A program made the translations under genes and the position numbers. Positions 1 to 64,000 of a stretch of 64,000 bases of DNA are shown in pieces. Source of the DNA: Desulfosudis oleivorans (GTDB taxonomy: Bacteria; Desulfobacterota; Desulfobacteria; Desulfobacterales; SURF-7); assembly GCA_020723305.1 (NCBI GenBank), contig DYJC01000001.1, positions 124,001 through 188,000 of the forward strand, written 5' to 3'. The notes under the pieces were generated by a model that had not been told where the DNA came from, searched no databases, and saw nothing but the letters and a program-made list of their open reading frames with translations. The stretch's first letter is position 1, and the number at the start of each line of letters is the position of its first letter.

Positions 1-1431
1 TTCCGCTTTTTCTCGATTCACCTGTATCCGGGTGGAAAGACGCGGTGGTATCTGCTGAAGCATTTCAATTCCGCGGGCATGACGATAGAGATTCATGAAA
101 GCCCGAACAGCGCGTTCCGGGGTATCGAAAGTAGCAATCCCTGCCTGATTGAAAATTTCTCTACCCTTCTCCACATCCGATCCACCCAGCCAGGAGGTGA
201 CAACCGGAATGGATGTATTCTTCAGTTCTTCGGAAAGCTTCTTTGCAGTTTCGGTTACATCCGCCTTGGTCTGAGGAGGGGCAAGCATGACAAGCAGCCC
301 CTGCACTTCTTTGGCCTTCAGAAGAATCGAAACCGCGGCAGCATACCGTGCCGGTGTCGCATCTCCCAGGATATCCACAGGATTTCCATGACTCCAGTAC
401 GGTGGAAGGAAGGCGTTGAGTGCGTCCAGGGTATCCAAAGACAACTGTACCGGGGATATTCCATAGTCAGCCAGCGCATCCACAGCCATGACACCGGGTC
501 CGCCTCCATTGGTAAGAATGGCAAGGCCTGGCCCCATGGATCTGCCTTTTCGAGAAAGAATCTCCGCTGTATCAAATAATTCCTCAAAGGTTTTGACCCG
601 GACAATTCCTGCCCGCAGAAACGCAGCATCATAAACCTCATCCATGCCGACCATTGCACCAATATGAGAAGCGAATGCCCGGGCTCCCTGCTTTGTCCTT
701 CCGGCTTTCAAAACAATGATGGGTTTAATCCGGCTTACCGCCCTTGCAGCACTCATGAAATTGCGTTGACGTACCAGATTCTCCATATACATGAGAATTC
801 CGCTGACCTTGGGATCACTCCCCAGATAATCGATGATATCTCCGAAATCAACATCCAGCATGGACCCCATATTGATAAAATGGGAAAACCCAATATTCTC
901 TTGAATCGAAAAATCAAGAATCGCCGAACAGATGGTACCACTCTGAGAGATGAACGACAGATTCCCTTCCAGCGGTATGCGGGTGGCAAGGCCGGCATTG
1001 AGGCATGAAGCGCTGCACATGATCCCCTGGCAATTCGGACCGATGATTCGCAAAGCACTATCTTTGGCTGCTTCACGAATCTTTGCTTCCACTTTCCGGC
1101 CTTGCTCACCAATTTCTTTTCCGCCGCCGGAAATGATTACCGCACCCGCAGCATGGATACTGCAGCACTCAGCAATCACTTCCGGTACCACCTCCATGGG
1201 TGTAACCACTACGACAAGATCAATGGGTTCACCGATCGTAAGGAGTGACGGGAACGACTTTTTTCCAATAAACACATGATGTTTTATATGTACAGGATAT
1301 ACCGGACCGGCAAAACCTCCCTGGACTAAATTATTCATCACCGTATAGCCCACGGAATCCGGACAGGTTGATGCACCGACAACGGCAATGGATCGGGGAT
1401 GAAAAACTTTTTCAAGCTGCTCCGTGCTCAT
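1..1431 (-). CDS. Acyl-CoA synthetase (NDP-forming), partial
   Basis: My translation from the ATG at 1429-1431 gives 477 codons with no stop before the left edge, so the gene is cut. The N-terminus has a CoA-binding Rossmann fold (IAVVGAS near residue 20), followed by ligase-CoA (succinyl-CoA synthetase-like) domains with GPNCQG and SQSGT motifs. His256 in ASHIGAM sits where the phosphohistidine of ADP-forming acetyl/acyl-CoA synthetases is expected. The family makes acyl-CoA + ADP + Pi from acid, CoA and ATP, or runs in reverse to gain ATP. The missing part probably holds the ATP-grasp beta domain. It lies 45 bp downstream of the CBS gene and is probably cotranscribed with it. The acyl substrate cannot be told from the sequence. 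Confidence 0.9.
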   Translation of the reverse strand, partial: MSTEQLEKVFHPRSIAVVGASTCPDSVGYTVMNNLVQGGFAGPVYPVHIKHHVFIGKKSFPSLLTIGEPIDLVVVVTPMEVVPEVIAECCSIHAAGAVIISGGGKEIGEQGRKVEAKIREAAKDSALRIIGPNCQGIMCSASCLNAGLATRIPLEGNLSFISQSGTICSAILDFSIQENIGFSHFINMGSMLDVDFGDIIDYLGSDPKVSGILMYMENLVRQRNFMSAARAVSRIKPIIVLKAGRTKQGARAFASHIGAMVGMDEVYDAAFLRAGIVRVKTFEELFDTAEILSRKGRSMGPGLAILTNGGGPGVMAVDALADYGISPVQLSLDTLDALNAFLPPYWSHGNPVDILGDATPARYAAAVSILLKAKEVQGLLVMLAPPQTKADVTETAKKLSEELKNTSIPVVTSWLGGSDVEKGREIFNQAGIATFDTPERAVRAFMNLYRHARGIEMLQQIPPRLSTRIQVNREKAE

Positions 1432-1451
1432 GGAAAAATAGTTACCTAATG

Positions 1452-1558
1452 GTTGCGAAAAATAATCCGCTGATTCTCACGGTGATCCTTTCGCGTCATG
1501 CGAAAGCGGGCAAAAAAAAGAGTTGCGAAAAATGATCCGCTGATTCTCACGGTGATCC
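1452..1558. repeat. Tandem 37-bp direct repeat at the end of the CBS gene
   Basis: The segments 1452-1488 and 1522-1558 are identical except for one base, with a period of 70 bp. Because 70 is not a multiple of three, the second copy is read in another frame and supplies the present stop codon of the CBS gene. Between the copies is a short hairpin (CTTTCGC, 5-nt loop, GCGAAAG on the minus strand) and a run of eight A/T pairs. It looks like a recent local duplication that replaced the original C-terminus. Confidence 0.8.
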
Positions 1559-2202
1559 ACCATATACAGCAAGGTTGCTTTGCTTTTTAAAATCTCCATC
1601 ATATCATGCAGCCTGTCACGGGAGACATTGGTGAACCTAAGATATACATTTCGAAAACCTTCCGGTGCCCGTTCATAGGTCGAAAGAATGCTGACCATGC
1701 GGCCGTCAAACTTGCGGACGACATTAACAATATCCATGATCGAACCCGGGACATCCGGAAGGAGAAAAGCAATATGAATCCCCTTCTTTTTCAATCCGGT
1801 CAGATAAATGGTTGCCCTGAATATGTCGGTCTGTGTGATGACTCCGCACAATTTTCCGGTGTCATCCACCACCGGAGCACCTGAAATTTTATGCTCCAGC
1901 AATATATTCGCGGCCTCTTCCATGGTCAGATCCTGATGGACTGTGACCACGTCGCGGGTCATGATATCTTCCACTTTAATCTTTGAAATCAGATACAACA
2001 GTTCATATACATCCAGACTCGTTGCATCCGAAGCCGATGACCTTTTCAGATCACGATCCGTGATGACCCCGCAAAGGCTGCCCTTTTCCGTAACCGGAAG
2101 CATCCGGATATGCTTGTCTTTCATTATAGCAATGGCCTGCTGCATGGAATCTGTTTTTTTTACGGTAATAACCGGTTGACTCATCCAATATCGTATCAGC
2201 AT
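1477..2202 (-). CDS. CBS-pair protein with ACT-like C-terminal part (AcuB-like)
   Basis: A 241-residue cytosolic protein starting MLIRYW. This ATG was preferred over one 12 codons upstream because AAGGAG lies 8 nt before it. Two CBS motifs follow each other (about residues 5-60 and 70-130; each has a GVITDRD or GVITQTD signature), then an ACT-like segment (about 135-210) with a DVPGSIMDIV core. CBS pairs bind adenine nucleotides and usually regulate. The order CBS, then ADP-forming acyl-CoA synthetase, suggests energy-charge sensing linked to acyl-CoA metabolism (inference). The last 15 or so residues come from a 70-bp tandem duplication that shifted the frame, so the ancestral protein probably ended shortly after IIFRN. 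Confidence 0.85.
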   Translation of the reverse strand: MLIRYWMSQPVITVKKTDSMQQAIAIMKDKHIRMLPVTEKGSLCGVITDRDLKRSSASDATSLDVYELLYLISKIKVEDIMTRDVVTVHQDLTMEEAANILLEHKISGAPVVDDTGKLCGVITQTDIFRATIYLTGLKKKGIHIAFLLPDVPGSIMDIVNVVRKFDGRMVSILSTYERAPEGFRNVYLRFTNVSRDRLHDMMEILKSKATLLYMVDHRENQRIIFRNSFFCPLSHDAKGSP

Positions 2203-2279
2203 AACTTTTTCTCCTTGCCTGTCTATCTCCTTCACCAAAGGAGCAAAAACGAAAAACGATCTACGACATCATGCTTTCC

Positions 2280-2750
2280 TTATAGAAGTACATCATACCC
2301 GGCCGGAATGATCACCATCGGTATGGGTGACCGGCGAAAAATTTTTCTTGCTGTAGAGCCCATCACCACATCGGCAATGTTACTTCTCCCTTTTGTACTC
2401 AGAACCAGCATATTGGGCTTTTCTTTTTCAATCGCCTTCAAAATCTCCTGATAGGGTATGCCCTGCTGGACAAGGTATTGGCATCTGATCGTTCCGGGTG
2501 AACCTGATTCGAAAAGATCCTTCATTCTAGACTCTCGTTCCTGTATCTGTTCTGAAACATAATCCGGAAATGAAAATGATCCATAACCTGCCATTGCCCG
2601 CTGAACAATGTCCAGTTCCGGCTGATTAATCACAGTGACCATCACCATCTCTGCCTTTAGTTCCTTGGCCAACATCTGACTATAAAGGACGGTCGTCTCT
2701 GAATACGTGGAGAGATCTACTGCCGACATAATTTTAAATTGATTTGTCAT
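2280..2750 (-). CDS. Universal stress protein (UspA family)
   Basis: A 156-residue single Usp domain, starting at an ATG preceded by AGAGGGA. The N-terminal strand KIMSAVDLS and the C-terminal segment STKGRSN...GSTARKI match the ATP-binding loop of the family (G-x2-G-x9-G-S/T), except that Ser replaces the first Gly. Usp proteins are small cytosolic nucleotide-binding stress proteins, often dimeric. It lies 77 bp upstream of the CBS gene on the same strand, so the two may share a transcript. A second Usp gene lies at 57450. Confidence 0.9.
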   Translation of the reverse strand: MTNQFKIMSAVDLSTYSETTVLYSQMLAKELKAEMVMVTVINQPELDIVQRAMAGYGSFSFPDYVSEQIQERESRMKDLFESGSPGTIRCQYLVQQGIPYQEILKAIEKEKPNMLVLSTKGRSNIADVVMGSTARKIFRRSPIPMVIIPAGYDVLL

Positions 2751-3138
2751 GGGTTCCCTCTTTCTGATGATATGACCTTATAAATAATAATGATTCCCGG
2801 TCTGACCTATCGTTATCTTTGAGCAATAGGCATGCCATGTCGCTACAGATGGCCTGTCACTAAAAATAGGCTGATAATTCAAAAGGTAATCGTTTTTATT
2901 CATTTACGATAAGATGTACTATCAATAGGTACAGTGTCGGGCTTTTTAACAGGATGTAAAACAGAATCTTCAAAATTTATGTATTCCGGATTTTTTTGAG
3001 TGAAAAAAATACCGGGAGGCACATGGACTTCAGCCGTATTGTAGTGTAAAGTTCAAAAACATATTGACACATGAGTCAAAAAAATGCCAATTATACATCA
3101 TCTTAAGGAAAAAACTCCATCTGCCAAGGAAAAAACAT
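2751..3138. promoter_or_regulatory. Divergent intergenic region with palindromes
   Basis: This 388-bp gap between the minus-strand usp gene and the plus-strand acyl-CoA dehydrogenase operon has no convincing gene. It holds two operator-like inverted repeats: TGTAC-N9-GTACA at 2915-2933, and TTGAC-N6-GTCAA at 3064-3079. The second overlaps a TTGACA hexamer but has no well-spaced -10 box. Acyl-CoA dehydrogenase operons are often controlled by TetR-type repressors binding such palindromes; that role here is inference. Confidence 0.4.
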
Positions 3139-4587
3139 ATGAAAGAGAATGATCTGAAATATGGACTTTTTGCCGATGCGCCGGATCTGGTGGATACGAT
3201 TCCGGCACTGGGAAAACTGAAAAAAGCCTATCCGGAATACATTGCCAAGGCCGAAAGGGCTCAATGCATTGCCAGAAAATTTGCAAGGGAAGAGATGCTG
3301 CCGAAAGTCATTGAAATAGATACAAAGTGCAGTAAAGATCCCCGGTATGCAGACCTGGACCTTTGGCAAAAGGCAAACCATCTCAAACTGAACATTGCAG
3401 CCATTCCGGTAAAACTGGGGGGACTTGGATGGAGTGCCCTGGATAATGCGGTTCTTGTAGAGGAGCTGTCCAGCGTGTGTCTGGCAAGTGCTGCCAATAT
3501 AACATTCAACACCTTCGGACTCCTGGGCGCACTGGTTGAATGCAGGACCGATATTGTTCTTAAGATTATCCGAATGATGACCGATGCCCAGAAAAAAGGG
3601 GAACCGCTTTTCTGGGCCTGGGCCATCACGGAACCTAGCGCCGGAACCGATATGGAAGATGGCGAAGCCATGGCTTTGATGAAACCGTCGACCAGTGCAA
3701 GAAAGGTTCCAGGCGGATACCGTTTAAACGGAACCAAGTGTTTTATCACCAACGGGAGTCTTGCCCACTATGTCATTGCAACCATCCCCATGGATCCGTC
3801 CCACCCCAGAGAATCCATGGCCACCTTTTTTGTGCCGACCGGTACAAAAGGGTTTTCCGTTGGCCGCGTCGAACGGAAATGCGGACAGAAGGCAAGCCAG
3901 ACTGCTGAAATTTTCTTTGATGACGTTTTTGTTCCGGAAGAAAACCTTTGGGAACCGCCCGGCAGAGGACTGAGGCACACCCGGGAAATTCTCTCCATCA
4001 CGAGGGGTTATATTGGTCTCTGCGGCACTGCGATGGCACGCGGGGCTCTGGATCACTGCATCCGGTTCGCACACCGGAAAAAGATTAGAAATCATCGTCT
4101 GCTGGACGAAGACTGGGTGAGGTTTGCCATTTCCGATATGATGAAGGATATCATGGCGGTTCGGGCTGCATGCTATAATTTCGCCATATCCATGGATACC
4201 TACCATGTGTGGAGTCTGTTTGAAAAGATTCCCATCAAGGCCTCCCTGAAAATTCTTTCCGAAAAACTGATTTTAGGAGATTCCATGCTGAATCTTGCCA
4301 AGAATAAACTGATCAGCCTTGCCGGAAACCGATACAAGGGCGGCATTGTTACCGATAAACTGGTGGAAAAATTTGTTACCGAAGGTTCAGCCCTGAAGGT
4401 GTCCGGAACTGATCTTGCCGTTAGGGTGAGTTCCCGGGTCCTTGATATTGTCGGGCTTGAAGGCATGGCCTATGATCTTGGAATTGAAAAATATTTCCGG
4501 GATGCCAAGGTTACCCAGATCTATGAAGGCTCAAACCAGGCAAACCGGATTGACCTTTTTCACAACACAATCGGATCGCTGAGTTGA
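3139..4587 (+). CDS. Acyl-CoA dehydrogenase (catalytic Glu present)
   Basis: The ATG at 3139 has AAGGAA 9 nt upstream and gives 482 residues; an in-frame ATG 25 codons earlier adds an unlikely lysine-rich leader. The protein has the acyl-CoA dehydrogenase fold: helical N-domain, then the WAITEPSAGTD flavin/substrate signature in the beta domain, then the C-terminal helical bundle. Near the end, TQIYEGSNQ places Glu463 at the catalytic-base position of the SCAD/MCAD type. It is longer than the usual 380 residues, mainly through an N-terminal extension. The enzyme should oxidise an acyl-CoA at the alpha-beta bond and pass electrons to ETF. It is followed 34 bp later by a second, divergent acyl-CoA dehydrogenase. 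The substrate is unknown. Confidence 0.9.
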   Translation: MKENDLKYGLFADAPDLVDTIPALGKLKKAYPEYIAKAERAQCIARKFAREEMLPKVIEIDTKCSKDPRYADLDLWQKANHLKLNIAAIPVKLGGLGWSALDNAVLVEELSSVCLASAANITFNTFGLLGALVECRTDIVLKIIRMMTDAQKKGEPLFWAWAITEPSAGTDMEDGEAMALMKPSTSARKVPGGYRLNGTKCFITNGSLAHYVIATIPMDPSHPRESMATFFVPTGTKGFSVGRVERKCGQKASQTAEIFFDDVFVPEENLWEPPGRGLRHTREILSITRGYIGLCGTAMARGALDHCIRFAHRKKIRNHRLLDEDWVRFAISDMMKDIMAVRAACYNFAISMDTYHVWSLFEKIPIKASLKILSEKLILGDSMLNLAKNKLISLAGNRYKGGIVTDKLVEKFVTEGSALKVSGTDLAVRVSSRVLDIVGLEGMAYDLGIEKYFRDAKVTQIYEGSNQANRIDLFHNTIGSLS

Positions 4588-4621
4588 TGAAAAGAGCGGA
4601 CCGGTATTGGAGAATCATGAA

Positions 4622-5743
4622 ATGCAATTCAAGGAACTGAATGACATTGTAAATGAATGCAAGCGGTTTGCCCGGAATGAAATCCGGGAACAGGTTCTGG
4701 ATTTTGATCTCAATCCATCTCCTGCGGCATTGCAGGGAATCTGGTCTAAAAGTGCGCAACTGGATATTCCATCCCTTCTCCTTCCTGAAGTATACGGAGG
4801 TGCCGGATATCCGGCACTCTGCTGCGCTCTTGTCCTCGATACCTTTGCTTCGGAATGTGCAGGGATTGCATCTGTGTTCGCACATCACTTTGCCGCCTGC
4901 ATGCCCCTTTCCGACAGCCGGCCGGATTGCTGTGAAACCTACTCTACAAGCATTTCACGGATGGAGGGATATGGTTCTGCACCGGCAGCCGTAATTTTTT
5001 CAGGAGATCCGGGAGACGGGGAGATCGAACTGATTGAAAAAGAAAATGCCCTGGTATTGACCGGAATCACCCCGCCTGTCGGGAACACGGATGCAGCGGG
5101 GTTCTGCTGCATCTTTGCCAAAGATCCGATCCAGGAAGATGGCATAACCTGTCTATTTTTGGATCGAGACAGGATTGAAAACAGTCGTTGCAAGGACATC
5201 CATCTTCCGGGACTGAAAATCAATCCTTTTCGAAAACTCCATTTTCAGGGCCTGAAAATCAGCTCAACGGACATCATCGGCGAGCGGGGCAAAAGTTCCG
5301 ACCTCATGAAAAAAACACGTTCCGCTTTTTATGGTTTTATCTCTGCCATGGCACTGGGATCAGCGCGTTCGGCGTACCAGAAAGCATTGACATATGCCGG
5401 CCTGCGATATCAGTACGGCAACACCATCATTCATCACCAGGAAATCCAGCGCATGCTCGGAGCCATGCTGATGAAACTTCAGATGGGAACATCCGGAACC
5501 ATCCAGCTATTTTCCGAAGAAAAACTGAACCTGCCGTTCTCCGCCCCTGACCCGATGCTGACCAAATCGTTCTGCACGGACATGGCCATGGAGATCGTCA
5601 TCGATGCCATTCAGATTCATGGCGGTTATGGATATATGCATGAATATGGTCTGGAAAAAATCATGAGGGATGTTAAGGTGCTTCAACTGCTGGGCGGAAG
5701 CAATCCATATCATCATGTTCAGGTGATCGCAGAGCAGTTGTAA
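4622..5743 (+). CDS. Acyl-CoA dehydrogenase-like subunit lacking the catalytic Glu
   Basis: A 373-residue acyl-CoA dehydrogenase homologue. The ATG at 4622 is chosen because GGAG lies 9 nt before it; a TTG five codons upstream is the alternative. The C-terminal half is typical (RYQYGNTIIHHQEIQ and IQIHGGYGYM motifs). The segment aligned with TQIYEGSN of its upstream neighbour reads LQLLGGSN, so the catalytic Glu position is Gly358. Either another residue acts as base, or this is the partner subunit of a hetero-oligomer with the 482-residue enzyme, as known for some bacterial heteromeric acyl-CoA dehydrogenases. Close spacing on both sides (34 and 18 bp) supports one operon. Confidence 0.85.
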   Translation: MQFKELNDIVNECKRFARNEIREQVLDFDLNPSPAALQGIWSKSAQLDIPSLLLPEVYGGAGYPALCCALVLDTFASECAGIASVFAHHFAACMPLSDSRPDCCETYSTSISRMEGYGSAPAAVIFSGDPGDGEIELIEKENALVLTGITPPVGNTDAAGFCCIFAKDPIQEDGITCLFLDRDRIENSRCKDIHLPGLKINPFRKLHFQGLKISSTDIIGERGKSSDLMKKTRSAFYGFISAMALGSARSAYQKALTYAGLRYQYGNTIIHHQEIQRMLGAMLMKLQMGTSGTIQLFSEEKLNLPFSAPDPMLTKSFCTDMAMEIVIDAIQIHGGYGYMHEYGLEKIMRDVKVLQLLGGSNPYHHVQVIAEQL

Positions 5744-5761
5744 AGCAAAAAAGAGGAATTC

Positions 5762-9080
<3,319 letters not shown>

Positions 9081-9088
<8 letters not shown>

Positions 9089-9488
9089 GTGGCACCAGTC
9101 CCAGAAGATGGAGCTGTTCCAGAAGTTTTTCCTTTCTGATCGGCTTGATAATATAGGCTTCACACTGCTCCTGGAAAGCCTGCATCAGGTTTTTGCTGTC
9201 AGACAGGGCTGTGGTCATAATGATTTTTGCGCTTTCGGAACCGGAAATATTCTTTTGCAGCTCAATCTCCCTGATCGCTTTCAGAGCGTCCTGGCCGTCC
9301 ATTTCCGGCATCATGATATCCAGGCAGATCAGGTCGTATCTTTCTCCATTGTCCAATGCATCTGAAAAAGCACGGACCGCTTCCTTTCCATTCACAGCAA
9401 CATCAAAATCTCCATAAGGGCTAAGCATTCCGCACAACACCTTCCGGCTTGTAAAATCATCCTCAACTACCAGAATTTTCAATCTCAT
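9081..9488 (-). CDS. CheY-like single-domain response regulator
   Basis: A 135-residue receiver domain with no output domain: acidic pair in VVEDD, phospho-acceptor Asp in LICLDIMMPEMDG, Lys in YIIKPI. The start MRLKIL has AGGAG 6 nt upstream and was preferred over an ATG 13 codons earlier. It is probably phosphorylated by CheA encoded just upstream and may act on the flagellar or pilus motor, or serve as a phosphate sink (inference). Its 3' end overlaps cheR. Confidence 0.92.
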
Positions 9489-9536
9489 ACATTCTCCTGA
9501 AAATATTAGTATGAATCGTTTCATCAAAAAACAGGA

Positions 9537-11729
9537 TTACGCAACTGCTGCCTGAAACAGACCTGCAATATCCAGAATCAAACCGACCTTACCGTCAGCC
9601 AGTATGGCGCTTCCAGCCAGACCTTTAATTTCTCTGAAGGTTTCTCCCAGATTCTTGATAACAAACTCCTCCTTGCCCAACAGTTCATCCAAAAGCAAGG
9701 CTTTTTGCACGCCATGATTTTCCGTGACAACCACAATCGCGTTCCATGGATCCGTCACATCTTCCTTTACATTGAACAACCGGCTGATCCGGACAAGCGG
9801 AAGCAGATTTTCCCGATGCCGGACCATCTCGCCTTTGTTTTCAACCGTATAACAATGTTTTCGGTCCGGACGATAAGACTGGATGATGGAATGGGTAGGA
9901 ATGATATATCTCTCCTTACCTACCCGAACCAGCATTCCCTCAACAATCGCCATTGTTAGGGGAAGCGAGATGGTGAAAACCGTCCCCTTTCCTTCCCTGG
10001 AATGTATTTCCAGCCGGCCCCGAAGCTTTTCAATACTCTTCTTAACCACATCCATTCCAACGCCACGCCCGGATATATCGGTAATCTCTTTGGCTGTGGA
10101 AAACCCGGGATGCATTATAAATTCATAAATTTCCTTTTCAGAAAGGTTCTCCCCTCTGGTGATCAGATTTCGTTCAATCGCTTTTTCAAGAATCCTGTTT
10201 TTATCCAGCCCCTTTCCGTCATCCTCGATTTCAATGACAATATTCCCTCCCCGCTGAAAAGCACGCAGATAGATCGATCCTTTTCTGTTTTTCCCGGAAG
10301 ACTCCCTTTCTACAGGTGATTCAAGTCCATGATCCACGGAATTCCGGATCATATGAACCATGGGTTCATACAATTCATCCACCACATTTCTGTCGATTTC
10401 CGTATCTTCACCGGACATGGACAGATCCGCTTCTTTTTCGGAATTTTTTGCAAGATCCCTTACCAGTCTGAACATCTTTTGAAAGGTGTTCTTGATGGGA
10501 ACCATCCGCATGGACATGGCAATTTTCTGAATCGCTGAAACCGCCTGCGTCACCTGGTTGAGCTGATGAAAAAATATCGGATTGTCAGCGGTCAATGTTT
10601 GACCTAGCTGCCTGAACATGGACTGGGCAATAACCAGTTCACCGGTCAGATCCACCAGGTTATCCAGCTTTTCCGTATCCACCTTGACCTGAAGGCTGGT
10701 TGCGCGTTTCCCTAAAGTCTGTGCTTTCAAGGCGGATTTGATTGCCTCGGGATCAACATTCTGCTCTCTGACCAGGATTTCACCCAACTTTTTTTCCGAA
10801 TGTTTCTTCTGTATCTTCAGGCTTTCTCTTAATCCTTTTTCAGTTATCACATCGGAATCCAACAGGATCTTTCCAAGCGGTATCTTATTTCCATCAGAAG
10901 TATGGACAGCCTGAATTTTTTCAATCAGCTTTTCAACATCAATAAGATCGAAAGATGTGGTATGTCTGGTTTCAAGACATTTTTCCACCTCCTCCAGCAT
11001 CAGTTTGAGCGTGTCGATGGATTCAAGAATAAGATCGGCAACCTCATCATTGATGGTCAGTTTTCCGGACCGGGCGCCATCCATCAGGCTTTCCGTGTGA
11101 TGACAGAACCGGTTCATCTTATCCAGTTTGAGGAACCCGGATACGCCTTTAATTGTATGGAAAGACCGGAATATGGCATTGATAGTCTCCATATCATCCG
11201 GATTCTGTTCCAACTTAATCAGATTGAGTTCGACGACTTCAAGATTTCCTCTGGATTCAACTACAAAGTCGCGAGTAATGTCAAGATCCTCATCTGTCAA
11301 CCCCGTGCTTCGTGCTGCCTCAGGTTTATCTTCATGAGCCTCCATACTTCCGGTTGCATTGATTTCCTTACCGGATGTTTTTTTCTGATCTTCCGGTATA
11401 TATCCAAGGCCTTCCAATATATCCGTGACATCAAACGTGAACTCTCTTCCGCTGCTGATATCCCTCCATATGGCCTGTAGCATTGCAACGCCGTCCCCCA
11501 GTGGTTTACTGTCCGTTACATCATTTAATACAAACCGGTCCAGGTATTGTTTCACTCCCTGAACAATATCCGAAAAAGCGATGCAAGGACTATTCGGCAT
11601 GCTTTTTTCAAGCTCTGAAATCGTTTCATACACCTTGCCCATTCCAGGGATGTCCTCAGCTTCAAGTATACAGATTTGAAGAGAAAGGCTTTCAATCATC
11701 CTTCCGATGCTGTTATCTTTCTCAGCCAT
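9537..11729 (-). CDS. cheA: Chemotaxis histidine kinase CheA
   Basis: A 730-residue kinase; start ATG with AGGAGC 5 nt upstream. The order is unusual: an N-terminal helical segment of about 140 residues precedes the Hpt domain (about 150-255, phospho-acceptor His191 in SFHTIKGVSGF). A linker of about 60 residues follows, then the dimerisation domain, the HATPase domain (N box MIRNSVDHGLES, DDGKGLD, GRGVGMD) and the C-terminal CheW-like P5 domain. It autophosphorylates under receptor control and passes phosphate to the CheY-like protein and CheB. The extra N-terminal segment resembles a degenerate second Hpt-like bundle without its His (inference). Confidence 0.95.
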   Translation of the reverse strand: MAEKDNSIGRMIESLSLQICILEAEDIPGMGKVYETISELEKSMPNSPCIAFSDIVQGVKQYLDRFVLNDVTDSKPLGDGVAMLQAIWRDISSGREFTFDVTDILEGLGYIPEDQKKTSGKEINATGSMEAHEDKPEAARSTGLTDEDLDITRDFVVESRGNLEVVELNLIKLEQNPDDMETINAIFRSFHTIKGVSGFLKLDKMNRFCHHTESLMDGARSGKLTINDEVADLILESIDTLKLMLEEVEKCLETRHTTSFDLIDVEKLIEKIQAVHTSDGNKIPLGKILLDSDVITEKGLRESLKIQKKHSEKKLGEILVREQNVDPEAIKSALKAQTLGKRATSLQVKVDTEKLDNLVDLTGELVIAQSMFRQLGQTLTADNPIFFHQLNQVTQAVSAIQKIAMSMRMVPIKNTFQKMFRLVRDLAKNSEKEADLSMSGEDTEIDRNVVDELYEPMVHMIRNSVDHGLESPVERESSGKNRKGSIYLRAFQRGGNIVIEIEDDGKGLDKNRILEKAIERNLITRGENLSEKEIYEFIMHPGFSTAKEITDISGRGVGMDVVKKSIEKLRGRLEIHSREGKGTVFTISLPLTMAIVEGMLVRVGKERYIIPTHSIIQSYRPDRKHCYTVENKGEMVRHRENLLPLVRISRLFNVKEDVTDPWNAIVVVTENHGVQKALLLDELLGKEEFVIKNLGETFREIKGLAGSAILADGKVGLILDIAGLFQAAVA

Positions 11730-11807
11730 GGCTGCTCCTGAATTGAGATCCTTTTTAAATTTCCTGGCGGATTCTTATCCTGCAAGGGTTTCTATTTATT
11801 TTTTGGT

Positions 11808-13802
11808 TCAAAAATCCGAAAAATTGTCTTCCATGGGTATAAACTTCTCCGGATCTGTTTCTTTATTTTTATGCGACAATAATGGTTTACTCCTGCCCTT
11901 TTTGCCTGAAAAATTCAAAGTATTCCCATGACCGGGGTTATGGAATACGGTTTTTTCAGAATAGTCTGATGCTGACGGGGCATTTCGATTCCCTGATCCG
12001 CCGACCATGGCAATCAGTTCGTTCACCGTTGCCTTCATCTGATTTGCCTGGGCATTCATTTCTTCGGAGGCAGATGCGGATTCTTCTGCATTGGCCGCAT
12101 TCTGCTGAACCACCTTGTCCATCTCGGTCACGGCCTTGTTCACCTGCTCAATTCCCTGGGCTTGCTCTTTTGATGCAGCCGAAATTTCTCCTACCAGCTC
12201 TCCTACCTTTTTGGCACTTTCCGCCACCTGAGAAAAAGCATCACTGGTCCGGGTCACCAGTTCCGAACCGCTGCCGACCTTCTTTACCGTACCCTCAATC
12301 AGATTAGCGGTATTTTTGGCTGCATCCGCCGCTCTCATGGCAAGGTTTCTCACCTCATCGGCAACAACAGCAAACCCTGCGCCCGCCTCTCCTGCCCGGG
12401 CTGCCTCAACCGCAGCATTCAATGCCAGAAGATTGGTCTGGAAGGCGATCTCATCAATAGTCTTGATGATCTTCGATGTTTCCTCGCTTGCCTTCGTGAT
12501 CTCCTGCATGGATATAGTCAACTGATTCATGGACTCATTAGCCTGTCCTACGATCCGATTGGCCTCTTTCATCAAAGTATCGGCATGGCCTGCATTTTCC
12601 GCATTCTGCTTGGTCATGGAGGACATCTCTTCCAGGGAGGAGGAAGTCTCCTCGATGGATGCTGCCTGCTCGGACGCGCCTTCCGCCAGAGACTGACTGG
12701 AGGAGGATACCTGCCCGGATGCTGCAGAAACCTGCTCCGCGCCCTGATCAATCTGGCCGGAGATTCTTTGAAGGACCGTAATGATTCCTCTGGCAATCAA
12801 AAAAGCCAGTAGCAAACCGATAATAATAGCTGCAACTCCTACCGCCGTTACGTTTCGCTTAGTCCCAAATGCCTTTTCCAGCATCATCTGATCGGTCATA
12901 ATGTGCTTTCTGGCTTCGGCCCTGATCTCGTTCAACAGCTTCTGAATCGAGTGAAGGGCCGGAATCGTCTGTTTTGCATAAACGGTGTTTGCCGTCTGCA
13001 TCCCTCTGACCTTCCCATCATGCCATTTCAAGATATGATCGATCTTCTCCAGACATTCATGGGCCAATGGTTTGGTATTGTTCATATAAAAAATACGAGC
13101 CTCTTCATGTTTTCCTTCCTTGATCAGATCCTGGATGCTGATAACACTCTTATGAAGTCTGGTATGGGGCTCTTCCAGATCGCTCAGTAGTGCTGAGAAT
13201 CTGGGATCTTGTTGTCTCATCGTATTGATTTCAATAGTATTCATCCATTTTCCGAGACTACATTTTTGAGGATCAGTCTCAACATTTATTTCACGAAGGG
13301 AGAGATCCACAAACACATCTTTTACTTTATGTGTCCACACCAGATGATCTGTTTTTTTTTCCCGCAAAAAATTTCCAAATACTATATCTGTCCGCTGAAA
13401 ATTCTTGCTGATTTCAATGGCTGATTCATGCAACTTCCGGTGCGGCTCCTCGATATCCTTTAACAAGGTCGATAAAGAGGGAACAAGGGCCTCAGCATTT
13501 TTTCGGCCTTCACCATAATACCATTCACCAAAAGCGCATTTATGATAATCGGTCTCTACATCAAGAGAGGTGACTTGATCATCGGTTAACAGAGCATTGA
13601 CTTTTCCGGACCAGGAAAGATGATCAACTTCTTTTTGGGCCAAGTCAGCATCCAACTTGTTACCCTCAATCACCTGGGTGGCATTTGTAACAATTCCTCC
13701 GACACCCGTATAACTCAGCACGACAATTACGGCCAAAAAGGTAAGCACAACACCAAACCCAATGGAAATCTTTTTTCCAAAGGTCATGTTATTCCAATTC
13801 AT
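11808..13802 (-). CDS. Methyl-accepting chemotaxis protein with two N-terminal CZB-like domains
   Basis: A 664-residue receptor; GGAGAGGG precedes the ATG. One membrane helix at about 12-35 and another at about 318-340 place residues 36-317 outside the cytoplasm. This outer part holds two copies of the chemoreceptor zinc-binding (CZB) pattern: His61, Cys89 (C-x-F-G-x-W), His121 and His125; then His153, Cys181 (C-x-L-G-x-W), His213 and His217. The cytoplasmic half has the conserved receptor tip ([15 protein letters not shown]). CZB domains bind zinc through three His and one Cys and are usually cytoplasmic, sensing oxidants or zinc. It lies between cheW and cheA, so it probably feeds this CheA. 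Confidence 0.92.
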
Positions 13803-13899
13803 TTTTCCCTCTCCTTTTCTGGTTTAATTGTGATGAATTTCTTGTAAAATCATCAAAAAGCTGATTCCATGCAAATTAGCCGACACTCATCTCTCTATC

Positions 13900-14412
13900 T
13901 CAAGCTGCCTGACTGATACTCACCAGCTCCTCGCTGGTGAGTACTTTGTCAATATCCAAAAGAATCTTGACGCCCCCTTCCATCTTGGCCATGCCAAGGA
14001 TATAATCCGTATTCAGCCGGGCGCCAAAAGCCGGCGTGTCTTCAATATCATCTCCCTTGATGTTCAACACTTCCGATACGGAATCCACCACGATCCCGAT
14101 TTGAATGGTTCCGCTGCTCCCTTCGATCTCCACCACAATAATACAGGTCCGTTCCGTGTAAGCCATGGCAGCCATGCCGAACCGCAGCCGCAGATCCATC
14201 ACGGGAATCACCTTACCTCTTAAATTGATCACCCCTTTCACAAAATCCGGTGTCTGCGGCATGGTGGTGACATGCATCATTCCAATGATCTCCTTGATCT
14301 TCAGAATGCCAATCCCGTATTCCTCACCACCCAGTGTAAAGGTGAGGTATTTCCCTTCTCTGTCGGCAATGGCCTTCACTGTCTGGCTCATTACTTTGGT
14401 TTCGTCCGCCAT
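13900..14412 (-). CDS. cheW: Chemotaxis coupling protein CheW
   Basis: A 170-residue protein with one CheW domain (EEYGIGILKIKEII, GVINLRGKVIPVMDLR motifs), which bridges receptors and CheA. An exceptionally strong AAGGAGGT lies before the ATG. It is the first gene of the chemotaxis operon, 97 bp upstream of the receptor gene. The operon promoter should lie in 14413-14600, but I could not assign boxes. Confidence 0.95.
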   Translation of the reverse strand: MADETKVMSQTVKAIADREGKYLTFTLGGEEYGIGILKIKEIIGMMHVTTMPQTPDFVKGVINLRGKVIPVMDLRLRFGMAAMAYTERTCIIVVEIEGSSGTIQIGIVVDSVSEVLNIKGDDIEDTPAFGARLNTDYILGMAKMEGGVKILLDIDKVLTSEELVSISQAA

Positions 14413-14489
14413 TTTTTTTGACCTCCTTTTCTTCTTGGATTGTTTGGATCAATACAGACCGGACATTTCATGATTGTTTTTAAATAAGG

Positions 14490-14503
14490 CCCCTCAAGAG
14501 GGG
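14490..14503. repeat. Short GC palindrome upstream of cheW
   Basis: CCCCTC-AA-GAGGGG forms a perfect 6-bp stem in an otherwise AT-rich gap. It resembles the core of the G/C-run repeats at 33418, 34748 and 62231, and may be a degenerate member of that family or a terminator of the minus-strand gene ending at 14705. The rest of 14413-14704 shows nothing convincing. Confidence 0.35.
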
Positions 14504-14704
14504 ATTATTAGATTGTAAGGATTCGGAAAAAAGTAATTCAGACAGGCGCCATGACACAATGACACCATGAATCATCTTCAGCAATCATCCAGACAAACCT
14601 GCTGAAGTTATTTACCTCTAATTTTTGGAGATTTTTTACAACTCTGTAGGAGTGAAATATCGTGAGCTTGTTTAGAACGCATCATACCATAATGAGAAAA
14701 AATA

Positions 14705-15478
14705 TCAATGAATTGTTTTCTTTCTCGCAACTCCCACAAGGCCCAGTAATCCGGAACCGAAAAGCCAGATTGAAGTCGGTATTGGGACAGGTGGTGTCCT
14801 CTTTGTATCAAAGACCCTTGGATCAAAAACCGCAAACAGCCCATTTCCATTATAATTCACTGGAATATTTGCAAACTCATTATCTCCTGTCAGGGATACA
14901 TTGTTGCCATTATATACATACAGATTTGTTACATCCTTAAAAATCGGATGGTCGCTGTTTATATTAACAACAGTATTCATTATCCCATTATAATATGGCT
15001 CAAATCTCAGACCAAAATTCGTGAGAAAAGGATTCCACCTTGCGGCTTCCTTAACAGCCCTACCCAATCCGGTGCCGCCCGCAAGATAAACATTCCCGCC
15101 TTTTAAAACATATTGAGTCAGAACAGCGGTATCGGCAGGATTGCCGGCCAGAAAAATCCCATCATACTTCATAAGATTGTCCACAGTGAATTCTGCCTGA
15201 TAATTGATCTCCCACGAATGGCCTGCATTTGTCATGGCGTTGCCCAGCAATGTTTCCGTAAGGCCGAAATTCATTGAATATACTAAAAAATCACCAATGC
15301 CGCCACCGGTAAACCAGGAAGCGATATTGGTTGAAAATTTTTCTGCGCTGGGTGAGGTTTGAAAACCGATGTTGCTGAGTGTCCATTCGTCATTATTGAC
15401 GATAATCCGGCCGGCAAGGCCGTTTTGAATGGTTGCAATCAGAATGATAATGGAAAAAAATACTATCTTTTTTTTCAT
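14705..15478 (-). CDS. Secreted protein with PEP-CTERM-like sorting signal
   Basis: About 257 residues. Of two near ATGs, the second is preferred because AAAGGAG lies 7 nt upstream of it but only 1 nt before the first. An N-terminal signal peptide (KKKIVFF then a hydrophobic run to about residue 23) and a C-terminal tripartite tail (VPIPTSIWLFGSGLLGLVG followed by ARKK) match the PEP-CTERM type of exosortase sorting signal, with VPIP instead of VPEP. The middle part (YDGIFLAGNP, GGNVYLAGGTG) looks like a flavodoxin/glutamine-amidotransferase-like fold without a visible catalytic Cys. It should be exported and processed at the envelope. No exosortase gene is in this window. Its function is unknown. 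Confidence 0.75.
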   Translation of the reverse strand: MKKKIVFFSIIILIATIQNGLAGRIIVNNDEWTLSNIGFQTSPSAEKFSTNIASWFTGGGIGDFLVYSMNFGLTETLLGNAMTNAGHSWEINYQAEFTVDNLMKYDGIFLAGNPADTAVLTQYVLKGGNVYLAGGTGLGRAVKEAARWNPFLTNFGLRFEPYYNGIMNTVVNINSDHPIFKDVTNLYVYNGNNVSLTGDNEFANIPVNYNGNGLFAVFDPRVFDTKRTPPVPIPTSIWLFGSGLLGLVGVARKKTIH

Positions 15479-15873
15479 AGCCATACTCCTTTAAAATTTT
15501 GCATGAATAATTACGCTTACCAGAACCAGCTTTTGTCAAATCACTCCGGAAAATGAAAAATCCGGTATTTCCTTTGACAGAGCCAATGACTTATAGGTGA
15601 CTCATTAATTGTGTATTCTCGAAGTTCCAGGCAACAGGGGGAGACGGGCAGAACAAATAACAATCGAACTGAGAATTAATCAAGATTCATGCCGATTCGG
15701 ATAAATTTGAAAAAAAAATTCAATCAATAATAAATAAGAATGGTTATACAGATCGAGGGGACATCCTTGGTGGAGCGGTTTAAAACAATTTTCAGGATCT
15801 GTCCAATCCGGCTATCACATTTTCCCGTGTAATAGGACGGGTATTGCCAAACCGGTTTGGACAGGTCAGAGAA
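15479..15873. other. Intergenic region with nested inverted repeat
   Basis: This 395-bp stretch contains no supportable gene. Near its right end, CTGTCCAAtCCGG (15799-15811) is inverted at 15852-15864 with one mismatch. Inside that loop a second stem (CCCGT...ACGGG) occurs at about 15823-15840. It sits directly after the stop of the FAD oxidoreductase gene at 15874 (minus strand) and could be its terminator, although no U-run follows. Confidence 0.45.
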
Positions 15874-17292
15874 TCACTTTACCGTTGCTGCAAAAAGCCG
15901 GTCTGCCTTAATCCTCCACTCCTCGAATTGGGCAGGGTTCCATTTTGGCGGATAGGCAAGATAATGCTTGAATATCTTTGTGCCGGCGGTTGTTGCAGCG
16001 TTCAGTTTGAGAAGCAGACCTGGTCTGGTAAAGCCATTGACCAGCGTTTTCACCATGGTAGGCAGGTCGGGGAGCGTGAATATTCCGTTAATGGAGTCGG
16101 TCAGCATCTCATTGCTTAATATGTCTTTTCTGAACAGGAACGAGATCTCTTCATGTGTGAGGTCCTGCAGGATGTTCCGCAGTGCCGTCAGGCCGGCATA
16201 GTTGGCTCCCCTTTTGGAGCCGACAAACCATTTCCAGTTGTATTCCCACAAGGCATCACAATCATTTTTACCTTTTGATGCAGCTGAAATTACTGCCTCG
16301 GCAGCGAATTTGCCTCCCATCATGGCTCCGCCCGCGCCACATCCGGTCATGGGAATGGTCTGCGAAGCGGCATCGCCGATAACGAGAAAACCTTTGGCAA
16401 CCAAGCTTGCCGGTGACCGGCCTACCAGGCAGAGCCCGCCGCCACCCCGGATGGCTTCATCGGAAATCGAGGGATGCCTGGAAATGAACTCCTTTACGAT
16501 CTCTTTCGGGTCCGGATTCTTGGGGTCATATCGAACCCCCGCCCCAGTGTCGATCTCCTCTTCATTCAGATACTGAATCCACTGGTAACCGGTGTTGTAA
16601 CCGTACCGGTAATGGTCTGCCACCGGGTCGATGGCATTCTTGTTCCTTTTGCGGACGGTCCGGTGAACCATGGCAAACTCATTGTTTGAAAACTTCCCCG
16701 CAATACCGGTCGATACAGGGAGCTTGGTTCGTAACACAGCCTGAAAGCCGGTGTCGTCCGCCACAATATCCGCCGGATAATTTTCTGTTTTCCCGGTTTC
16801 CAAATTTTTAACCACAACCCCTTTTACCTCCACATCACCGAGCGATTTTCCACCGGCAACTATAATATCCACAACCTCATGCTGAAACAGCACCCTGGCG
16901 CCGGCCTCTCTTGCCTGATCAACAAGAAGTTTCCCAAGAGCCCTTCTGTCTGTTGTCACATACCGGAATTGAACCGTCTTTTTGCAGGAATAATCCGGTG
17001 CCCAGACCTCCATAAGAGGATAGGCATGCTGTTCATAAATCCCGGTTGGATTTCCTGCGGCGTCTTTGGATTTGACCAGCGGGCCTGTATTGACGGAGCC
17101 TTCAAAAGGCGCTTCAAATCCTGTCGCAGCCAGCGCAGACCTTTCCATGGCATCCGACCAGTTGTGACCGATATTTTCATAATCCCCTTTTTCATAAACC
17201 GTAACATCCATACCGGCCTTTGCAAGGTCTCTTGCAAATATGCATCCTCCGGGTCCGGCCCCGGCAACAATCACCTTAAATTTTTCAAACAT
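15874..17292 (-). CDS. FAD-dependent oxidoreductase, geranylgeranyl reductase-like
   Basis: A 472-residue flavoprotein; GAGGTG precedes the ATG. The N-terminal dinucleotide fold GAGPGGCIFA and VYEKGD, and the second FAD motif GDAASQTIPMTGCGAGGAMMGG, match the geranylgeranyl reductase / group A flavoprotein monooxygenase-like superfamily. Relatives saturate isoprenoid or other unsaturated chains. The C-terminal region is all-helical. It is divergent from the broken CoA-transferase gene across a 326-bp gap. The substrate is unknown. Confidence 0.85.
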   Translation of the reverse strand: MFEKFKVIVAGAGPGGCIFARDLAKAGMDVTVYEKGDYENIGHNWSDAMERSALAATGFEAPFEGSVNTGPLVKSKDAAGNPTGIYEQHAYPLMEVWAPDYSCKKTVQFRYVTTDRRALGKLLVDQAREAGARVLFQHEVVDIIVAGGKSLGDVEVKGVVVKNLETGKTENYPADIVADDTGFQAVLRTKLPVSTGIAGKFSNNEFAMVHRTVRKRNKNAIDPVADHYRYGYNTGYQWIQYLNEEEIDTGAGVRYDPKNPDPKEIVKEFISRHPSISDEAIRGGGGLCLVGRSPASLVAKGFLVIGDAASQTIPMTGCGAGGAMMGGKFAAEAVISAASKGKNDCDALWEYNWKWFVGSKRGANYAGLTALRNILQDLTHEEISFLFRKDILSNEMLTDSINGIFTLPDLPTMVKTLVNGFTRPGLLLKLNAATTAGTKIFKHYLAYPPKWNPAQFEEWRIKADRLFAATVK

Positions 17293-17618
17293 GATTCACC
17301 TCGATATAGTCTGGAAAAAATATTGTCACGAGTATACTCATACTCTGGTTTTTTAACAATATCATTTATGATAAGGCTGCGTTTTTTAAAAAAAATTATA
17401 CAGACTGACAGAAATTCCGACATCCTGCCGGAAAAACGTAATACGATTTCACCTTGATATCAATACGAAAAATCACTCATAAATTCGGATAGATTCAAAC
17501 AGACTTCGGCCTTTCATCTGCCTGGCATATGGTTTGCTATTCCTTATGTTTCCAGATCCATGAACCTTAAAGTCGGCCTGGTGCTGTTCTGATACGGAAA
17601 TTTACAAAAGGGGGAACC
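17293..17618. promoter_or_regulatory. Divergent promoter region
   Basis: This gap separates two divergent genes. It has a perfect 10-bp palindrome, GAGTATACTC, at 17330-17339, followed immediately by a half-site (ATACTC), 38 bp upstream of the FAD oxidoreductase start. This is a plausible operator. No clear sigma-70 pair was assigned. Confidence 0.35.
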
Positions 17619-18850
17619 ATGAACATTGCGGAGAAAATCCAACTGGTGCTGCATATTTTAAAATGGCGTTTGACCTGGAATCGAAAAGATCTGACATACA
17701 GGGCGGCAGGTATCGACAACCCCAAATTCATGACTGCCATGGAAGCGGTTAAAATGATACCGGACAACGCCACCACCTTTTCCTGCGCCATGGCCGGCAA
17801 TGCGCGGCCTTCGGTATGGTTCTGGGCCATTGAGCAATCGTTTTGCGAAACCGGACATCCGTGCAATCTGACCCATATCATTGTCGGCGCCCAGGGCGGG
17901 CGCGGCAGGGTTCCCGGCACCATCGAAGAACTCGGTAAACAAAAAGGAGTTGTCACCCGGTTCATTGCCGGACATCATGAAACCGTAAAATCCATGCTGA
18001 AACTGGCTGACCAGGGAGCTGTTGAACTGCATACCTTTCCCCAGGGCATTGAAACCTTTCTGATTGAATCCCAGATCCGCGGCAAGTTCGATTTGGAAAC
18101 CGAAACCGGTGTAGGCACCTTCCTGGACCCCCGTGTGGGTAACGGTACGGTAGTTGTTCCCGGCAGGGGGGAAAGTTTTTCAGAAGCAGCCGGTGACAAG
18201 CTTCGATATTGGTTTCCGGCAATTGACGTGTCCTATTTCATTGCACCGGCTGCTGACAGGGAAGGAAACATCTACATACGGAACTGCTGCCTGTTCACGG
18301 AAAGCTATGAATCCGCATTGGCCGCAAAAGCCAATGGCGGCAAGGTGCTGGTGAGCGTTGCAGAAATTATCGAAAAAGATCCGGACAACATCTTCCTGCC
18401 TGCCGACAAGGTGGATGCTGTTGCGGTCAAGGACCTTTGAATTATGTCGGCCCCGGCTGATTTCCCGATTTCTGCACTGCGGCAAATACGATTATCTTTG
18501 TGGGAAGCTGGATGGCTCACGCCAGACTGGAGATTATCGATGACCGCCTTAAAATCGTCAAACCCGGACAGCATAAATTCATCCATACGGTTTCGGAAAT
18601 CACCATGAGCGGCAAACAGGCTCTGAAAAAAGGGAAAACCGTTTTGCACGTAACCAATGTCGGCGTGTTCAAGCTTACGGAACGCGGCATGATGCTGATT
18701 GAGGTAATGCCCGGCATCGATATCCAGAAGGATATCCTGGAAAGCTGCCCCATGAAGGTGGAGCTGCCGGAATCCAGCAAGGTTGCAGTGACGGATTCTT
18801 CGATTGTCACCGGAAATGGATTTGCACTTCGTTGGGGAGTTGTTTATTGA
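17619..18850 (+). pseudogene. Propionate CoA-transferase/YdiF-like gene with central deletion
   Basis: AGGGGGA precedes the ATG. Bases 17619-18440 encode 273 residues matching the N-terminal half of the PCT/YdiF family (ETGHPCNLTHI, FPQGIETFL, VGTFLDPRVGNG, IDVSYFIAPAADREGNIYI), then stop. Only 20 bp later another frame (18461-18850) encodes the family C-terminus: NTIIFVGSW, SEITMSGKQALKKG, VFKLTERGMMLIEVMPGID. About 120-150 residues are missing between them, including the region with the catalytic Glu of family I CoA-transferases. Both parts keep good codon structure, so the damage looks recent. A short separate product from either part cannot be excluded, but CoA-transferase activity is unlikely. 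Confidence 0.8.
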
Positions 18851-18936
18851 TCATTTCACCAGGATATAACATGATTGACATTTCTGAACTGAAAAGTGTA
18901 AATCACAGTTCAAAACATAAACCGTTGGAGTGAAAA

Positions 18937-19650
18937 ATGGCATCAAAAAAAGTAACCGTCAAGATCCTCGGAATCGTGGGAACCCCGATAAAAAATGGAA
19001 ACTGTCAATATCAGCTTGAAACGGCGTTAAAACAGGCGGAAGAAACCTGCCATGCAACAACAGAGATTGTCCACCTGCGTGACTACAAGCTTACATTTTG
19101 TATCGGATGTGACAAATGCATGCGGAGAATTCATAAAATTCAGGCACAGGTTGGGTATGATGTATTTCCGGTTCCGATCGAGGGATACAACTGTTCGATC
19201 AACGATGGAATGGATGTGCTCCATCAGAAAATGGTTGAAGCAGATGCGATCATTCTCATGGCGCCGGTTTATATTGCATCGATTCCGGGCCAGGTCAAAA
19301 CGTTTATCGACCGTTGCCGGACCTTTGTTCATGACTTCCGATTGCAGGATAAAGTGGCTGCAGCAATGACTGTCGGTTTCTTTCGAAATGCCGGTCAGGA
19401 TACCGCGCTTGATCTGATGCGGACCTCCCTCTCTGCCCTGGGACTCAACGTCGTCAGTTTTGGATCTGCCGCCGTGTCCACACGGGATGGTCTTGGTGTC
19501 CCCATACGCGAAACCCGGTTTGGAGTCCAGGAAGACCTCGCTGGCAGTGTGATGATGAATATCGCTGTCAAAAGGCTTGTCAGAATGGCAGTATTGATCA
19601 AGGCGGGCAAATCCGCCATGGATTCGGATCAAATTACCATGATTCATTAA
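18937..19650 (+). CDS. NADPH-dependent FMN reductase-type iron-sulfur flavoprotein
   Basis: A 237-residue flavodoxin-fold protein; GGAGTG precedes the ATG. The FMN loop is GIVGTPIKNGNC. The compact motif FCIGCDKC (C-x2-C-x2-C), with a further Cys in EGYNC about 26 residues on, matches the 4Fe-4S site of archaeal/anaerobic iron-sulfur flavoproteins apart from the longer last spacing. APVYIASIPGQVKTFIDRC is the usual second FMN segment. It is probably a cytosolic electron carrier or reductase. Its 3' end overlaps the convergent molybdenum hydroxylase operon by 17 bp. Confidence 0.87.
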   Translation: MASKKVTVKILGIVGTPIKNGNCQYQLETALKQAEETCHATTEIVHLRDYKLTFCIGCDKCMRRIHKIQAQVGYDVFPVPIEGYNCSINDGMDVLHQKMVEADAIILMAPVYIASIPGQVKTFIDRCRTFVHDFRLQDKVAAAMTVGFFRNAGQDTALDLMRTSLSALGLNVVSFGSAAVSTRDGLGVPIRETRFGVQEDLAGSVMMNIAVKRLVRMAVLIKAGKSAMDSDQITMIH

Positions 19651-22015
19651 TTTCAAGAACTGCTTTCTTGATCAATGCCTTCACAATTTGAATTTTATAT
19701 CTGTTCTTTGAAAGCGGTTTCACATCCCTAACTGCGATCTCTCCTGCCTCTTCTGCGATTGCTTTTGTTGATTCTTTTCCGTTTAGATATTTTTCAACAG
19801 CATGCATTCTCAACGGAACCGGGGCCACAGCGCCCAGAACGATTTTTGTTCCGGCAAATCGGCCTTTATTCGAATTCAAAACAGAGGCCAAACTCACGAT
19901 CGGGAAATCAATTGCATTCCGGATTCTGAACTTGAGATAGTTCTGAACACTCTTTTGCTTCTGAACCGGAATTTCAATTTCTTTTACGATCTCATCGGAA
20001 TCTAAAATATCTTCAAGGGAAAAGAAAACCTCCGCATGGACGGCCTTTTTGGTCGTTATAATGTTTGCATCAAGGGCGATCAGAGCCGGAGCAAGATCCG
20101 AAGCATTCACAGCCACACAACCGCAATTTAAACAGCGCTGTATCTCGGATTCAACAGCCTGTGGTTCTAAAGTGGAATGATCTTCCGCATCAAGACTATT
20201 GCATGAACTCTGAACACATACCGCGTCTGCTCTTTCGCTCCTGTCATAAGATCGGAGGTGTGTATCCAAAAACGCATGTCCACCCGCCTGTTTTTCGATA
20301 GCGCTTTTCTTCTTTTTATCACCGGAGAGAAAAGCATCTATTGATTCCGCGGCTTTTCGTCCCGAGGCAATAGCTGAAATAACGGACGAAGGACCGCTGG
20401 TCACATCTCCACCTGCAAATACACCGGACAGATTGGTAGCACCTGTTTCCGGGTGAATTGTAATCAGTCCCCTGTCGGTCTTTATGGATTTACCGGCATA
20501 GGCCAGCTCTGCAGATTGACCAATGGCAACGATGATTCGATCCGCCTGCACGGTTTCCTTTCGGGTCAAATCAAAACGCGGATGAAAACACCCCTGCTTG
20601 TCAAAAACCTGTGTACAGCGTGTAAATTCCATTCCGGTTAAACGGCCTTTCAATTCCAGGATTTGATGTGGACCCCATGAATTCATGATCTTTACACCTT
20701 CCTGAACCGCCTGTCTGATCTCTTCAGGAAAGGCCGGCATTGTCTCTCTGTCTTCCAGACAAACCATTGTCACTTCTCTTGCACCAGTCCGCAAAGCGCT
20801 GATTGCCACATCAACAGCAACATTTCCTCCGCCAATGACCAGCACCTTATTGCCGGGAGATTGTTTTTTATATTGTTCAATGTGGGTCAGAAAATCCATG
20901 CCGGAGGTGAGCAGCTCTGATTTTTCGAGCGTAAGATCTTTCTGTTGCCAGGTTCCGGTTGCCAGAAAAACGCTGTTGAATTTTTTCCGTAGATCTTTGA
21001 GTGTTGTTCCTTTTTCTCCAATGTTTGTGTTCAGCATGAATTGAATACCCATTTTTTGATATGCCTTTATCTGCTTCTTCACAACATCGTTTGACAGGCG
21101 ATAGCCGGGGATACAATAAGTCAGCATTCCCCCGGCTTCAGGCATTTTATCAAACACGGTTACTTTATATCCCCGTATCCGTAAATAATAAGCTGCGGAA
21201 AGTCCGGCAGGTCCGGACCCGACAATGGCTACTGTTTTTGCTGATTTTTTTTCAGGGGTCTTCATCAATCCAGCTGCATGATCCAGAATGTAATCTCCCA
21301 GAAAACGTTCCACAGATCGAACGGAAACGGAATCGTCAAAATTACGCCGGTTGCAGGCAGACTCGCAATAATGCGGACAGACCCTCCCGGTCAATGCAGG
21401 CATTGGATTATTTAAAAGTATGGTATGAGCGGCTTTACGGATTTTTCCGGCTCTCATCTCACTCATGTACGTTGATATTTCAACATGGCCCGGACAGGTA
21501 TCCGTGCATGAGGGAGAACCTGCGCGAAAGCCGCCGTAAATTGAATGATAGCGATTTTCTCCAAGAACGGCGCTGCATTTTGTCCCGCCTTTTCTCAGGC
21601 AATGGAAAAGATTGTCCGGAGCGCGATAATACCAGCATCTGGGTTCCTGGCAAATATTTCCGCCGATGGTTCCCATATTCCGGATCTGCGGTGAAGCGAC
21701 AGAGCGTGCGGCAAGTACAAGCAGATTGAAGTTTTCCTGAATTGTTTTATTTGCAGCAATTTCCTGAAGTGTAGTCATCGCACCGATACGAAGGCTTTTC
21801 CTGTCACTCTGAACGTAATTCAGCTCCTGAATACTTTTCAGATCTATGATCGTATCCGGACTTTCCGGATGAATCTTATCTTTAAGAACGCCAAGCAGGT
21901 CAGTTCCACCGGCAATGATTTTTACGGATTTCCCTTTTCCGGTTTTCGATGCTTTTTTTAAATGGGATTCTGCCTGCTTCAGAGTAGCTGCTGCTATATA
22001 GTTAAATTTTTTCAT
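19634..22015 (-). CDS. Molybdenum hydroxylase FAD subunit with inserted GltD-like module
   Basis: A 793-residue protein, GAGGTG before the ATG. Residues 1-165 form the FAD-binding domain of the xanthine dehydrogenase/CO dehydrogenase medium subunit (IIAGGTDLLG, NMGTIGGNICQ, RCWYYR...CLRKGG). Then comes a complete glutamate-synthase-small-subunit-like block: Cys clusters CTDTC and CPHYCESAC, FAD motif VGSGPAGLSAAYYL, NAD(P) motif VIGGGNVAVDVA and GVFAGGDVTSGPSS. After CLNCGC, the sequence returns to the medium-subunit C-terminal domain (FRIRNAIDFPIVSLA). This gives the complex its own pyridine-nucleotide or ferredoxin entry point (inference). It is the last gene of the operon. Confidence 0.9.
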   Translation of the reverse strand: MKKFNYIAAATLKQAESHLKKASKTGKGKSVKIIAGGTDLLGVLKDKIHPESPDTIIDLKSIQELNYVQSDRKSLRIGAMTTLQEIAANKTIQENFNLLVLAARSVASPQIRNMGTIGGNICQEPRCWYYRAPDNLFHCLRKGGTKCSAVLGENRYHSIYGGFRAGSPSCTDTCPGHVEISTYMSEMRAGKIRKAAHTILLNNPMPALTGRVCPHYCESACNRRNFDDSVSVRSVERFLGDYILDHAAGLMKTPEKKSAKTVAIVGSGPAGLSAAYYLRIRGYKVTVFDKMPEAGGMLTYCIPGYRLSNDVVKKQIKAYQKMGIQFMLNTNIGEKGTTLKDLRKKFNSVFLATGTWQQKDLTLEKSELLTSGMDFLTHIEQYKKQSPGNKVLVIGGGNVAVDVAISALRTGAREVTMVCLEDRETMPAFPEEIRQAVQEGVKIMNSWGPHQILELKGRLTGMEFTRCTQVFDKQGCFHPRFDLTRKETVQADRIIVAIGQSAELAYAGKSIKTDRGLITIHPETGATNLSGVFAGGDVTSGPSSVISAIASGRKAAESIDAFLSGDKKKKSAIEKQAGGHAFLDTHLRSYDRSERADAVCVQSSCNSLDAEDHSTLEPQAVESEIQRCLNCGCVAVNASDLAPALIALDANIITTKKAVHAEVFFSLEDILDSDEIVKEIEIPVQKQKSVQNYLKFRIRNAIDFPIVSLASVLNSNKGRFAGTKIVLGAVAPVPLRMHAVEKYLNGKESTKAIAEEAGEIAVRDVKPLSKNRYKIQIVKALIKKAVLEINESW

Positions 22016-22024
22016 ATCTTCACC

Positions 22025-24370
22025 TCACGCCTTTCCCAGAGCCCTGAGTACTTTCTCAGGCTTGACCGGGATATCATTGACCCTGACACCAATCGCATTA
22101 TAAATGGCATTCAAAACAGACCGCGGTGTACAGGTCACCGTACCCTCGCCGATTCCGCAGGCGCCGTACTCTCCGGCACCCTTCCATACTTCGAGTAAAA
22201 CCGGATCGATATCCGGCATATCCGCCATGGTTGGAATTTTGTAATCAATAAAGTTGAAATTCAGGGGGATACCGGTTTCTTCATCATAGATAATCTCTTC
22301 CGTCAGTGCTTCTCCGACACCGATACACTGGCCGCCGATCTGCTGCGCTTCCGCTCCGGAAGCATACATCACTGTCCCGCAATCATTAACCACTACAATT
22401 TTCAGAATTGTAACTTTTCCCGTGTCTGTATTCACTTCAACTTCTGAAAACGTAGCGATATAGGGAACCCCTGTTTTTTCATTGTTCGGCAGCTTGCTTT
22501 TCCGGATAACCAGAGGTGCCAGATCCCCGCAATTCATTAGCTCCTTGACTGTCATGCCGACCGAATTTTTTGAGAGCACCCGCCCGTCTGAAATATCCAG
22601 ATCTTCCTGTTTTTCTTTCAACACCAAAGCCGCCTTTTCGATAAGACGATTTTTTAAATCCCTGGCTGCATGAGCAATCACTTCAGATTGAAGATAGGAA
22701 ACCGAGCTGTCCGTCTGAACGCAATCCTTCATACTGGTTTCCGTGTCCACGACAGGTGACCAGTTTATATCTTCTATCTCGATACCCAGAAAGCCCAGTG
22801 CCTCGGCGCAACCCAGCATATTGCAGGTATTGGATCCGGTACCGGTTTCAACCGTAGGCGCTTCCAGCATGACGGTACAATCCGTATTTAATGTGATACC
22901 CACCTGTATCTCTCCCCTTCTGGTTTCCTGCCATTCAGCATGCCAGGCAGGATGAAAGGAAAATCCGACTCCGCGTTTTTGCGTACCTTTATAGACCCCG
23001 GGTTTATGACGCTTTTCACGCCAGCCGATTTTAGCCGCTCCCTGGTTCAAAACTGCGACCAGACTTTTATCCGGGCGGGAACCCCACTCATGCCCAAAAT
23101 TCTTAATGGCCAGATCAATCGGGTCCATTTCCAGTTTCTCTGCCAGCATATCCACAACATGTCCGAAAATTAAATTAAATTGTGAGTTCCCTACTCCCCT
23201 CATCATACAGGCAGGAAGTTTATTGGTGTATACTCCATACGATTCCATGCGTATATTGGGAATGTGTGCAAAAGCAACCTCCGTTATTTCCGTAGGCGCA
23301 AATTTCAGGGCAAACATGGTATGGTCGGCGTACGCACCTGCGTTACCAATGGATTTAAAATACATTGACGTTATTGTGCCGTCTTTTTTGGCTCCCATTT
23401 TTCCCAGGTAAATGGCCGGCTGCCGTGAATCGTGAAAACTCTCCCTGCGGGTGTGTTTGAATTTCACCGGCCGCCCTGTCTTTTTGGACAGGAGTGCCGT
23501 AAAAAGAAAGAATGGCTGATCGCCCGTGTCTCCCCGGCCGAATTGACCGCCGACATAGGAACTGATAACCCTGACCTTATGAACAGGGATATCCAGCATC
23601 TGACTGATGTGCATTCTCGATTGATCGGTCTCGTAGGAATTGGAACGAACCGTTAATTTGTCTTTTTTCCAGTCCACCAGACAGCACCAGTTATCCAGGG
23701 AAGCCTGCGTGGCATTATGATGAATGGAGGTGTCTTCAACAATCACATCTGCTTCCTCAAACGATTTGTCAATGTCACCCCTGTTGACAAAAACATCCTC
23801 TCCTCCGACAGATTCTTTCGGTAGAATATTGGTTTGAGAAATTTCAGGATGAATAACCGGAGCGCCGGGCTTCATGGCCAGAAGAGGGTCCAGAACAAAG
23901 GGAAGGACTTCCCAATCCACATCAATGAGTTTTAAGGCTTCTTCCGCTATCTCTTCCGTCTCTGCCGCGACCACGGCACCAACTTCATCCGTGGCCCAGC
24001 AGGCATGATCGCCCAGCACCCGCCGATCACGGAAGTGCCGCCACATCATACGGTCGTATGAAACCGTATCCACGCCATCTGTCCAGCCTGCGTTCGTAGC
24101 CCGAAGAGACGCCACTTCTGGATCTGTATAGGTTAAGATTGCGATCACACCCGATAGTTTTTCCGCTTTGCGGATATCCATGCTTCTGATTCTTGCATGA
24201 GCGTAGGGACTGCGCAGGACTTTCGCGTAAAGCATGTCCGGGTAATTTGTTTTTAATGTGATATCATCTGCAAACTTGACATTTCCGGACGCTTTTTCCA
24301 AACCATCTATCCGGGGGCGGTATCCGCCGATAAACTTACGACCTGTTCGTTGTTTATAGCCCTGTTTCAT
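22025..24370 (-). CDS. Molybdenum hydroxylase large (molybdopterin) subunit
   Basis: A 781-residue protein of the xanthine dehydrogenase/aldehyde oxidoreductase family, with the N-terminal hammerhead domain (GLEKASGNVKFADD) and the Moco-binding part (VGGQFGRGD, MRGVGNSQ, GAGEYGACGIGEG). Glu in GIGEG fits the catalytic Glu near the C-terminus. It overlaps the stop of the 2Fe-2S subunit gene by ATGA and is followed 9 bp later by the FAD subunit. Such enzymes hydroxylate or reductively dehydroxylate aromatic or heterocyclic compounds or aldehydes; which one is not clear. No Moco maturation genes are nearby. Confidence 0.9.
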   Translation of the reverse strand: MKQGYKQRTGRKFIGGYRPRIDGLEKASGNVKFADDITLKTNYPDMLYAKVLRSPYAHARIRSMDIRKAEKLSGVIAILTYTDPEVASLRATNAGWTDGVDTVSYDRMMWRHFRDRRVLGDHACWATDEVGAVVAAETEEIAEEALKLIDVDWEVLPFVLDPLLAMKPGAPVIHPEISQTNILPKESVGGEDVFVNRGDIDKSFEEADVIVEDTSIHHNATQASLDNWCCLVDWKKDKLTVRSNSYETDQSRMHISQMLDIPVHKVRVISSYVGGQFGRGDTGDQPFFLFTALLSKKTGRPVKFKHTRRESFHDSRQPAIYLGKMGAKKDGTITSMYFKSIGNAGAYADHTMFALKFAPTEITEVAFAHIPNIRMESYGVYTNKLPACMMRGVGNSQFNLIFGHVVDMLAEKLEMDPIDLAIKNFGHEWGSRPDKSLVAVLNQGAAKIGWREKRHKPGVYKGTQKRGVGFSFHPAWHAEWQETRRGEIQVGITLNTDCTVMLEAPTVETGTGSNTCNMLGCAEALGFLGIEIEDINWSPVVDTETSMKDCVQTDSSVSYLQSEVIAHAARDLKNRLIEKAALVLKEKQEDLDISDGRVLSKNSVGMTVKELMNCGDLAPLVIRKSKLPNNEKTGVPYIATFSEVEVNTDTGKVTILKIVVVNDCGTVMYASGAEAQQIGGQCIGVGEALTEEIIYDEETGIPLNFNFIDYKIPTMADMPDIDPVLLEVWKGAGEYGACGIGEGTVTCTPRSVLNAIYNAIGVRVNDIPVKPEKVLRALGKA

Positions 24371-24882
24371 GATTTTTCACCTCCTGCTTCCATTTTTTCT
24401 CCTGCGCGGAGAACCGCTTTCGCGATTCCGGCATAACAACCGCATCGGCAGATATGTCCGGAAAGCGCTTCTTTGACCTCGCTGAGACTGGGTTTGGGTT
24501 TTTCATTCAACAAGGCCTTTGTACTCATGACAAACCCGGGAGTACAAAATCCACATTGCAGGGCGGTTCCATAGCCTGGTTCACATTGCTCCGAAAAGGC
24601 TTTTACGACAGGATCATTTTCAGCCAGGCCTTCGATGGTGGTTATTTCATGTCCATGCACCGAAACAGCAAGGGTGAGGCAGGATAAAACAGCCTTGCCA
24701 TCCAGTAAAACCGTGCATGCCCCGCAGGCGCCCTCATCACAGGAAACCTTGAGGCCTGTCAATCCAAGTTTTTCACGCAATAAAAAAGATAACGTCATAT
24801 TGGGTGTAATATCTTGACCCAGCGAGAATTCACACCACTTTTGGTTGACCTTTATTCTGATTATGTTTTCTTTCCTGGACAT
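24367..24882 (-). CDS. Molybdenum hydroxylase 2Fe-2S subunit
   Basis: A 171-residue small subunit; GGAGG lies before the ATG. The plant-type 2Fe-2S motif CDEGACGACTV and the second cluster motifs QCGFCTPG and CRCGCY are complete. It passes electrons from the molybdenum centre to FAD. First gene of the three-gene operon, overlapping the large subunit start by ATGA. Confidence 0.94.
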   Translation of the reverse strand: MSRKENIIRIKVNQKWCEFSLGQDITPNMTLSFLLREKLGLTGLKVSCDEGACGACTVLLDGKAVLSCLTLAVSVHGHEITTIEGLAENDPVVKAFSEQCEPGYGTALQCGFCTPGFVMSTKALLNEKPKPSLSEVKEALSGHICRCGCYAGIAKAVLRAGEKMEAGGEKS

Positions 24883-24963
24883 GACGGTTCCTCCGTTTTT
24901 TTATTTGGATGATATTCCGGATGATCCGGTTTTACGCTGCTATGTTTTGATTTGAAATCTAAA

Positions 24964-26322
24964 TCACAGTACCATTTCTCCTATCAGAGAATGCACCTTT
25001 GTTTCAACTATCTTTACCTTTATGATTTTACCCAGGAATGACCTGTCACACAAGAAATCCACCGGGCCGTTGTCCATGGTCTTTCCCAGCATCCGGGGGC
25101 CTTCCATCCTCTCCGCCAGCACCTCCACTGTCCTGCCGATGAAACGTTTGTTGCTTTCCGATGCGATCCGATTCGTCAGGGAGAGCATTCTGATATGACG
25201 CTTCTTTTTCTCTTCCTTGCCGACTCGGTCTCCCAGGTCATAGGCTGCGGTACCCTTTCGGAGCGAGAACTTGAACACATAGCAGAAATCAAAACCAGCC
25301 TTTTCCACCAGGTCATACGTTTCCTGGAAATCCTGTTCTGTTTCCTCAGGGAAGCCGATAAGCACATCGGAAGAAATGCTGACTCCGGGGATACCTGCCT
25401 TTATTTTCTTGACAATATCCATATACTGCGCCTTTGTATACTGCCGGTTCATCAGCCCCAGCACCCGGTCCGAGCCTGACTGCAAAGGCAGGTGGATGTG
25501 GTTGCAGGCTTTCGGCAGACGCGCGATCGTCTTGATGATCCGATCGTTCATATCCTTGGGATGGTTTGTCAGGTACCGTATTCGCAGCAGCCCGTCTATC
25601 CCATGGATCTTTTCCAATAATCCTGCAAGGTCCAGCCCCTGAAAGGTATAGGAATTCACGTTCTGTCCCAGCAGGGTGACCTCTTTGGTCCCGTTCCGGA
25701 CCAGTCTTTCGATTTCAGCAATAATGGTGTCCGCCGGTATGGATACTTCCGCCCCCCGCACATATGGTACGATGCAGTAAGAACAAAAATTATTGCACCC
25801 CCGCATGATATTGACATACGCCGAAATTTTTACAGGAAGAACTATCTCTCCACCGGTGAGAGAGGGTTGGGGTGAAGCGGCTATGATTGCCGAAACTTCT
25901 TCTATTTTTTTCGCCCCGATCACCAGATCGATGAACGGGTAGCTTTTTTTCACTCCTTCCCCCAGCCGCTCTGCCGCGCACCCGATCAGTACCAGTCTTC
26001 TCCCTTTCTTCGCCCTGCGCCAGGCCTTGAATTTTCCCGCCTCTGTCAACGCCTGCTTCTCCGTATTTTCCCGCACCGTACAGGAATTAATAATGATGAT
26101 ATCGGCGTCCTCTGGGATGGCGGATTCAATAAAACCGTATGATACCAGACCATGGGTGATAGCACTTGAATCAGCGACATTCATTTGGCATCCAAACGTT
26201 TTGACATAAAATTTCAAACTGCTGTGTCTGGATGTGATCCCGCCCATAGATTTGATGCTTGTCCTGCTTGAAATCCGAGGGGAGGTGGCCATTCCCTTAT
26301 TTGTATTTTGACATTTTTTCAT
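24964..26322 (-). CDS. miaB: tRNA 2-methylthio-N6-isopentenyladenosine synthase MiaB
   Basis: Radical SAM methylthiotransferase modifying A37 of tRNAs. From the longest start it has 452 residues. Three cluster cysteines of the N-terminal MTTase domain (Cys45, Cys81, Cys115) and the radical SAM motif Cys176-x3-Cys180-x2-Cys183 are present, with a TRAM-like C-terminus. The start is uncertain: relatives begin only about 8 residues before FYVKTFGCQMN, so Met26 (26247) is also plausible; none of the candidate ATGs has a good ribosome-binding site. Residues 150-159 in the linker between domains come from a palindromic repeat (see 25846-25875). Confidence 0.92.
   Translation of the reverse strand: MKKCQNTNKGMATSPRISSRTSIKSMGGITSRHSSLKFYVKTFGCQMNVADSSAITHGLVSYGFIESAIPEDADIIIINSCTVRENTEKQALTEAGKFKAWRRAKKGRRLVLIGCAAERLGEGVKKSYPFIDLVIGAKKIEEVSAIIAASPQPSLTGGEIVLPVKISAYVNIMRGCNNFCSYCIVPYVRGAEVSIPADTIIAEIERLVRNGTKEVTLLGQNVNSYTFQGLDLAGLLEKIHGIDGLLRIRYLTNHPKDMNDRIIKTIARLPKACNHIHLPLQSGSDRVLGLMNRQYTKAQYMDIVKKIKAGIPGVSISSDVLIGFPEETEQDFQETYDLVEKAGFDFCYVFKFSLRKGTAAYDLGDRVGKEEKKKRHIRMLSLTNRIASESNKRFIGRTVEVLAERMEGPRMLGKTMDNGPVDFLCDRSFLGKIIKVKIVETKVHSLIGEMVL
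25846..25875. repeat. Palindromic repeat embedded in miaB
   Basis: CTCTC-CACCGGT-GAGAG followed by AGGGTTGGGGTGA. In the miaB direction it encodes SPQPSLTGGE at the join between the MTTase and radical SAM domains. Its sequence resembles the CACCCCAACCCTCTC-type palindromic repeats that are common between genes in many proteobacteria; that resemblance is from memory. It is read through in frame. Confidence 0.5.
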
Positions 26323-26379
26323 AAATATTTATCATGCTTAGCCATTCTTTACCATACGAGTTTTCAACGATCAGGGAAG

Positions 26380-27147
26380 TCAATGGTAAAAAAAGAGCAG
26401 TGCGATCCCGAAAATGATCCGGTAGATGCCGAAGCTGACAAATGTGAACGTTTCCAGAAACTTCACAAAAATTTTGATCACGAAATAGGCAACCACGAAA
26501 GACACTGCAAAGCCAACGGCCAGAAGGAAAAGCTGCTCATTGCTGAAATCCTTGTAATGCTTCAGCAGATCCAGTCCGCTCGCCGCCATCATAATCGGAA
26601 GAGCCAGCAGAAAAGAAAACTCAGCGCTGGCCTTGCGGTTCAGTCCCACCAGAAGCGCACCGATTATCGTCGCTCCGGCGCGGCTGGTTCCGGGCACAAG
26701 CGCAAGAATCTGTCCCAGGCCGATCCAGGCGGCCTGCCGGTAGCTGATCTGCTCAACGTCCCGGACAAGTCCCGGCTTTTCTTTATAAAAACGCTCCACA
26801 ATCAGAAAGATAATCCCACCGACAATAAACATGACGGCAACCACATGGACGGAAAACATCGCCTTGACCAGCTTGTAAAATACAAGGCCGACAACCGACA
26901 TCGGCAGAAACGCCAGCAGCACTTTTTTCCACAGATCCAATTTCCGTAAAGTGAATTTGTCCCGGTAGTTGGCAATCACAGCCAGAACAGCCGCAAGCTG
27001 AATAATGACCAGGTATGCTTTATGTGCATCGGTCTCAACGATTTTCAACAAGTCACTTGCGACGATCAGATGCCCGGTGGAAGAAATTGGTAAAAACTCC
27101 GTCAGCCCCTCAACAACCCCTAAAATAACAGCCTGTATGATATCCAT
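26380..27147 (-). CDS. uppP: Undecaprenyl-diphosphatase UppP (BacA)
   Basis: A 255-residue polytopic membrane protein; the start MDIIQAV has AGAGGAAG 9 nt upstream, which excludes a lysine-rich leader 23 codons longer. The family motifs [17 protein letters not shown] (first) and [10 protein letters not shown] (second) are intact. It dephosphorylates undecaprenyl diphosphate to recycle the lipid carrier of peptidoglycan and other envelope polymers. It lies between ndh and miaB on the same strand. Confidence 0.96.
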
Positions 27148-27190
27148 AAAAAAAACTTCCTCTATCGTTCGCCTTGTAAACAATTTCATC

Positions 27191-28468
27191 TCATTTTTTT
27201 TCTTTTTCTTCTTCATCCGGGTACAATCGCCAGGTTTTATTCACCACCAGTCTGGCTCCCCTGCTGAAGGAGAGATAGGATGATGCCCATCTGAGGAATA
27301 CAAACAGCCGGTTCTGAAATCCAATGAGAAAATAGATATGGATGACAACCCACATGAACCAGGCGGGAAATCCGCTCAATTGGAGCCATCCGTATTCCAG
27401 AACAGCCCGGCTTCTTCCAATGGTGGCCAGTTGCCCCCGGTCTTTATACTGAAACGGTTTTCCGATCTCGCCCCGGATGTTCCCGCAGATGCTCCGAGCG
27501 AGGTATTCCCCCTGCTGTTGGGCCACAGGCGCTATGCCGGGAAGCGGTTTGCCCTTGCCATCGGATAGTCTGGCCTGATCTCCGGCCACAAAAATTTCCG
27601 GATGTCCTTTCAGACTCAGATCCGGCAATACTATAACCCGGCCCTGCGGATCGGTATCCACAGCAACGCCTGTCAGGAACTTGGCAGCACGGATGCCCGC
27701 TGCCCAGATGACGGTTGTGGCCAGTAGCTTTTCCTTCCCGATTTCAATGCCGGTATCATCCACGAGGGTGACCCGTTTGTTGGTCCAGACTTCAACTCCG
27801 AGATATTCCAGGCTCCGGGCAGCCTTTCGGGTAAGTTTTTCGGAAAACGACGGGAGAATGCGAGGCCCAGCTTCAATCAGGATGACCCGAGCAAGAGTCG
27901 GGTCGATATTTTTAAAATCCTTTGCCAGGGTATGACGGCTCAGTTCACCCAGAGCTCCGGCCAGTTCCACACCCGTTGGGCCACCACCGACAATGATAAA
28001 CGTCAGATGGCGGGACATTATTTCCGTATCCGGCTCGGCTTCCGCCTGTTCAAAGGCTGACAGCACCCGCCTCCGGATTTCCGTGGCCTGCTCCAGTGTC
28101 TTGAGTCCCGGCGCATGAGGTTCCCACTGCTCATTGCCAAAATAGGTATGAAAGGCCCCGCAGGCCAGGATCAGGTAATCATAGTCAAACCGCCCGATGG
28201 TGGTTGTCACATATTTTTCATCCGGATTCACACCCAGGGCTTCTCCCTGAAGAATCCGGATGTTTTTGTATCTGGAAAGGATCGAGCGCAGGGGGACGGC
28301 GATTTCCGCCGGACTCAGCCCGGCCATGGCCACCTGGTAGAGCAGTGGCTGAAACAGGTGATAATTGCTCCGGTCGATAAGAAGAACCTCTGCGTCTTCA
28401 CAATTCCCAAGCCCCTTTGCCGCGTTGAGACCCGCGAATCCGCCGCCGATAATCACAATTTTTTTCAT
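27191..28468 (-). CDS. Type II NADH dehydrogenase (NDH-2)
   Basis: A 425-residue FAD enzyme that passes electrons from NADH to quinone without pumping. FAD motif [15 protein letters not shown] at the N-terminus, NADH motif [15 protein letters not shown] in the middle, [12 protein letters not shown], and the late FAD motif EIFVAGDQA. The C-terminal [15 protein letters not shown] segment is the hydrophobic/amphipathic membrane anchor of this family. The very basic and acidic tail (DEEEKEKK) is unusual but short. The gene is followed 43 bp later by uppP. Confidence 0.92.
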
Positions 28469-28605
28469 AAGCCCTCTTTTGTTCTGCCGGATTCTGGAAT
28501 CTTGTTTTTGATAATGGTTTCCCCCGGATCGCCTTCCTGTTTACTCCAGACAACCGTCTTTACCATGAAACCAGGATGCATTCAACGGAGTTGTTTATCT
28601 GGAAT

Positions 28606-28770
28606 GTAATCAAAACTGTTGAGTTTCGATTACCTAATCGTTTTGATTACTCCGATTGTGGGAGCGGCATCTTGCCGCGACAGTACTGTCTTGATTGATG
28701 TCTTGAACAAAGCCCTATCGCGGCTGGAAGCCGCTCCCACATAATTCGACTATTCAACAGTTTTGATTAC
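28606..28770. repeat. REP/BIME element inside 17-bp inverted arms
   Basis: A 165-bp composite. The core is two inverted REP-like units, 28657-28680 (TGTGGGAGCGGCatcTTGCCGC) and 28718-28741, of the GTGGGAGCGGC type. It is enclosed by perfect 17-bp inverted arms, GTAATCAAAACTGTTGA at 28606-28622 and its complement at 28754-28770. A second REP pair without these arms lies at 42803. No RAYT transposase is visible. The rest of 28469-28808 holds nothing else I can support. Confidence 0.8.
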
Positions 28771-28808
28771 ACCCGTTTGTCTGTCTTTGTAAACTGCATT
28801 GTTCCATT

Positions 28809-31800
28809 TCAAACGAACCGTTTCCTGAGTTCAAGCCCCTTGTACTCTTTTTCAAAGCCAAAGGCTTTGAGCGGATCTGCATAAGGACTTTCTTTTGCAG
28901 GTTCGCTGTTGATGGTCTCGACCCGGATGGATTGAACAGGATGGAAGCTGCGGGAAAGGAAAGTCTGAAAACAGTTGAGATATTCCAATATGTTCATATT
29001 ATCATGCGGAACATGAAAGGTCAGTTGTTTACCGCTGCTCCTGGAAACAAGCACAAGCTTTTTCCCGTGAAATACCAGATGGGTTGTTCCAAGTCTTGGA
29101 GGCAGATCTGTTTCAGGCAGATCCAGGTTCATCCCGCAGACAGAGGCTGGATCCATCGCATTTATCCAGTAGATCGAATCATCCGGAAGTTTTTTCTGCA
29201 ATAATCGGAATGCCTCATGGGAGATAAACTGAAGGCCGCTGATGTTTTCAAAAAACTGTCCGGACAGGATCTCTCCGGAAAGCTCCATGATCCGGAAGGT
29301 CTTGAACAGGGCTCTCCAGCTCAAGACATGAATCTCCCGTGACAGGATTTCCCGGAAAATGATTCCATACCGCCTGAACAACTGGCGCGCCCTTTCTTTC
29401 CGGATCTCTGCCTGATCCAGGGGATCGGGTTCGCCCCCGTCCCCTTGCCGGATAGAAAACCAGGTTCCGGACATTGGTCTGGATCTCTTCCACCGGTTAT
29501 ACTGCCCGCGTCTTCCCTGTTTTTCTTGTACCACCTTTGCCGGTATAAACCGGTTCAGAATTCCTTCTCTCAGCACAAGATAGGCGTCATTCGTAAGCAG
29601 CCCCTTCCAGGCCATTTTCCAGATTTTCCGGGAAGCCTTTTCCGAATCCAGACCAAAATGATTCATGATGTCAAAAAAACTGTACCGGCCATCCAGTCTG
29701 GGCAGAATCTCTTTGCACGTTTCATTATCAAGCTTTCCGGAAACCGGATCATTCAGACCGCCATCTGAAGAAAAAAGCTCAAGATCTTCCTGGAACGTAA
29801 ATCCGGTCTTTTTTTCCCCGCACCCGAACCACACAAGATCGCTGGATTGCATCAGGCTGTCCAGCCATGCGGTGTGATAGGGTTTGAGTCTGGCCGGAAA
29901 GATGTTCTCTTCCCAGGATGCTGCCGGCAGGCATAGTCCGAACAGTTGATCCAACCGGGCCTGAAGGTCGTCCATGGTTTCGCCGGGCATGGTCAGACCA
30001 TGAAAATGGGCCAGAAAAAGCGGCAGGCAATCCAGTGAAAGCGCCTGAAATACCGGCTGTCTTGCCTTCCGGGCCAGGCGAAGCAGGATTTCAAAATTTT
30101 CCCGGTCGCAGATTTCATGATAATGGATTTCTTTCCGCAGCTTTGCCCGCACGATCTGATCTGCTTCAAGCAGGGAAGTGATTGCTTCCGATAGTTGATT
30201 ATTTGAAAAACCAAAAACCTCCTGAAGGAAAGCTTCCGGAACCAGCCCATAATAGGAAAGCCATCGGATCAGGAATTCATAAGGCAGGCTATCACCTGCA
30301 TCCCGGGGTTTTGAAAAAACAGTTTCAATATCCTGTTCCATTTCCGGCATAATGTTGTTTCTATCTTCATCCAGTGACATGATGCTGAAGGCTTTTCTGG
30401 GTATTGAAAAAGCGCCGGCAACATAGGGAAGATTTTCAATGGCGCATACCCAGAAAATCTTTCCAGCCGGGAACCGTGTCCGGATCGCACGGACATTGGG
30501 CAAAGCCAGAATCTCTTTTTCCTCAAATCCATGGTCTCTTTTCATGGCATGAATCAGGGCCTGCCACTCTTCTTCCGGAATGATCAGTCGCTCTTTCAAC
30601 CAGTCCATCAAATCCTGGGAAGAAGAAGGAGAATATCCCTTTGCCGTTCGATGCAACTTCTCTTTCAGCATCTGAAAAACATGTTCCGGTATGATCCCAG
30701 CCGGATCATCCTGTCCTGCGATCTCTCGAATCAGATCACTGCTGATCCCGGAATGGCTGCCACTTACCGGCGTATCATCCTCATACATATGCTTGTTGGT
30801 CTGCTGCCATATGAGACCATTTGAAAACGGGGAAGGAAAAAAAGATTTCACCTGGGAAATCCGGATCTGCCCATCCTCGATTTCATCCAGGAGTTTTTTC
30901 AGATTTTCCAGATCGAACTCATCCTGGATGCAGGTTCTCCAGGTTTCCAGCACAATCGGAAAATCCTTTTTTTTCCGGGTGGAATCCAGCAGTTTTTTAG
31001 ACCGCAGACGGTTCAGCCAGAGCGGCATTCTTTTTTGAAATCCTGCCCTGGGCAGGAGCAGCGCCCGTCCGGCGTTTTCCCTGAATTTGGCGCCAAAATA
31101 GCCTGTTTTTTCAAGCTGGAACCGCAGCAGGGTTTCCATTTTATCCGCCTTTACCAGTCTGAAAACATCTTCAATCTCAAATGAATGGGGAAGCAGAAGA
31201 AGAATTGCATCATCATCGGCAAACACTTCCAGGGGATAGGAATATTGATTTTCCCAAGCCGCAGAAAGGGCCATAGCAAAAGGACGATTGATGCGTCCGC
31301 CCCAAATGGAGTGAAGAATCACCTGCTTCCGGTCGCCCTGGTTCATTGGATCATCAAAATGTTCAATCAGAAGATGATACCGGTGCGGAAGATCCGATTT
31401 TGTACTGTCTTTCTGCCGCGAAAGAAACCGGATGAGTTCTTCTGCCGCGGATTCCTCCATGCAGTAGTCATTCATCAGTTCTTTTTTAAACAACTCCTGC
31501 CTGCGGTCTATTTTGGCATTGGCATCCTGTAAGAACAATCCGATTTTTTCAGAAAGCCCGAAATCCCGGTTTCTGCTCTCTGCCTTCCAGAACGGAATGA
31601 TACCGGGCCTTGCTTTTGAAGCAGTGACCTCGATATCGTTATGGGTGATTTTTTGAATCCGCCATACCTGGGTTCCCAGTGCAAAGGTATCCCCTTCCTT
31701 TCTCTCCCACACAAACTCTTCATCCAGCTCACCGATCTTCGCTTTGGTGTCTGTGGTTCGAAGATTGAAGTACCCCCGGTCCGGAATCGTGCCTCCGGCC

Positions 31801-33296
31801 ATATACACCAGCATTTTCATGCCGTCTTTGGCCTGCACCGTGTTGCGAACCCGGTCAATCGATACCTTTGGCCTAAGTTCCCGTATCCGTGTATCGGAGT
31901 AGCGTCCTTCCAGCATATCCATCACCAGATCAAACTGTTTCCGGGAAAGATTGTGATATGCGTAAGCGGCCCGGATCGATGCAAACAAATGATCCATGTC
32001 CCAGATTTCAACACAGGTCATGGAAAGAATAAGCTGGGCCAGCACATCCAGCGGACAGGAAACCGGGATCATGGACTCGATCTCTTTTTCCCGGATACAT
32101 CGGGCCAAGACTGCTGCATTCAGGAAATCCCGGCCGTGGGTCGGAAACAGAAGCCCCTTGCTGGTCAATCCAACACGATGGCCGGAACGCCCGATCCGTT
32201 GAACAGCGGATGAAACCGTGGGCGGCGTCTGGATTAAAATCACCTGATCCAGTTGACCAATATCGATCCCCAGCTCCAGTGAATTCGTCGCCACTATGCC
32301 TTTCAGTTTTCCGCTTTTCAGATTCTGTTCCACTGCCATGCGGATCTCTTTGGATAAAGAACCATGATGGGCATACGCGATCAGACTTCCTTCCTGTTCA
32401 TTGATCAGCCGGGTGATCTTTTCCGTCAGCCGCCTGCTGTTGGCAAACAAAAGCGTAGACCGGTTTTTTTGGATAATCGTCCGGAAATGGTCAGCGAGAA
32501 ATGGCCATCTGGAGTTGTTGACAAGGTTTTCATCTGCATGATCCGGAAAACAGACCGACACCTCCATTTGCTTCTCTGATTTTGATTCAATAATGGCTAC
32601 CTTCCGTTTTTTATAGACCGGATTCAGCGGATCTCCTTCCATCTCATAGCCGCCGATAAAATCCGCTATTTTGGAAAGGGGCTTGATGGTTGCCGAGAGC
32701 GCAATCCGCTGAAACCAACCGCAAAGAGGAACCAGCCGTTCAACCGCTGTCATCAGATGTGTACCACGCTTGTTGCCGGCAACGGAATGGATTTCATCCA
32801 GGATAACAGAGCAGACATGGGTCAGCATTCGGCGGCCATTGGGAGAGCTGATGAGAATGTTGAGACTTTCCGGGGTTGTGATCAGAATCTCAGGCGGTTT
32901 TCTCAGCATGCCTCTTCGTTCATCCTGCGGGGTATCGCCGCTGCGTATCAACACCCGGACAGGTGAAAACGCTTCACCCTCTTTCCGGAAACACTCCGCA
33001 AGTTCGGAAAGCGGCTGGAGCAGGTTTTGCCGGACATCATTGTTCAGCGCCTTTGCCGGAGATACATAAACCACCCGGATCCGCCCGCCCGCCCAAGCTC
33101 CAGTCATCAACTGATGAATGGCCCATAAAAAAGCGGTCAGAGTTTTCCCGCTTCCGGTCGGAGCGGTTATCAGAACATGCTCTTTATTTGCAATCCTCGG
33201 CCAGGCGAGCTGCTGAATATCGGTCGGCTGCCCCAATGTTCTCTCGAACCATTTAGCGATTACTGGATGAAAAATCGTATGAGACAATGGGTTCAT
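28809..33296 (-). CDS. lhr: Lhr-family superfamily 2 helicase
   Basis: A 1495-residue helicase. Motif I APTGSGKT (45-52), motif II DEIH (167-170), motif III SAT and motif VI QRIGRSGHR are intact. The long C-terminal part after the helicase core corresponds to the Lhr extension (winged helix, beta-barrel and a C-terminal region of little known function), with PFAMALSAAWENQY and SWRALFKTFRIMELSGEILSG-type segments. Lhr proteins are ATP-dependent 3'-5' DNA/RNA:DNA helicases linked to DNA repair. It stands alone; upstream is the accessory island. AAGGGA directly precedes the ATG. Confidence 0.9.
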   Translation of the reverse strand: MNPLSHTIFHPVIAKWFERTLGQPTDIQQLAWPRIANKEHVLITAPTGSGKTLTAFLWAIHQLMTGAWAGGRIRVVYVSPAKALNNDVRQNLLQPLSELAECFRKEGEAFSPVRVLIRSGDTPQDERRGMLRKPPEILITTPESLNILISSPNGRRMLTHVCSVILDEIHSVAGNKRGTHLMTAVERLVPLCGWFQRIALSATIKPLSKIADFIGGYEMEGDPLNPVYKKRKVAIIESKSEKQMEVSVCFPDHADENLVNNSRWPFLADHFRTIIQKNRSTLLFANSRRLTEKITRLINEQEGSLIAYAHHGSLSKEIRMAVEQNLKSGKLKGIVATNSLELGIDIGQLDQVILIQTPPTVSSAVQRIGRSGHRVGLTSKGLLFPTHGRDFLNAAVLARCIREKEIESMIPVSCPLDVLAQLILSMTCVEIWDMDHLFASIRAAYAYHNLSRKQFDLVMDMLEGRYSDTRIRELRPKVSIDRVRNTVQAKDGMKMLVYMAGGTIPDRGYFNLRTTDTKAKIGELDEEFVWERKEGDTFALGTQVWRIQKITHNDIEVTASKARPGIIPFWKAESRNRDFGLSEKIGLFLQDANAKIDRRQELFKKELMNDYCMEESAAEELIRFLSRQKDSTKSDLPHRYHLLIEHFDDPMNQGDRKQVILHSIWGGRINRPFAMALSAAWENQYSYPLEVFADDDAILLLLPHSFEIEDVFRLVKADKMETLLRFQLEKTGYFGAKFRENAGRALLLPRAGFQKRMPLWLNRLRSKKLLDSTRKKKDFPIVLETWRTCIQDEFDLENLKKLLDEIEDGQIRISQVKSFFPSPFSNGLIWQQTNKHMYEDDTPVSGSHSGISSDLIREIAGQDDPAGIIPEHVFQMLKEKLHRTAKGYSPSSSQDLMDWLKERLIIPEEEWQALIHAMKRDHGFEEKEILALPNVRAIRTRFPAGKIFWVCAIENLPYVAGAFSIPRKAFSIMSLDEDRNNIMPEMEQDIETVFSKPRDAGDSLPYEFLIRWLSYYGLVPEAFLQEVFGFSNNQLSEAITSLLEADQIVRAKLRKEIHYHEICDRENFEILLRLARKARQPVFQALSLDCLPLFLAHFHGLTMPGETMDDLQARLDQLFGLCLPAASWEENIFPARLKPYHTAWLDSLMQSSDLVWFGCGEKKTGFTFQEDLELFSSDGGLNDPVSGKLDNETCKEILPRLDGRYSFFDIMNHFGLDSEKASRKIWKMAWKGLLTNDAYLVLREGILNRFIPAKVVQEKQGRRGQYNRWKRSRPMSGTWFSIRQGDGGEPDPLDQAEIRKERARQLFRRYGIIFREILSREIHVLSWRALFKTFRIMELSGEILSGQFFENISGLQFISHEAFRLLQKKLPDDSIYWINAMDPASVCGMNLDLPETDLPPRLGTTHLVFHGKKLVLVSRSSGKQLTFHVPHDNMNILEYLNCFQTFLSRSFHPVQSIRVETINSEPAKESPYADPLKAFGFEKEYKGLELRKRFV

Positions 33297-34080
33297 TCCC
33301 TTTTCATTTCCGGATGTTTCTGCCTATAAACATGACACTGTTCTGGAGTTATCTCAAAAAATACAACAGGATTCAAGTCATGAACCATAATCCCCCAATT
33401 GAGGGGTATCTTTTATTAATTCCCCCCTTGAGGGGGGCGCAGGGGGGTGTTCGCCCATATTTTCAAATACCTGCAAATAAAAACAATCCCCCCGCTCCAT
33501 GAATAATTTTAAGACTGCGTCGTTCAAACTCGCGGATAAGGGCTCGTAAACAAAAAACAGGATGTGAAAAAGCAATAGATCCTGAAGTGTGCCGATTTCC
33601 CTGATTTCAAATTACCGCCGTTCCGTAATGCTGTTTTTTGCCAACGATCCCTAATCCATTCAGACAGTGAACGACTCCGCTATAAAATCATTCATTCCGC
33701 TCCGACCACCTCATCCCATGCTCCGAAAAAATCGTAGGTTGCGGTTGAACGTTCCAGACCGTCGTATTTCATGATATCTCAATTGTTCTCACTAAAAGCC
33801 TTCCGGAGAGCAAACGCAATCGTGAAACCCAACACAGATCTGAACCTCTTAATTCATTTTTGAAGCATGCTGCTTTTAATTTATAAAGACTGAATAACGA
33901 TTTGTTATCATGTGAAAAAAAGTGTTGAATAATTTGGCACATGGAATATTATGCAAAAAATTGAAAAACAAAATTAAAATCAGAGAGAAGACAGAACTGG
34001 AATTCAATATTTGCCTCATAATTATAAGGGTTAATATCAGGATTAATTGATCTGTGAAGGAAAGTTCCGCCACTAAACAC
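33297..34080. other. Gene-free region between lhr and the BrnTA locus
   Basis: About 780 bp without a supportable gene. It consists mainly of copy A of the 560-bp repeat, with a degenerate G/C palindrome at about 33391-33406 just before it. From about 33875 it becomes very AT-rich, marking the left side of the accessory island. Confidence 0.6.
33410..33970. repeat. 560-bp direct repeat, copy A
   Basis: This segment recurs at 34740-35301 with a constant offset of 1330-1331 bp and high similarity throughout, with differences mostly single bases. It starts with the AATTCCCCCC-TTGA-GGGGGG motif and ends near a small ATAAC/GTTAT hairpin followed by A-runs. Minus-strand reading frames in the first 150 bp are shared but short and interrupted, so I do not call a gene. 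Between the copies lies the BrnT/BrnA pair. Confidence 0.85.
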
Positions 34081-34110
34081 TTGACATGTGCATACAAATG
34101 TACATATTAT
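34081..34110 (+). promoter_or_regulatory. brnTA promoter with operator in the spacer
   Basis: TTGACA (34081-34086), 18-bp spacer, TATTAT (34105-34110). The ATG of brnT starts 8 bp after the -10 box, so the transcript should be leaderless or nearly so. The spacer holds two 8-bp units, ATGTGCAT (34086-34093) and ATGTACAT (34098-34105), four bases apart; the second is a perfect palindrome. This fits autorepression by the ribbon-helix-helix-type antitoxin BrnA (inference from the family). Confidence 0.75.
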
Positions 34111-34118
34111 AGGCCATT

Positions 34119-34385
34119 ATGTTTGAATGGGATGAATCGAAGGCAAAAGAGAACAAATCCAAACATAGAATCTCGTTTGCCGATACATTTTCGGTCTTCG
34201 ATGACCCAAACGCAGTTACACTTGAGGAATTCCAGCGTGGTGAACAACGATATGTCACCATTGGAATGGATGCCTTTGGTCGAATACTGGTTGTGGTCTA
34301 CATGTGGCGAGGGGAAAATATCAGGATAATTTCTGCACGAAAAGCTGTGCGTTATGAGGTGAGACAATATGAAAGCGAAATATGA
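34119..34385 (+). CDS. brnT: BrnT-type ribonuclease toxin
   Basis: An 88-residue protein matching the BrnT family: FEWDESKAKENKSKH at the N-terminus, ADTFSVFDDPNA in the middle and IRIISARKAVRYEVRQYE at the end. BrnT is a RelE-like ribonuclease that stops growth when freed from BrnA. Toxin first, antitoxin second and a 17-bp overlap with brnA are typical of this system. No ribosome-binding site precedes the ATG, consistent with a leaderless transcript. Confidence 0.9.
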   Translation: MFEWDESKAKENKSKHRISFADTFSVFDDPNAVTLEEFQRGEQRYVTIGMDAFGRILVVVYMWRGENIRIISARKAVRYEVRQYESEI

Positions 34386-34623
34386 TTTCAGTAAAGGTCG
34401 CCGCGGTGCTGTGATCCCCACTCCCGGGAATAAAGTCAGAATCACGATTCGACTTGATCGTGACATTATTGACTGGTTTCGTTCCAAGGTTGAGGAACAA
34501 GGTGGGGGTAACTACCAAACAATGCTGAACGATGCCCTCCGAACATATATGGAGCATCAGGAACAGTCTTTCGAAGAAGTCATTCGCCGTGTCGTCCGGG
34601 AGGAATTGCATGCCGCTCAATAA
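34369..34623 (+). CDS. brnA: BrnA-type antitoxin
   Basis: An 84-residue protein overlapping brnT. The central KVRITIRLDRDIIDWFRSK segment is the ribbon-helix-helix-like DNA-binding part of BrnA, and YQTMLNDALRTYMEH its dimerisation helices. It should neutralise BrnT and repress the promoter at 34081-34110. Confidence 0.9.
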   Translation: MKAKYDFSKGRRGAVIPTPGNKVRITIRLDRDIIDWFRSKVEEQGGGNYQTMLNDALRTYMEHQEQSFEEVIRRVVREELHAAQ

Positions 34624-34739
34624 CCGGGGCGGCGAACCCATCACTCAAGTGGATAATTTGCCTTGCTCCCACAAACAAGGGATCTTCTTCATAATTCCCA
34701 CATTAAGGGGATATGCTTTAATAACTCCCCCTTGAGTAT

Positions 34740-35301
34740 TCTTTATTAATTCCCCCCTTGAGGGGGGCGCAGGGGGGTGTTCTCCCATATTTTCAAACAC
34801 CTGCAAACAAAAACAATCCCCCCGCTCCATGAATAATTTTAAGACTGCGTCGTTCAAACTCGCGGATAAAGGCTCGTAAACAAAAAACAGGATGTGAAAA
34901 AGTAATAAATCCTGAAGCCTGCCGATTTCCCTGATTTCAAATTACCGCCGTTCCGTAATACTGTTTTTTGTCAACGATCCCTAACCTGCTCAGACAGTGA
35001 ACGACTCCGCTATAAAATCATTCATTCCGCTCCGGGCCACCTCATCCCATACTCCAAAAAAATCATAGGTTGCGGTTGAACGATCCAGGCCGTCGTATTT
35101 CGTGACATCTCCATCGCTTCCACTGCAAGCATTCCGGAGAACAAACCGTAATCGTGAAACCTAACACTGATTTGATCCGCTCGTTACCTTTTCGATGTCT
35201 GCAGCTAATAATTTTGAAAAACTGAATAACAATTCGTTATTATATAAAAAAAGTATTGAATAATTCTCTGCATGTAATATTATGCGAAAAAATTGAGAAA
35301 T
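34740..35301. repeat. 560-bp direct repeat, copy B
   Basis: Second copy of the segment at 33410-33970. It ends 158 bp before the start codon of the 1460-residue ATPase gene, so it separates the BrnTA locus from the two-gene module. The hairpin AATAAC-N5-GTTATT near 35225-35241 is conserved between the copies. The region 34624-35459 holds no other gene that I can support. Confidence 0.85.
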
Positions 35302-35379
35302 GATCCCCCCCAAAAAAAATTTTGGAATTGAATATAAGACCACATCATAATGTGGGTTTGGTAACAAAAAAAATCACTT

Positions 35380-35401
35380 TACAATCAATGGGTTGATTGT
35401 A
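35380..35401. promoter_or_regulatory. Perfect palindrome upstream of the ATPase/HEPN module
   Basis: TACAATCAA-TGGG-TTGATTGTA, arms of 9 bp without mismatch, 58 bp upstream of the start codon. It is the only clear operator-like site in front of the module, which suggests a dedicated dimeric repressor. A TATAGT hexamer follows at 35404-35409, but no well-spaced -35 was found. Confidence 0.6.
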
Positions 35402-35459
35402 TGTATAGTCTTAATAAAAAATACATTAGCGCTTTATAAAATCTTGGGTTGTAGATATT

Positions 35460-38400
35460 ATGGATGAAAATAGTAATTTGAGTTCATTTCCCAATATGAA
35501 CGCTTTTAAGGCACTTCAAATTTCTGGAAAACCTGGTCAAGAAGTTTCTTTAAGCATAAAAAATGAAGAAGGATTTTTTATAACAAAAACGGGCGTAATT
35601 AATGATTTCCTAAACGACGGAATGATAATTGATACTGCAGAAGGAACGGAGTATATTCCTGCTATTGAAATTTCAAAGTGGAAGATAGTTAAAATACAAA
35701 AAAATCATAACGATCAGAAACATTCAATTACCTATGAAACAACTCGAGCAGTTGGTCAGTCGGCTATTTTAAAAAATGACTTCGAAATAGAGAAAAATCA
35801 GAAACATGGTTATTATGAAAAGCAATTATCTGAAAATGAAGAATCGGCAATAGCACCTCTACCAGAACCAATAGAATTCGAATTGCTTTTCTCAGGCAAA
35901 CCATATATTTCAAAACCAGAACCATGCTTTGATATTCAAGGTATGGACGATGGAATTAAAAAAAATATCCTTAAATGGCGTAATCGTTTTCAATACGCAC
36001 AAAAAGTCCATGAACCCGCACGTATGGCTCAAGATGTAGCATCAATCTACGAACTTGCAGAAAGTTTGTTTAGCGCAGAGCTATATTTCATGGCAGGAGT
36101 TTTTGCTGACATTGGTGGGCTAGGTGCCCAACGTGCAAAAGATTGTTATCACAAAGCGGTGGAACTCGATCACCAGCCAGCTGCTGTTGCACTTGCAGCG
36201 TTATTCATTGAAGAAGAAAAATGGACTACCGCTGCTGAAGCTATAGTAAAAGCTATATGTCTTAAAAGTGATGATGATAAAATTGCTCTAGTACGAGCAC
36301 TGGGACAATGTCTTCTGCGAACACAAGAACACAAGGTTAATGGATTGGGTTTATTACTATCCTGTGACTTAGATGATCAAGCTTTAAACCTTACGAAACG
36401 TCTAATTGCTATTACCGTTAAAGATGACCCTATCGCTTATAAAGCCGCTTTAAATTGTGATATCATTGAATTACGAAAAACAAAAATAGGAAATGACCTC
36501 TTCCCTTGGGTTGATGAAAAACCTTCAGTATTAAAACAAAAAAAGGAAGCTTGTTATCAAAAAGATAAACTCAAATCAGAAGATAGATACAGAAATGGAT
36601 ATATTTCTGCATTTTATGCTAACAGAAATTTTGGATTTATAGTAGAGAATTCAACTGGCCAAACTTGGTTCTTTCACAAATCGTCTGTCGAAAGTGCGAC
36701 GCTTTTAAGCAATCTAATCGAAGGTAAATATGGGCAGGACATCATCTTTAAGGGTAAACCCGAAACAATTTCAGGCCGATACCCATTGGCTTCAAGAATT
36801 AGCATCCATTCAGAACTCACTTCTATAGAAAATGAGTTCAAACAACGAGCCCCATTAAATGTTAGACTTTTAGGCATACCTAAGGATGGAAGTTATTATG
36901 CTAAAGCAAAAGAAGCGGAACAGCTAGATCAACTGGAAAAGGCTGATAATTATTTTTATGAAGAAATTAATCGAAAAGGAAAGCATTATAAAAGTGCGAT
37001 AAAAGATCTCGCTACTCTTAGAAATAGAATGGGAAGACCTGAAACAGCTATAGAAGTATTAGACAAATATAGAGATGAGTACGATTCAGCAGAGGTTAAC
37101 TCATTAGATCAGATGAAGATACAGTTCTTTGTCAAAGCAAAACAATATATTGATGCAGCAAAATTACTATCTCAGACTGCAAAAACAACTTATCCAAAAT
37201 CAAAAAAAATCGAATACTTGCGGCAAGAGGCCTATTGTTATTTCGCTGCAGGTAAATTTGAAGTTGCAATATCAAAATTGGAGGCATTACCAAAAGACAG
37301 TGCTACCACAACTCTTTTAGCTAAAGTAAAACAGGCATTAGAAAATGGACTCTACGGTGTTGCATTTGGCGAATTAATTGATGATGAGCCGCTTTCAAGT
37401 TTGGCATTAGGCCTTTCTGTCATGGCAAGAACGCATTTAGACAAATGTGTCTTTAAAGGTACCGATGAAAGATCAAGAGAAAAAGGACAGTTTGAAAAAA
37501 GAGATTATGACCAAGTAAATAGGCTTTTATCCAACATCAAAGGCCGTCGACCCAGAGACCGAGCAGATTATTTAATTTCCTTAGCAGCATTATGTGAGAA
37601 AGTTCCAGATTTCGAGCGACATACTCAAATGCATTCTTATTTAATGTGGTATTTTGCCGCGTTAGCTGAAGCAGCAATGAGCGAAAATTTAGACATAGAT
37701 GTTGTAAGATGCTATTGTATTGAATCTTTGAGGTTGCACTCACCTTCTGAACGAAAAAATCTCGAAAATCCATGGGTTTTGTTACTTGGTACTTATCTTT
37801 CTCAAAGCATTGGAGCCAATGCTCTGCTTGACCAAGCTCGTGACGACTATGGTGCATCACTTTTTACTTTATTTATGAGTAATATGGATGATTGGAAATA
37901 TTTTTTAAAAGATGCCTCTTATTATAAGTTGCATGTACCAGTGGCCTTTAAAGAATTAGAAAGACATATTGGGAAATTTACTTTAAAATTAGAATTTCAG
38001 ATTTCTATCGAAAAAGAAATATCTCGAAATAAAATAATAGAAAATGAATTTAGAGGTCTTTCAAAACCCTCTTTTTCTCTCGATTTTTTGCGAAGATCAA
38101 TCGAAAGCCTAACTGAATGCTCGAAACACACTTTATTTAAATTAGACTCAGAAAGAATAAAAACAACAGTAAATATCTACAGGCAATGTGCAGAATATCT
38201 CCAAGAACGTGACTTTCGAGAAAAAGAAGCTAAATATTTACGTCTTGAATCTGATATAATAAGAATTCTTAAAGACATAAGTCAGCATCCAACAATCTTA
38301 TCTTTCGAAAAAATATTTCCAATTTTAGAATCTTTACGCGAATCTTCGCGTTGTGATTTTGACCAATTAGAAGATGCGAGCCCAGAATTGAATTTACGAA

Positions 38401-39842
38401 ATATTCTAGATAATGATTTTTATGTCATAAATAATGATTATGTTTCTCTACGACTTTTGCTTGAATCTAAAAATGAATACACTCCTGCCATTGAAGCCAT
38501 CAGTCTTTCGATTGAAAATGGAGAAAACCACCCTTGTCACTCACCGGAACCATTATATGGAGGACAGCGGCGAGAAATTGAATTAAATATTAAGCCTACC
38601 CAAAAACAAATTAACGATAGTGCTTTTACTGTCCATATCGTAGTTGAATATCGCACTCGTAAAGGAAAATCCGAAAAATCATTACCTTTCCCGATTGCAG
38701 TAAGGTTAGGAACATTAGATTCTTTTATTGAAATACCAAATCCTTATGGTCGTTATGCAGGAGGTTCACCAGTTGATGAAGATTATATGTTTTTTGGGAG
38801 ATCTGAAATAATTAGCCAAATAATTAATTACATAACAACAGGAGCTCAAGGTCAATGTTTTGTGATATATGGGCAAAAACGTTCAGGCAAATCATCAGTT
38901 TTGAACCAAGTTGAAAAAAAAATATATGATAAGGTCTTTTTTGTTAAGCTATCAGCAGGCAACTTTACTCCCGGTAGATTATGGATATCATTTGCACGTT
39001 TTTTAATCCAAGAAATGAAATTTCAATTAGAAGACCGGCGATATGAAGTAGAAATAAATTGGCCTTCATCAGTGGAAGTTGAAGATGGCCCCATTGAAAA
39101 AATAAGAGAAGTTTGCCGTTTCATTAAACAATTGGAATTTAAAATTGTTATTGCAATTGACGAATTCACATATGTTTACGAAAATGCAAAGGATGATGTA
39201 GAGTCCTTTATGCGTGGCTGGAAAGCTTTGCTTGAGGCAAAGACTTTTAATGCCATTTTGGTTGGTCAAGATACAATGCCAAGGTTCATTCAAAATTATC
39301 CTAACGAATTCGGTTTCATACACGATGTCCGGCTCTCTTATCTTAACAAAGATGAAGCTGAGAATCTTGCATCTTTACCTATATTATACCAGGAAAATTG
39401 TCGTTATCGAGGTAAGGCACTTGATAAGCTATTCTTTTTAACCGCTGGGAATCCATATTTTTTACAAATCACTTGTGATAGGCTTGTCCGGCATCTTAAT
39501 GCTCAACGTGCACCTTTTGTTACTGAGGCAGATATCGATCAAGTTGCCCGAAACATGACTTTAGGTGCGGATGCTTTGCCTCCCGAACGCTTTGATGCAC
39601 TAGTGACTGCTGCAGGTGAAAAGGTTGATATTATACCGAGAAAAGATCTTTGGCTACTATTAACACATATAGCCAAAGAATCTCTGCAAACTGGGTGGTG
39701 CTATCGTAATGCATTATCCGAATTTCCAAATAGTGATAAAGCATTAAAAGATTTAATGAATAGGAAAATATTAATCGCAGATAGCGAGCGTGTTCGAATT
39801 CAGGTAATTTTATTTACAAAATGGCTTCAAGCAAATCAGTAA
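35460..39842 (+). CDS. Large STAND-type ATPase with LSm-like and cold-shock-like domains
   Basis: A 1460-residue protein of no named family that I recognise. Domains seen: residues about 18-78, a small beta-barrel pattern (GQEVSLSIKN, TGVINDFLNDGMII, EYIPAIEISKWKI) resembling LSm/SH3-like folds; about 150-350, alpha-helical TPR-like repeats; about 376-450, cold-shock-like domain (YISAFYANRNFGFIVEN and WFFHKSSV standing for RNP1 and RNP2); about 480-1000, more TPR-like helices; C-terminus, P-loop ATPase with Walker A GQKRSGKS (1138-1145) and Walker B IAIDEF (Asp1234, Glu1235), then a winged-helix-like tail. Base use is much more AT-rich than in flanking genes. The partner HEPN gene starts 18 bp downstream. 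A sensor-ATPase role in defence is inference. Confidence 0.8.
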   Translation: MDENSNLSSFPNMNAFKALQISGKPGQEVSLSIKNEEGFFITKTGVINDFLNDGMIIDTAEGTEYIPAIEISKWKIVKIQKNHNDQKHSITYETTRAVGQSAILKNDFEIEKNQKHGYYEKQLSENEESAIAPLPEPIEFELLFSGKPYISKPEPCFDIQGMDDGIKKNILKWRNRFQYAQKVHEPARMAQDVASIYELAESLFSAELYFMAGVFADIGGLGAQRAKDCYHKAVELDHQPAAVALAALFIEEEKWTTAAEAIVKAICLKSDDDKIALVRALGQCLLRTQEHKVNGLGLLLSCDLDDQALNLTKRLIAITVKDDPIAYKAALNCDIIELRKTKIGNDLFPWVDEKPSVLKQKKEACYQKDKLKSEDRYRNGYISAFYANRNFGFIVENSTGQTWFFHKSSVESATLLSNLIEGKYGQDIIFKGKPETISGRYPLASRISIHSELTSIENEFKQRAPLNVRLLGIPKDGSYYAKAKEAEQLDQLEKADNYFYEEINRKGKHYKSAIKDLATLRNRMGRPETAIEVLDKYRDEYDSAEVNSLDQMKIQFFVKAKQYIDAAKLLSQTAKTTYPKSKKIEYLRQEAYCYFAAGKFEVAISKLEALPKDSATTTLLAKVKQALENGLYGVAFGELIDDEPLSSLALGLSVMARTHLDKCVFKGTDERSREKGQFEKRDYDQVNRLLSNIKGRRPRDRADYLISLAALCEKVPDFERHTQMHSYLMWYFAALAEAAMSENLDIDVVRCYCIESLRLHSPSERKNLENPWVLLLGTYLSQSIGANALLDQARDDYGASLFTLFMSNMDDWKYFLKDASYYKLHVPVAFKELERHIGKFTLKLEFQISIEKEISRNKIIENEFRGLSKPSFSLDFLRRSIESLTECSKHTLFKLDSERIKTTVNIYRQCAEYLQERDFREKEAKYLRLESDIIRILKDISQHPTILSFEKIFPILESLRESSRCDFDQLEDASPELNLRNILDNDFYVINNDYVSLRLLLESKNEYTPAIEAISLSIENGENHPCHSPEPLYGGQRREIELNIKPTQKQINDSAFTVHIVVEYRTRKGKSEKSLPFPIAVRLGTLDSFIEIPNPYGRYAGGSPVDEDYMFFGRSEIISQIINYITTGAQGQCFVIYGQKRSGKSSVLNQVEKKIYDKVFFVKLSAGNFTPGRLWISFARFLIQEMKFQLEDRRYEVEINWPSSVEVEDGPIEKIREVCRFIKQLEFKIVIAIDEFTYVYENAKDDVESFMRGWKALLEAKTFNAILVGQDTMPRFIQNYPNEFGFIHDVRLSYLNKDEAENLASLPILYQENCRYRGKALDKLFFLTAGNPYFLQITCDRLVRHLNAQRAPFVTEADIDQVARNMTLGADALPPERFDALVTAAGEKVDIIPRKDLWLLLTHIAKESLQTGWCYRNALSEFPNSDKALKDLMNRKILIADSERVRIQVILFTKWLQANQ

Positions 39843-39860
39843 TAACCATGGTGGTGAAAT

Positions 39861-41390
39861 ATGTCTCTAAATAATCCATATATTGGTAGGGGCGAACCAG
39901 TCAGCGGAAGTCGTTTGGTTGGTCGAAATCATATATTAGAGCGATTAAGTAAAAGAGTTAGTTCAGGAGCGCACTGTAGCATTGTCGGCCTACCCAGAAT
40001 TGGAAAAACAAGTGTCGCACGAGAAACGCTTAAGATTGTTTGCTCTTTAAATTCAAACATAAAGACTGGATACGTTACCTTAGATGCGATAAGCGGTCCG
40101 ATCCAGGCATATAAAAGAATTATCAGCGAGATTTCAGATGATGATTTTAATGACCAGTCTTTAATGAATTGCATTACTCATGACGATACATATGAGGCAT
40201 TACTAAAATTTCTTCGTAAAAGAAACCGTTCTGGCCATAAAGCTGCCGTCATAATTGACGAAGTAGACGGGATTGCCAGAGATAGTTTTTTGGATTCACA
40301 GTTATTTGTCTCCCGATTGCGAGAACTGGCGAATGATCGTGATCGATATGGGGTAACATTTATTTTTTTATCTCGAAGATCACTTGATATGATACAAGGG
40401 GTTGTAGATTGCTCAACCTTGGCTGGCTTATGTGAGGTGACTTATTTGCAGCCGTTGGACCGTGAAGCAATTGATCAACTTACGTCGCGTAGCCCAATAA
40501 AAATTGAAGCTAACAGCATAAACGCATTATGGAATTTTACTGGAGGTCACCCTTTTCTATCTGAAGTAGTAATGTGCGAAGCTGTTGAGATTGCAAAATC
40601 CTTCATAGATGTCGAAACTGTTGAAAATGCGCAGCATTTGCAATCTCACGAATTTACCAATTATTACTGCCAAATACAAAACATTTTCACATCAAATAAT
40701 ATGTTTGATGCATTATGTGAACTAATCGTTGGGCCACGATGGCGAACAATTGATTTCCATACAATAATATTACTTAAACATTATGGGTTAATCAAAGCCT
40801 ATGATGATTCAGATAATAGTAGATTAAAATGTATGTCTCAGCATTTAGAAGAATACTTAAAGCTTATAAGCCGTACAACTCCCTCTTGGTATTTGTTAGG
40901 TGAAACAGAGCGTCAATTGCGTATACTAATACAAGATAAGATGCAAGAGGCCTTTGGAGATGATTGGCTTGAGTCAATTAAACAGAGACATCCAAAAAAA
41001 GAAAAATCTTTAGACAATCTTATTCAACAAAAACAAAGAGAGAATAAAATTTTTGGCGATGCAGCATCGGATTTTATTTTGGACTATGCTTACATTGGTG
41101 AATTGAAGGATCTTTTATTTGCTGAATGGGACAATTTCCGTTCAATTCTTGGAAATACAAAAGGGGATTGGGAAAAAATGTTTCAAGCACTAATGAAAGT
41201 GCGTAATCCTATGGCACACTATAGACCTATACCTTCAGAAAAACTTTTAGAAGCTGAGATAGCTTGTAAGTCGTTGCTTGCAAAATTAACTGGCACCAGT
41301 AAATATAGCAATGATAATTTTTCAGCACTTAAAACATCCCCAAGCGCATCACCGAACAGCAATTCCACTTCACTTCATTGCCACCGATGA
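39861..41390 (+). CDS. AAA/STAND ATPase with C-terminal Swt1-type HEPN domain
   Basis: A 509-residue protein with GGTGG before the ATG. It starts NNPYIGRGEPV, like the lead-in of the ATPase domain in its neighbour (NPYGRYAGG). Walker A GLPRIGKT (43-50), Walker B AAVIIDEVDG (Asp133, Glu134) and sensor-like FIFLSRRS are intact; GGHPF is typical of STAND-like ATPases. Residues about 345-480 match the Swt1-type HEPN domain: ETERQLRILIQDKM, FGDDWLE and RNPMAHYR with R448-x4-H453, the HEPN ribonuclease motif. The last 30 residues (Ser-rich) look like read-through of flanking DNA. Predicted to be the RNase effector of the pair. Confidence 0.85.
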   Translation: MSLNNPYIGRGEPVSGSRLVGRNHILERLSKRVSSGAHCSIVGLPRIGKTSVARETLKIVCSLNSNIKTGYVTLDAISGPIQAYKRIISEISDDDFNDQSLMNCITHDDTYEALLKFLRKRNRSGHKAAVIIDEVDGIARDSFLDSQLFVSRLRELANDRDRYGVTFIFLSRRSLDMIQGVVDCSTLAGLCEVTYLQPLDREAIDQLTSRSPIKIEANSINALWNFTGGHPFLSEVVMCEAVEIAKSFIDVETVENAQHLQSHEFTNYYCQIQNIFTSNNMFDALCELIVGPRWRTIDFHTIILLKHYGLIKAYDDSDNSRLKCMSQHLEEYLKLISRTTPSWYLLGETERQLRILIQDKMQEAFGDDWLESIKQRHPKKEKSLDNLIQQKQRENKIFGDAASDFILDYAYIGELKDLLFAEWDNFRSILGNTKGDWEKMFQALMKVRNPMAHYRPIPSEKLLEAEIACKSLLAKLTGTSKYSNDNFSALKTSPSASPNSNSTSLHCHR

Positions 41391-41506
41391 GCTTATATTT
41401 TTATGTCCTTCCAGTATAAGCCTGTATAGCATGAAAAAGCCAGTATGGAGTGTTTATTTTGGCTTTTATGCATCTATCAGGGGACTGATCAACGATCAAT
41501 ATCAGC

Positions 41507-41539
41507 TTGACAAAAAAAATATATTATGTACAATTGTAC
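41507..41539 (+). promoter_or_regulatory. vapC promoter with palindromic operator
   Basis: TTGACA (41507-41512), 16-bp spacer, TACAAT (41529-41534). The perfect 12-bp palindrome GTACAATTGTAC (41528-41539) covers the -10 box and likely start point. The toxin ATG at 41542 is 7 bp after the -10 box, so the mRNA should be leaderless. The same layout is seen at brnTA. Confidence 0.7.
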
Positions 41540-41541
41540 CT

Positions 41542-41931
41542 ATGAAATTAATCGCTGATACAAATATATTTATAGCAGTGGCCTTAAATGAGCCTGAAAA
41601 GGATAAGATCATTCGACTTACGGAAGGCCATGATTTAATTGCTCCTGATGTTTTGCCATTTGAAATTGGGAATGCATTGACAGCAATGTTCAAAAAAAAA
41701 TCCTTAAAAAAGGAAGAGGTCGAGTCCGCATGGGAGATTGTTCAACAAATACCGGTTGACCTGAGACATACAAACATCAAGTCGGCATTAAGCATCGCGA
41801 TTAAACAAAATCTGTATGCATACGATGCTTATTTTTTGGAATGCGCAGAAAACCTTCGTTGCCCGCTTCTAACACTTGACCTTGGAATGCTAAAAGCAGC
41901 ACGGGAGCTGGGAATAACGATTTTGGAGTAA
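41542..41931 (+). CDS. VapC-like PIN-domain toxin
   Basis: A 129-residue PIN-domain ribonuclease. The acidic metal-binding residues are Asp6 (LIADTNIF), Glu41 (FEIGNAL), Asp95 (YDAYFLE) and Asp113 (LTLDLGM). The start at 41542 is set by PIN alignment and by the promoter immediately upstream; the frame stays open upstream but without coding character. Toxin precedes antitoxin, the reverse of the common vapBC order. Confidence 0.9.
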   Translation: MKLIADTNIFIAVALNEPEKDKIIRLTEGHDLIAPDVLPFEIGNALTAMFKKKSLKKEEVESAWEIVQQIPVDLRHTNIKSALSIAIKQNLYAYDAYFLECAENLRCPLLTLDLGMLKAARELGITILE

Positions 41932-41937
41932 ATAACC

Positions 41938-42177
41938 ATGAAAGTCTACACATATTCCGAAGCTAGACAGCGCCTTTCAGACGTCCTTAACATTGCAAGA
42001 AGTGAAGAGGTTGTCATCAAAAGGAGAGGCGGTGAAACCTTTTCCATTATTTTCAGGAAAAGCGAAAAGTCACCATTCGATGTCCCTGGAATCAAAACCA
42101 AAGCAACGACAAAAGACATTCTTTCGGCTGTTCGAGAATCCAGAGAGCGGTTTGGCGAACAAAACAATGAAGATTAA
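41938..42177 (+). CDS. Phd/YefM-like antitoxin
   Basis: A 79-residue protein starting 6 bp after the PIN toxin, with GGAG inside the toxin's 3' end as ribosome-binding site. The N-terminal half (YSEARQRLSDVLNIAR, EEVVIKRRGGETFSII) matches the Phd/YefM DNA-binding fold. It should neutralise the PIN toxin and bind the GTACAATTGTAC operator (inference). Confidence 0.85.
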   Translation: MKVYTYSEARQRLSDVLNIARSEEVVIKRRGGETFSIIFRKSEKSPFDVPGIKTKATTKDILSAVRESRERFGEQNNED

Positions 42178-42197
42178 CAGGTAGGAGGGGAAACACA

Positions 42198-42770
42198 ATG
42201 AAAGTTGTCGCATTCAACGGAAGTCCAAGAAAAAAAGGCAACACCAACACATTGATTACCTATGTGCTTGAAGAGATTTCCAAACAGGGGATCGATACGG
42301 AAATCATCCAACTGTCCGGGAAAAATCTCCGGGGCTGCATCAGTTGTTTCAAATGTTTTGAAAATCTGGATAAAAAATGCGTGGTAACCAATGACGGCAT
42401 GAATGATTGCATTGCCGCGATGATTGAGGCGGACGGGATTATTATCGGCTCTCCCACCTATTTTGCCAATGTCACTGCCGATGTAAAAGCACTGATTGAT
42501 CGTGCCGGTCTGGTATCCATGGCCAACGGCGGCCTTCTTCAGAAAAAAGTCGGCGCTGCCGTGGTTGCGGCCCGCCGCGCGGGAAGCGTCCAGGCTTTTG
42601 ATGCCATCAACCGCCTTTTCCTTTACAGCCAGATGATTGTACCGGGCTCCAACTACTGGAACATGGGGTTCGGGCTTTCACCGGGAGATGTGGAAAAAGA
42701 TGATGAGGGTATCAATACCATGAAAGTGCTGGGAACGAATATGGCCTGGCTGCTGAAAAAAATCAGGTAA
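42198..42770 (+). CDS. Flavodoxin-family NAD(P)H-dependent oxidoreductase
   Basis: A 190-residue protein; GGAGGGG precedes the ATG. FMN-binding loop FNGSPRKKGNT, second loop IIGSPTYFANVTADVKALIDR, and a Cys cluster (GCISCFKC) like the Fe-S site of iron-sulfur flavoproteins. Probably a cytosolic electron carrier or reductase. It lies 20 bp after the antitoxin gene but has the base use of the chromosomal genes, so the island appears to end just upstream. A BIME hairpin follows and separates it from the convergent aor gene. Confidence 0.88.
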   Translation: MKVVAFNGSPRKKGNTNTLITYVLEEISKQGIDTEIIQLSGKNLRGCISCFKCFENLDKKCVVTNDGMNDCIAAMIEADGIIIGSPTYFANVTADVKALIDRAGLVSMANGGLLQKKVGAAVVAARRAGSVQAFDAINRLFLYSQMIVPGSNYWNMGFGLSPGDVEKDDEGINTMKVLGTNMAWLLKKIR

Positions 42771-42802
42771 CCGATACTACTCCTCTGTTGGAATGGTTTA
42801 AA

Positions 42803-42892
42803 GTGGGAGCGATATCTTGCCGCGATAGTTACAATTGTAGTGATCCTGTTTCGCGGCAGGATGCCGCTCCCACTCAGAATACCGCTCCCACA
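42803..42892. repeat. REP/BIME element between convergent genes
   Basis: REP-like unit 42803-42825 (GTGGGAGCGATATCTTGCCG...) and its inverse at 42851-42873, followed by a partial third unit (ACCGCTCCCACA, 42881-42892). Same family as at 28657-28741. In this 137-bp gap between convergent genes it could act as a two-way terminator. Confidence 0.8.
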
Positions 42893-42907
42893 TGCAGAAA
42901 ATGAACG

Positions 42908-44767
42908 TTAAATAATCTCCAGCCTCTTTAATGTCTCCTCCGTGGGAATGCCATTCTGATCATACCCGCGTGCCTTGTAGTATTTGGGTATCATTTGATC
43001 CAGGGGTATGGTTTTTGACTCCGGATCCGATGCCCGTCCTTCCTTCATCAGCCTTGGAGGCAGCACATCATCATGCCGACTGATTCCCTCGCGGGTGTTC
43101 ATATACCGTTCCAACACATGGATGCGTTCACCGGCCATGAGAAATTCACTCTTGGAAAGCGGTATCCCGGTTACGGTATTCCAGAGGCCGTTATAAATGG
43201 AGTAATCCACCAGCGCGATGGCAACCGGCGGCATGTAGTGCATCAGCAATCCGAGAATCGGGTCCCAGGTGTATTTTGTCAGTGGGGATTCCATCAGATA
43301 GGCATACATGGTGAACTGGCAGGTCTGCAACGCATTGATGCAGCAGGTCAGATTTTCAAAAAATTTCACCCAGGTGCTCTTTCCATAGGTTGAGTCTTTC
43401 TTCAATAAATTAAAAAACACCTCCTGCGCCACCATGTAGGAAGAAAGGTGGCAACTCCCGCGGTTTGCCACTGCATAGGCAAGCCCCTGGCCAAAACTCC
43501 CCCTGGGGTCATAGGCTGCCATTTCAAGTCCCTTGACGTGCATGGCAAAATCTTTTCCGCCATATTTCTGGGACAGAAACTGGGAGCCCCGGGCCATTTC
43601 AGCACCGAATCCTCTCACATGAGCGATATCTTCCAGCGCTTCAGCAACACCGTCCGGAGAACCGAATTTCAACTTTGTATCCACCAGCCTTTTTTCCGTC
43701 GCCTCCATGACCCAGCCTAATGTTCCGCCGGTAGAGATTGTGTCCATTCCCAGGCGTCCGCAGATCCGGTTCCATTTTGCAATCTGTGTTGAATCAAAAA
43801 TCCCCAGGTTGCTCCCCATCAATCCGATGGTTTCATATTCCGGAACCAGCATCTCTTCTCCGTCAAATTTCCCTTTGTGCCCGCATCTTATGGTGCAGGG
43901 CTTGCATGTGTGATGTTTGGTTTCATGCTTTTCCGCCATGGTCTCACCGGAAATCAGGTCGCCGTCTTTGTGAAATCCATCACGGAAATTATGAACCGGC
44001 AGAATATTGCCTTTGAGATTCGGGCGGACATTGGCATTGGTTCCATAGTTCCGGTATGCCACTGCAGTCATTTGGTTCTTCTGGATATAATCATTGGCCC
44101 GTTTGGTAATCTTTTTGAATTTTTCCGGATCCCGGGGCTTGATCAGGTAGGCGCCGCCGATTGAAACAATGGCTTTGACATTCTTGGATCCCAGGATCGC
44201 TCCTAGCCCGCCTCTTCCCAGAAACCGGCTTCCGGAAGCGATATTGGCAAAACGGACAAGGTTTTCTCCAGCCGGCCCGATGACCAGTGATCCGGCTTTT
44301 TTGCTGGTACTCAGCTGATTCTGAACTTCCGGAATCTCCTTTCCCCATAAGGATGATGCATCCTTGATCTCCAGACCATTTTCCGTGATCGATAAATAAA
44401 CCGGCGAATCCGCTTTTCCCCGGACAATCAGGCCGTCCCAGCCGGCTGTTTTGAGCGACATACCAAATTCCCCTCCGCAGGAGGAAGTTGTCATGATCCC
44501 GGTAAGCGGAGACTTTGAAATCGCATCAAACCTTCCGGAACAAGGGGCTCCGGTTCCGATCAATACGCCCGGCATGAACGCAATGATATTGTCCGGTCCT
44601 AAGGGGTCACAACCCGGCTTCAGGCGGTCAAACAGAAGCTTCAGCCCAAGCCCCTTGGCCCCCAGAAAAAGCTGTCTTTCCCGATAGGTGACCTCAAAAA
44701 CTTCAACCTTTTTGCTGCTCAGGTCCACTTCCAGAATCTTATTGCTTGTTCCTTGGATTTCCTTCAT
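42908..44767 (-). CDS. Aldehyde:ferredoxin oxidoreductase (tungsten, AOR family)
   Basis: A 619-residue protein; GAGGTG precedes the ATG. N-terminal AOR domain with GAKGLGLKLLFD, APCSGRFD and GRGGLGAILGSKNVKAI; the 4Fe-4S cysteines are Cys288, Cys291 and Cys295 (CKPCTIRC) with a later Cys; KGLEMAAYDPRGSFGQGLAYA is the second pterin-binding segment. The family oxidises aldehydes to acids with ferredoxin, or the reverse. Encoded 18 bp after an Fe-alcohol dehydrogenase, suggesting an alcohol-aldehyde-acid route (inference). Confidence 0.94.
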   Translation of the reverse strand: MKEIQGTSNKILEVDLSSKKVEVFEVTYRERQLFLGAKGLGLKLLFDRLKPGCDPLGPDNIIAFMPGVLIGTGAPCSGRFDAISKSPLTGIMTTSSCGGEFGMSLKTAGWDGLIVRGKADSPVYLSITENGLEIKDASSLWGKEIPEVQNQLSTSKKAGSLVIGPAGENLVRFANIASGSRFLGRGGLGAILGSKNVKAIVSIGGAYLIKPRDPEKFKKITKRANDYIQKNQMTAVAYRNYGTNANVRPNLKGNILPVHNFRDGFHKDGDLISGETMAEKHETKHHTCKPCTIRCGHKGKFDGEEMLVPEYETIGLMGSNLGIFDSTQIAKWNRICGRLGMDTISTGGTLGWVMEATEKRLVDTKLKFGSPDGVAEALEDIAHVRGFGAEMARGSQFLSQKYGGKDFAMHVKGLEMAAYDPRGSFGQGLAYAVANRGSCHLSSYMVAQEVFFNLLKKDSTYGKSTWVKFFENLTCCINALQTCQFTMYAYLMESPLTKYTWDPILGLLMHYMPPVAIALVDYSIYNGLWNTVTGIPLSKSEFLMAGERIHVLERYMNTREGISRHDDVLPPRLMKEGRASDPESKTIPLDQMIPKYYKARGYDQNGIPTEETLKRLEII

Positions 44768-44785
44768 TGTCTCACCTCTTTTGAT

Positions 44786-45970
44786 TTATTCATAGGCCAG
44801 TTTCAGGATTCTTAATGCATCTGCCTGGTTTACCGCTTCCGGATTAAATGTCAAAGCGCCGTCATCCATGACCGCCTGAGCGATCTGCTCCAGTCTGTTT
44901 CTGGGAACACCGGCATCCTTGAGATTCATGGGAAGCCCGCAAAGACTATACAGGTCGGTCTGAAGCTTTCGTATAATTTTAATGGCTGCTTCCGCACGCC
45001 TGCTTTTGGGAGTTGCGGCATACAATTCGCTTCCCCCAAGTGGCAATAACAATTCGCCGATCACCCCGCTCGCTTTTTCCAGATTATACTCCATGCCGAA
45101 GGGTAAAAAGATAGACATGGCAATCCCGTGGGGAACATGGCAAATCCCTCCGGTTGCATGACCCAGGCTGTGCACCAAGCCCACCATGGAATTTGAAAAT
45201 GCAATACCCGCCATGGTGGCGGCATTGGCAAGAGCCAGCCTTGTATCAGCATCCTTTCCGTTTTTGACTGCATTGACAACATTTTCCTGAATGGTTTTTA
45301 TAGCTGCTGTGGCATAGGCATCACTCATGGGATTTTTCTGAAGATTGATATAACTTTCAATCGCATGGGTCATCGCGTCCATGGCTGTTGCCGCAGTGAG
45401 TTTGGGCGGCAGGGTGAGCGTCATGCGAGGATCCAGAATTGCAACATTGGGTAATAGGTAATGGGATGTAAACGGCATTTTGACATTGTTTTCCGTATCC
45501 GATATCACGGCAACCGATGTCACTTCCGAGCCTGTACCGGCAGTGGTCGGAATAGCCACAAACGGCCGAAGCCGGTTTTTCAGCATTTCCGCCCCTGCAA
45601 AACGTGACAGGTCATCACTCTTTTCCGTAATGGCAATATTCACCCCTTTTGCCGTATCCATGGATGAACCGCCGCCAATGGCGATAAAAGAATCACATTG
45701 GTTTGAATGATAAATTCCCGCTATCTCTTTCACAACCTCCAAAGATGAATCCGGAGGTGTGGTGTCATACACGGCGCCGATGCTCAACTTTGAATCCGCG
45801 ATCGCGTTTTCAACGACCTTCAGCAAACCCGCCATGACTACACCCTGATCCGTGACAACCATTGGACGTTTTGCCCCAAGCTGATCCAGTTCATAGGGAA
45901 GGTTGTCCACAGCTTTATTCCCGGAAACGATTTTTACCGGATTGATGAATTCATAATAGGAAGGCAACAT
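44786..45970 (-). CDS. Iron-containing alcohol dehydrogenase
   Basis: A 394-residue group III alcohol dehydrogenase; AAAGGAG lies 8 nt before the chosen ATG (a TTG one codon earlier is ignored). NAD-binding IGGGSSMDTAKG, GTGSEVTSVAV, and metal ligands in DAMTHAIE and in HSLGHATGGICHVPHG. It interconverts a primary alcohol and aldehyde with NAD(P)H. First gene of the two-gene operon with aor. Confidence 0.94.
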   Translation of the reverse strand: MLPSYYEFINPVKIVSGNKAVDNLPYELDQLGAKRPMVVTDQGVVMAGLLKVVENAIADSKLSIGAVYDTTPPDSSLEVVKEIAGIYHSNQCDSFIAIGGGSSMDTAKGVNIAITEKSDDLSRFAGAEMLKNRLRPFVAIPTTAGTGSEVTSVAVISDTENNVKMPFTSHYLLPNVAILDPRMTLTLPPKLTAATAMDAMTHAIESYINLQKNPMSDAYATAAIKTIQENVVNAVKNGKDADTRLALANAATMAGIAFSNSMVGLVHSLGHATGGICHVPHGIAMSIFLPFGMEYNLEKASGVIGELLLPLGGSELYAATPKSRRAEAAIKIIRKLQTDLYSLCGLPMNLKDAGVPRNRLEQIAQAVMDDGALTFNPEAVNQADALRILKLAYE

Positions 45971-46027
45971 CAATTCACTCCTTTTCTACTGTTACATATG
46001 TAGATCCTGTAGATGGATACTCACTGG

Positions 46028-46072
46028 TTATCCCACAAGGGGATAAGTTTCGTAAGAGCAGTCAAGCTGCTC
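46028..46072. terminator. Tandem hairpins between SCP2-like gene and adh
   Basis: Two small perfect hairpins: TTATCCC-N5-GGGATAA (46028-46046) and GAGCAG-N5-CTGCTC (46056-46072). They lie just after the stop of the minus-strand gene at 46082 and 60 bp upstream of adh. No U-run follows, so a terminator role is only a suggestion; an operator for adh is the alternative. Confidence 0.35.
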
Positions 46073-46081
46073 AACTCAGCT

Positions 46082-46594
46082 TTATAAGCCTGTTGGAATT
46101 CCGATCAGCATGATATACAGGCGCAAAAGATGCTGTTTCATGCTCAATCCAGGCACTCTTTTCACCAGACGGCGGCTGATGATACCGGGATACAGATAGA
46201 CCTCGATCAGGTTGATAATGCGTATCAGGCTTAAAGCAACCGCCAAATCCCCTTTCACCGTCATCCGGTGTTCGATAAACCCCTGTTCAGACCCCATCAG
46301 ACCGGAAAAAACCAGAAAAGCGCACTCAATATTCTTGAAACTGATCAGCAGATTCACATCTCCGGGACCGGCACCCAGATATTTCAGACAGCCATCCTGT
46401 TTTTTCATGGACATTCGGGGCCCCCAGGGCAGCACTTCCAGGGCAACGGTAAAACCGTCCGGCCAGCGTGCCACCTCGTGGCGCACTATCGAATCCCACC
46501 GTGAGGCAGATTGAATGGCCTTGCCAAGTACGAACATTACGATTCGGACAAAAATCTTTTTGATCTTTTTTTCCAGGCTGATTGTTTTTTTCAT
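46082..46594 (-). CDS. SCP2-like lipid-binding domain protein (tentative)
   Basis: A 170-residue protein. I do not recognise the exact family. The middle segment (VNLLISFKNIECAFLVFSG, HRMTVKGDLAVALSLIRIIN) looks like the SCP2 sterol-carrier fold, where xVxGD is typical; the C-terminus is hydrophobic and helical. A basic N-terminus plus a hydrophobic stretch (IFVRIVMFVLG) may associate with the membrane. It lies 125 bp downstream of the alkyl-sulfatase gene, which also ends in an SCP2-like domain. Function unknown. Confidence 0.6.
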   Translation of the reverse strand: MKKTISLEKKIKKIFVRIVMFVLGKAIQSASRWDSIVRHEVARWPDGFTVALEVLPWGPRMSMKKQDGCLKYLGAGPGDVNLLISFKNIECAFLVFSGLMGSEQGFIEHRMTVKGDLAVALSLIRIINLIEVYLYPGIISRRLVKRVPGLSMKQHLLRLYIMLIGIPTGL

Positions 46595-46719
46595 CTTTCA
46601 AATCTTTTCGTAAGGGTTATGTCTGAGGTTCTGATTCCGATCTTTATAATCGGTGTTTCATCCTTATGCAAGTCTGTTTTTCGTTCATATTGTCCATCTT
46701 TCGATATTCCCGAACCGTA

Positions 46720-48450
46720 TTATGTTTCAAACAAACGTAAAAAACCGACCAGGTCAAAAGTGCCCCCTTCAATTGCAATATCCCCTTTCAGGAGCGCGAT
46801 TGCGGGATTTCGCATCTTTGCCGCAATCTCCTTCCAGACCATTGCATCCACTGTGACGGCGATATCCGGATTTTCAGGAAACCAGGGCTGCAACTCCGCC
46901 ACTCCTTTCCGGACATGCAGTGTGTAGGCTTCGCCCGTATCCGGAAACCGGAAACCGACCACCTGATCCACATCTGCACTTTTTAACGGGTCCAGCCTCA
47001 CTGCCATTCCGTTGAAAATCGCTGCCAGGGGTATGGAATGCACCAGTTCAATCTCTTTGGTTTTCCGTTGAGCAATCGTTATATCACCTTTTACCTCAAG
47101 CGCCTGAGTGAGATAATAATTTCTGGCTGTTGAGGCGATCTGTTTTTCTCCAAGCGCTGTCAGTGCGTCTGCTTTTATGGTCTTGGCCTTCTGATTTTTT
47201 GTATCCAGACATAAAACATGGTCGCAAATTTCCAGAGCCCACTGATACTCTTTCTGCTGATACGCAAGCGCTGCGTTTTCAAGCAACCTGGATTCTCCTC
47301 CGGCCAGTTCCGCAATCTTTCTTGCCCTTTCTACTGATCGTAATGGAAACAGATCTGTAGCATTACCGCTGAACCAGCCCAGATATCCGGTAAAAATGGC
47401 TCGTACCGACCATGCTACCGTCCCATAGTATTCATGCAGATAAGGTTTACCGGCAAGATGTGCCGGCAGTTTCACCCTTTCCACAATCTCATCCGGGGTC
47501 AGTCCCTTGTTGATCCATCGTATGGTCTGATCGTGAACAAACTGGATCGCATCCCGATAATCGGTCAGCGTTTCCTCAATCTCTTTTTCTCCATAAATGG
47601 GACGTGTGTGATGCGGTATGAGTATTTCAGGTTTCAATCGTCTCATCTGGTCCAGACTCTTCACCCATAAGGTCACATCCCGATATGCCGTGCCTCTTAT
47701 TGCATAAAGATTTGGAAAAGAGCGATAAAAATTGTCTGCCGGCAGAAGTATTTTTTTGTCCGGCAGCCAGATGAAAATCTGATCACTGGTTTCTCCCGGT
47801 GCATGGTGGAGTTCCAGATTGATTCCGGCGATGGTAAGCTTTTGCTGGTCTCCGCCAAATGTTCTGTTCGGACGGATCAGGCCCACGGTATTATTTTTTC
47901 GGAAATCAAGATAAGGCCCGATTCCGCAATTAATGACACCCCCCTCCGGCAGCATGGTTCCGAACTGCCTGGCAGACCTTGTGTAGGTGGTTTCCCGCGT
48001 GACACTTACCATCCGATCCAGTTGAGATAATGTGGTTTCATGGGAAATGATTTCAGGAGACTCCTTGCCCGACATGATGGTTGTCCCGAAAACATGATCC
48101 GGATGAAAATGAGTATAGATAATGGCTTTTATTGGTTTTTGAGTAATTTTTAAAAACGCATCTTTTACCGGTTTTGCAGCCTCTTCACTCTCCATGGTAT
48201 CCACAATCACAACACCGTCATCCCCTTCAAGAAGAATGGAATTGGCAAGGCCGTAACCAATGGCAACAAACACGCCGTCTGCAACCCGGATCACCTCTTT
48301 TTTGAATTCTTTGGAATGCGCCTTCAGATCCGGATTTGACTTTACCGTAACCTTATCTGAAATTGACTGTCCGGAACAGGCAGCTACTGCAAGACACAAA
48401 AAAATCATTATCAAAAAAGGATTCATCGGTTTCCATTTTTCAAAATACAT
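46720..48450 (-). CDS. Alkyl/aryl-sulfatase-like metallo-beta-lactamase lipoprotein
   Basis: A 576-residue protein; GGGAGG lies 4 nt before the chosen ATG, excluding 13 extra upstream codons. The N-terminus has a lipoprotein signal (IFLCLAVAAC, modified Cys near 25). The MBL domain has the zinc motif THFHPDH, then HHAPGETSDQ and LLPADNFY. The dimerisation domain has YLGWFSGNATDLFPL, the hallmark of the BDS1/linear alkylsulfatase family, and the C-terminus (about 460-576) is SCP2-like (MAVRLDP, LKGDIAIEGG). Relatives hydrolyse primary or secondary alkyl sulfates and are usually soluble periplasmic enzymes. A TetR gene lies directly upstream. Confidence 0.9.
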   Translation of the reverse strand: MYFEKWKPMNPFLIMIFLCLAVAACSGQSISDKVTVKSNPDLKAHSKEFKKEVIRVADGVFVAIGYGLANSILLEGDDGVVIVDTMESEEAAKPVKDAFLKITQKPIKAIIYTHFHPDHVFGTTIMSGKESPEIISHETTLSQLDRMVSVTRETTYTRSARQFGTMLPEGGVINCGIGPYLDFRKNNTVGLIRPNRTFGGDQQKLTIAGINLELHHAPGETSDQIFIWLPDKKILLPADNFYRSFPNLYAIRGTAYRDVTLWVKSLDQMRRLKPEILIPHHTRPIYGEKEIEETLTDYRDAIQFVHDQTIRWINKGLTPDEIVERVKLPAHLAGKPYLHEYYGTVAWSVRAIFTGYLGWFSGNATDLFPLRSVERARKIAELAGGESRLLENAALAYQQKEYQWALEICDHVLCLDTKNQKAKTIKADALTALGEKQIASTARNYYLTQALEVKGDITIAQRKTKEIELVHSIPLAAIFNGMAVRLDPLKSADVDQVVGFRFPDTGEAYTLHVRKGVAELQPWFPENPDIAVTVDAMVWKEIAAKMRNPAIALLKGDIAIEGGTFDLVGFLRLFET

Positions 48451-48587
48451 TTTACCTCCCATTGAATAAGGTTTCCCCTGCATCCACATGATTTTTGTAT
48501 ACGATTGACTACAATAAGATCATGGATATCCTTTTCAACGAGACTTGTCAAACAGATTGTATCTGTAAAAACAGAGTTACGAAAACA

Positions 48588-49169
48588 TCACTTCGAAAAC
48601 AGGGTCAGCAATTGAAGGTTGAGTTTTTCAATCACTTCGTCAGACGGATCCTTTTCCAGATCCACAGCAGGGAGAATATATCCTTTGAATACCATCATTC
48701 CAAGACCATAGGCCAGAAAAGACGCAACAATACTCTTTGCATCAACAGCCGTTGTAATGCGGCCTGCTTTCTGTTCACTTGCAACCCGCTGCACCAGTTT
48801 TCTGACAAACGGAAAATCTCTCTGAATCTCTCCATGATCCCTGTCATCCAGCAAAGTACGCGCCATGACACGCCAGAACTTGTCATGTTCGCGGATCACT
48901 TTTAATGCACGAAACAGGATTTCCATAAGATCATCCGGTTCACCGATTTCTGAACGGACATCTGCGGATAGCTTTTCCTGTGTTTCTCTGCGAAGCATTT
49001 CCTTGGATCCAAAATGTCTGTGAATCAAACCATGATTTACTCCTGCATGATCGGCAATCATGCGGAGAGATACCGCATCCACTCCTTTTTCTGAAAAGAG
49101 TGTTGCAGCGCTTTGAATGATGGCTTTCTTGACTTCCTCTTTTCCGTATGGCTTGTTTTGTTTACGCAT
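48588..49169 (-). CDS. TetR-family transcriptional regulator
   Basis: A 193-residue protein with an N-terminal helix-turn-helix (AATLFSEKGVDAVSLRMIADHAGVNHGLIHRHFGSK, about residues 20-55, split here only as motif) and a variable ligand-binding helical domain. It is 137 bp upstream of the alkyl-sulfatase gene on the same strand and may control it and itself. A candidate operator is at 49315-49328. The ribosome-binding site (TTTGGAAAA) is weak. Confidence 0.9.
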   Translation of the reverse strand: MRKQNKPYGKEEVKKAIIQSAATLFSEKGVDAVSLRMIADHAGVNHGLIHRHFGSKEMLRRETQEKLSADVRSEIGEPDDLMEILFRALKVIREHDKFWRVMARTLLDDRDHGEIQRDFPFVRKLVQRVASEQKAGRITTAVDAKSIVASFLAYGLGMMVFKGYILPAVDLEKDPSDEVIEKLNLQLLTLFSK

Positions 49170-49314
49170 TTTTCCAAAGCTTTCTTGATCTTCATTTTCA
49201 GATTTCGTTTATTAACAGAAATCATTCATAAAAAACAGTCAAGTTTTTTCATTATCCTCTTTGTCCAGATAGGAAAAAACTGCCGTGATTTCGTATGCTG
49301 ATCGAATAATCTAT

Positions 49315-49328
49315 TTAGTATTAACTAA
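49315..49328. promoter_or_regulatory. Palindrome in the tetR upstream region
   Basis: TTAGT-ATTA-ACTAA, perfect 5-bp arms in an AT-rich stretch 146 bp upstream of tetR and 109 bp upstream of the small plus-strand gene at 49437. Size and position fit a TetR operator; no supporting second copy was found. Confidence 0.3.
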
Positions 49329-49436
49329 TAAATCAGTATGATATGAATAAATTTCAAACTGGCATGATCCTGGCTTTTATTAAGAGCAACATGTTGAAAA
49401 AGATTCTATTCTTTCCATTCAAATAAGGAGCCATGC

Positions 49437-49604
49437 ATGAATCAGATGCATCGAAACCGGATCTGGGAAATGATCATCAGAAGTCTGTCAGACAAAAACA
49501 GAAGCTATATCCCGAAGGATGATGAACAAAAAAAACAGGTTATTGATCCAGAAGAGATTATGAAAGGATTCAAGGAATCGATCCGGAAATCAGCAGTTGA
49601 CTAA
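49437..49604 (+). CDS. Small 55-residue protein of unknown function
   Basis: My translation of ATG 49437 to TAA 49604 gives 55 residues beginning MNQMHRNRIWEMI and ending KESIRKSAVD. AAGGAG lies 6 nt upstream, a strong site, and the composition (charged, amphipathic helices, no Cys) looks like a real small protein. It converges with the NtrC-family regulator gene, 15 bp apart. I recognise no family. Confidence 0.6.
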   Translation: MNQMHRNRIWEMIIRSLSDKNRSYIPKDDEQKKQVIDPEEIMKGFKESIRKSAVD

Positions 49605-49619
49605 CAGAATGAAAAGGCA

Positions 49620-51014
49620 TTACAGATTATACTTTTCCAGTTTCCGGTAAAAAGTAGCACGCCCAATCGCCAGCGCTTTTGCTGCCAGCGAAAGATTTCC
49701 CTGTGTGATACGAAGAGCGTGTTGCATGGCTTTTTTTTCAAGCTCAGGCATGGGAATAATTTTTTCAGGGAATATGATATCATCTATATTCACAGACGAT
49801 ATCCTGTGCATCTTCTTTTCTTCCGGATTGTTCTGTGCGAATCTACCGGCGATCGTATCCGGCAGATTCACCATCATCAGCTTACCCGTATCCGCGGACA
49901 CCACGGAACGGAATATGATATTTTCAAGTTCTCTCACATTTCCAGGCCATGGATAGTGGATGAGTGCCTCCATTACATCACTGTCCACCGCTGTTATCTT
50001 TTTCCCTGTTTCTCGAACGTATTTTTCAAGAAAATGATCGACAAGTGAAGGGATATCCTCTTTTCGTTCCCGAAGCGGCGGCAGGCGAATCGGAAATACA
50101 ACCAGCCGATAATACAAATCTTCCCGGAAATGGCCTGACTTTACCTCATTTTCCAGATCTTTGTTGGTAGCTGATATAATACGGACATCTGCTGTTATCT
50201 TTCGACTCCCGCCAACCCGCTCAAATGTTTTATCCTGGAGAAAACGAAGCAGTTTAATCTGTAATGACGGTGACATCTCTCCGACTTCATCCAGAAAGAG
50301 CGTCCCGCCCTCTGCTGTTTCGATTTTTCCAATCCGATTTGTCACCGCACTCGTAAACGCGCCTTTCTCATGACCAAAAAATTCACTCTCCTGAAGATTT
50401 TCCGGAATCGCCCCACAGTTAACTGCCTCAAAAGGGCCTTTTTTCCGAAGCCCCTGAAAATGGATGGCTCTTGCAACCATCTCCTTTCCCGTACCGCTTT
50501 CACCATTGATAAATACATTGATATTGGTTTCCAGAACATTCTCAATCTTGCTGAAAACCATTTTCATGACTTCACTTTTTCCAATGATATTGTCGAACGA
50601 GAAAGCGGTGCCCAGTGCCTTGCGAAGCCTGATGATTTCACGGGTCATGGAATGCTTTTCTACCGCTTTTTTGAGTGAGGCACGAAGCCGATGGCGGTCG
50701 ATAGGTTTGGTGATAAAATCATAAGCTCCCTGTTTCATGGCCTCAACTGCTGTATCCAGAGACTCTACTGCCGTGACCATGATCACAGGCAAGTTCGGTT
50801 TTTTCACCCGCACCTGTTTCAGCACCTCAATCCCATCCATACCGGGCATCATAATATCCAGACAAACCGCATCCGGCTGCTCCGCTAACGCTTCCAGAAA
50901 CGAATATCCGTCTTCAAACTCCTGGATTTCATAAATCTCCCTGTCAATCCAATAGGAGATCAATTTTCTGACATTTTCCTGATCATCAACAATGAATATT
51001 TTATATTTTTCCAT
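49620..51014 (-). CDS. Sigma-54-dependent response regulator (NtrC family)
   Basis: A 464-residue protein starting MEKYKIF with AGGAG 11 nt upstream. Receiver domain with phospho-acceptor Asp53 (CLDIMMPGMDG); AAA+ domain with Walker A GESGTGKE, GAFTSA loop for sigma-54 contact, Walker B GGTLFLDEVGEM; and a C-terminal Fis-type helix-turn-helix (NLSLAAKALAIGRATFYRKL). It activates sigma-54 promoters after phosphorylation. No cognate histidine kinase is adjacent, so this is an orphan regulator here. Upstream 51015-51238 shows no gene. Confidence 0.95.
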   Translation of the reverse strand: MEKYKIFIVDDQENVRKLISYWIDREIYEIQEFEDGYSFLEALAEQPDAVCLDIMMPGMDGIEVLKQVRVKKPNLPVIMVTAVESLDTAVEAMKQGAYDFITKPIDRHRLRASLKKAVEKHSMTREIIRLRKALGTAFSFDNIIGKSEVMKMVFSKIENVLETNINVFINGESGTGKEMVARAIHFQGLRKKGPFEAVNCGAIPENLQESEFFGHEKGAFTSAVTNRIGKIETAEGGTLFLDEVGEMSPSLQIKLLRFLQDKTFERVGGSRKITADVRIISATNKDLENEVKSGHFREDLYYRLVVFPIRLPPLRERKEDIPSLVDHFLEKYVRETGKKITAVDSDVMEALIHYPWPGNVRELENIIFRSVVSADTGKLMMVNLPDTIAGRFAQNNPEEKKMHRISSVNIDDIIFPEKIIPMPELEKKAMQHALRITQGNLSLAAKALAIGRATFYRKLEKYNL

Positions 51015-51238
51015 CTTGCAGGCTGCTCCTGGACAAGGCTTTTTCAATCGTTATAAAACCTGAACGTTATCTTCGAAGGGGTTGACCGAGATCCAACAAT
51101 TATGCATGTTCGAGAATAATCATACTGGATTGTCAGACCGGTCAATTGAGCTTTTCCGTCATGATAATATAAATTGTCTCATTTTAAAACAACTTTTTAC
51201 CGCCCAATGATCGTTTTCACTGAGCGGCAAACTCTTTT

Positions 51239-51360
51239 GAGCCAATTTCAAAACGATTAAAAAGCGTCACACCGGCGAAAGTCAGTGCCCAAAAAAGAGC
51301 CGAAAATACTGGATTATAGATTTCGCCGGAACTACAACAACAGACTTTTGAAATTGGCTC
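51239..51360. repeat. Nested inverted-repeat element
   Basis: Outer arms: GAGCCAATTTCAAAA (51239-51253) and its perfect complement (51346-51360), 15 bp. Inner arms: CCGGCGAAA (51272-51280) and TTTCGCCGG (51321-51329), 9 bp. The 122-bp unit lies alone in the 446-bp gap between the response regulator and lonB, both minus-strand. It has the size and form of a MITE-like element. No coding potential was seen in it. Confidence 0.65.
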
Positions 51361-51460
51361 TTTTGAAAAGACTGGTGAACAAAATCGATGGATAGCCCAT
51401 TAAAAGCCGGAGTGACCGGATAGAAAAGCTTACGATACCATCACAATCATTGGGCACAAA

Positions 51461-53752
51461 TCAGGCAAAGACGTTTTCATTTCTGTCAGGAGGATGATTT
51501 TTTTTTGCTAGGCTTTGAATGAATTCAAGATCCTGAGAACTGCGTTCCGCCATCCTGTCTTCAATTTCCTGTTTTTTCAGCCCCATTAAAATTGCATAGG
51601 CATTATATTTTGTTTTCAAAAAAAAGATATCAAAAGGATCACATCTGTTTTCACTTCTGAATATCCGGATTCCCGGAACTTCACCTTCTTGAATATACTC
51701 GGAATCTGTATTCAGCAGCAAAGGTTCAATATCATATTTGTTCTGCCATGGGATACAGGCACCAATCATTCCAAGATCCAGATCCATGATCGATCGGACT
51801 TTTTCCGTTGTGCCCCCCACAGGCAATACAATATCACCGGTCAAAGAACCGGTAATGCCGATTCGTTGATTCACAGGTCGACGGATGTAGTCGGATATCA
51901 GCCCGACATCCATGGCTACAGATGCGGAATCACCTTCCACGCCGCTATGTGCCTGAATATACTCAATATGCATTTCATATCCAATGGCTGGGGCACCGAT
52001 TTTTTTCAACACCTTCTTTATGGATGCCCTTACGTTCTGGGCTGCCGCTTTTGCGATATCCCCTGTTTTTCCCGGTGAGACAACCGAGTCTGATCCACCC
52101 ACCGTAATCTGGCATCGTATGGGGAGAGGCTGTCCATACATGGTTCCACTGGATTTGGCCTGAATCACGGCAAGTCCCACCACATATCCAATGGAATCCG
52201 TCATCGTACTGATAAATCGTTTTAAACTTTTTTTATGCTCCAGGATTTCCCTTGTCATGCTACCCTCAAGGCTCAGATGTTCCTGTAATGCCTTTCTCAC
52301 ATGCTTCGGTTGAACCAGAGACGAATTGTCCAGTATCGCTTCGAACTCTGCTGTTTTTATGACTCCATTCATGGGCCTAAGCATGCTGCTCAACTTACGA
52401 TCATTTCCACGGCAGCGCAGCTCCTTGATTACCTCAAGAACGGCAGGCCTGGAAAAATCCCTCTCAACCAGCCGGTAGTCTTTTGGAAGGTTCTGCCCAA
52501 AAATTTTCTCGCTTCTGGTTCTGACTCCCTCATATCCCTCTTTTTCAATGATCTCTCCCCATGTATCTTTCAAGTCCTCCCCCAGATTGATTACTTCCTG
52601 TTTAATATATTGTGCTACCTGGCGGATACTCTCGGTTGTTTCCGGGACAGCGCTTTCCATCTGGACAATCTCTCCCCGATCTTCGATCCGGCTTAAAAAA
52701 GCGCCATCACCTTCGCTTTGCAGATAGGACAGGGTATCATGGTTGCAGCAGGCGATAATGATGTTTTCAGCCCGCAATTCGTTTTCTGCCCTGTCCGCAG
52801 CGCCGCTGCCGGTATTCCGTCCTCCTTCCAGAATAAATCCTTTGTTCTGCATAATTTCCAGCAGATCGGACATGTAGCCGGACTTAACGAGTGTTTTTAA
52901 TTCGTCAATATAAATAACCGGTGACTTGGCATGAGCGCCCAGATATGTCCGTTTGTGTGCTGGTGTATGGAGATTACCGGACTGATAGGGATCATGCCGG
53001 AAACCGCCCTTCATATTGCGATCATCCGGCTCGGAAACCCTTGCCATCAGATCCTTGTCTTTTCGGGGATCATAAACCACCTCCGGTATCATATCCTCCA
53101 GGTGTTTAACCGAATTCTTCATTCCCTGCTGAGCATCTCTTTGTATTTTTTCCTGAACCTTATGATTGTTTTCCTGGATGAACATAAAAATAGCACCAAT
53201 ACCAGCCAGCCCTGTCAAGGCAAAGAGAACAGGAAAAAACAACCCTCCGATGATACTCAAAAGGGAGGCGATCAATAATAAATTTCTCACTTTTGTAATG
53301 GGTTTGATCTGATCCGACAAACTGAATGGATCTACGCTTTCTCTGGCCGAACTGATCGACTGATGAATATTTTGAATCAATTCATCTGCTTTTTCAGGAT
53401 TTTGATATGTAAAACGAATATGATTTTTGTCTTTTCCCGGATATGCAAGTATGGATTCTTTGGGACGCAAATAATCGCCAAGGGCATCATCCAATACCTG
53501 ATTGAACATTTTCGCCAGCATTGATTTTCCGGTTCCGGGCCGGCCGACCATCAGAATATGCCCTTTGTTCTGAGCTATTTTTCGTATCGCTTCTTTGGCC
53601 CGATCCTGAAAAATCACTTTTTCGATTGGGTCTTCCGGTACGATAACCTGAGATGTATCCTGAAAAAAACTGAGCCGATCTTCCAGGTTTTTGGGATAAA
53701 GCATCAACTCCTTTATCCACTGACAATCGTTTTTTGTATATTCATCAGGCAT
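51461..53752 (-). CDS. Membrane-anchored ATP-dependent protease LonB (archaeal type)
   Basis: A 763-residue protein starting MPDEYTK with AGGGGG 6 nt upstream; the ATG overlaps the stop of the upstream gene by 8 bp. AAA+ domain with Walker A GRPGTGKS (70-77), interrupted by a membrane insertion of two helices (about 156-193), then Walker B VIYIDELKTL, and a C-terminal Lon protease domain with catalytic Ser in EGDSASVAM and Lys in GGTTEKV. It degrades proteins at the inner face of the membrane. It is the last gene of a three-gene set with an unknown 392-residue protein and a zinc-ribbon protein. Confidence 0.93.
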   Translation of the reverse strand: MPDEYTKNDCQWIKELMLYPKNLEDRLSFFQDTSQVIVPEDPIEKVIFQDRAKEAIRKIAQNKGHILMVGRPGTGKSMLAKMFNQVLDDALGDYLRPKESILAYPGKDKNHIRFTYQNPEKADELIQNIHQSISSARESVDPFSLSDQIKPITKVRNLLLIASLLSIIGGLFFPVLFALTGLAGIGAIFMFIQENNHKVQEKIQRDAQQGMKNSVKHLEDMIPEVVYDPRKDKDLMARVSEPDDRNMKGGFRHDPYQSGNLHTPAHKRTYLGAHAKSPVIYIDELKTLVKSGYMSDLLEIMQNKGFILEGGRNTGSGAADRAENELRAENIIIACCNHDTLSYLQSEGDGAFLSRIEDRGEIVQMESAVPETTESIRQVAQYIKQEVINLGEDLKDTWGEIIEKEGYEGVRTRSEKIFGQNLPKDYRLVERDFSRPAVLEVIKELRCRGNDRKLSSMLRPMNGVIKTAEFEAILDNSSLVQPKHVRKALQEHLSLEGSMTREILEHKKSLKRFISTMTDSIGYVVGLAVIQAKSSGTMYGQPLPIRCQITVGGSDSVVSPGKTGDIAKAAAQNVRASIKKVLKKIGAPAIGYEMHIEYIQAHSGVEGDSASVAMDVGLISDYIRRPVNQRIGITGSLTGDIVLPVGGTTEKVRSIMDLDLGMIGACIPWQNKYDIEPLLLNTDSEYIQEGEVPGIRIFRSENRCDPFDIFFLKTKYNAYAILMGLKKQEIEDRMAERSSQDLEFIQSLAKKNHPPDRNENVFA

Positions 53753-54923
53753 ACACATACCCCCTGATCGAGTCCAACACATAAAACCGTCTTGTATCGG
53801 AAATGGAAATCCTCTTATTGATTTCGGAATACAACTTCGGCAGTCGCTGCCGAATCGGTTCAAGTGCTTTTATGCTGTGCAATACAGAAATATGAGTAAA
53901 CAATTTCTGCTTTCCGGTATTGTCTTTCATTACGTAACTAAAGGCTACTCCGAGTTGGAGTTGATTCAAGGACTCCATGATCACATCTTTTTCATCCATA
54001 CCCAGATTGCATGTTTTAAATATATCCTGGTAAGCTTCCGGTAGATGTGAATCCGTATACCCGATTTCAAATTTCGTATTAAATAATATTTTAATGGGCA
54101 TCAGTTCTCCTGTGATGCATTGCCTGAATGCATCCTGAAACTTTTTATTTTCCTGAATAGACTGATCGAGAAGAAGCATATATTTGACCAGATTCATATC
54201 CTGTATCCAGTATTGCACACTTTTATCTGCGCCAATCACACAGGCTTTTGACTCACCATTTGAAAAAAACCGTATCAATCGGTACTGGTTGTCCGGATTA
54301 TAGGAAGTAAAATCCAACCCCCGCATCTCGAACAACCCGGGAGCAAGCTGTCGGCTCTCCAGGATGACATTTACGTTTCTGGAATAATTATTTTTCATAT
54401 AATTCACTTTACTGGGGATATCACCATCAAGTCGCAATATGGACCGATTCCCGTCAATATCCTCACAAATACCGACAATATTTGAAACATGATCCATATC
54501 CAACGATGAGAGAGTCCTCGGCAGAACATCATAAGGCCGTAATGATTCATTAATCAGATCAACATGATCTGTAAATTGTTTATCTTTTCGGGAAGGTGCT
54601 TCAATGGGTGACTGTGCGAGCAATATATCCGGCGGACCAGCTTCTGCCTTTTTTTTCCATGGAATCCATTTAGATAAGCTGGACCCAAAAGTGGTTTTTT
54701 CAGGTTGAGATCTATGGATCTCACAACCCACCAGCCTCTTTTGAATTTCCATTGGATTTGGATCCAGCATATATTTGGCAAAATCGGATATTACATACTC
54801 AACTATCGATTCTGCCTTTATTTCAGAAACCAACTCAATATCCTTCGGGATTCCGAATCCGGTTCTGGAGATGATCCAGATCGGTCTTTGCGATACTGCC
54901 TGTTTGTTGTTTTTAATTTCCAT
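53745..54923 (-). CDS. Unknown protein, partner of LonB
   Basis: About 392 residues (a GTG three codons earlier is an alternative start). I recognise no family. No signal peptide or membrane segment is visible. The N-terminal third is rich in charged and proline residues, and the C-terminal two thirds look like a mixed alpha/beta domain (IVGICEDIDGNRSILRLDGD; FEMRGLDFTSYNPDNQYRLI). Its stop overlaps the LonB start, so the two are translationally coupled, suggesting an adaptor, substrate or regulator of this protease (inference). Confidence 0.75.
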   Translation of the reverse strand: MEIKNNKQAVSQRPIWIISRTGFGIPKDIELVSEIKAESIVEYVISDFAKYMLDPNPMEIQKRLVGCEIHRSQPEKTTFGSSLSKWIPWKKKAEAGPPDILLAQSPIEAPSRKDKQFTDHVDLINESLRPYDVLPRTLSSLDMDHVSNIVGICEDIDGNRSILRLDGDIPSKVNYMKNNYSRNVNVILESRQLAPGLFEMRGLDFTSYNPDNQYRLIRFFSNGESKACVIGADKSVQYWIQDMNLVKYMLLLDQSIQENKKFQDAFRQCITGELMPIKILFNTKFEIGYTDSHLPEAYQDIFKTCNLGMDEKDVIMESLNQLQLGVAFSYVMKDNTGKQKLFTHISVLHSIKALEPIRQRLPKLYSEINKRISISDTRRFYVLDSIRGYVYA

Positions 54924-54953
54924 TTCTTTCACTCATCACCCGGTTAATTTCAA

Positions 54954-55118
54954 TTATCTTCGATTCAGAAATATTTCTGATAGATGGTCTTCTTCATGAC
55001 TTTGATCAATCAACTCCTGTAAACAGTTGTCACAGTAGGTATGTGAGATCTCTACTTCAGATTCATAATTTCCTGTCTTCCCTATTGTCGACCCACATAC
55101 ACAACATTTTACAATCAA
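54954..55118 (-). CDS. Small zinc-ribbon protein
   Basis: My translation from TTG 55118 to TAA 54954 gives 54 residues with two knuckles, CCVCGS near the N-terminus and YCDNC at 28-32, then an acidic helical tail. GGAG lies 8 nt before the TTG; no ATG in this frame is available. It lies 30 bp upstream of the unknown LonB partner gene and is probably the first gene of that operon. It likely binds one zinc; its function is unknown. Confidence 0.65.
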   Translation of the reverse strand: MIVKCCVCGSTIGKTGNYESEVEISHTYCDNCLQELIDQSHEEDHLSEIFLNRR

Positions 55119-55710
55119 AATCCGATCTCCTTTTTTGTATAGTTAAAAAACAGATGTTGCCGTCAATTGAGCAAAGCAGCAAGCATGCCACACGTTGATC
55201 AGGAGATACAAGAAGCCCATCTGCCTAATAAAACAGACGATTGTGAAAAAAAGATCTATTTCGTCTTTTGGAAAAAAAGGGCTACTGTCCCAATTTGAGT
55301 AAACTTCTTCTCAATTTCCGATAGAAATCCATCTCAGAATGAGACAGCCGGATTGAAAAAAACCTGTTCTGATCAAGGCCAAATTGAAGATTTCAGGATA
55401 AAACTATGTTTGAATTCAGAGAATATTCAAATATCTCTTGTAGTCATCACAAAGATGTGTCAGAAAGAGGATAATAGTAACTGTGAACACCCAAGTAGAG
55501 CAACTGGTTGAAGATTAAATCGAAAAAAAATAAATCCAAACTGACATTGACGGGATGATGGGGTCATGCACAGCTTATTTGATAAGCAAATCTGTGTAAA
55601 TCCTATTGGTGCGCTATTGCCTCCAGAAATCATAATCCGGGTTAAAATGCTTCAAAGGTTGTCGGGAATCACAATCATAACAAAAATGTTTTTAAAAGGA
55701 GAAATGTAAG
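55119..55710. other. Long leader and intergenic region before the cold-shock gene
   Basis: A 592-bp gap with no supportable gene. It should contain the divergent lonB-operon promoter at its left end and a long 5' leader of the cold-shock gene at its right end. A small hairpin, GCTTAT-TTG-ATAAGC (55573-55587), lies 124 bp upstream of the start codon. Long structured leaders are common in cold-shock genes, but no cold box was identified. Confidence 0.4.
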
Positions 55711-55914
55711 ATGGCGAACGGTATTGTAAAATGGTTCAATGACAGCAAAGGTTATGGTTTTATTGAGCAAGAAAATGGGGGTCCGGATGTTTTTGTGCAT
55801 CATTCAGCAATCAATGCCAATGGTTTCAAGTCTCTAAATGAAGGAGACCGTGTGAGCTTTGATATAGAGCAAGGGAAAAAAGGACCTTCAGCTGCCAACG
55901 TTACGGTTTTATAA
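55711..55914 (+). CDS. Cold-shock protein (CspA family)
   Basis: A 67-residue single cold-shock domain with RNP1 KGYGFIEQ and RNP2 DVFVHHSAI, binding single-stranded RNA/DNA as a chaperone. AAAAGGAG lies 8 nt upstream of the ATG. It is monocistronic, followed by a clear terminator. Confidence 0.97.
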
Positions 55915-55930
55915 CCTGACAGAATCTTTG

Positions 55931-55970
55931 AAAGGGCATTTCATCGAGTAATCATGCAATGCCCCTTTTT
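55931..55970 (+). terminator. Rho-independent terminator of the cold-shock gene
   Basis: Stem GGGCATT (55934-55940) with AATGCCC (55958-55964), 17-nt loop, followed by a run of five T. It lies 17 bp after the stop codon. Confidence 0.85.
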
Positions 55971-56092
55971 CCTTTCCAATCAAGTTTCACGTTCACCCTG
56001 GGAATGGACATAATCATATCCATGATTTATCGTATCAAACCTAAATGGACAGTTTTGTTCAAGTGGAAGTTGTCATCACAGGGAGATTTCCT

Positions 56093-56687
56093 ATGAATTC
56101 TAAAAAAGCATATAAAATCAACATCCTGTTTTTTTTCCTGATTTTGAATTTATCTGTCTTTTTGGTAAATTCTCATCTTTTCGCAGGGGAAGTGCCGTAC
56201 ACAATCGTCCAGAAATGGCAGATTGCGGACGGGATTCGTGTTCCGGAATCCATTCTGTTTGACGGAACAGACAATATTCTCTATGTTTCCAACATCAATG
56301 GACAACCAACAGAAAAAAATCAAAAGGGATTTATCTCAAAGGTTACACTGGATGGGAAAATGGATGTGCTGAAGTGGGCAACAGGCCTGAATGCACCAAA
56401 GGGATCGGCGATTTTCGGAGAGTTTCTTTATGTATCCGATATTGATCATCTGGTCCAGATTCATCTCAAAACCGGAAAAATTAAAAATCGGTTTCCAGCC
56501 CAGGGCGTACAATTTCTAAATGATGTTGTCACGGACTTCAAGGGAAACGTTTATGTCTCGGACATGTCCGCTGAAAATAGTGTAATCTACCAATTGTCCC
56601 GCGGATCTGGAATACATTATATCCAAAAAGCTCTTGCTGATACCTACGTTTTTTGACAACCGGGTCATTGCGTACGAGGTAAAATAG
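56093..56687 (+). pseudogene. SMP-30-like beta-propeller gene with central deletion
   Basis: ATG 56093 has GGGAG upstream and begins a signal peptide (INILFFFLILNLSVFLV). Then come SMP-30/gluconolactonase-like blades (ILFDGTDNILYVSNINGQP, LNDVVTDFKGNVYVSDMS). The frame stops at 56656. In another frame, DNA from about 56603 to TAG 56687 encodes ADLEYIISKKLLLIP then TFFDNRVIAYEVK, which is how this family ends. Both ends are therefore present, but roughly 100 residues are missing between them and the join is out of frame. The present product would be a 188-residue truncated secreted protein. Confidence 0.75.
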
Positions 56688-56703
56688 GTATCCTGAAAAC
56701 AGT

Positions 56704-57426
56704 ATGCAAAAAGAAAATTGTGAAAAGCGATGTGGATACGTTGTACACTATTCCAGCGCCCTACCGGAAAAAAATTGTAACTGGAATGATAAGGTCTGGG
56801 GGAATGCACCACACCTGGAGCTGAACTGTTTCCGACCTGAAAGCAGCGGGCACCGTCCAATAACAAAATTAAAATTGCTTTATGATTCAAAATTGTTAAA
56901 AGGTATATTTAAAGTTCAGGATAAATATGTTCGCTGTATCCATACCGAATTCCAGGAACCGGTTTATCAGGATAGTTGTGTGGAATTTTTTGTTCAACCC
57001 AAGCCCGATTACGGATATTTTAATTTTGAATTCAATTGCGGGGGCACCTTGCTGGCATCCTATATCACGGATCCCACCAGGATCGGAATCGAACTAAAGG
57101 AGTATACCCCTCTAACACGGAAAGAGGTTGAGCAGATGAATATTTATCATTCTCTGCCCCGGAAAGTTTTTCCTGAAATTCAACAAAAAATAACCTGGTA
57201 TCTTGAGTTCTCTATTCCCTTCTTGTTGTTTGAAAAATATATTGGAACACTCCCGGATATCAGAGAAAATACATGGAAAGCCAATTTTTATAAATGCGGA
57301 GATCAAACATCCCATCCACATTGGGCTTCCTGGTCTCCAGTGACCGAGCTAAACTTTCATCAGCCGGCCTGTTTCGGCAATATTTGTTTCCAATCCACTC
57401 AATACTTGGAAAGAATGGCATTGTAA
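56704..57426 (+). CDS. CBM9-like carbohydrate-binding domain protein
   Basis: A 240-residue protein matching the family 9-like carbohydrate-binding module: YQDSCVEFFVQP, YFNFEFNCGGTLL, TWYLEFSIPF, WKANFYKCGDQTSHPHWASW and HQPACFGNICF. It has no signal peptide and no catalytic domain. Stand-alone CBM9-like proteins of this kind are mostly uncharacterised. It lies 16 bp after the broken beta-propeller gene and 23 bp before a Usp gene. Confidence 0.8.
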   Translation: MQKENCEKRCGYVVHYSSALPEKNCNWNDKVWGNAPHLELNCFRPESSGHRPITKLKLLYDSKLLKGIFKVQDKYVRCIHTEFQEPVYQDSCVEFFVQPKPDYGYFNFEFNCGGTLLASYITDPTRIGIELKEYTPLTRKEVEQMNIYHSLPRKVFPEIQQKITWYLEFSIPFLLFEKYIGTLPDIRENTWKANFYKCGDQTSHPHWASWSPVTELNFHQPACFGNICFQSTQYLERMAL

Positions 57427-57449
57427 CCAAAATTATGAAAGGAAAAAAA

Positions 57450-57974
57450 ATGTTTCCCGATGTTCAAATTAAAAAAATTCTTTATGCAACCGACTTATCC
57501 GAATATGCAAAGAAAGCGTTCTCTTATGCTGTAAGCCTTGCCCGGCATTATCATGCAACCATCACAATTTTACACACGGTGATCGACAATCCGGATATCT
57601 ATTCCGGTGTTCTCAGTTATGTTGATCAGGAAAAATGGGAAGCGATTAAAAAACAGCATGTGGATGAAGCCAGGGAATCCCTTATCGGGAAAAAAAGAAG
57701 CGGAATGCCCATTCGACAGGTGCTGGATATCTTTTGTGAAGATGTGAAATCCCAGTTTCACGACCAGCCTTTTGAAACCGATAAGATCATTGTAACACGC
57801 GGAAATCCGGTTGAAGAGATTCTCCGGTATTCAGAAGAAAACAACTGCGATATCATTGTCATGGGTTCCCGGGGACAGGGAAGCTTTCTGAATGCGATGA
57901 TCGGCAGCACATCTCTGAAGGTTTTGCACCGTTCCAAAAAGCCGGTTTTGCTGGTTCGTCTGGAGGACGAATAG
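57450..57974 (+). CDS. Universal stress protein (UspA family)
   Basis: A 174-residue Usp domain starting MFPDVQIKKILYATDLSEYA; AAAGGAA precedes this ATG. The nucleotide-binding motif is intact: GSRGQGSFLNAMIGSTS fits G-x2-G-x9-G-S, so ATP binding is likely, unlike the variant copy at 2280. Between the two family motifs there is a helical insertion rich in charged residues. It converges with the SGNH hydrolase gene, 1 bp apart. Confidence 0.92.
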   Translation: MFPDVQIKKILYATDLSEYAKKAFSYAVSLARHYHATITILHTVIDNPDIYSGVLSYVDQEKWEAIKKQHVDEARESLIGKKRSGMPIRQVLDIFCEDVKSQFHDQPFETDKIIVTRGNPVEEILRYSEENNCDIIVMGSRGQGSFLNAMIGSTSLKVLHRSKKPVLLVRLEDE

Positions 57975-57975
57975 A

Positions 57976-58767
57976 CTACCTCCTGCTTCCGGTTTTTCCG
58001 AGTCCTGGCTGATCCAGCAATTTGCATATTCCTTCAAACCATTTTTCAGCCATCTTCTCGGAACCGGATTCGTTTGGATGTGTACCATCAATTGTGTCCA
58101 CAGCCGGGTCAAAGCCGGTTGAAAAATCGATGACCACTACTTCAGAGGAAGATGTCCTCATCTCCTTGGCAACACCATCGATTTCGGCATTCAAAATGGA
58201 AAGTCGGCTGTTCCACAATGGCTTTGCGGTTGGGATGACCTTTGCCAGCAAAATATCGACATCGGGATTGTCCTTCTGCAAAAGAAGAATGACTTCCTTC
58301 AACTCCCCTGCCATCTGCTTTGGGGTCTCATTGGCTCCGGCATCGTTATGCCCCAAATGCAGCAAAACAATATCAGGGGTATAGTTTTTCAACCATTCCG
58401 AAATGCGGCCCTTACCTGTATCCGGATATATTTCTCCCGCTGCCATACCCAGAATCTGATCAGAACGCCATCCCCAATGACCTTCATGATCCGGATCAAA
58501 TTGCTTGCCCTTGTAGGGCGGACAATCCTGGCCAGGTTCTTCATTGACTCGTCTGTTCATGGATCCGATAAAATCAAACTCAACTTTAAGATCCACCAGT
58601 TTTTTCCAAAGGGAGTATCGATATCCGCAGTATTCCCCAACCGAATGGGTAATGGAATCTCCCAGACACAAAATCCGGATCGGTTGATGAATCTTCTTCT
58701 TGTCCGCTTCTGCAGGCTGCACCAGCAGGATGAAAAACAAAACAAAAAAGATAGATTGTTTTTTCAT
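57976..58767 (-). CDS. Secreted SGNH/GDSL hydrolase
   Basis: A 263-residue esterase-type protein with an N-terminal signal peptide (FFVLFFILLVQPAEA). Blocks: GDSITHSVGEY (catalytic Ser), GHWGWRSDQI (Gly block), LHLGHNDAG (Asn block), DGTHPNESG (Asp and His). It resembles carbohydrate acetyl-esterases of the CE3/rhamnogalacturonan type. The ATG overlaps the stop of mpl (ATGA), so it is translated with the cell-wall gene, which hints at an envelope polymer substrate (inference). Confidence 0.88.
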   Translation of the reverse strand: MKKQSIFFVLFFILLVQPAEADKKKIHQPIRILCLGDSITHSVGEYCGYRYSLWKKLVDLKVEFDFIGSMNRRVNEEPGQDCPPYKGKQFDPDHEGHWGWRSDQILGMAAGEIYPDTGKGRISEWLKNYTPDIVLLHLGHNDAGANETPKQMAGELKEVILLLQKDNPDVDILLAKVIPTAKPLWNSRLSILNAEIDGVAKEMRTSSSEVVVIDFSTGFDPAVDTIDGTHPNESGSEKMAEKWFEGICKLLDQPGLGKTGSRR

Positions 58768-60185
58768 AACGCCTCAATAAGCCGTTGATGAATATTATCA
58801 AACCCGCCATTGGACATGACCAGAACTACATCTCCGGAACGAGCTGTTTTTTTCAGAAACCGGATAATTTCGTCTGTGTCCTCAAAATAATAGGCATCCT
58901 TTTTCCGGTCTTTCATGTCCTGCACAAGTTTGATCGATGAAAACCGATTTCCTTCCGGTATTTTTTCAAGAAGCGGCGGTTTCCGGATACAGATCAGGTC
59001 TGCCGGGTCAAAACAGGCTGGATACACATCCTGAAAAATATTTCGCATACTGGTGTTGGTTCTGGGCTCAAATACGGCAATCAAACGGCCTTTTGGATAA
59101 AATGGTTTCACCGCTTTTATGGTTTCCCGGACTGCGGTTGGGTGATGGGCAAAGTCATCCATAACGGTGATCCCGTTTTTCACTCCTCTTACTTCCTGCC
59201 GCCTTTTTACGCTCTCGAAATGATCAAGTGCCTGCTGAATGGTTGAAGGTTCAATCCCCAACCGGTCTGCTGCTGCAATCACGGATAGTACATTTAAGAG
59301 ATTATGTTCTCCCATCAACCGTGTCTGAAAAGTATGATAATGAATTCCGCTCTTCATCACTTCAAATATGCTGTAGGGCGGATCAATTGAAATATTGTCC
59401 AGCCGCCACCCAGAACTTTTCTTTTTTCCATAGGTAAAAACCTTATAATTACGATTCTGAATCAGTTCTTCTATTGCCTCGTCTCCATCGAATGCAATCA
59501 GGGTGCTTTCCTTCGTCAGCTTGGATAAAAAGGCATCAAACACCCCGCGAACATGCGACAAGTCTGTAAAGATGTCGGCATGATCAAACTCCACACTTGT
59601 CAGAATGGCGATATGCGGATCATAGTGAAGAAACTTGGGTCCTTTATCAAAAAATGCCGTATCATACTCATCGCCCTCGATGGAGATATACGGCCCGGTT
59701 CCGATCCGGTAGTTGCTGTGAAAGTTCTTCAAAATGCCGCCGATCATGAATCCTGGATCTAGTCCTGCTTCATGAAGTACCATGGCCATGAAGGAAGAAG
59801 TGGTTGTCTTCCCATGCGTGCCTGTTATTACAACCGGTTTTCTTCCGGCCACCGCAAACCGGTTCACTGCCTGAGGCATGGAGCAATACCACAACCCCAG
59901 CTCATCGGTCTTGACCGCTTCCGGATTATTTTTTGAAATCGCATTCCCGATGACAACAAGATCCGGTCTATAAGACAGATTGTCTGCACTGAATCCGTTA
60001 AAAGTACGTATCCCCTTTTCGACCAGGAAATCACTCATGGGTGGATACATCTTATGATCCGACCCGGTTACTTCATACCCCAGTTCCTTGAGCATACAGG
60101 CCAGAGCTCCCATGGCAGTGCCGCACACAGCAATCAGATGGATGGTCCGGACATGATCCGGAATCCTGTTTTTTTCCAGGTTCAT
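58764..60185 (-). CDS. mpl: UDP-MurNAc:tripeptide ligase Mpl
   Basis: A 473-residue Mur-ligase; AGGGAAG precedes the chosen ATG. N-terminal Rossmann domain (HLIAVCGTAMGALACML), central ATPase with GTHGKTTTSSF and VEFDHADIF, and a C-terminal domain with DDFAHHPTAVRETI. CGTAMGALA distinguishes Mpl from MurC. Mpl attaches recycled murein tripeptide to UDP-N-acetylmuramate in peptidoglycan recycling. It sits between the SGNH hydrolase and two envelope lipoprotein genes. Confidence 0.94.
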   Translation of the reverse strand: MNLEKNRIPDHVRTIHLIAVCGTAMGALACMLKELGYEVTGSDHKMYPPMSDFLVEKGIRTFNGFSADNLSYRPDLVVIGNAISKNNPEAVKTDELGLWYCSMPQAVNRFAVAGRKPVVITGTHGKTTTSSFMAMVLHEAGLDPGFMIGGILKNFHSNYRIGTGPYISIEGDEYDTAFFDKGPKFLHYDPHIAILTSVEFDHADIFTDLSHVRGVFDAFLSKLTKESTLIAFDGDEAIEELIQNRNYKVFTYGKKKSSGWRLDNISIDPPYSIFEVMKSGIHYHTFQTRLMGEHNLLNVLSVIAAADRLGIEPSTIQQALDHFESVKRRQEVRGVKNGITVMDDFAHHPTAVRETIKAVKPFYPKGRLIAVFEPRTNTSMRNIFQDVYPACFDPADLICIRKPPLLEKIPEGNRFSSIKLVQDMKDRKKDAYYFEDTDEIIRFLKKTARSGDVVLVMSNGGFDNIHQRLIEAL

Positions 60186-60201
60186 CGATTCTTCCCTTAT
60201 A

Positions 60202-61494
60202 TCATTTATCCTCAGTATGGATTTCCATTTCCCGCATTCCATTCACGGAAGTGCTTCCACCACTAGCCCGCAGCGAATAAAAAACCTTCTCTCCCCTGGA
60301 AAACCGGATCTCAGGAAGATCAATGGTGTTGCCAAATCCGCCATCCTGGATATTGACTCGCAGTTTATGCGTCCCGGGTTCAAGAAATACCCTGACAAGG
60401 GACAGCTTTGCCGGAAGCGTATCCCATCCCCGGGTATCGGCTTCCTCCATGGCAATAAATGCAAGACGGATCAGAAGCCCGGCAAGCGGATCCTTGTTGT
60501 CCCGTTCAAACCCCCGGATAATCACCTCCTTGGCTGCAATCCGGGCCGCTTCTTTTGCATAAATCAGCTTTGCCCGATCATCCAGGGAGTCATTGGCAAC
60601 AGCAAGCACATCGGTTTCAATAATATTTGATGATTGCGTGGAATTGGAATCCATCACCTCAGGACTGCCGAAGTAGCTTTTCTGTTTCTTGTATCGTGGA
60701 AAGGAGACCCGAACACCAGGAGGCAGGAGTATGTCTCCGGAAACTTTTTGAGGCCCATCGCCCACACTGACAAATAATATCAATTCTGCAGAATTACCAT
60801 TGGCCGCAGGAATCGGTTCCGGCTCTTTTTCATCTTTCCCGGAATGCTCCAGCTCATCCTGAAAACCCAGTATCCGGGAAAGCCTCTGGACATGGGGCTT
60901 TACCAGAGAAGGGTCGGGAATGGTTTCTGCCAGCTTCTTATAAACGATATAAGCGTCATTATATTCCTGAACTACTTCGTAGCAAAGTGCGATCATCGCT
61001 CTTGTAAAATATTCCCGGGAAAGGGCTTCCGGATATTCATCCAGAATTTTCTGGGTCTGCTTTGCCTCTACCAGTGCATCCTCATATTGTTTCAAGAGCA
61101 GATAGTTCATCATGAGATAGGTATGAACCCACAGCCGTTCGGAATACTCCCCCTTATACTCCGTAACCCACTCATTGATGACAAGTGAACCGGCCTGCTG
61201 GCTTACATTAATGACATCCTGTTCCCGAATCAGATCCGCAGCCTGCCTCAACTCCCGGATGCTTTCTTCATATTTTCCAGTATGGTGCAGCAGCAGTCCT
61301 TTTTCCATGAGGTATTCCAGTTCGCTGAGACCGGAACTGTCAGCCTCTTGAATAATTTTCGCAGCTTCCTGGACATTTCCCTGGTGAAAAGCCGTCCTGG
61401 CATCCTTAAGTTTTGCGCCGGCACAACCGGTTGTCAACAGAACTATAAGAAGAAACAGGGATACCCCGAACCGTTTCGGTATCCTTTTTTTCAT
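60202..61494 (-). CDS. COG3014-type envelope lipoprotein with TPR-like repeats
   Basis: A 430-residue lipoprotein: signal FLLIVLLTTGC with lipobox Cys near 24. Residues about 30-220 form TPR-like helical repeats (YEESIRELRQAADLI, YNDAYIVYKKLAET), and the C-terminal half is beta-rich (VRVFLEPGTHKLRVNI). The length and domain order fit COG3014 proteins, which commonly neighbour an LpoB-like gene, as here 7 bp upstream. Precise function is unknown; a scaffold for peptidoglycan synthases is likely (inference). Confidence 0.75.
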   Translation of the reverse strand: MKKRIPKRFGVSLFLLIVLLTTGCAGAKLKDARTAFHQGNVQEAAKIIQEADSSGLSELEYLMEKGLLLHHTGKYEESIRELRQAADLIREQDVINVSQQAGSLVINEWVTEYKGEYSERLWVHTYLMMNYLLLKQYEDALVEAKQTQKILDEYPEALSREYFTRAMIALCYEVVQEYNDAYIVYKKLAETIPDPSLVKPHVQRLSRILGFQDELEHSGKDEKEPEPIPAANGNSAELILFVSVGDGPQKVSGDILLPPGVRVSFPRYKKQKSYFGSPEVMDSNSTQSSNIIETDVLAVANDSLDDRAKLIYAKEAARIAAKEVIIRGFERDNKDPLAGLLIRLAFIAMEEADTRGWDTLPAKLSLVRVFLEPGTHKLRVNIQDGGFGNTIDLPEIRFSRGEKVFYSLRASGGSTSVNGMREMEIHTEDK

Positions 61495-61501
61495 CAAAAC
61501 C

Positions 61502-62119
61502 CTACCATCCGATAAAAGGTTTGGACGCTTCCCTTGTCAGCTCTACACTGTCTGCCCACTCAATCAGGCTGGTTTCAAGATCCGTCAATTCAAGATTCAG
61601 GCTGTAGTAAATATAATTTTTCTTGGTCAGACGGAACTGAGCCCCTTCGCTTTTCTCAATGGATCGCAAGGTTCCGGTCAGCATGTATTTGGCTCCAAGC
61701 TGTCTGGCAAGCTTGACTCTGGATTCTTGGGTTACACGTCCGGTCTCCTGATAATCGGTTTCGCTGATGATGTTTTCACGATTTTCCTTGCTCACAAACC
61801 GGGCTTTGCCTGACTGAAGAATCTCCTTACGGATTTCATCGGATATACCGCTGGTACTGATATGCTCCGACGTCCGGTTGGCAATTCCATAGACAATGAG
61901 AATCGGCCGGTCAGTCGCCCCGCCCAGGGGTGGTTTGGTAGTAAGCGATTCCACGAGGGTTTTCACGATCTTTTTCTTATCCGTGAAATTGTAGGTCTCG
62001 TCATAGTTCAACTCTTCGTCCGGTGATACCGCACGGGTTGAAACCGTACATCCGGCAGCCAGTCCGAGTACACACATCAAAAGAATCATAACAGACAATT
62101 TTTGCATACATTTTTGCAT
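61502..62119 (-). CDS. LpoB-like penicillin-binding-protein activator lipoprotein
   Basis: A 205-residue lipoprotein starting MQKCMQKL, with AGAGGA upstream and lipobox LAAGC near residue 24. The body matches the LpoB/CsgG-like N-terminal fold: VYGIANRTSEHISTSGISDEIRKEIL, ARFVSKENRENI, AKYMLTGTLRSI and WADSVELTREASKPFIGW. In enterobacteria LpoB activates PBP1B from the outer membrane. First gene of the lipoprotein-mpl-SGNH set. Confidence 0.88.
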   Translation of the reverse strand: MQKCMQKLSVMILLMCVLGLAAGCTVSTRAVSPDEELNYDETYNFTDKKKIVKTLVESLTTKPPLGGATDRPILIVYGIANRTSEHISTSGISDEIRKEILQSGKARFVSKENRENIISETDYQETGRVTQESRVKLARQLGAKYMLTGTLRSIEKSEGAQFRLTKKNYIYYSLNLELTDLETSLIEWADSVELTREASKPFIGW

Positions 62120-62230
62120 GATAATTTTTCCTCTGGGTTTAAAAATTAAATTCTGGTACATATCCGTCATAAAATGGGCACACAAATATCACCGTGTAAC
62201 CGCATCTGGAACTTATTCATTTATTTAACA

Positions 62231-62306
62231 AATTCCCCCCTTGAGGGGGGCCTGGGGGGTGTCAATCTTTGTGTTACACCCCCCTACCCCCCTCAAGGGG
62301 GGATTT
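62231..62306. repeat. Inverted pair of G/C-run repeats
   Basis: AATTCCCCCCTTGAGGGGGG plus GGGGGGTGT (62231-62262), inverted at 62276-62306 with few mismatches. The unit is the same as in the two 560-bp repeats (33418-33450 and 34748-34780). Here it forms a large hairpin between the LpoB-like gene (minus) and the Sir2 remnant (plus). Confidence 0.8.
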
Positions 62307-62381
62307 AACAGAATCGAATTCCAAAAGCAGTTGCTCTGACAAATATCAGATTTACCCTTTTTTGAAAAGGATATAAACCAT

Positions 62382-62682
62382 ATGGCATCCAATCCGGTTT
62401 CCACACTGAAAGAGGTTCAATCCCAAAAAGGACATGTTACCATACTGACCGGTGCAGGAATCTCTGCGGAAAGCGGAATCCCAACCTTCCGGGGACCGGA
62501 AGGATACTGGACAATCGGAGCCAGGGAATACCATCCTCAGGAGATAGTGTGGGCAAACCCATCATGATATCAACATTGAAAAAAATCTATTCTCGCAACT
62601 GGCTGAAAAAAGCAATGAAGGCGGATTTATTCAGGAATCGGCTGCTTCTGCCCTTCCCCGGCTGGTCAGGAATCTGTATTGA
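62382..62682 (+). pseudogene. Sir2-type NAD-dependent deacylase remnant
   Basis: Bases 62382-62567 encode the Sir2 N-terminus: [24 protein letters not shown] and YHPQEI, the NAD-binding start of the family (given here as motif), ending in a stop after WANPS. Overlapping it in another frame, 62563-62682 encodes the family C-terminus (DINIEKNLFSQLAEKS, SAASALPRLV). About 130-150 residues between them are missing, including the catalytic His and the zinc cysteines, so it cannot be an active deacylase. Confidence 0.8.
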
Positions 62683-62891
62683 GAAACCAAATCGCCTTCC
62701 GGAGATCTAAACAGGACATTAATTATTCATTTTTTAATTGATTATTCTTTTAAAATAGTATATTAAATAGGACATATATCAGGACATTATAATGATTTTA
62801 AAACTGGACGATGGTTGTTTGTATTTATCACATGTTCAATTAAATTACAGGATGTTGATTCGGTCATTGATCCGGACATCATGGTTGCAGA

Positions 62892-64000
62892 ATGGTTGAA
62901 AGAACAAAAGATCTGTCATTCATCCCCCCGATCCCGGAAAAACGTCTGGGGGAACTTAAAGATCTGGCCCAGGAAGTGATCATTGCTTCGGCAACACTCG
63001 ATGGACGGATTGCCCGTGATACGGCAATGGCGCTTGGAGACCGGCTGCGGTTCCTGAACAGTTACCACTCCAACCTGATTGAGGGGCACAAGACTTCAAT
63101 CTGTGAAATCGAAGCAGCCCTGATGAAAAATTTTTCCGGAGATGAACAGAAGCGATATGCACAGGAGCTTTGTGCAGCGCATGTGAAAACGGAAAGGGAG
63201 CTGATGCAGGAGATTTTCATACGCCCTCCGGAAAATATATGCAGTTTTGATTTTGTTGCTGAAATTCATCGGAAATTTTATGAAAAATTGCCCGAGCATC
63301 ATCAATTTACCCATAGTCAGGGTGGATTTACAGGGTATTCTGTCCTTCCTGGAAAAATGAGGGATGAAAACATCTCCCTGGACGGCGGGATCACAACCCA
63401 TGGCCCGGATCATCAAACCCTCCCGAAAAAATATCAAGAGTTCAGCCAGTTGTATGCCCCAAAAAATTTTCACGGTGATGAACGACTGATTGCGGCTGCT
63501 GCGAGTCATCACCGGCTGGGATGGCTTCATCCATTCCGGGACGGCAATGGCCGTGTGGCCCGGCTGTTTTCCGGTCTGTACCTGGCCTGCATCGGAATCA
63601 ATCAGAACAATCTCTGGTCATTATCCAGAGGTTTTTCCAGAAAAAAACAGTGGTATATGACCAATCTCCAGTCAGCGGATTCCCCCTCAAAAGACCGGAA
63701 GCATTTTGATCCGGATTTTTTTGCAGATTATTGCATCTATTTTCTGGAAGTATGTCTGGATCAGATCCGCTTCATGGATCAACTGCTCGGACTCAATCGT
63801 ATTGACGCAAGGATCGAAGGATACATAAGAGACAGAGATAAAAAAAGAGGGGCAAACAATCCAATCGACCCAAGATCGGGCAAGCTGTTGAAGGCGTTAT
63901 TTCTGCAAGGCAAGATCCCGAGAAGTGAGGTGCAGGCGATCCTGGGAATGGAAAAACAGACAGAAAGGCATGTCCGGCGGATCATCAGCCAGCTTTTTAA
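62892..64000 (+). CDS. Fic-domain protein, partial (runs off right edge)
   Basis: 369 codons from ATG 62892 to the window end without a stop. The Fic core HPFRDGNGRVAR (His213) is complete, so AMP transfer (or related) to a target hydroxyl is possible. Upstream, SNLIEG (Ser60, Glu64, Gly65) matches the (S/T)-x3-E-(G/N) inhibitory helix of class II Fic proteins, which block their own ATP site. The C-terminal part (GKLLKALFLQGKIPRSEVQAILG) begins a helix-turn-helix-like domain typical of Fic proteins with a winged-helix tail. The start has no clear ribosome-binding site. Target unknown. Confidence 0.9.
   Translation, partial: MVERTKDLSFIPPIPEKRLGELKDLAQEVIIASATLDGRIARDTAMALGDRLRFLNSYHSNLIEGHKTSICEIEAALMKNFSGDEQKRYAQELCAAHVKTERELMQEIFIRPPENICSFDFVAEIHRKFYEKLPEHHQFTHSQGGFTGYSVLPGKMRDENISLDGGITTHGPDHQTLPKKYQEFSQLYAPKNFHGDERLIAAAASHHRLGWLHPFRDGNGRVARLFSGLYLACIGINQNNLWSLSRGFSRKKQWYMTNLQSADSPSKDRKHFDPDFFADYCIYFLEVCLDQIRFMDQLLGLNRIDARIEGYIRDRDKKRGANNPIDPRSGKLLKALFLQGKIPRSEVQAILGMEKQTERHVRRIISQLF

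Follow-up and report, generated by a model that had tools for sequence, protein, structure and literature searches.

A two-gene STAND-HEPN module whose predicted sensor carries an Sm-like barrel and, in many relatives, a cold-shock domain

We describe a two-gene module that, judging from sequence, pairs a sensor composed of an Sm-like barrel, a cold-shock domain (CSD; in 25 of 42 sensors), TPR repeats and a STAND-type ATPase with a partner composed of a STAND ATPase and a HEPN domain. In the window, by which we mean the whole 64,000-nucleotide stretch of Desulfosudis oleivorans DNA analysed here, the gene pair lies inside a block of low GC content (Table 1). Our preferred reading, held tentatively and at a little less than an even chance, is a mobile two-gene STAND-HEPN surveillance module with a CSD-bearing sensor, in which RNA cleavage by the partner would bring about dormancy or abortive infection. 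The window alone was indecisive on both small barrels of the sensor, so that relatives were needed.

Table 1. Gene pair, predicted domains and surrounding block, in window positions.
Feature	Position	Strand	Description
Sensor gene	35460..39842	+	1460 aa; Sm-like barrel, helical/TPR, CSD, TPR, helical region, STAND-type ATPase
Sm/SH3-type small beta-barrel	35496..35693	+	residues 13-78; helix and five strands; from profile, model and family HMM
TPR-like helical repeats of sensor	35868..36500	+	residues 137-347; from model and VIA matches to TPR/Sel1 proteins
Cold-shock domain	36585..36809	+	residues 376-450; RNP1-like NFGFI 390-394, RNP2-like WFFH 403-406
Second TPR region of sensor	36891..37334	+	residues 478-625; weak Pfam TPR, strong in homologues P0003 and L066
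STAND/AAA-type ATPase core of sensor	38790..39272	+	residues 1111-1271; Walker A GQKRSGKSS, Walker B IAIDEF
Partner (effector) gene	39861..41390	+	509 aa; begins 18 bases past the sensor end
ATPase domain of partner	39912..40553	+	residues 18-231; Pfam AAA_22 34.4 bits (cut-off 27)
Swt1-like HEPN domain of partner	40908..41282	+	residues 350-474; Pfam HEPN_Swt1 39.4 bits (cut-off 27.5)
RNPMAH motif (Rx4H) of partner HEPN	41202-41219	+	residues 448-453
Low-GC block, probably horizontally acquired	35359..41900		GC drop and same-genus homology edges; ends approximate

Relatives were collected at several depths. In 395 genomes of the phylum, one full-length relative was found besides the window (G214); weak matches in G042 and G005 were rejected as other ATPase proteins, judged by their ORFs, and a 50-residue match was seen in G364. 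Among the matches listed from 389 genomes of the class were two sensors with barrel, STAND and HEPN partner (G574 and G547), in neither of which the search found a CSD, and a remoter relative (G557); further down the list, after about a dozen entries, the matches fell mainly in the CSD or TPR columns and were not counted as relatives. Matches at the level of the STAND ATPase were seen in G679, G730, G589, G606, G711, G422 and G733. Scanning genome contigs with a two-row sensor alignment found nothing, and scanning them with a four-row alignment (A3) found 39 loci, distributed over Planctomycetota, Chloroflexota, Bacillota, Latescibacterota, Poribacteria, Bacteroidota and Actinomycetota, together with a cyanobacterium (Okeania), a Desulfatirhabdium MAG (L096), a weak archaeal locus and some unplaced bacteria. 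L096 and L051 are the same contig and were counted once (L051 is G547, of the window's order), and the zinc-ribbon relative L052 was excluded from every count. The partner profile matched at 36 of the 39 loci and found nothing at L052, L088 and L097; L098, which gave weak partner matches only, was excluded from the partner set.

Residues 376-450 of the sensor, which the first-pass annotation had called cold-shock-like from RNP1- and RNP2-like motifs, are identified as a CSD by both profile and model. The Pfam CSD model (PF00313) matched residues 379-421 of the window sensor with 19.5 bits, below its cut-off of 27, and the relatives P0003 (28.4 bits) and L066 (31.4 bits) scored above it; at E<=1 it matched 18 of 20 family N-terminal regions (best 1.4e-8). 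A profile of 19 family CSDs retrieved 53 distinct PDB sequences at E<=0.1, with a best E of 6.9e-11, and nearly all of these are named as cold-shock proteins or domains. The CSD columns of a two-row sensor profile (A1) matched, among the matches listed, numerous open frames with lengths of 71-75 residues, which is also the size of cold-shock proteins that stand alone. An AlphaFold2 model of sensor residues 1-465 (20 rows, mean pLDDT 79, pTM 0.50) placed strands at 376-386, 391-396, 402-406, 427-433 and 443-449, giving a predicted OB fold at 376-449 in which a helix separates strands 3 and 4. The modelled domain superposed on CspA (2l15) with Z 9.8 (rmsd 2.0 A, 70 residues) and on the CSD-RNA complexes of YBX1/YBX2 with Z 9.2-9.4. 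Foldseek ranked CSDs first for this model (best E 1.2e-3; CspA 1mjc, E 1.4e-3), and returned no match at E<=0.001 either for it or for the model of the N-terminal barrel. Because the best Foldseek E was only 1.2e-3, the sequence profile is stronger evidence for the CSD than the fold.

The aromatic residues of the RNP motifs are kept across the homologues. Residue 393 is Phe and residue 404 aromatic in all 19 CSD rows, residue 391 is aromatic in 17 (11 F, 5 Y, 1 W), and residue 406 is His in 15. Two typical CSD contact positions appear altered: the CspLA-type Trp position (residue 384) is A in the window and aromatic (F) in one of the rows listed, and the position after His 406, Phe in typical CSDs, carries K or R in 11 of the 19 rows. 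The domain is basic in 13 of 19 rows and acidic in 5, by charge counts that, like those for the barrel below, include some flanking residues and stand without known Hfq values beside them. Since the RNP aromatics are kept in 17-19 of 19 rows, nucleic-acid binding is likely, and the CSD probably binds ssRNA or ssDNA. That RNA is the actual trigger of the sensor is possible, if rather doubtful.

The domain at residues 13-78 was predicted, again by profile and model, to be a small Sm/SH3-type barrel. Modelled alone (82 residues, 29 rows, mean pLDDT 83.9), it showed a helix at 13-22 and strands at 28-34, 40-51, 54-59, 62-67 and 71-78. Foldseek returned mainly Hfq chains, weakly (best E 0.013, prob 1.00). 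In VIA comparisons, the barrel matched M. jannaschii Hfq with Z 8.4 (rmsd 1.4, 54 residues) and the top Z was that of GatD (9.2); the Z to Hfq lay within 1 unit of those to GatD, PafBC, a designed SH3 barrel and ribosomal chains, the latter probably uL19. The barrel profile matched a biotin-ligase SH3-like domain (2.7e-5), an archaeal Lsm (7e-5) and Hfq (6.6e-4) in the PDB, and the Pfam matches of the 29 barrel members were divided among RimP-SH3 (13), DUF2642 (8), LSM (6, best E 3.9e-5), SM-ATX (6) and others. Because SH3-like barrels match as well as Hfq and Lsm, we use only the term small Sm/SH3-type barrel. The first-pass reading of residues 18-78 as LSm/SH3-like is thus upheld as to the small barrel, for which Hfq leads the Foldseek matches, and membership in the LSm family proper is not proven.

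The Asp/Asn pair of Sm1 is a motif of LSm and Hfq proteins. With the Sm1 register taken from the 6tfl alignment, Asp was present in 5 and Asn in 2 of the 29 barrel rows, neither of them in the window, and the barrel was acidic in 29 of 29 rows (median net charge -3). An acidic barrel without the Sm1 Asn, which is absent in 27 of 29 rows, is unlikely to bind RNA in the canonical Sm manner, and that mode is not supported. RNA binding of any kind by the barrel seems quite improbable to us, and its role is probably structural, oligomerising or ligand-binding. Where the first-pass annotation saw two RNA-binding barrels, the CSD is likely to be one and the acidic Sm-like barrel speaks against the other. 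Neither of the two outcomes named at first pass as refuting the reading, models lacking an OB or LSm fold and homologues that have lost the RNP aromatics, turned up in the models and alignments.

The ATPase parts of both proteins were examined in the same relatives. Pfam AAA_22 matched the sensor with 29.5 bits (cut-off 27); nSTAND1 and ATPase_2 matches to the window proteins stayed below the Pfam cut-off, and Pfam TPR matches in the window sensor were weak. Walker A and Walker B were present in 42 of 42 sensor ORFs, a count from which the L072 fragment dropped out and to which L088 contributes two ORFs. Among 38 partners, 35 have Walker A and 37 have Walker B; two of the three without Walker A (L064 and L074) are ORFs that start after the motif. 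The HEPN Rx4H motif was found in 35 of 39 partners. It has decayed in L069, L091 and L092 end before the HEPN domain, and in L089 it is lost and a kinase-like domain has been gained, so that the effector varies within the module family. The PADLOC-DB model PDC-M34B matched the HEPN domain at residues 343-459 (E 8.8e-11), and the family of this domain has been grouped with Abi2/Swt1 in the part of Anantharaman et al. (2013; PMC3710099) that treats it. The partner looks like an RNA-cutting enzyme, that is, a putative HEPN RNase. The pairing of a STAND-type ATPase in the sensor with a HEPN partner gene, proposed at first pass, was confirmed at sequence level, with AAA_22 and HEPN_Swt1 both above cut-off.

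The two small domains of the sensor differ in how widely they occur. An HMM of the barrel matched the sensor start in 36 of 41 loci besides the window; its training alignment (A5) contains 28 of these, and the others lie outside it (L064, L072, L074, L076, L082, L084, L090 and L097); it missed L078, which a contig end cuts, L091, L093, L095 and L098. The CSD HMM matched 24 of 41 loci, or 25 of 42 with the window; 18 of the 24 belong to its training set and 6 do not (L064, L072, L076, L082, L086 and L097), with weak matches in L076 (E 8e-4) and L086 (E 1e-4). At E<=0.1 it found no CSD in 17 of 42 sensors, including those of Poribacteria, Streptomyces, Actinomadura, Okeania and two other Desulfobacterales. 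These 17 include one cut by a contig end (L078), one short ORF (L084) and four that match neither CSD nor barrel HMM (L091, L093, L095 and L098); 12 of them have the barrel. Tissierellia sensors L087 and L090 and the Clostridiales sensor L094 bear a second, weaker CSD copy. Given its matches in 36 of 41 loci and the want of a CSD match in 17 of 42, the barrel is the more constant part and the CSD an accessory, and the 12 barrel-bearing sensors without a CSD match mean that the CSD is neither obligatory nor the sole reader of the trigger.

Sensor and partner have been inherited together. Their distances correlated with r 0.954 over 37 pairs and r 0.82 over 16 non-redundant pairs, and in each case 0 of 2000 permutations reached as high a value; as the permutation leaves shared ancestry in, the correlation speaks of co-inheritance and not of contact.

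The distribution of the module points to mobility. The closest relative of the window's pair is a Pirellulaceae pair, from another phylum, on a starred tree branch (identity 53% from residue 640 on in the sensor, 57% in the partner), and two other Desulfobacterales sensors sit elsewhere in the tree; several of its deep branches are weak or else long, and a program warning concerns one long-branch join in which the window takes part. None of 3 other same-genus genomes yielded the partner, and none of 11 other same-family genomes the sensor, all of them drafts of 66-99% completeness. In 1-kb bins, GC is 33-38% from 35 to 42 kb, 47-51% beyond 33 and 42 kb and 44% between; the module genes have 35% and 37%, against 48.5-50.5% in the flanking genes, which are Lhr-like, FMN-reductase-like and aldehyde-oxidoreductase-like. 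Homologous DNA in same-genus G753 begins only at window position 41901 and runs rightwards, and left-side homology in same-genus G533 extends up to 35358, inside a repeat. Low GC and these homology edges indicate that the stretch between roughly 35.4 and 41.9 kb was probably inserted. No relative was found in the viral contigs scanned or in phages scanned with L066 as query, and plasmids scanned with the window sensor and with L066 gave nothing beyond a single partial match of 10%, to a plasmid from Acinetobacter.

Neighbouring genes were compared with PADLOC families, using 94 ORFs, no more than four per locus, drawn from 26 of the 39 loci after near-duplicate loci, some very long ORFs and pieces of sensor or partner had been dropped. 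At E<=1e-10, 102 families matched at least one of these ORFs, and each of the 25 of the 102 that were listed occurred in 2-3 members; both figures come without a control set.

Among known systems, the two-gene nSTAND2 operons are close in plan. As described in the relevant passages of Kaur et al. (2021; PMC8195603), these are mobile, carry STAND in both genes and have GT4 or HEPN effectors, and a counter-invader function is predicted for two-gene STAND operons whose effectors are HEPN proteins. Our module is likewise a mobile operon of two genes, each encoding a STAND NTPase, and has HEPN, one of the commonest effectors there. It differs in that those passages describe eroded NTP motifs on the effector side, whereas Walker A and Walker B are intact in 35 and 37 of our 38 partners, and they leave Sm-like and cold-shock domains unmentioned (PMC8195603). 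Straight membership in nSTAND2 was rejected on account of these intact motifs. One published HEPN-STAND example bears the locus prefix Desac_, which presumably stands for Desulfobacca. This protein, Desac_1927, is cited by Anantharaman et al. (2013; PMC3710099) for the combination of an Abi2/Swt1 HEPN with STAND-ATPase, TPR and S1, and HEPN-STAND proteins with a C-terminal cold-shock-like OB fold are noted there separately. The likeness to our module extends to the Abi2/Swt1-type HEPN, the STAND-ATPase, the TPR and, in some, the cold-shock-like OB fold, but the portion of PMC3710099 concerned gives domain combinations, with no two-gene plan and no Sm-like barrel. The unusual architecture claimed at first pass therefore stands in that the barrels are joined to STAND and kept across distant homologues, and is less novel in that a cold-shock-like OB fold was noted with HEPN-STAND in 2013 (PMC3710099). 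S1 and cold-shock domains are also listed among the parts of NTP-dependent conflict systems in sections of Kaur et al. (2020; PMC7159879).

CoCoNuTs resemble the module in that they combine an NTPase with CSD-like OB folds and, for some types, with HEPN ribonucleases, and RNA targeting is predicted for them; they differ in their McrB-type GTPase, McrC homologue, coiled coils and, in some, a helicase, and STAND goes unmentioned in the corresponding text (PMC11090510). Pfam at E<=1 found no McrB-type family, and hence no sign of the NxD GTPase of CoCoNuTs, in either window protein. PDC-M34B is like the partner HEPN but spans about 120 of 509 residues. The best PADLOC match of the window sensor was PDC-S01 (E 0.001, 48 residues of the ATPase), the sensors P0003 and P0006 had none at E<=0.001, and no PADLOC model covers the sensor. 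NCBIfam at E<=0.01 had no model for the window sensor, and on P0003 it gave mainly TPR-type models, one CspE and one ATPase model. The DefensePredictor study (PMC13092281) validates other HEPN systems, and its accessible sections contain nothing resembling the sensor-partner pair. Our literature search, as far as the texts were available, found no description of a STAND sensor with an Sm-like barrel or of this two-gene plan. The kinds nearest in print, in the sections available, are the nSTAND2 two-gene systems, the HEPN-STAND-CSD proteins and the CoCoNuTs, and we regard the module as a variant of these.

Under the preferred reading, the CSD, in the window's branch, would bind single-stranded nucleic acid, most likely RNA. 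When the N-terminal half of the sensor binds a nucleic acid or a ribonucleoprotein, the TPR scaffold would read this event and the sensor ATPase would be released, which would then co-assemble with the intact ATPase of the partner. Co-assembly would pair the HEPN domains, and the resulting RNA cleavage may end in dormancy or abortive infection. We infer, in keeping with the first-pass annotation, that RNA recognition may lie upstream of RNA cleavage, and we infer a defence role because of the HEPN family of the partner, the mobility of the module and the published parallels. In a bolder form, an NLR-like STAND receptor reading RNA through its CSD would act with a second STAND ATPase to unleash an RNA-cleaving HEPN, and the acidic barrel would form an assembly-templating ring; this version strikes us as unlikely, though worth keeping in view.

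Several other explanations were weighed. The barrels could serve substrate targeting, holding or delivering RNA to the HEPN nuclease while the TPR reads the trigger, for example a phage protein. A CSD that stands beside a putative RNase yet was not found in 17 of 42 relatives would suit this, as would the TPR regions of the sensors; the CSD and the HEPN domain lie on separate polypeptides, which speaks against it, and we think it somewhat unlikely. Avs-type sensors are STAND receptors that sense proteins, and the barrels might be structural or protein-binding parts of such a receptor, with no recognition role for RNA. The acidity of the Sm-like barrel, its lack of the Sm1 Asn and the 12 barrel-bearing sensors in which no CSD was detected all agree with this, but the retention of RNP1 and RNP2 positions in the CSD-bearing sensors would be hard to explain if the OB fold were purely structural, and so we regard this reading as unlikely.

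Cold-shock and Sm-like folds occur widely in the RNA metabolism of host cells, so that the module might be a host stress or RNA-quality-control device, responding to cold or transcription arrest, rather than an anti-invader system; the scan of 94 neighbours, which says little without a control set, offers no demonstrated enrichment of defence genes beside it. Such a device would not be expected to show the patchy presence, low GC and cross-phylum kinship found here, nor a HEPN family grouped with Abi2/Swt1 in the part of PMC3710099 concerned, and we consider it very improbable. Chance resemblance of short beta patterns, with no true OB or Sm-like domain, could account for the sub-threshold Pfam score of the window CSD (19.5 bits against 27) and for the want of Foldseek matches at E<=0.001. 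The family CSD profile, the relatives above the Pfam cut-off and the models of both barrels argue the opposite, and the profile matches, the CspA superposition and the barrel model led us to reject chance similarity as having only a negligible probability.

To our knowledge, bacterial STAND/NLR-like sensors with a known trigger recognise phage proteins. Here the half of a STAND-type protein that would act as receptor bears a CSD and an Sm-like barrel, and this protein is co-inherited with a putative HEPN RNase. Whether RNA can switch on a bacterial NLR-like receptor thus becomes open to direct test, for which members naturally free of the CSD or of the HEPN domain provide controls. If the bolder form of our reading is true, two genes would suffice for an immunity that senses RNA and destroys RNA, across many phyla, and the module, found in many phyla, is a testable candidate for nucleic-acid-triggered immunity.

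On its left side, the module (sensor and partner genes) is preceded by a BrnT/BrnA toxin-antitoxin pair that is enclosed by the two copies of a direct repeat, and sequence related to this repeat was also found ahead of an Lhr-like gene in the same-genus genome G533. On the right side, homology between the window and a second genome of the genus, G753, begins within the 3' end of the PIN-domain gene and continues there through a gene that we named, by eye, as a Phd-like antitoxin.

Features flanking the module and in related loci
Feature	Position	Basis or source
Direct repeat, ~580 bases, 87% identity between copies	window 33387-33968 and 34721-35300	sequence comparison
BrnT/BrnA pair, immediately upstream of module	window 34119-34623	Pfam, 95 and 47.9 bits
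PIN-domain gene, directly after partner	window 41551-41931	Pfam
Remote relative	L052 5883-15200	G557
Partner with C-terminal kinase-like domain, HEPN motif lost	L089 11747-14077	Thermogemmatispora
ATPase and TOPRIM-like genes after partner, PARIS-like	L096 10588-12293	both named by eye; Desulfatirhabdium MAG

Among the 94 module neighbours scanned with PADLOC families (E<=1e-10), two were matched by AriA models, a count pooled over 26 loci and not assigned to L096 or any other locus.

Tandem copies resembling the cold-shock domain (CSD), two per sensor with the second weaker, were seen in L087, L090 (Tissierellia), and L094 (Clostridiales). The family CSD profile also matched, with E 1.6e-8, the PDB chain 9arw_H, which bears the name 'CSD domain-containing protein Cmr6'.

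In the remote relative L052, the sensor carries zinc ribbons in place of the N-terminal barrel, and the partner is a TPR protein with an end that looked HATPase-like by eye. A third gene of this locus contains an RNWSAH motif and had no match in a Pfam search.

The best NCBIfam match of the kinase-like domain in L089 (1.8e-41) lies under the cut-off of that model. The L089 partner is a natural effector swap, in which a kinase-like domain has come in and the HEPN motif gone out.
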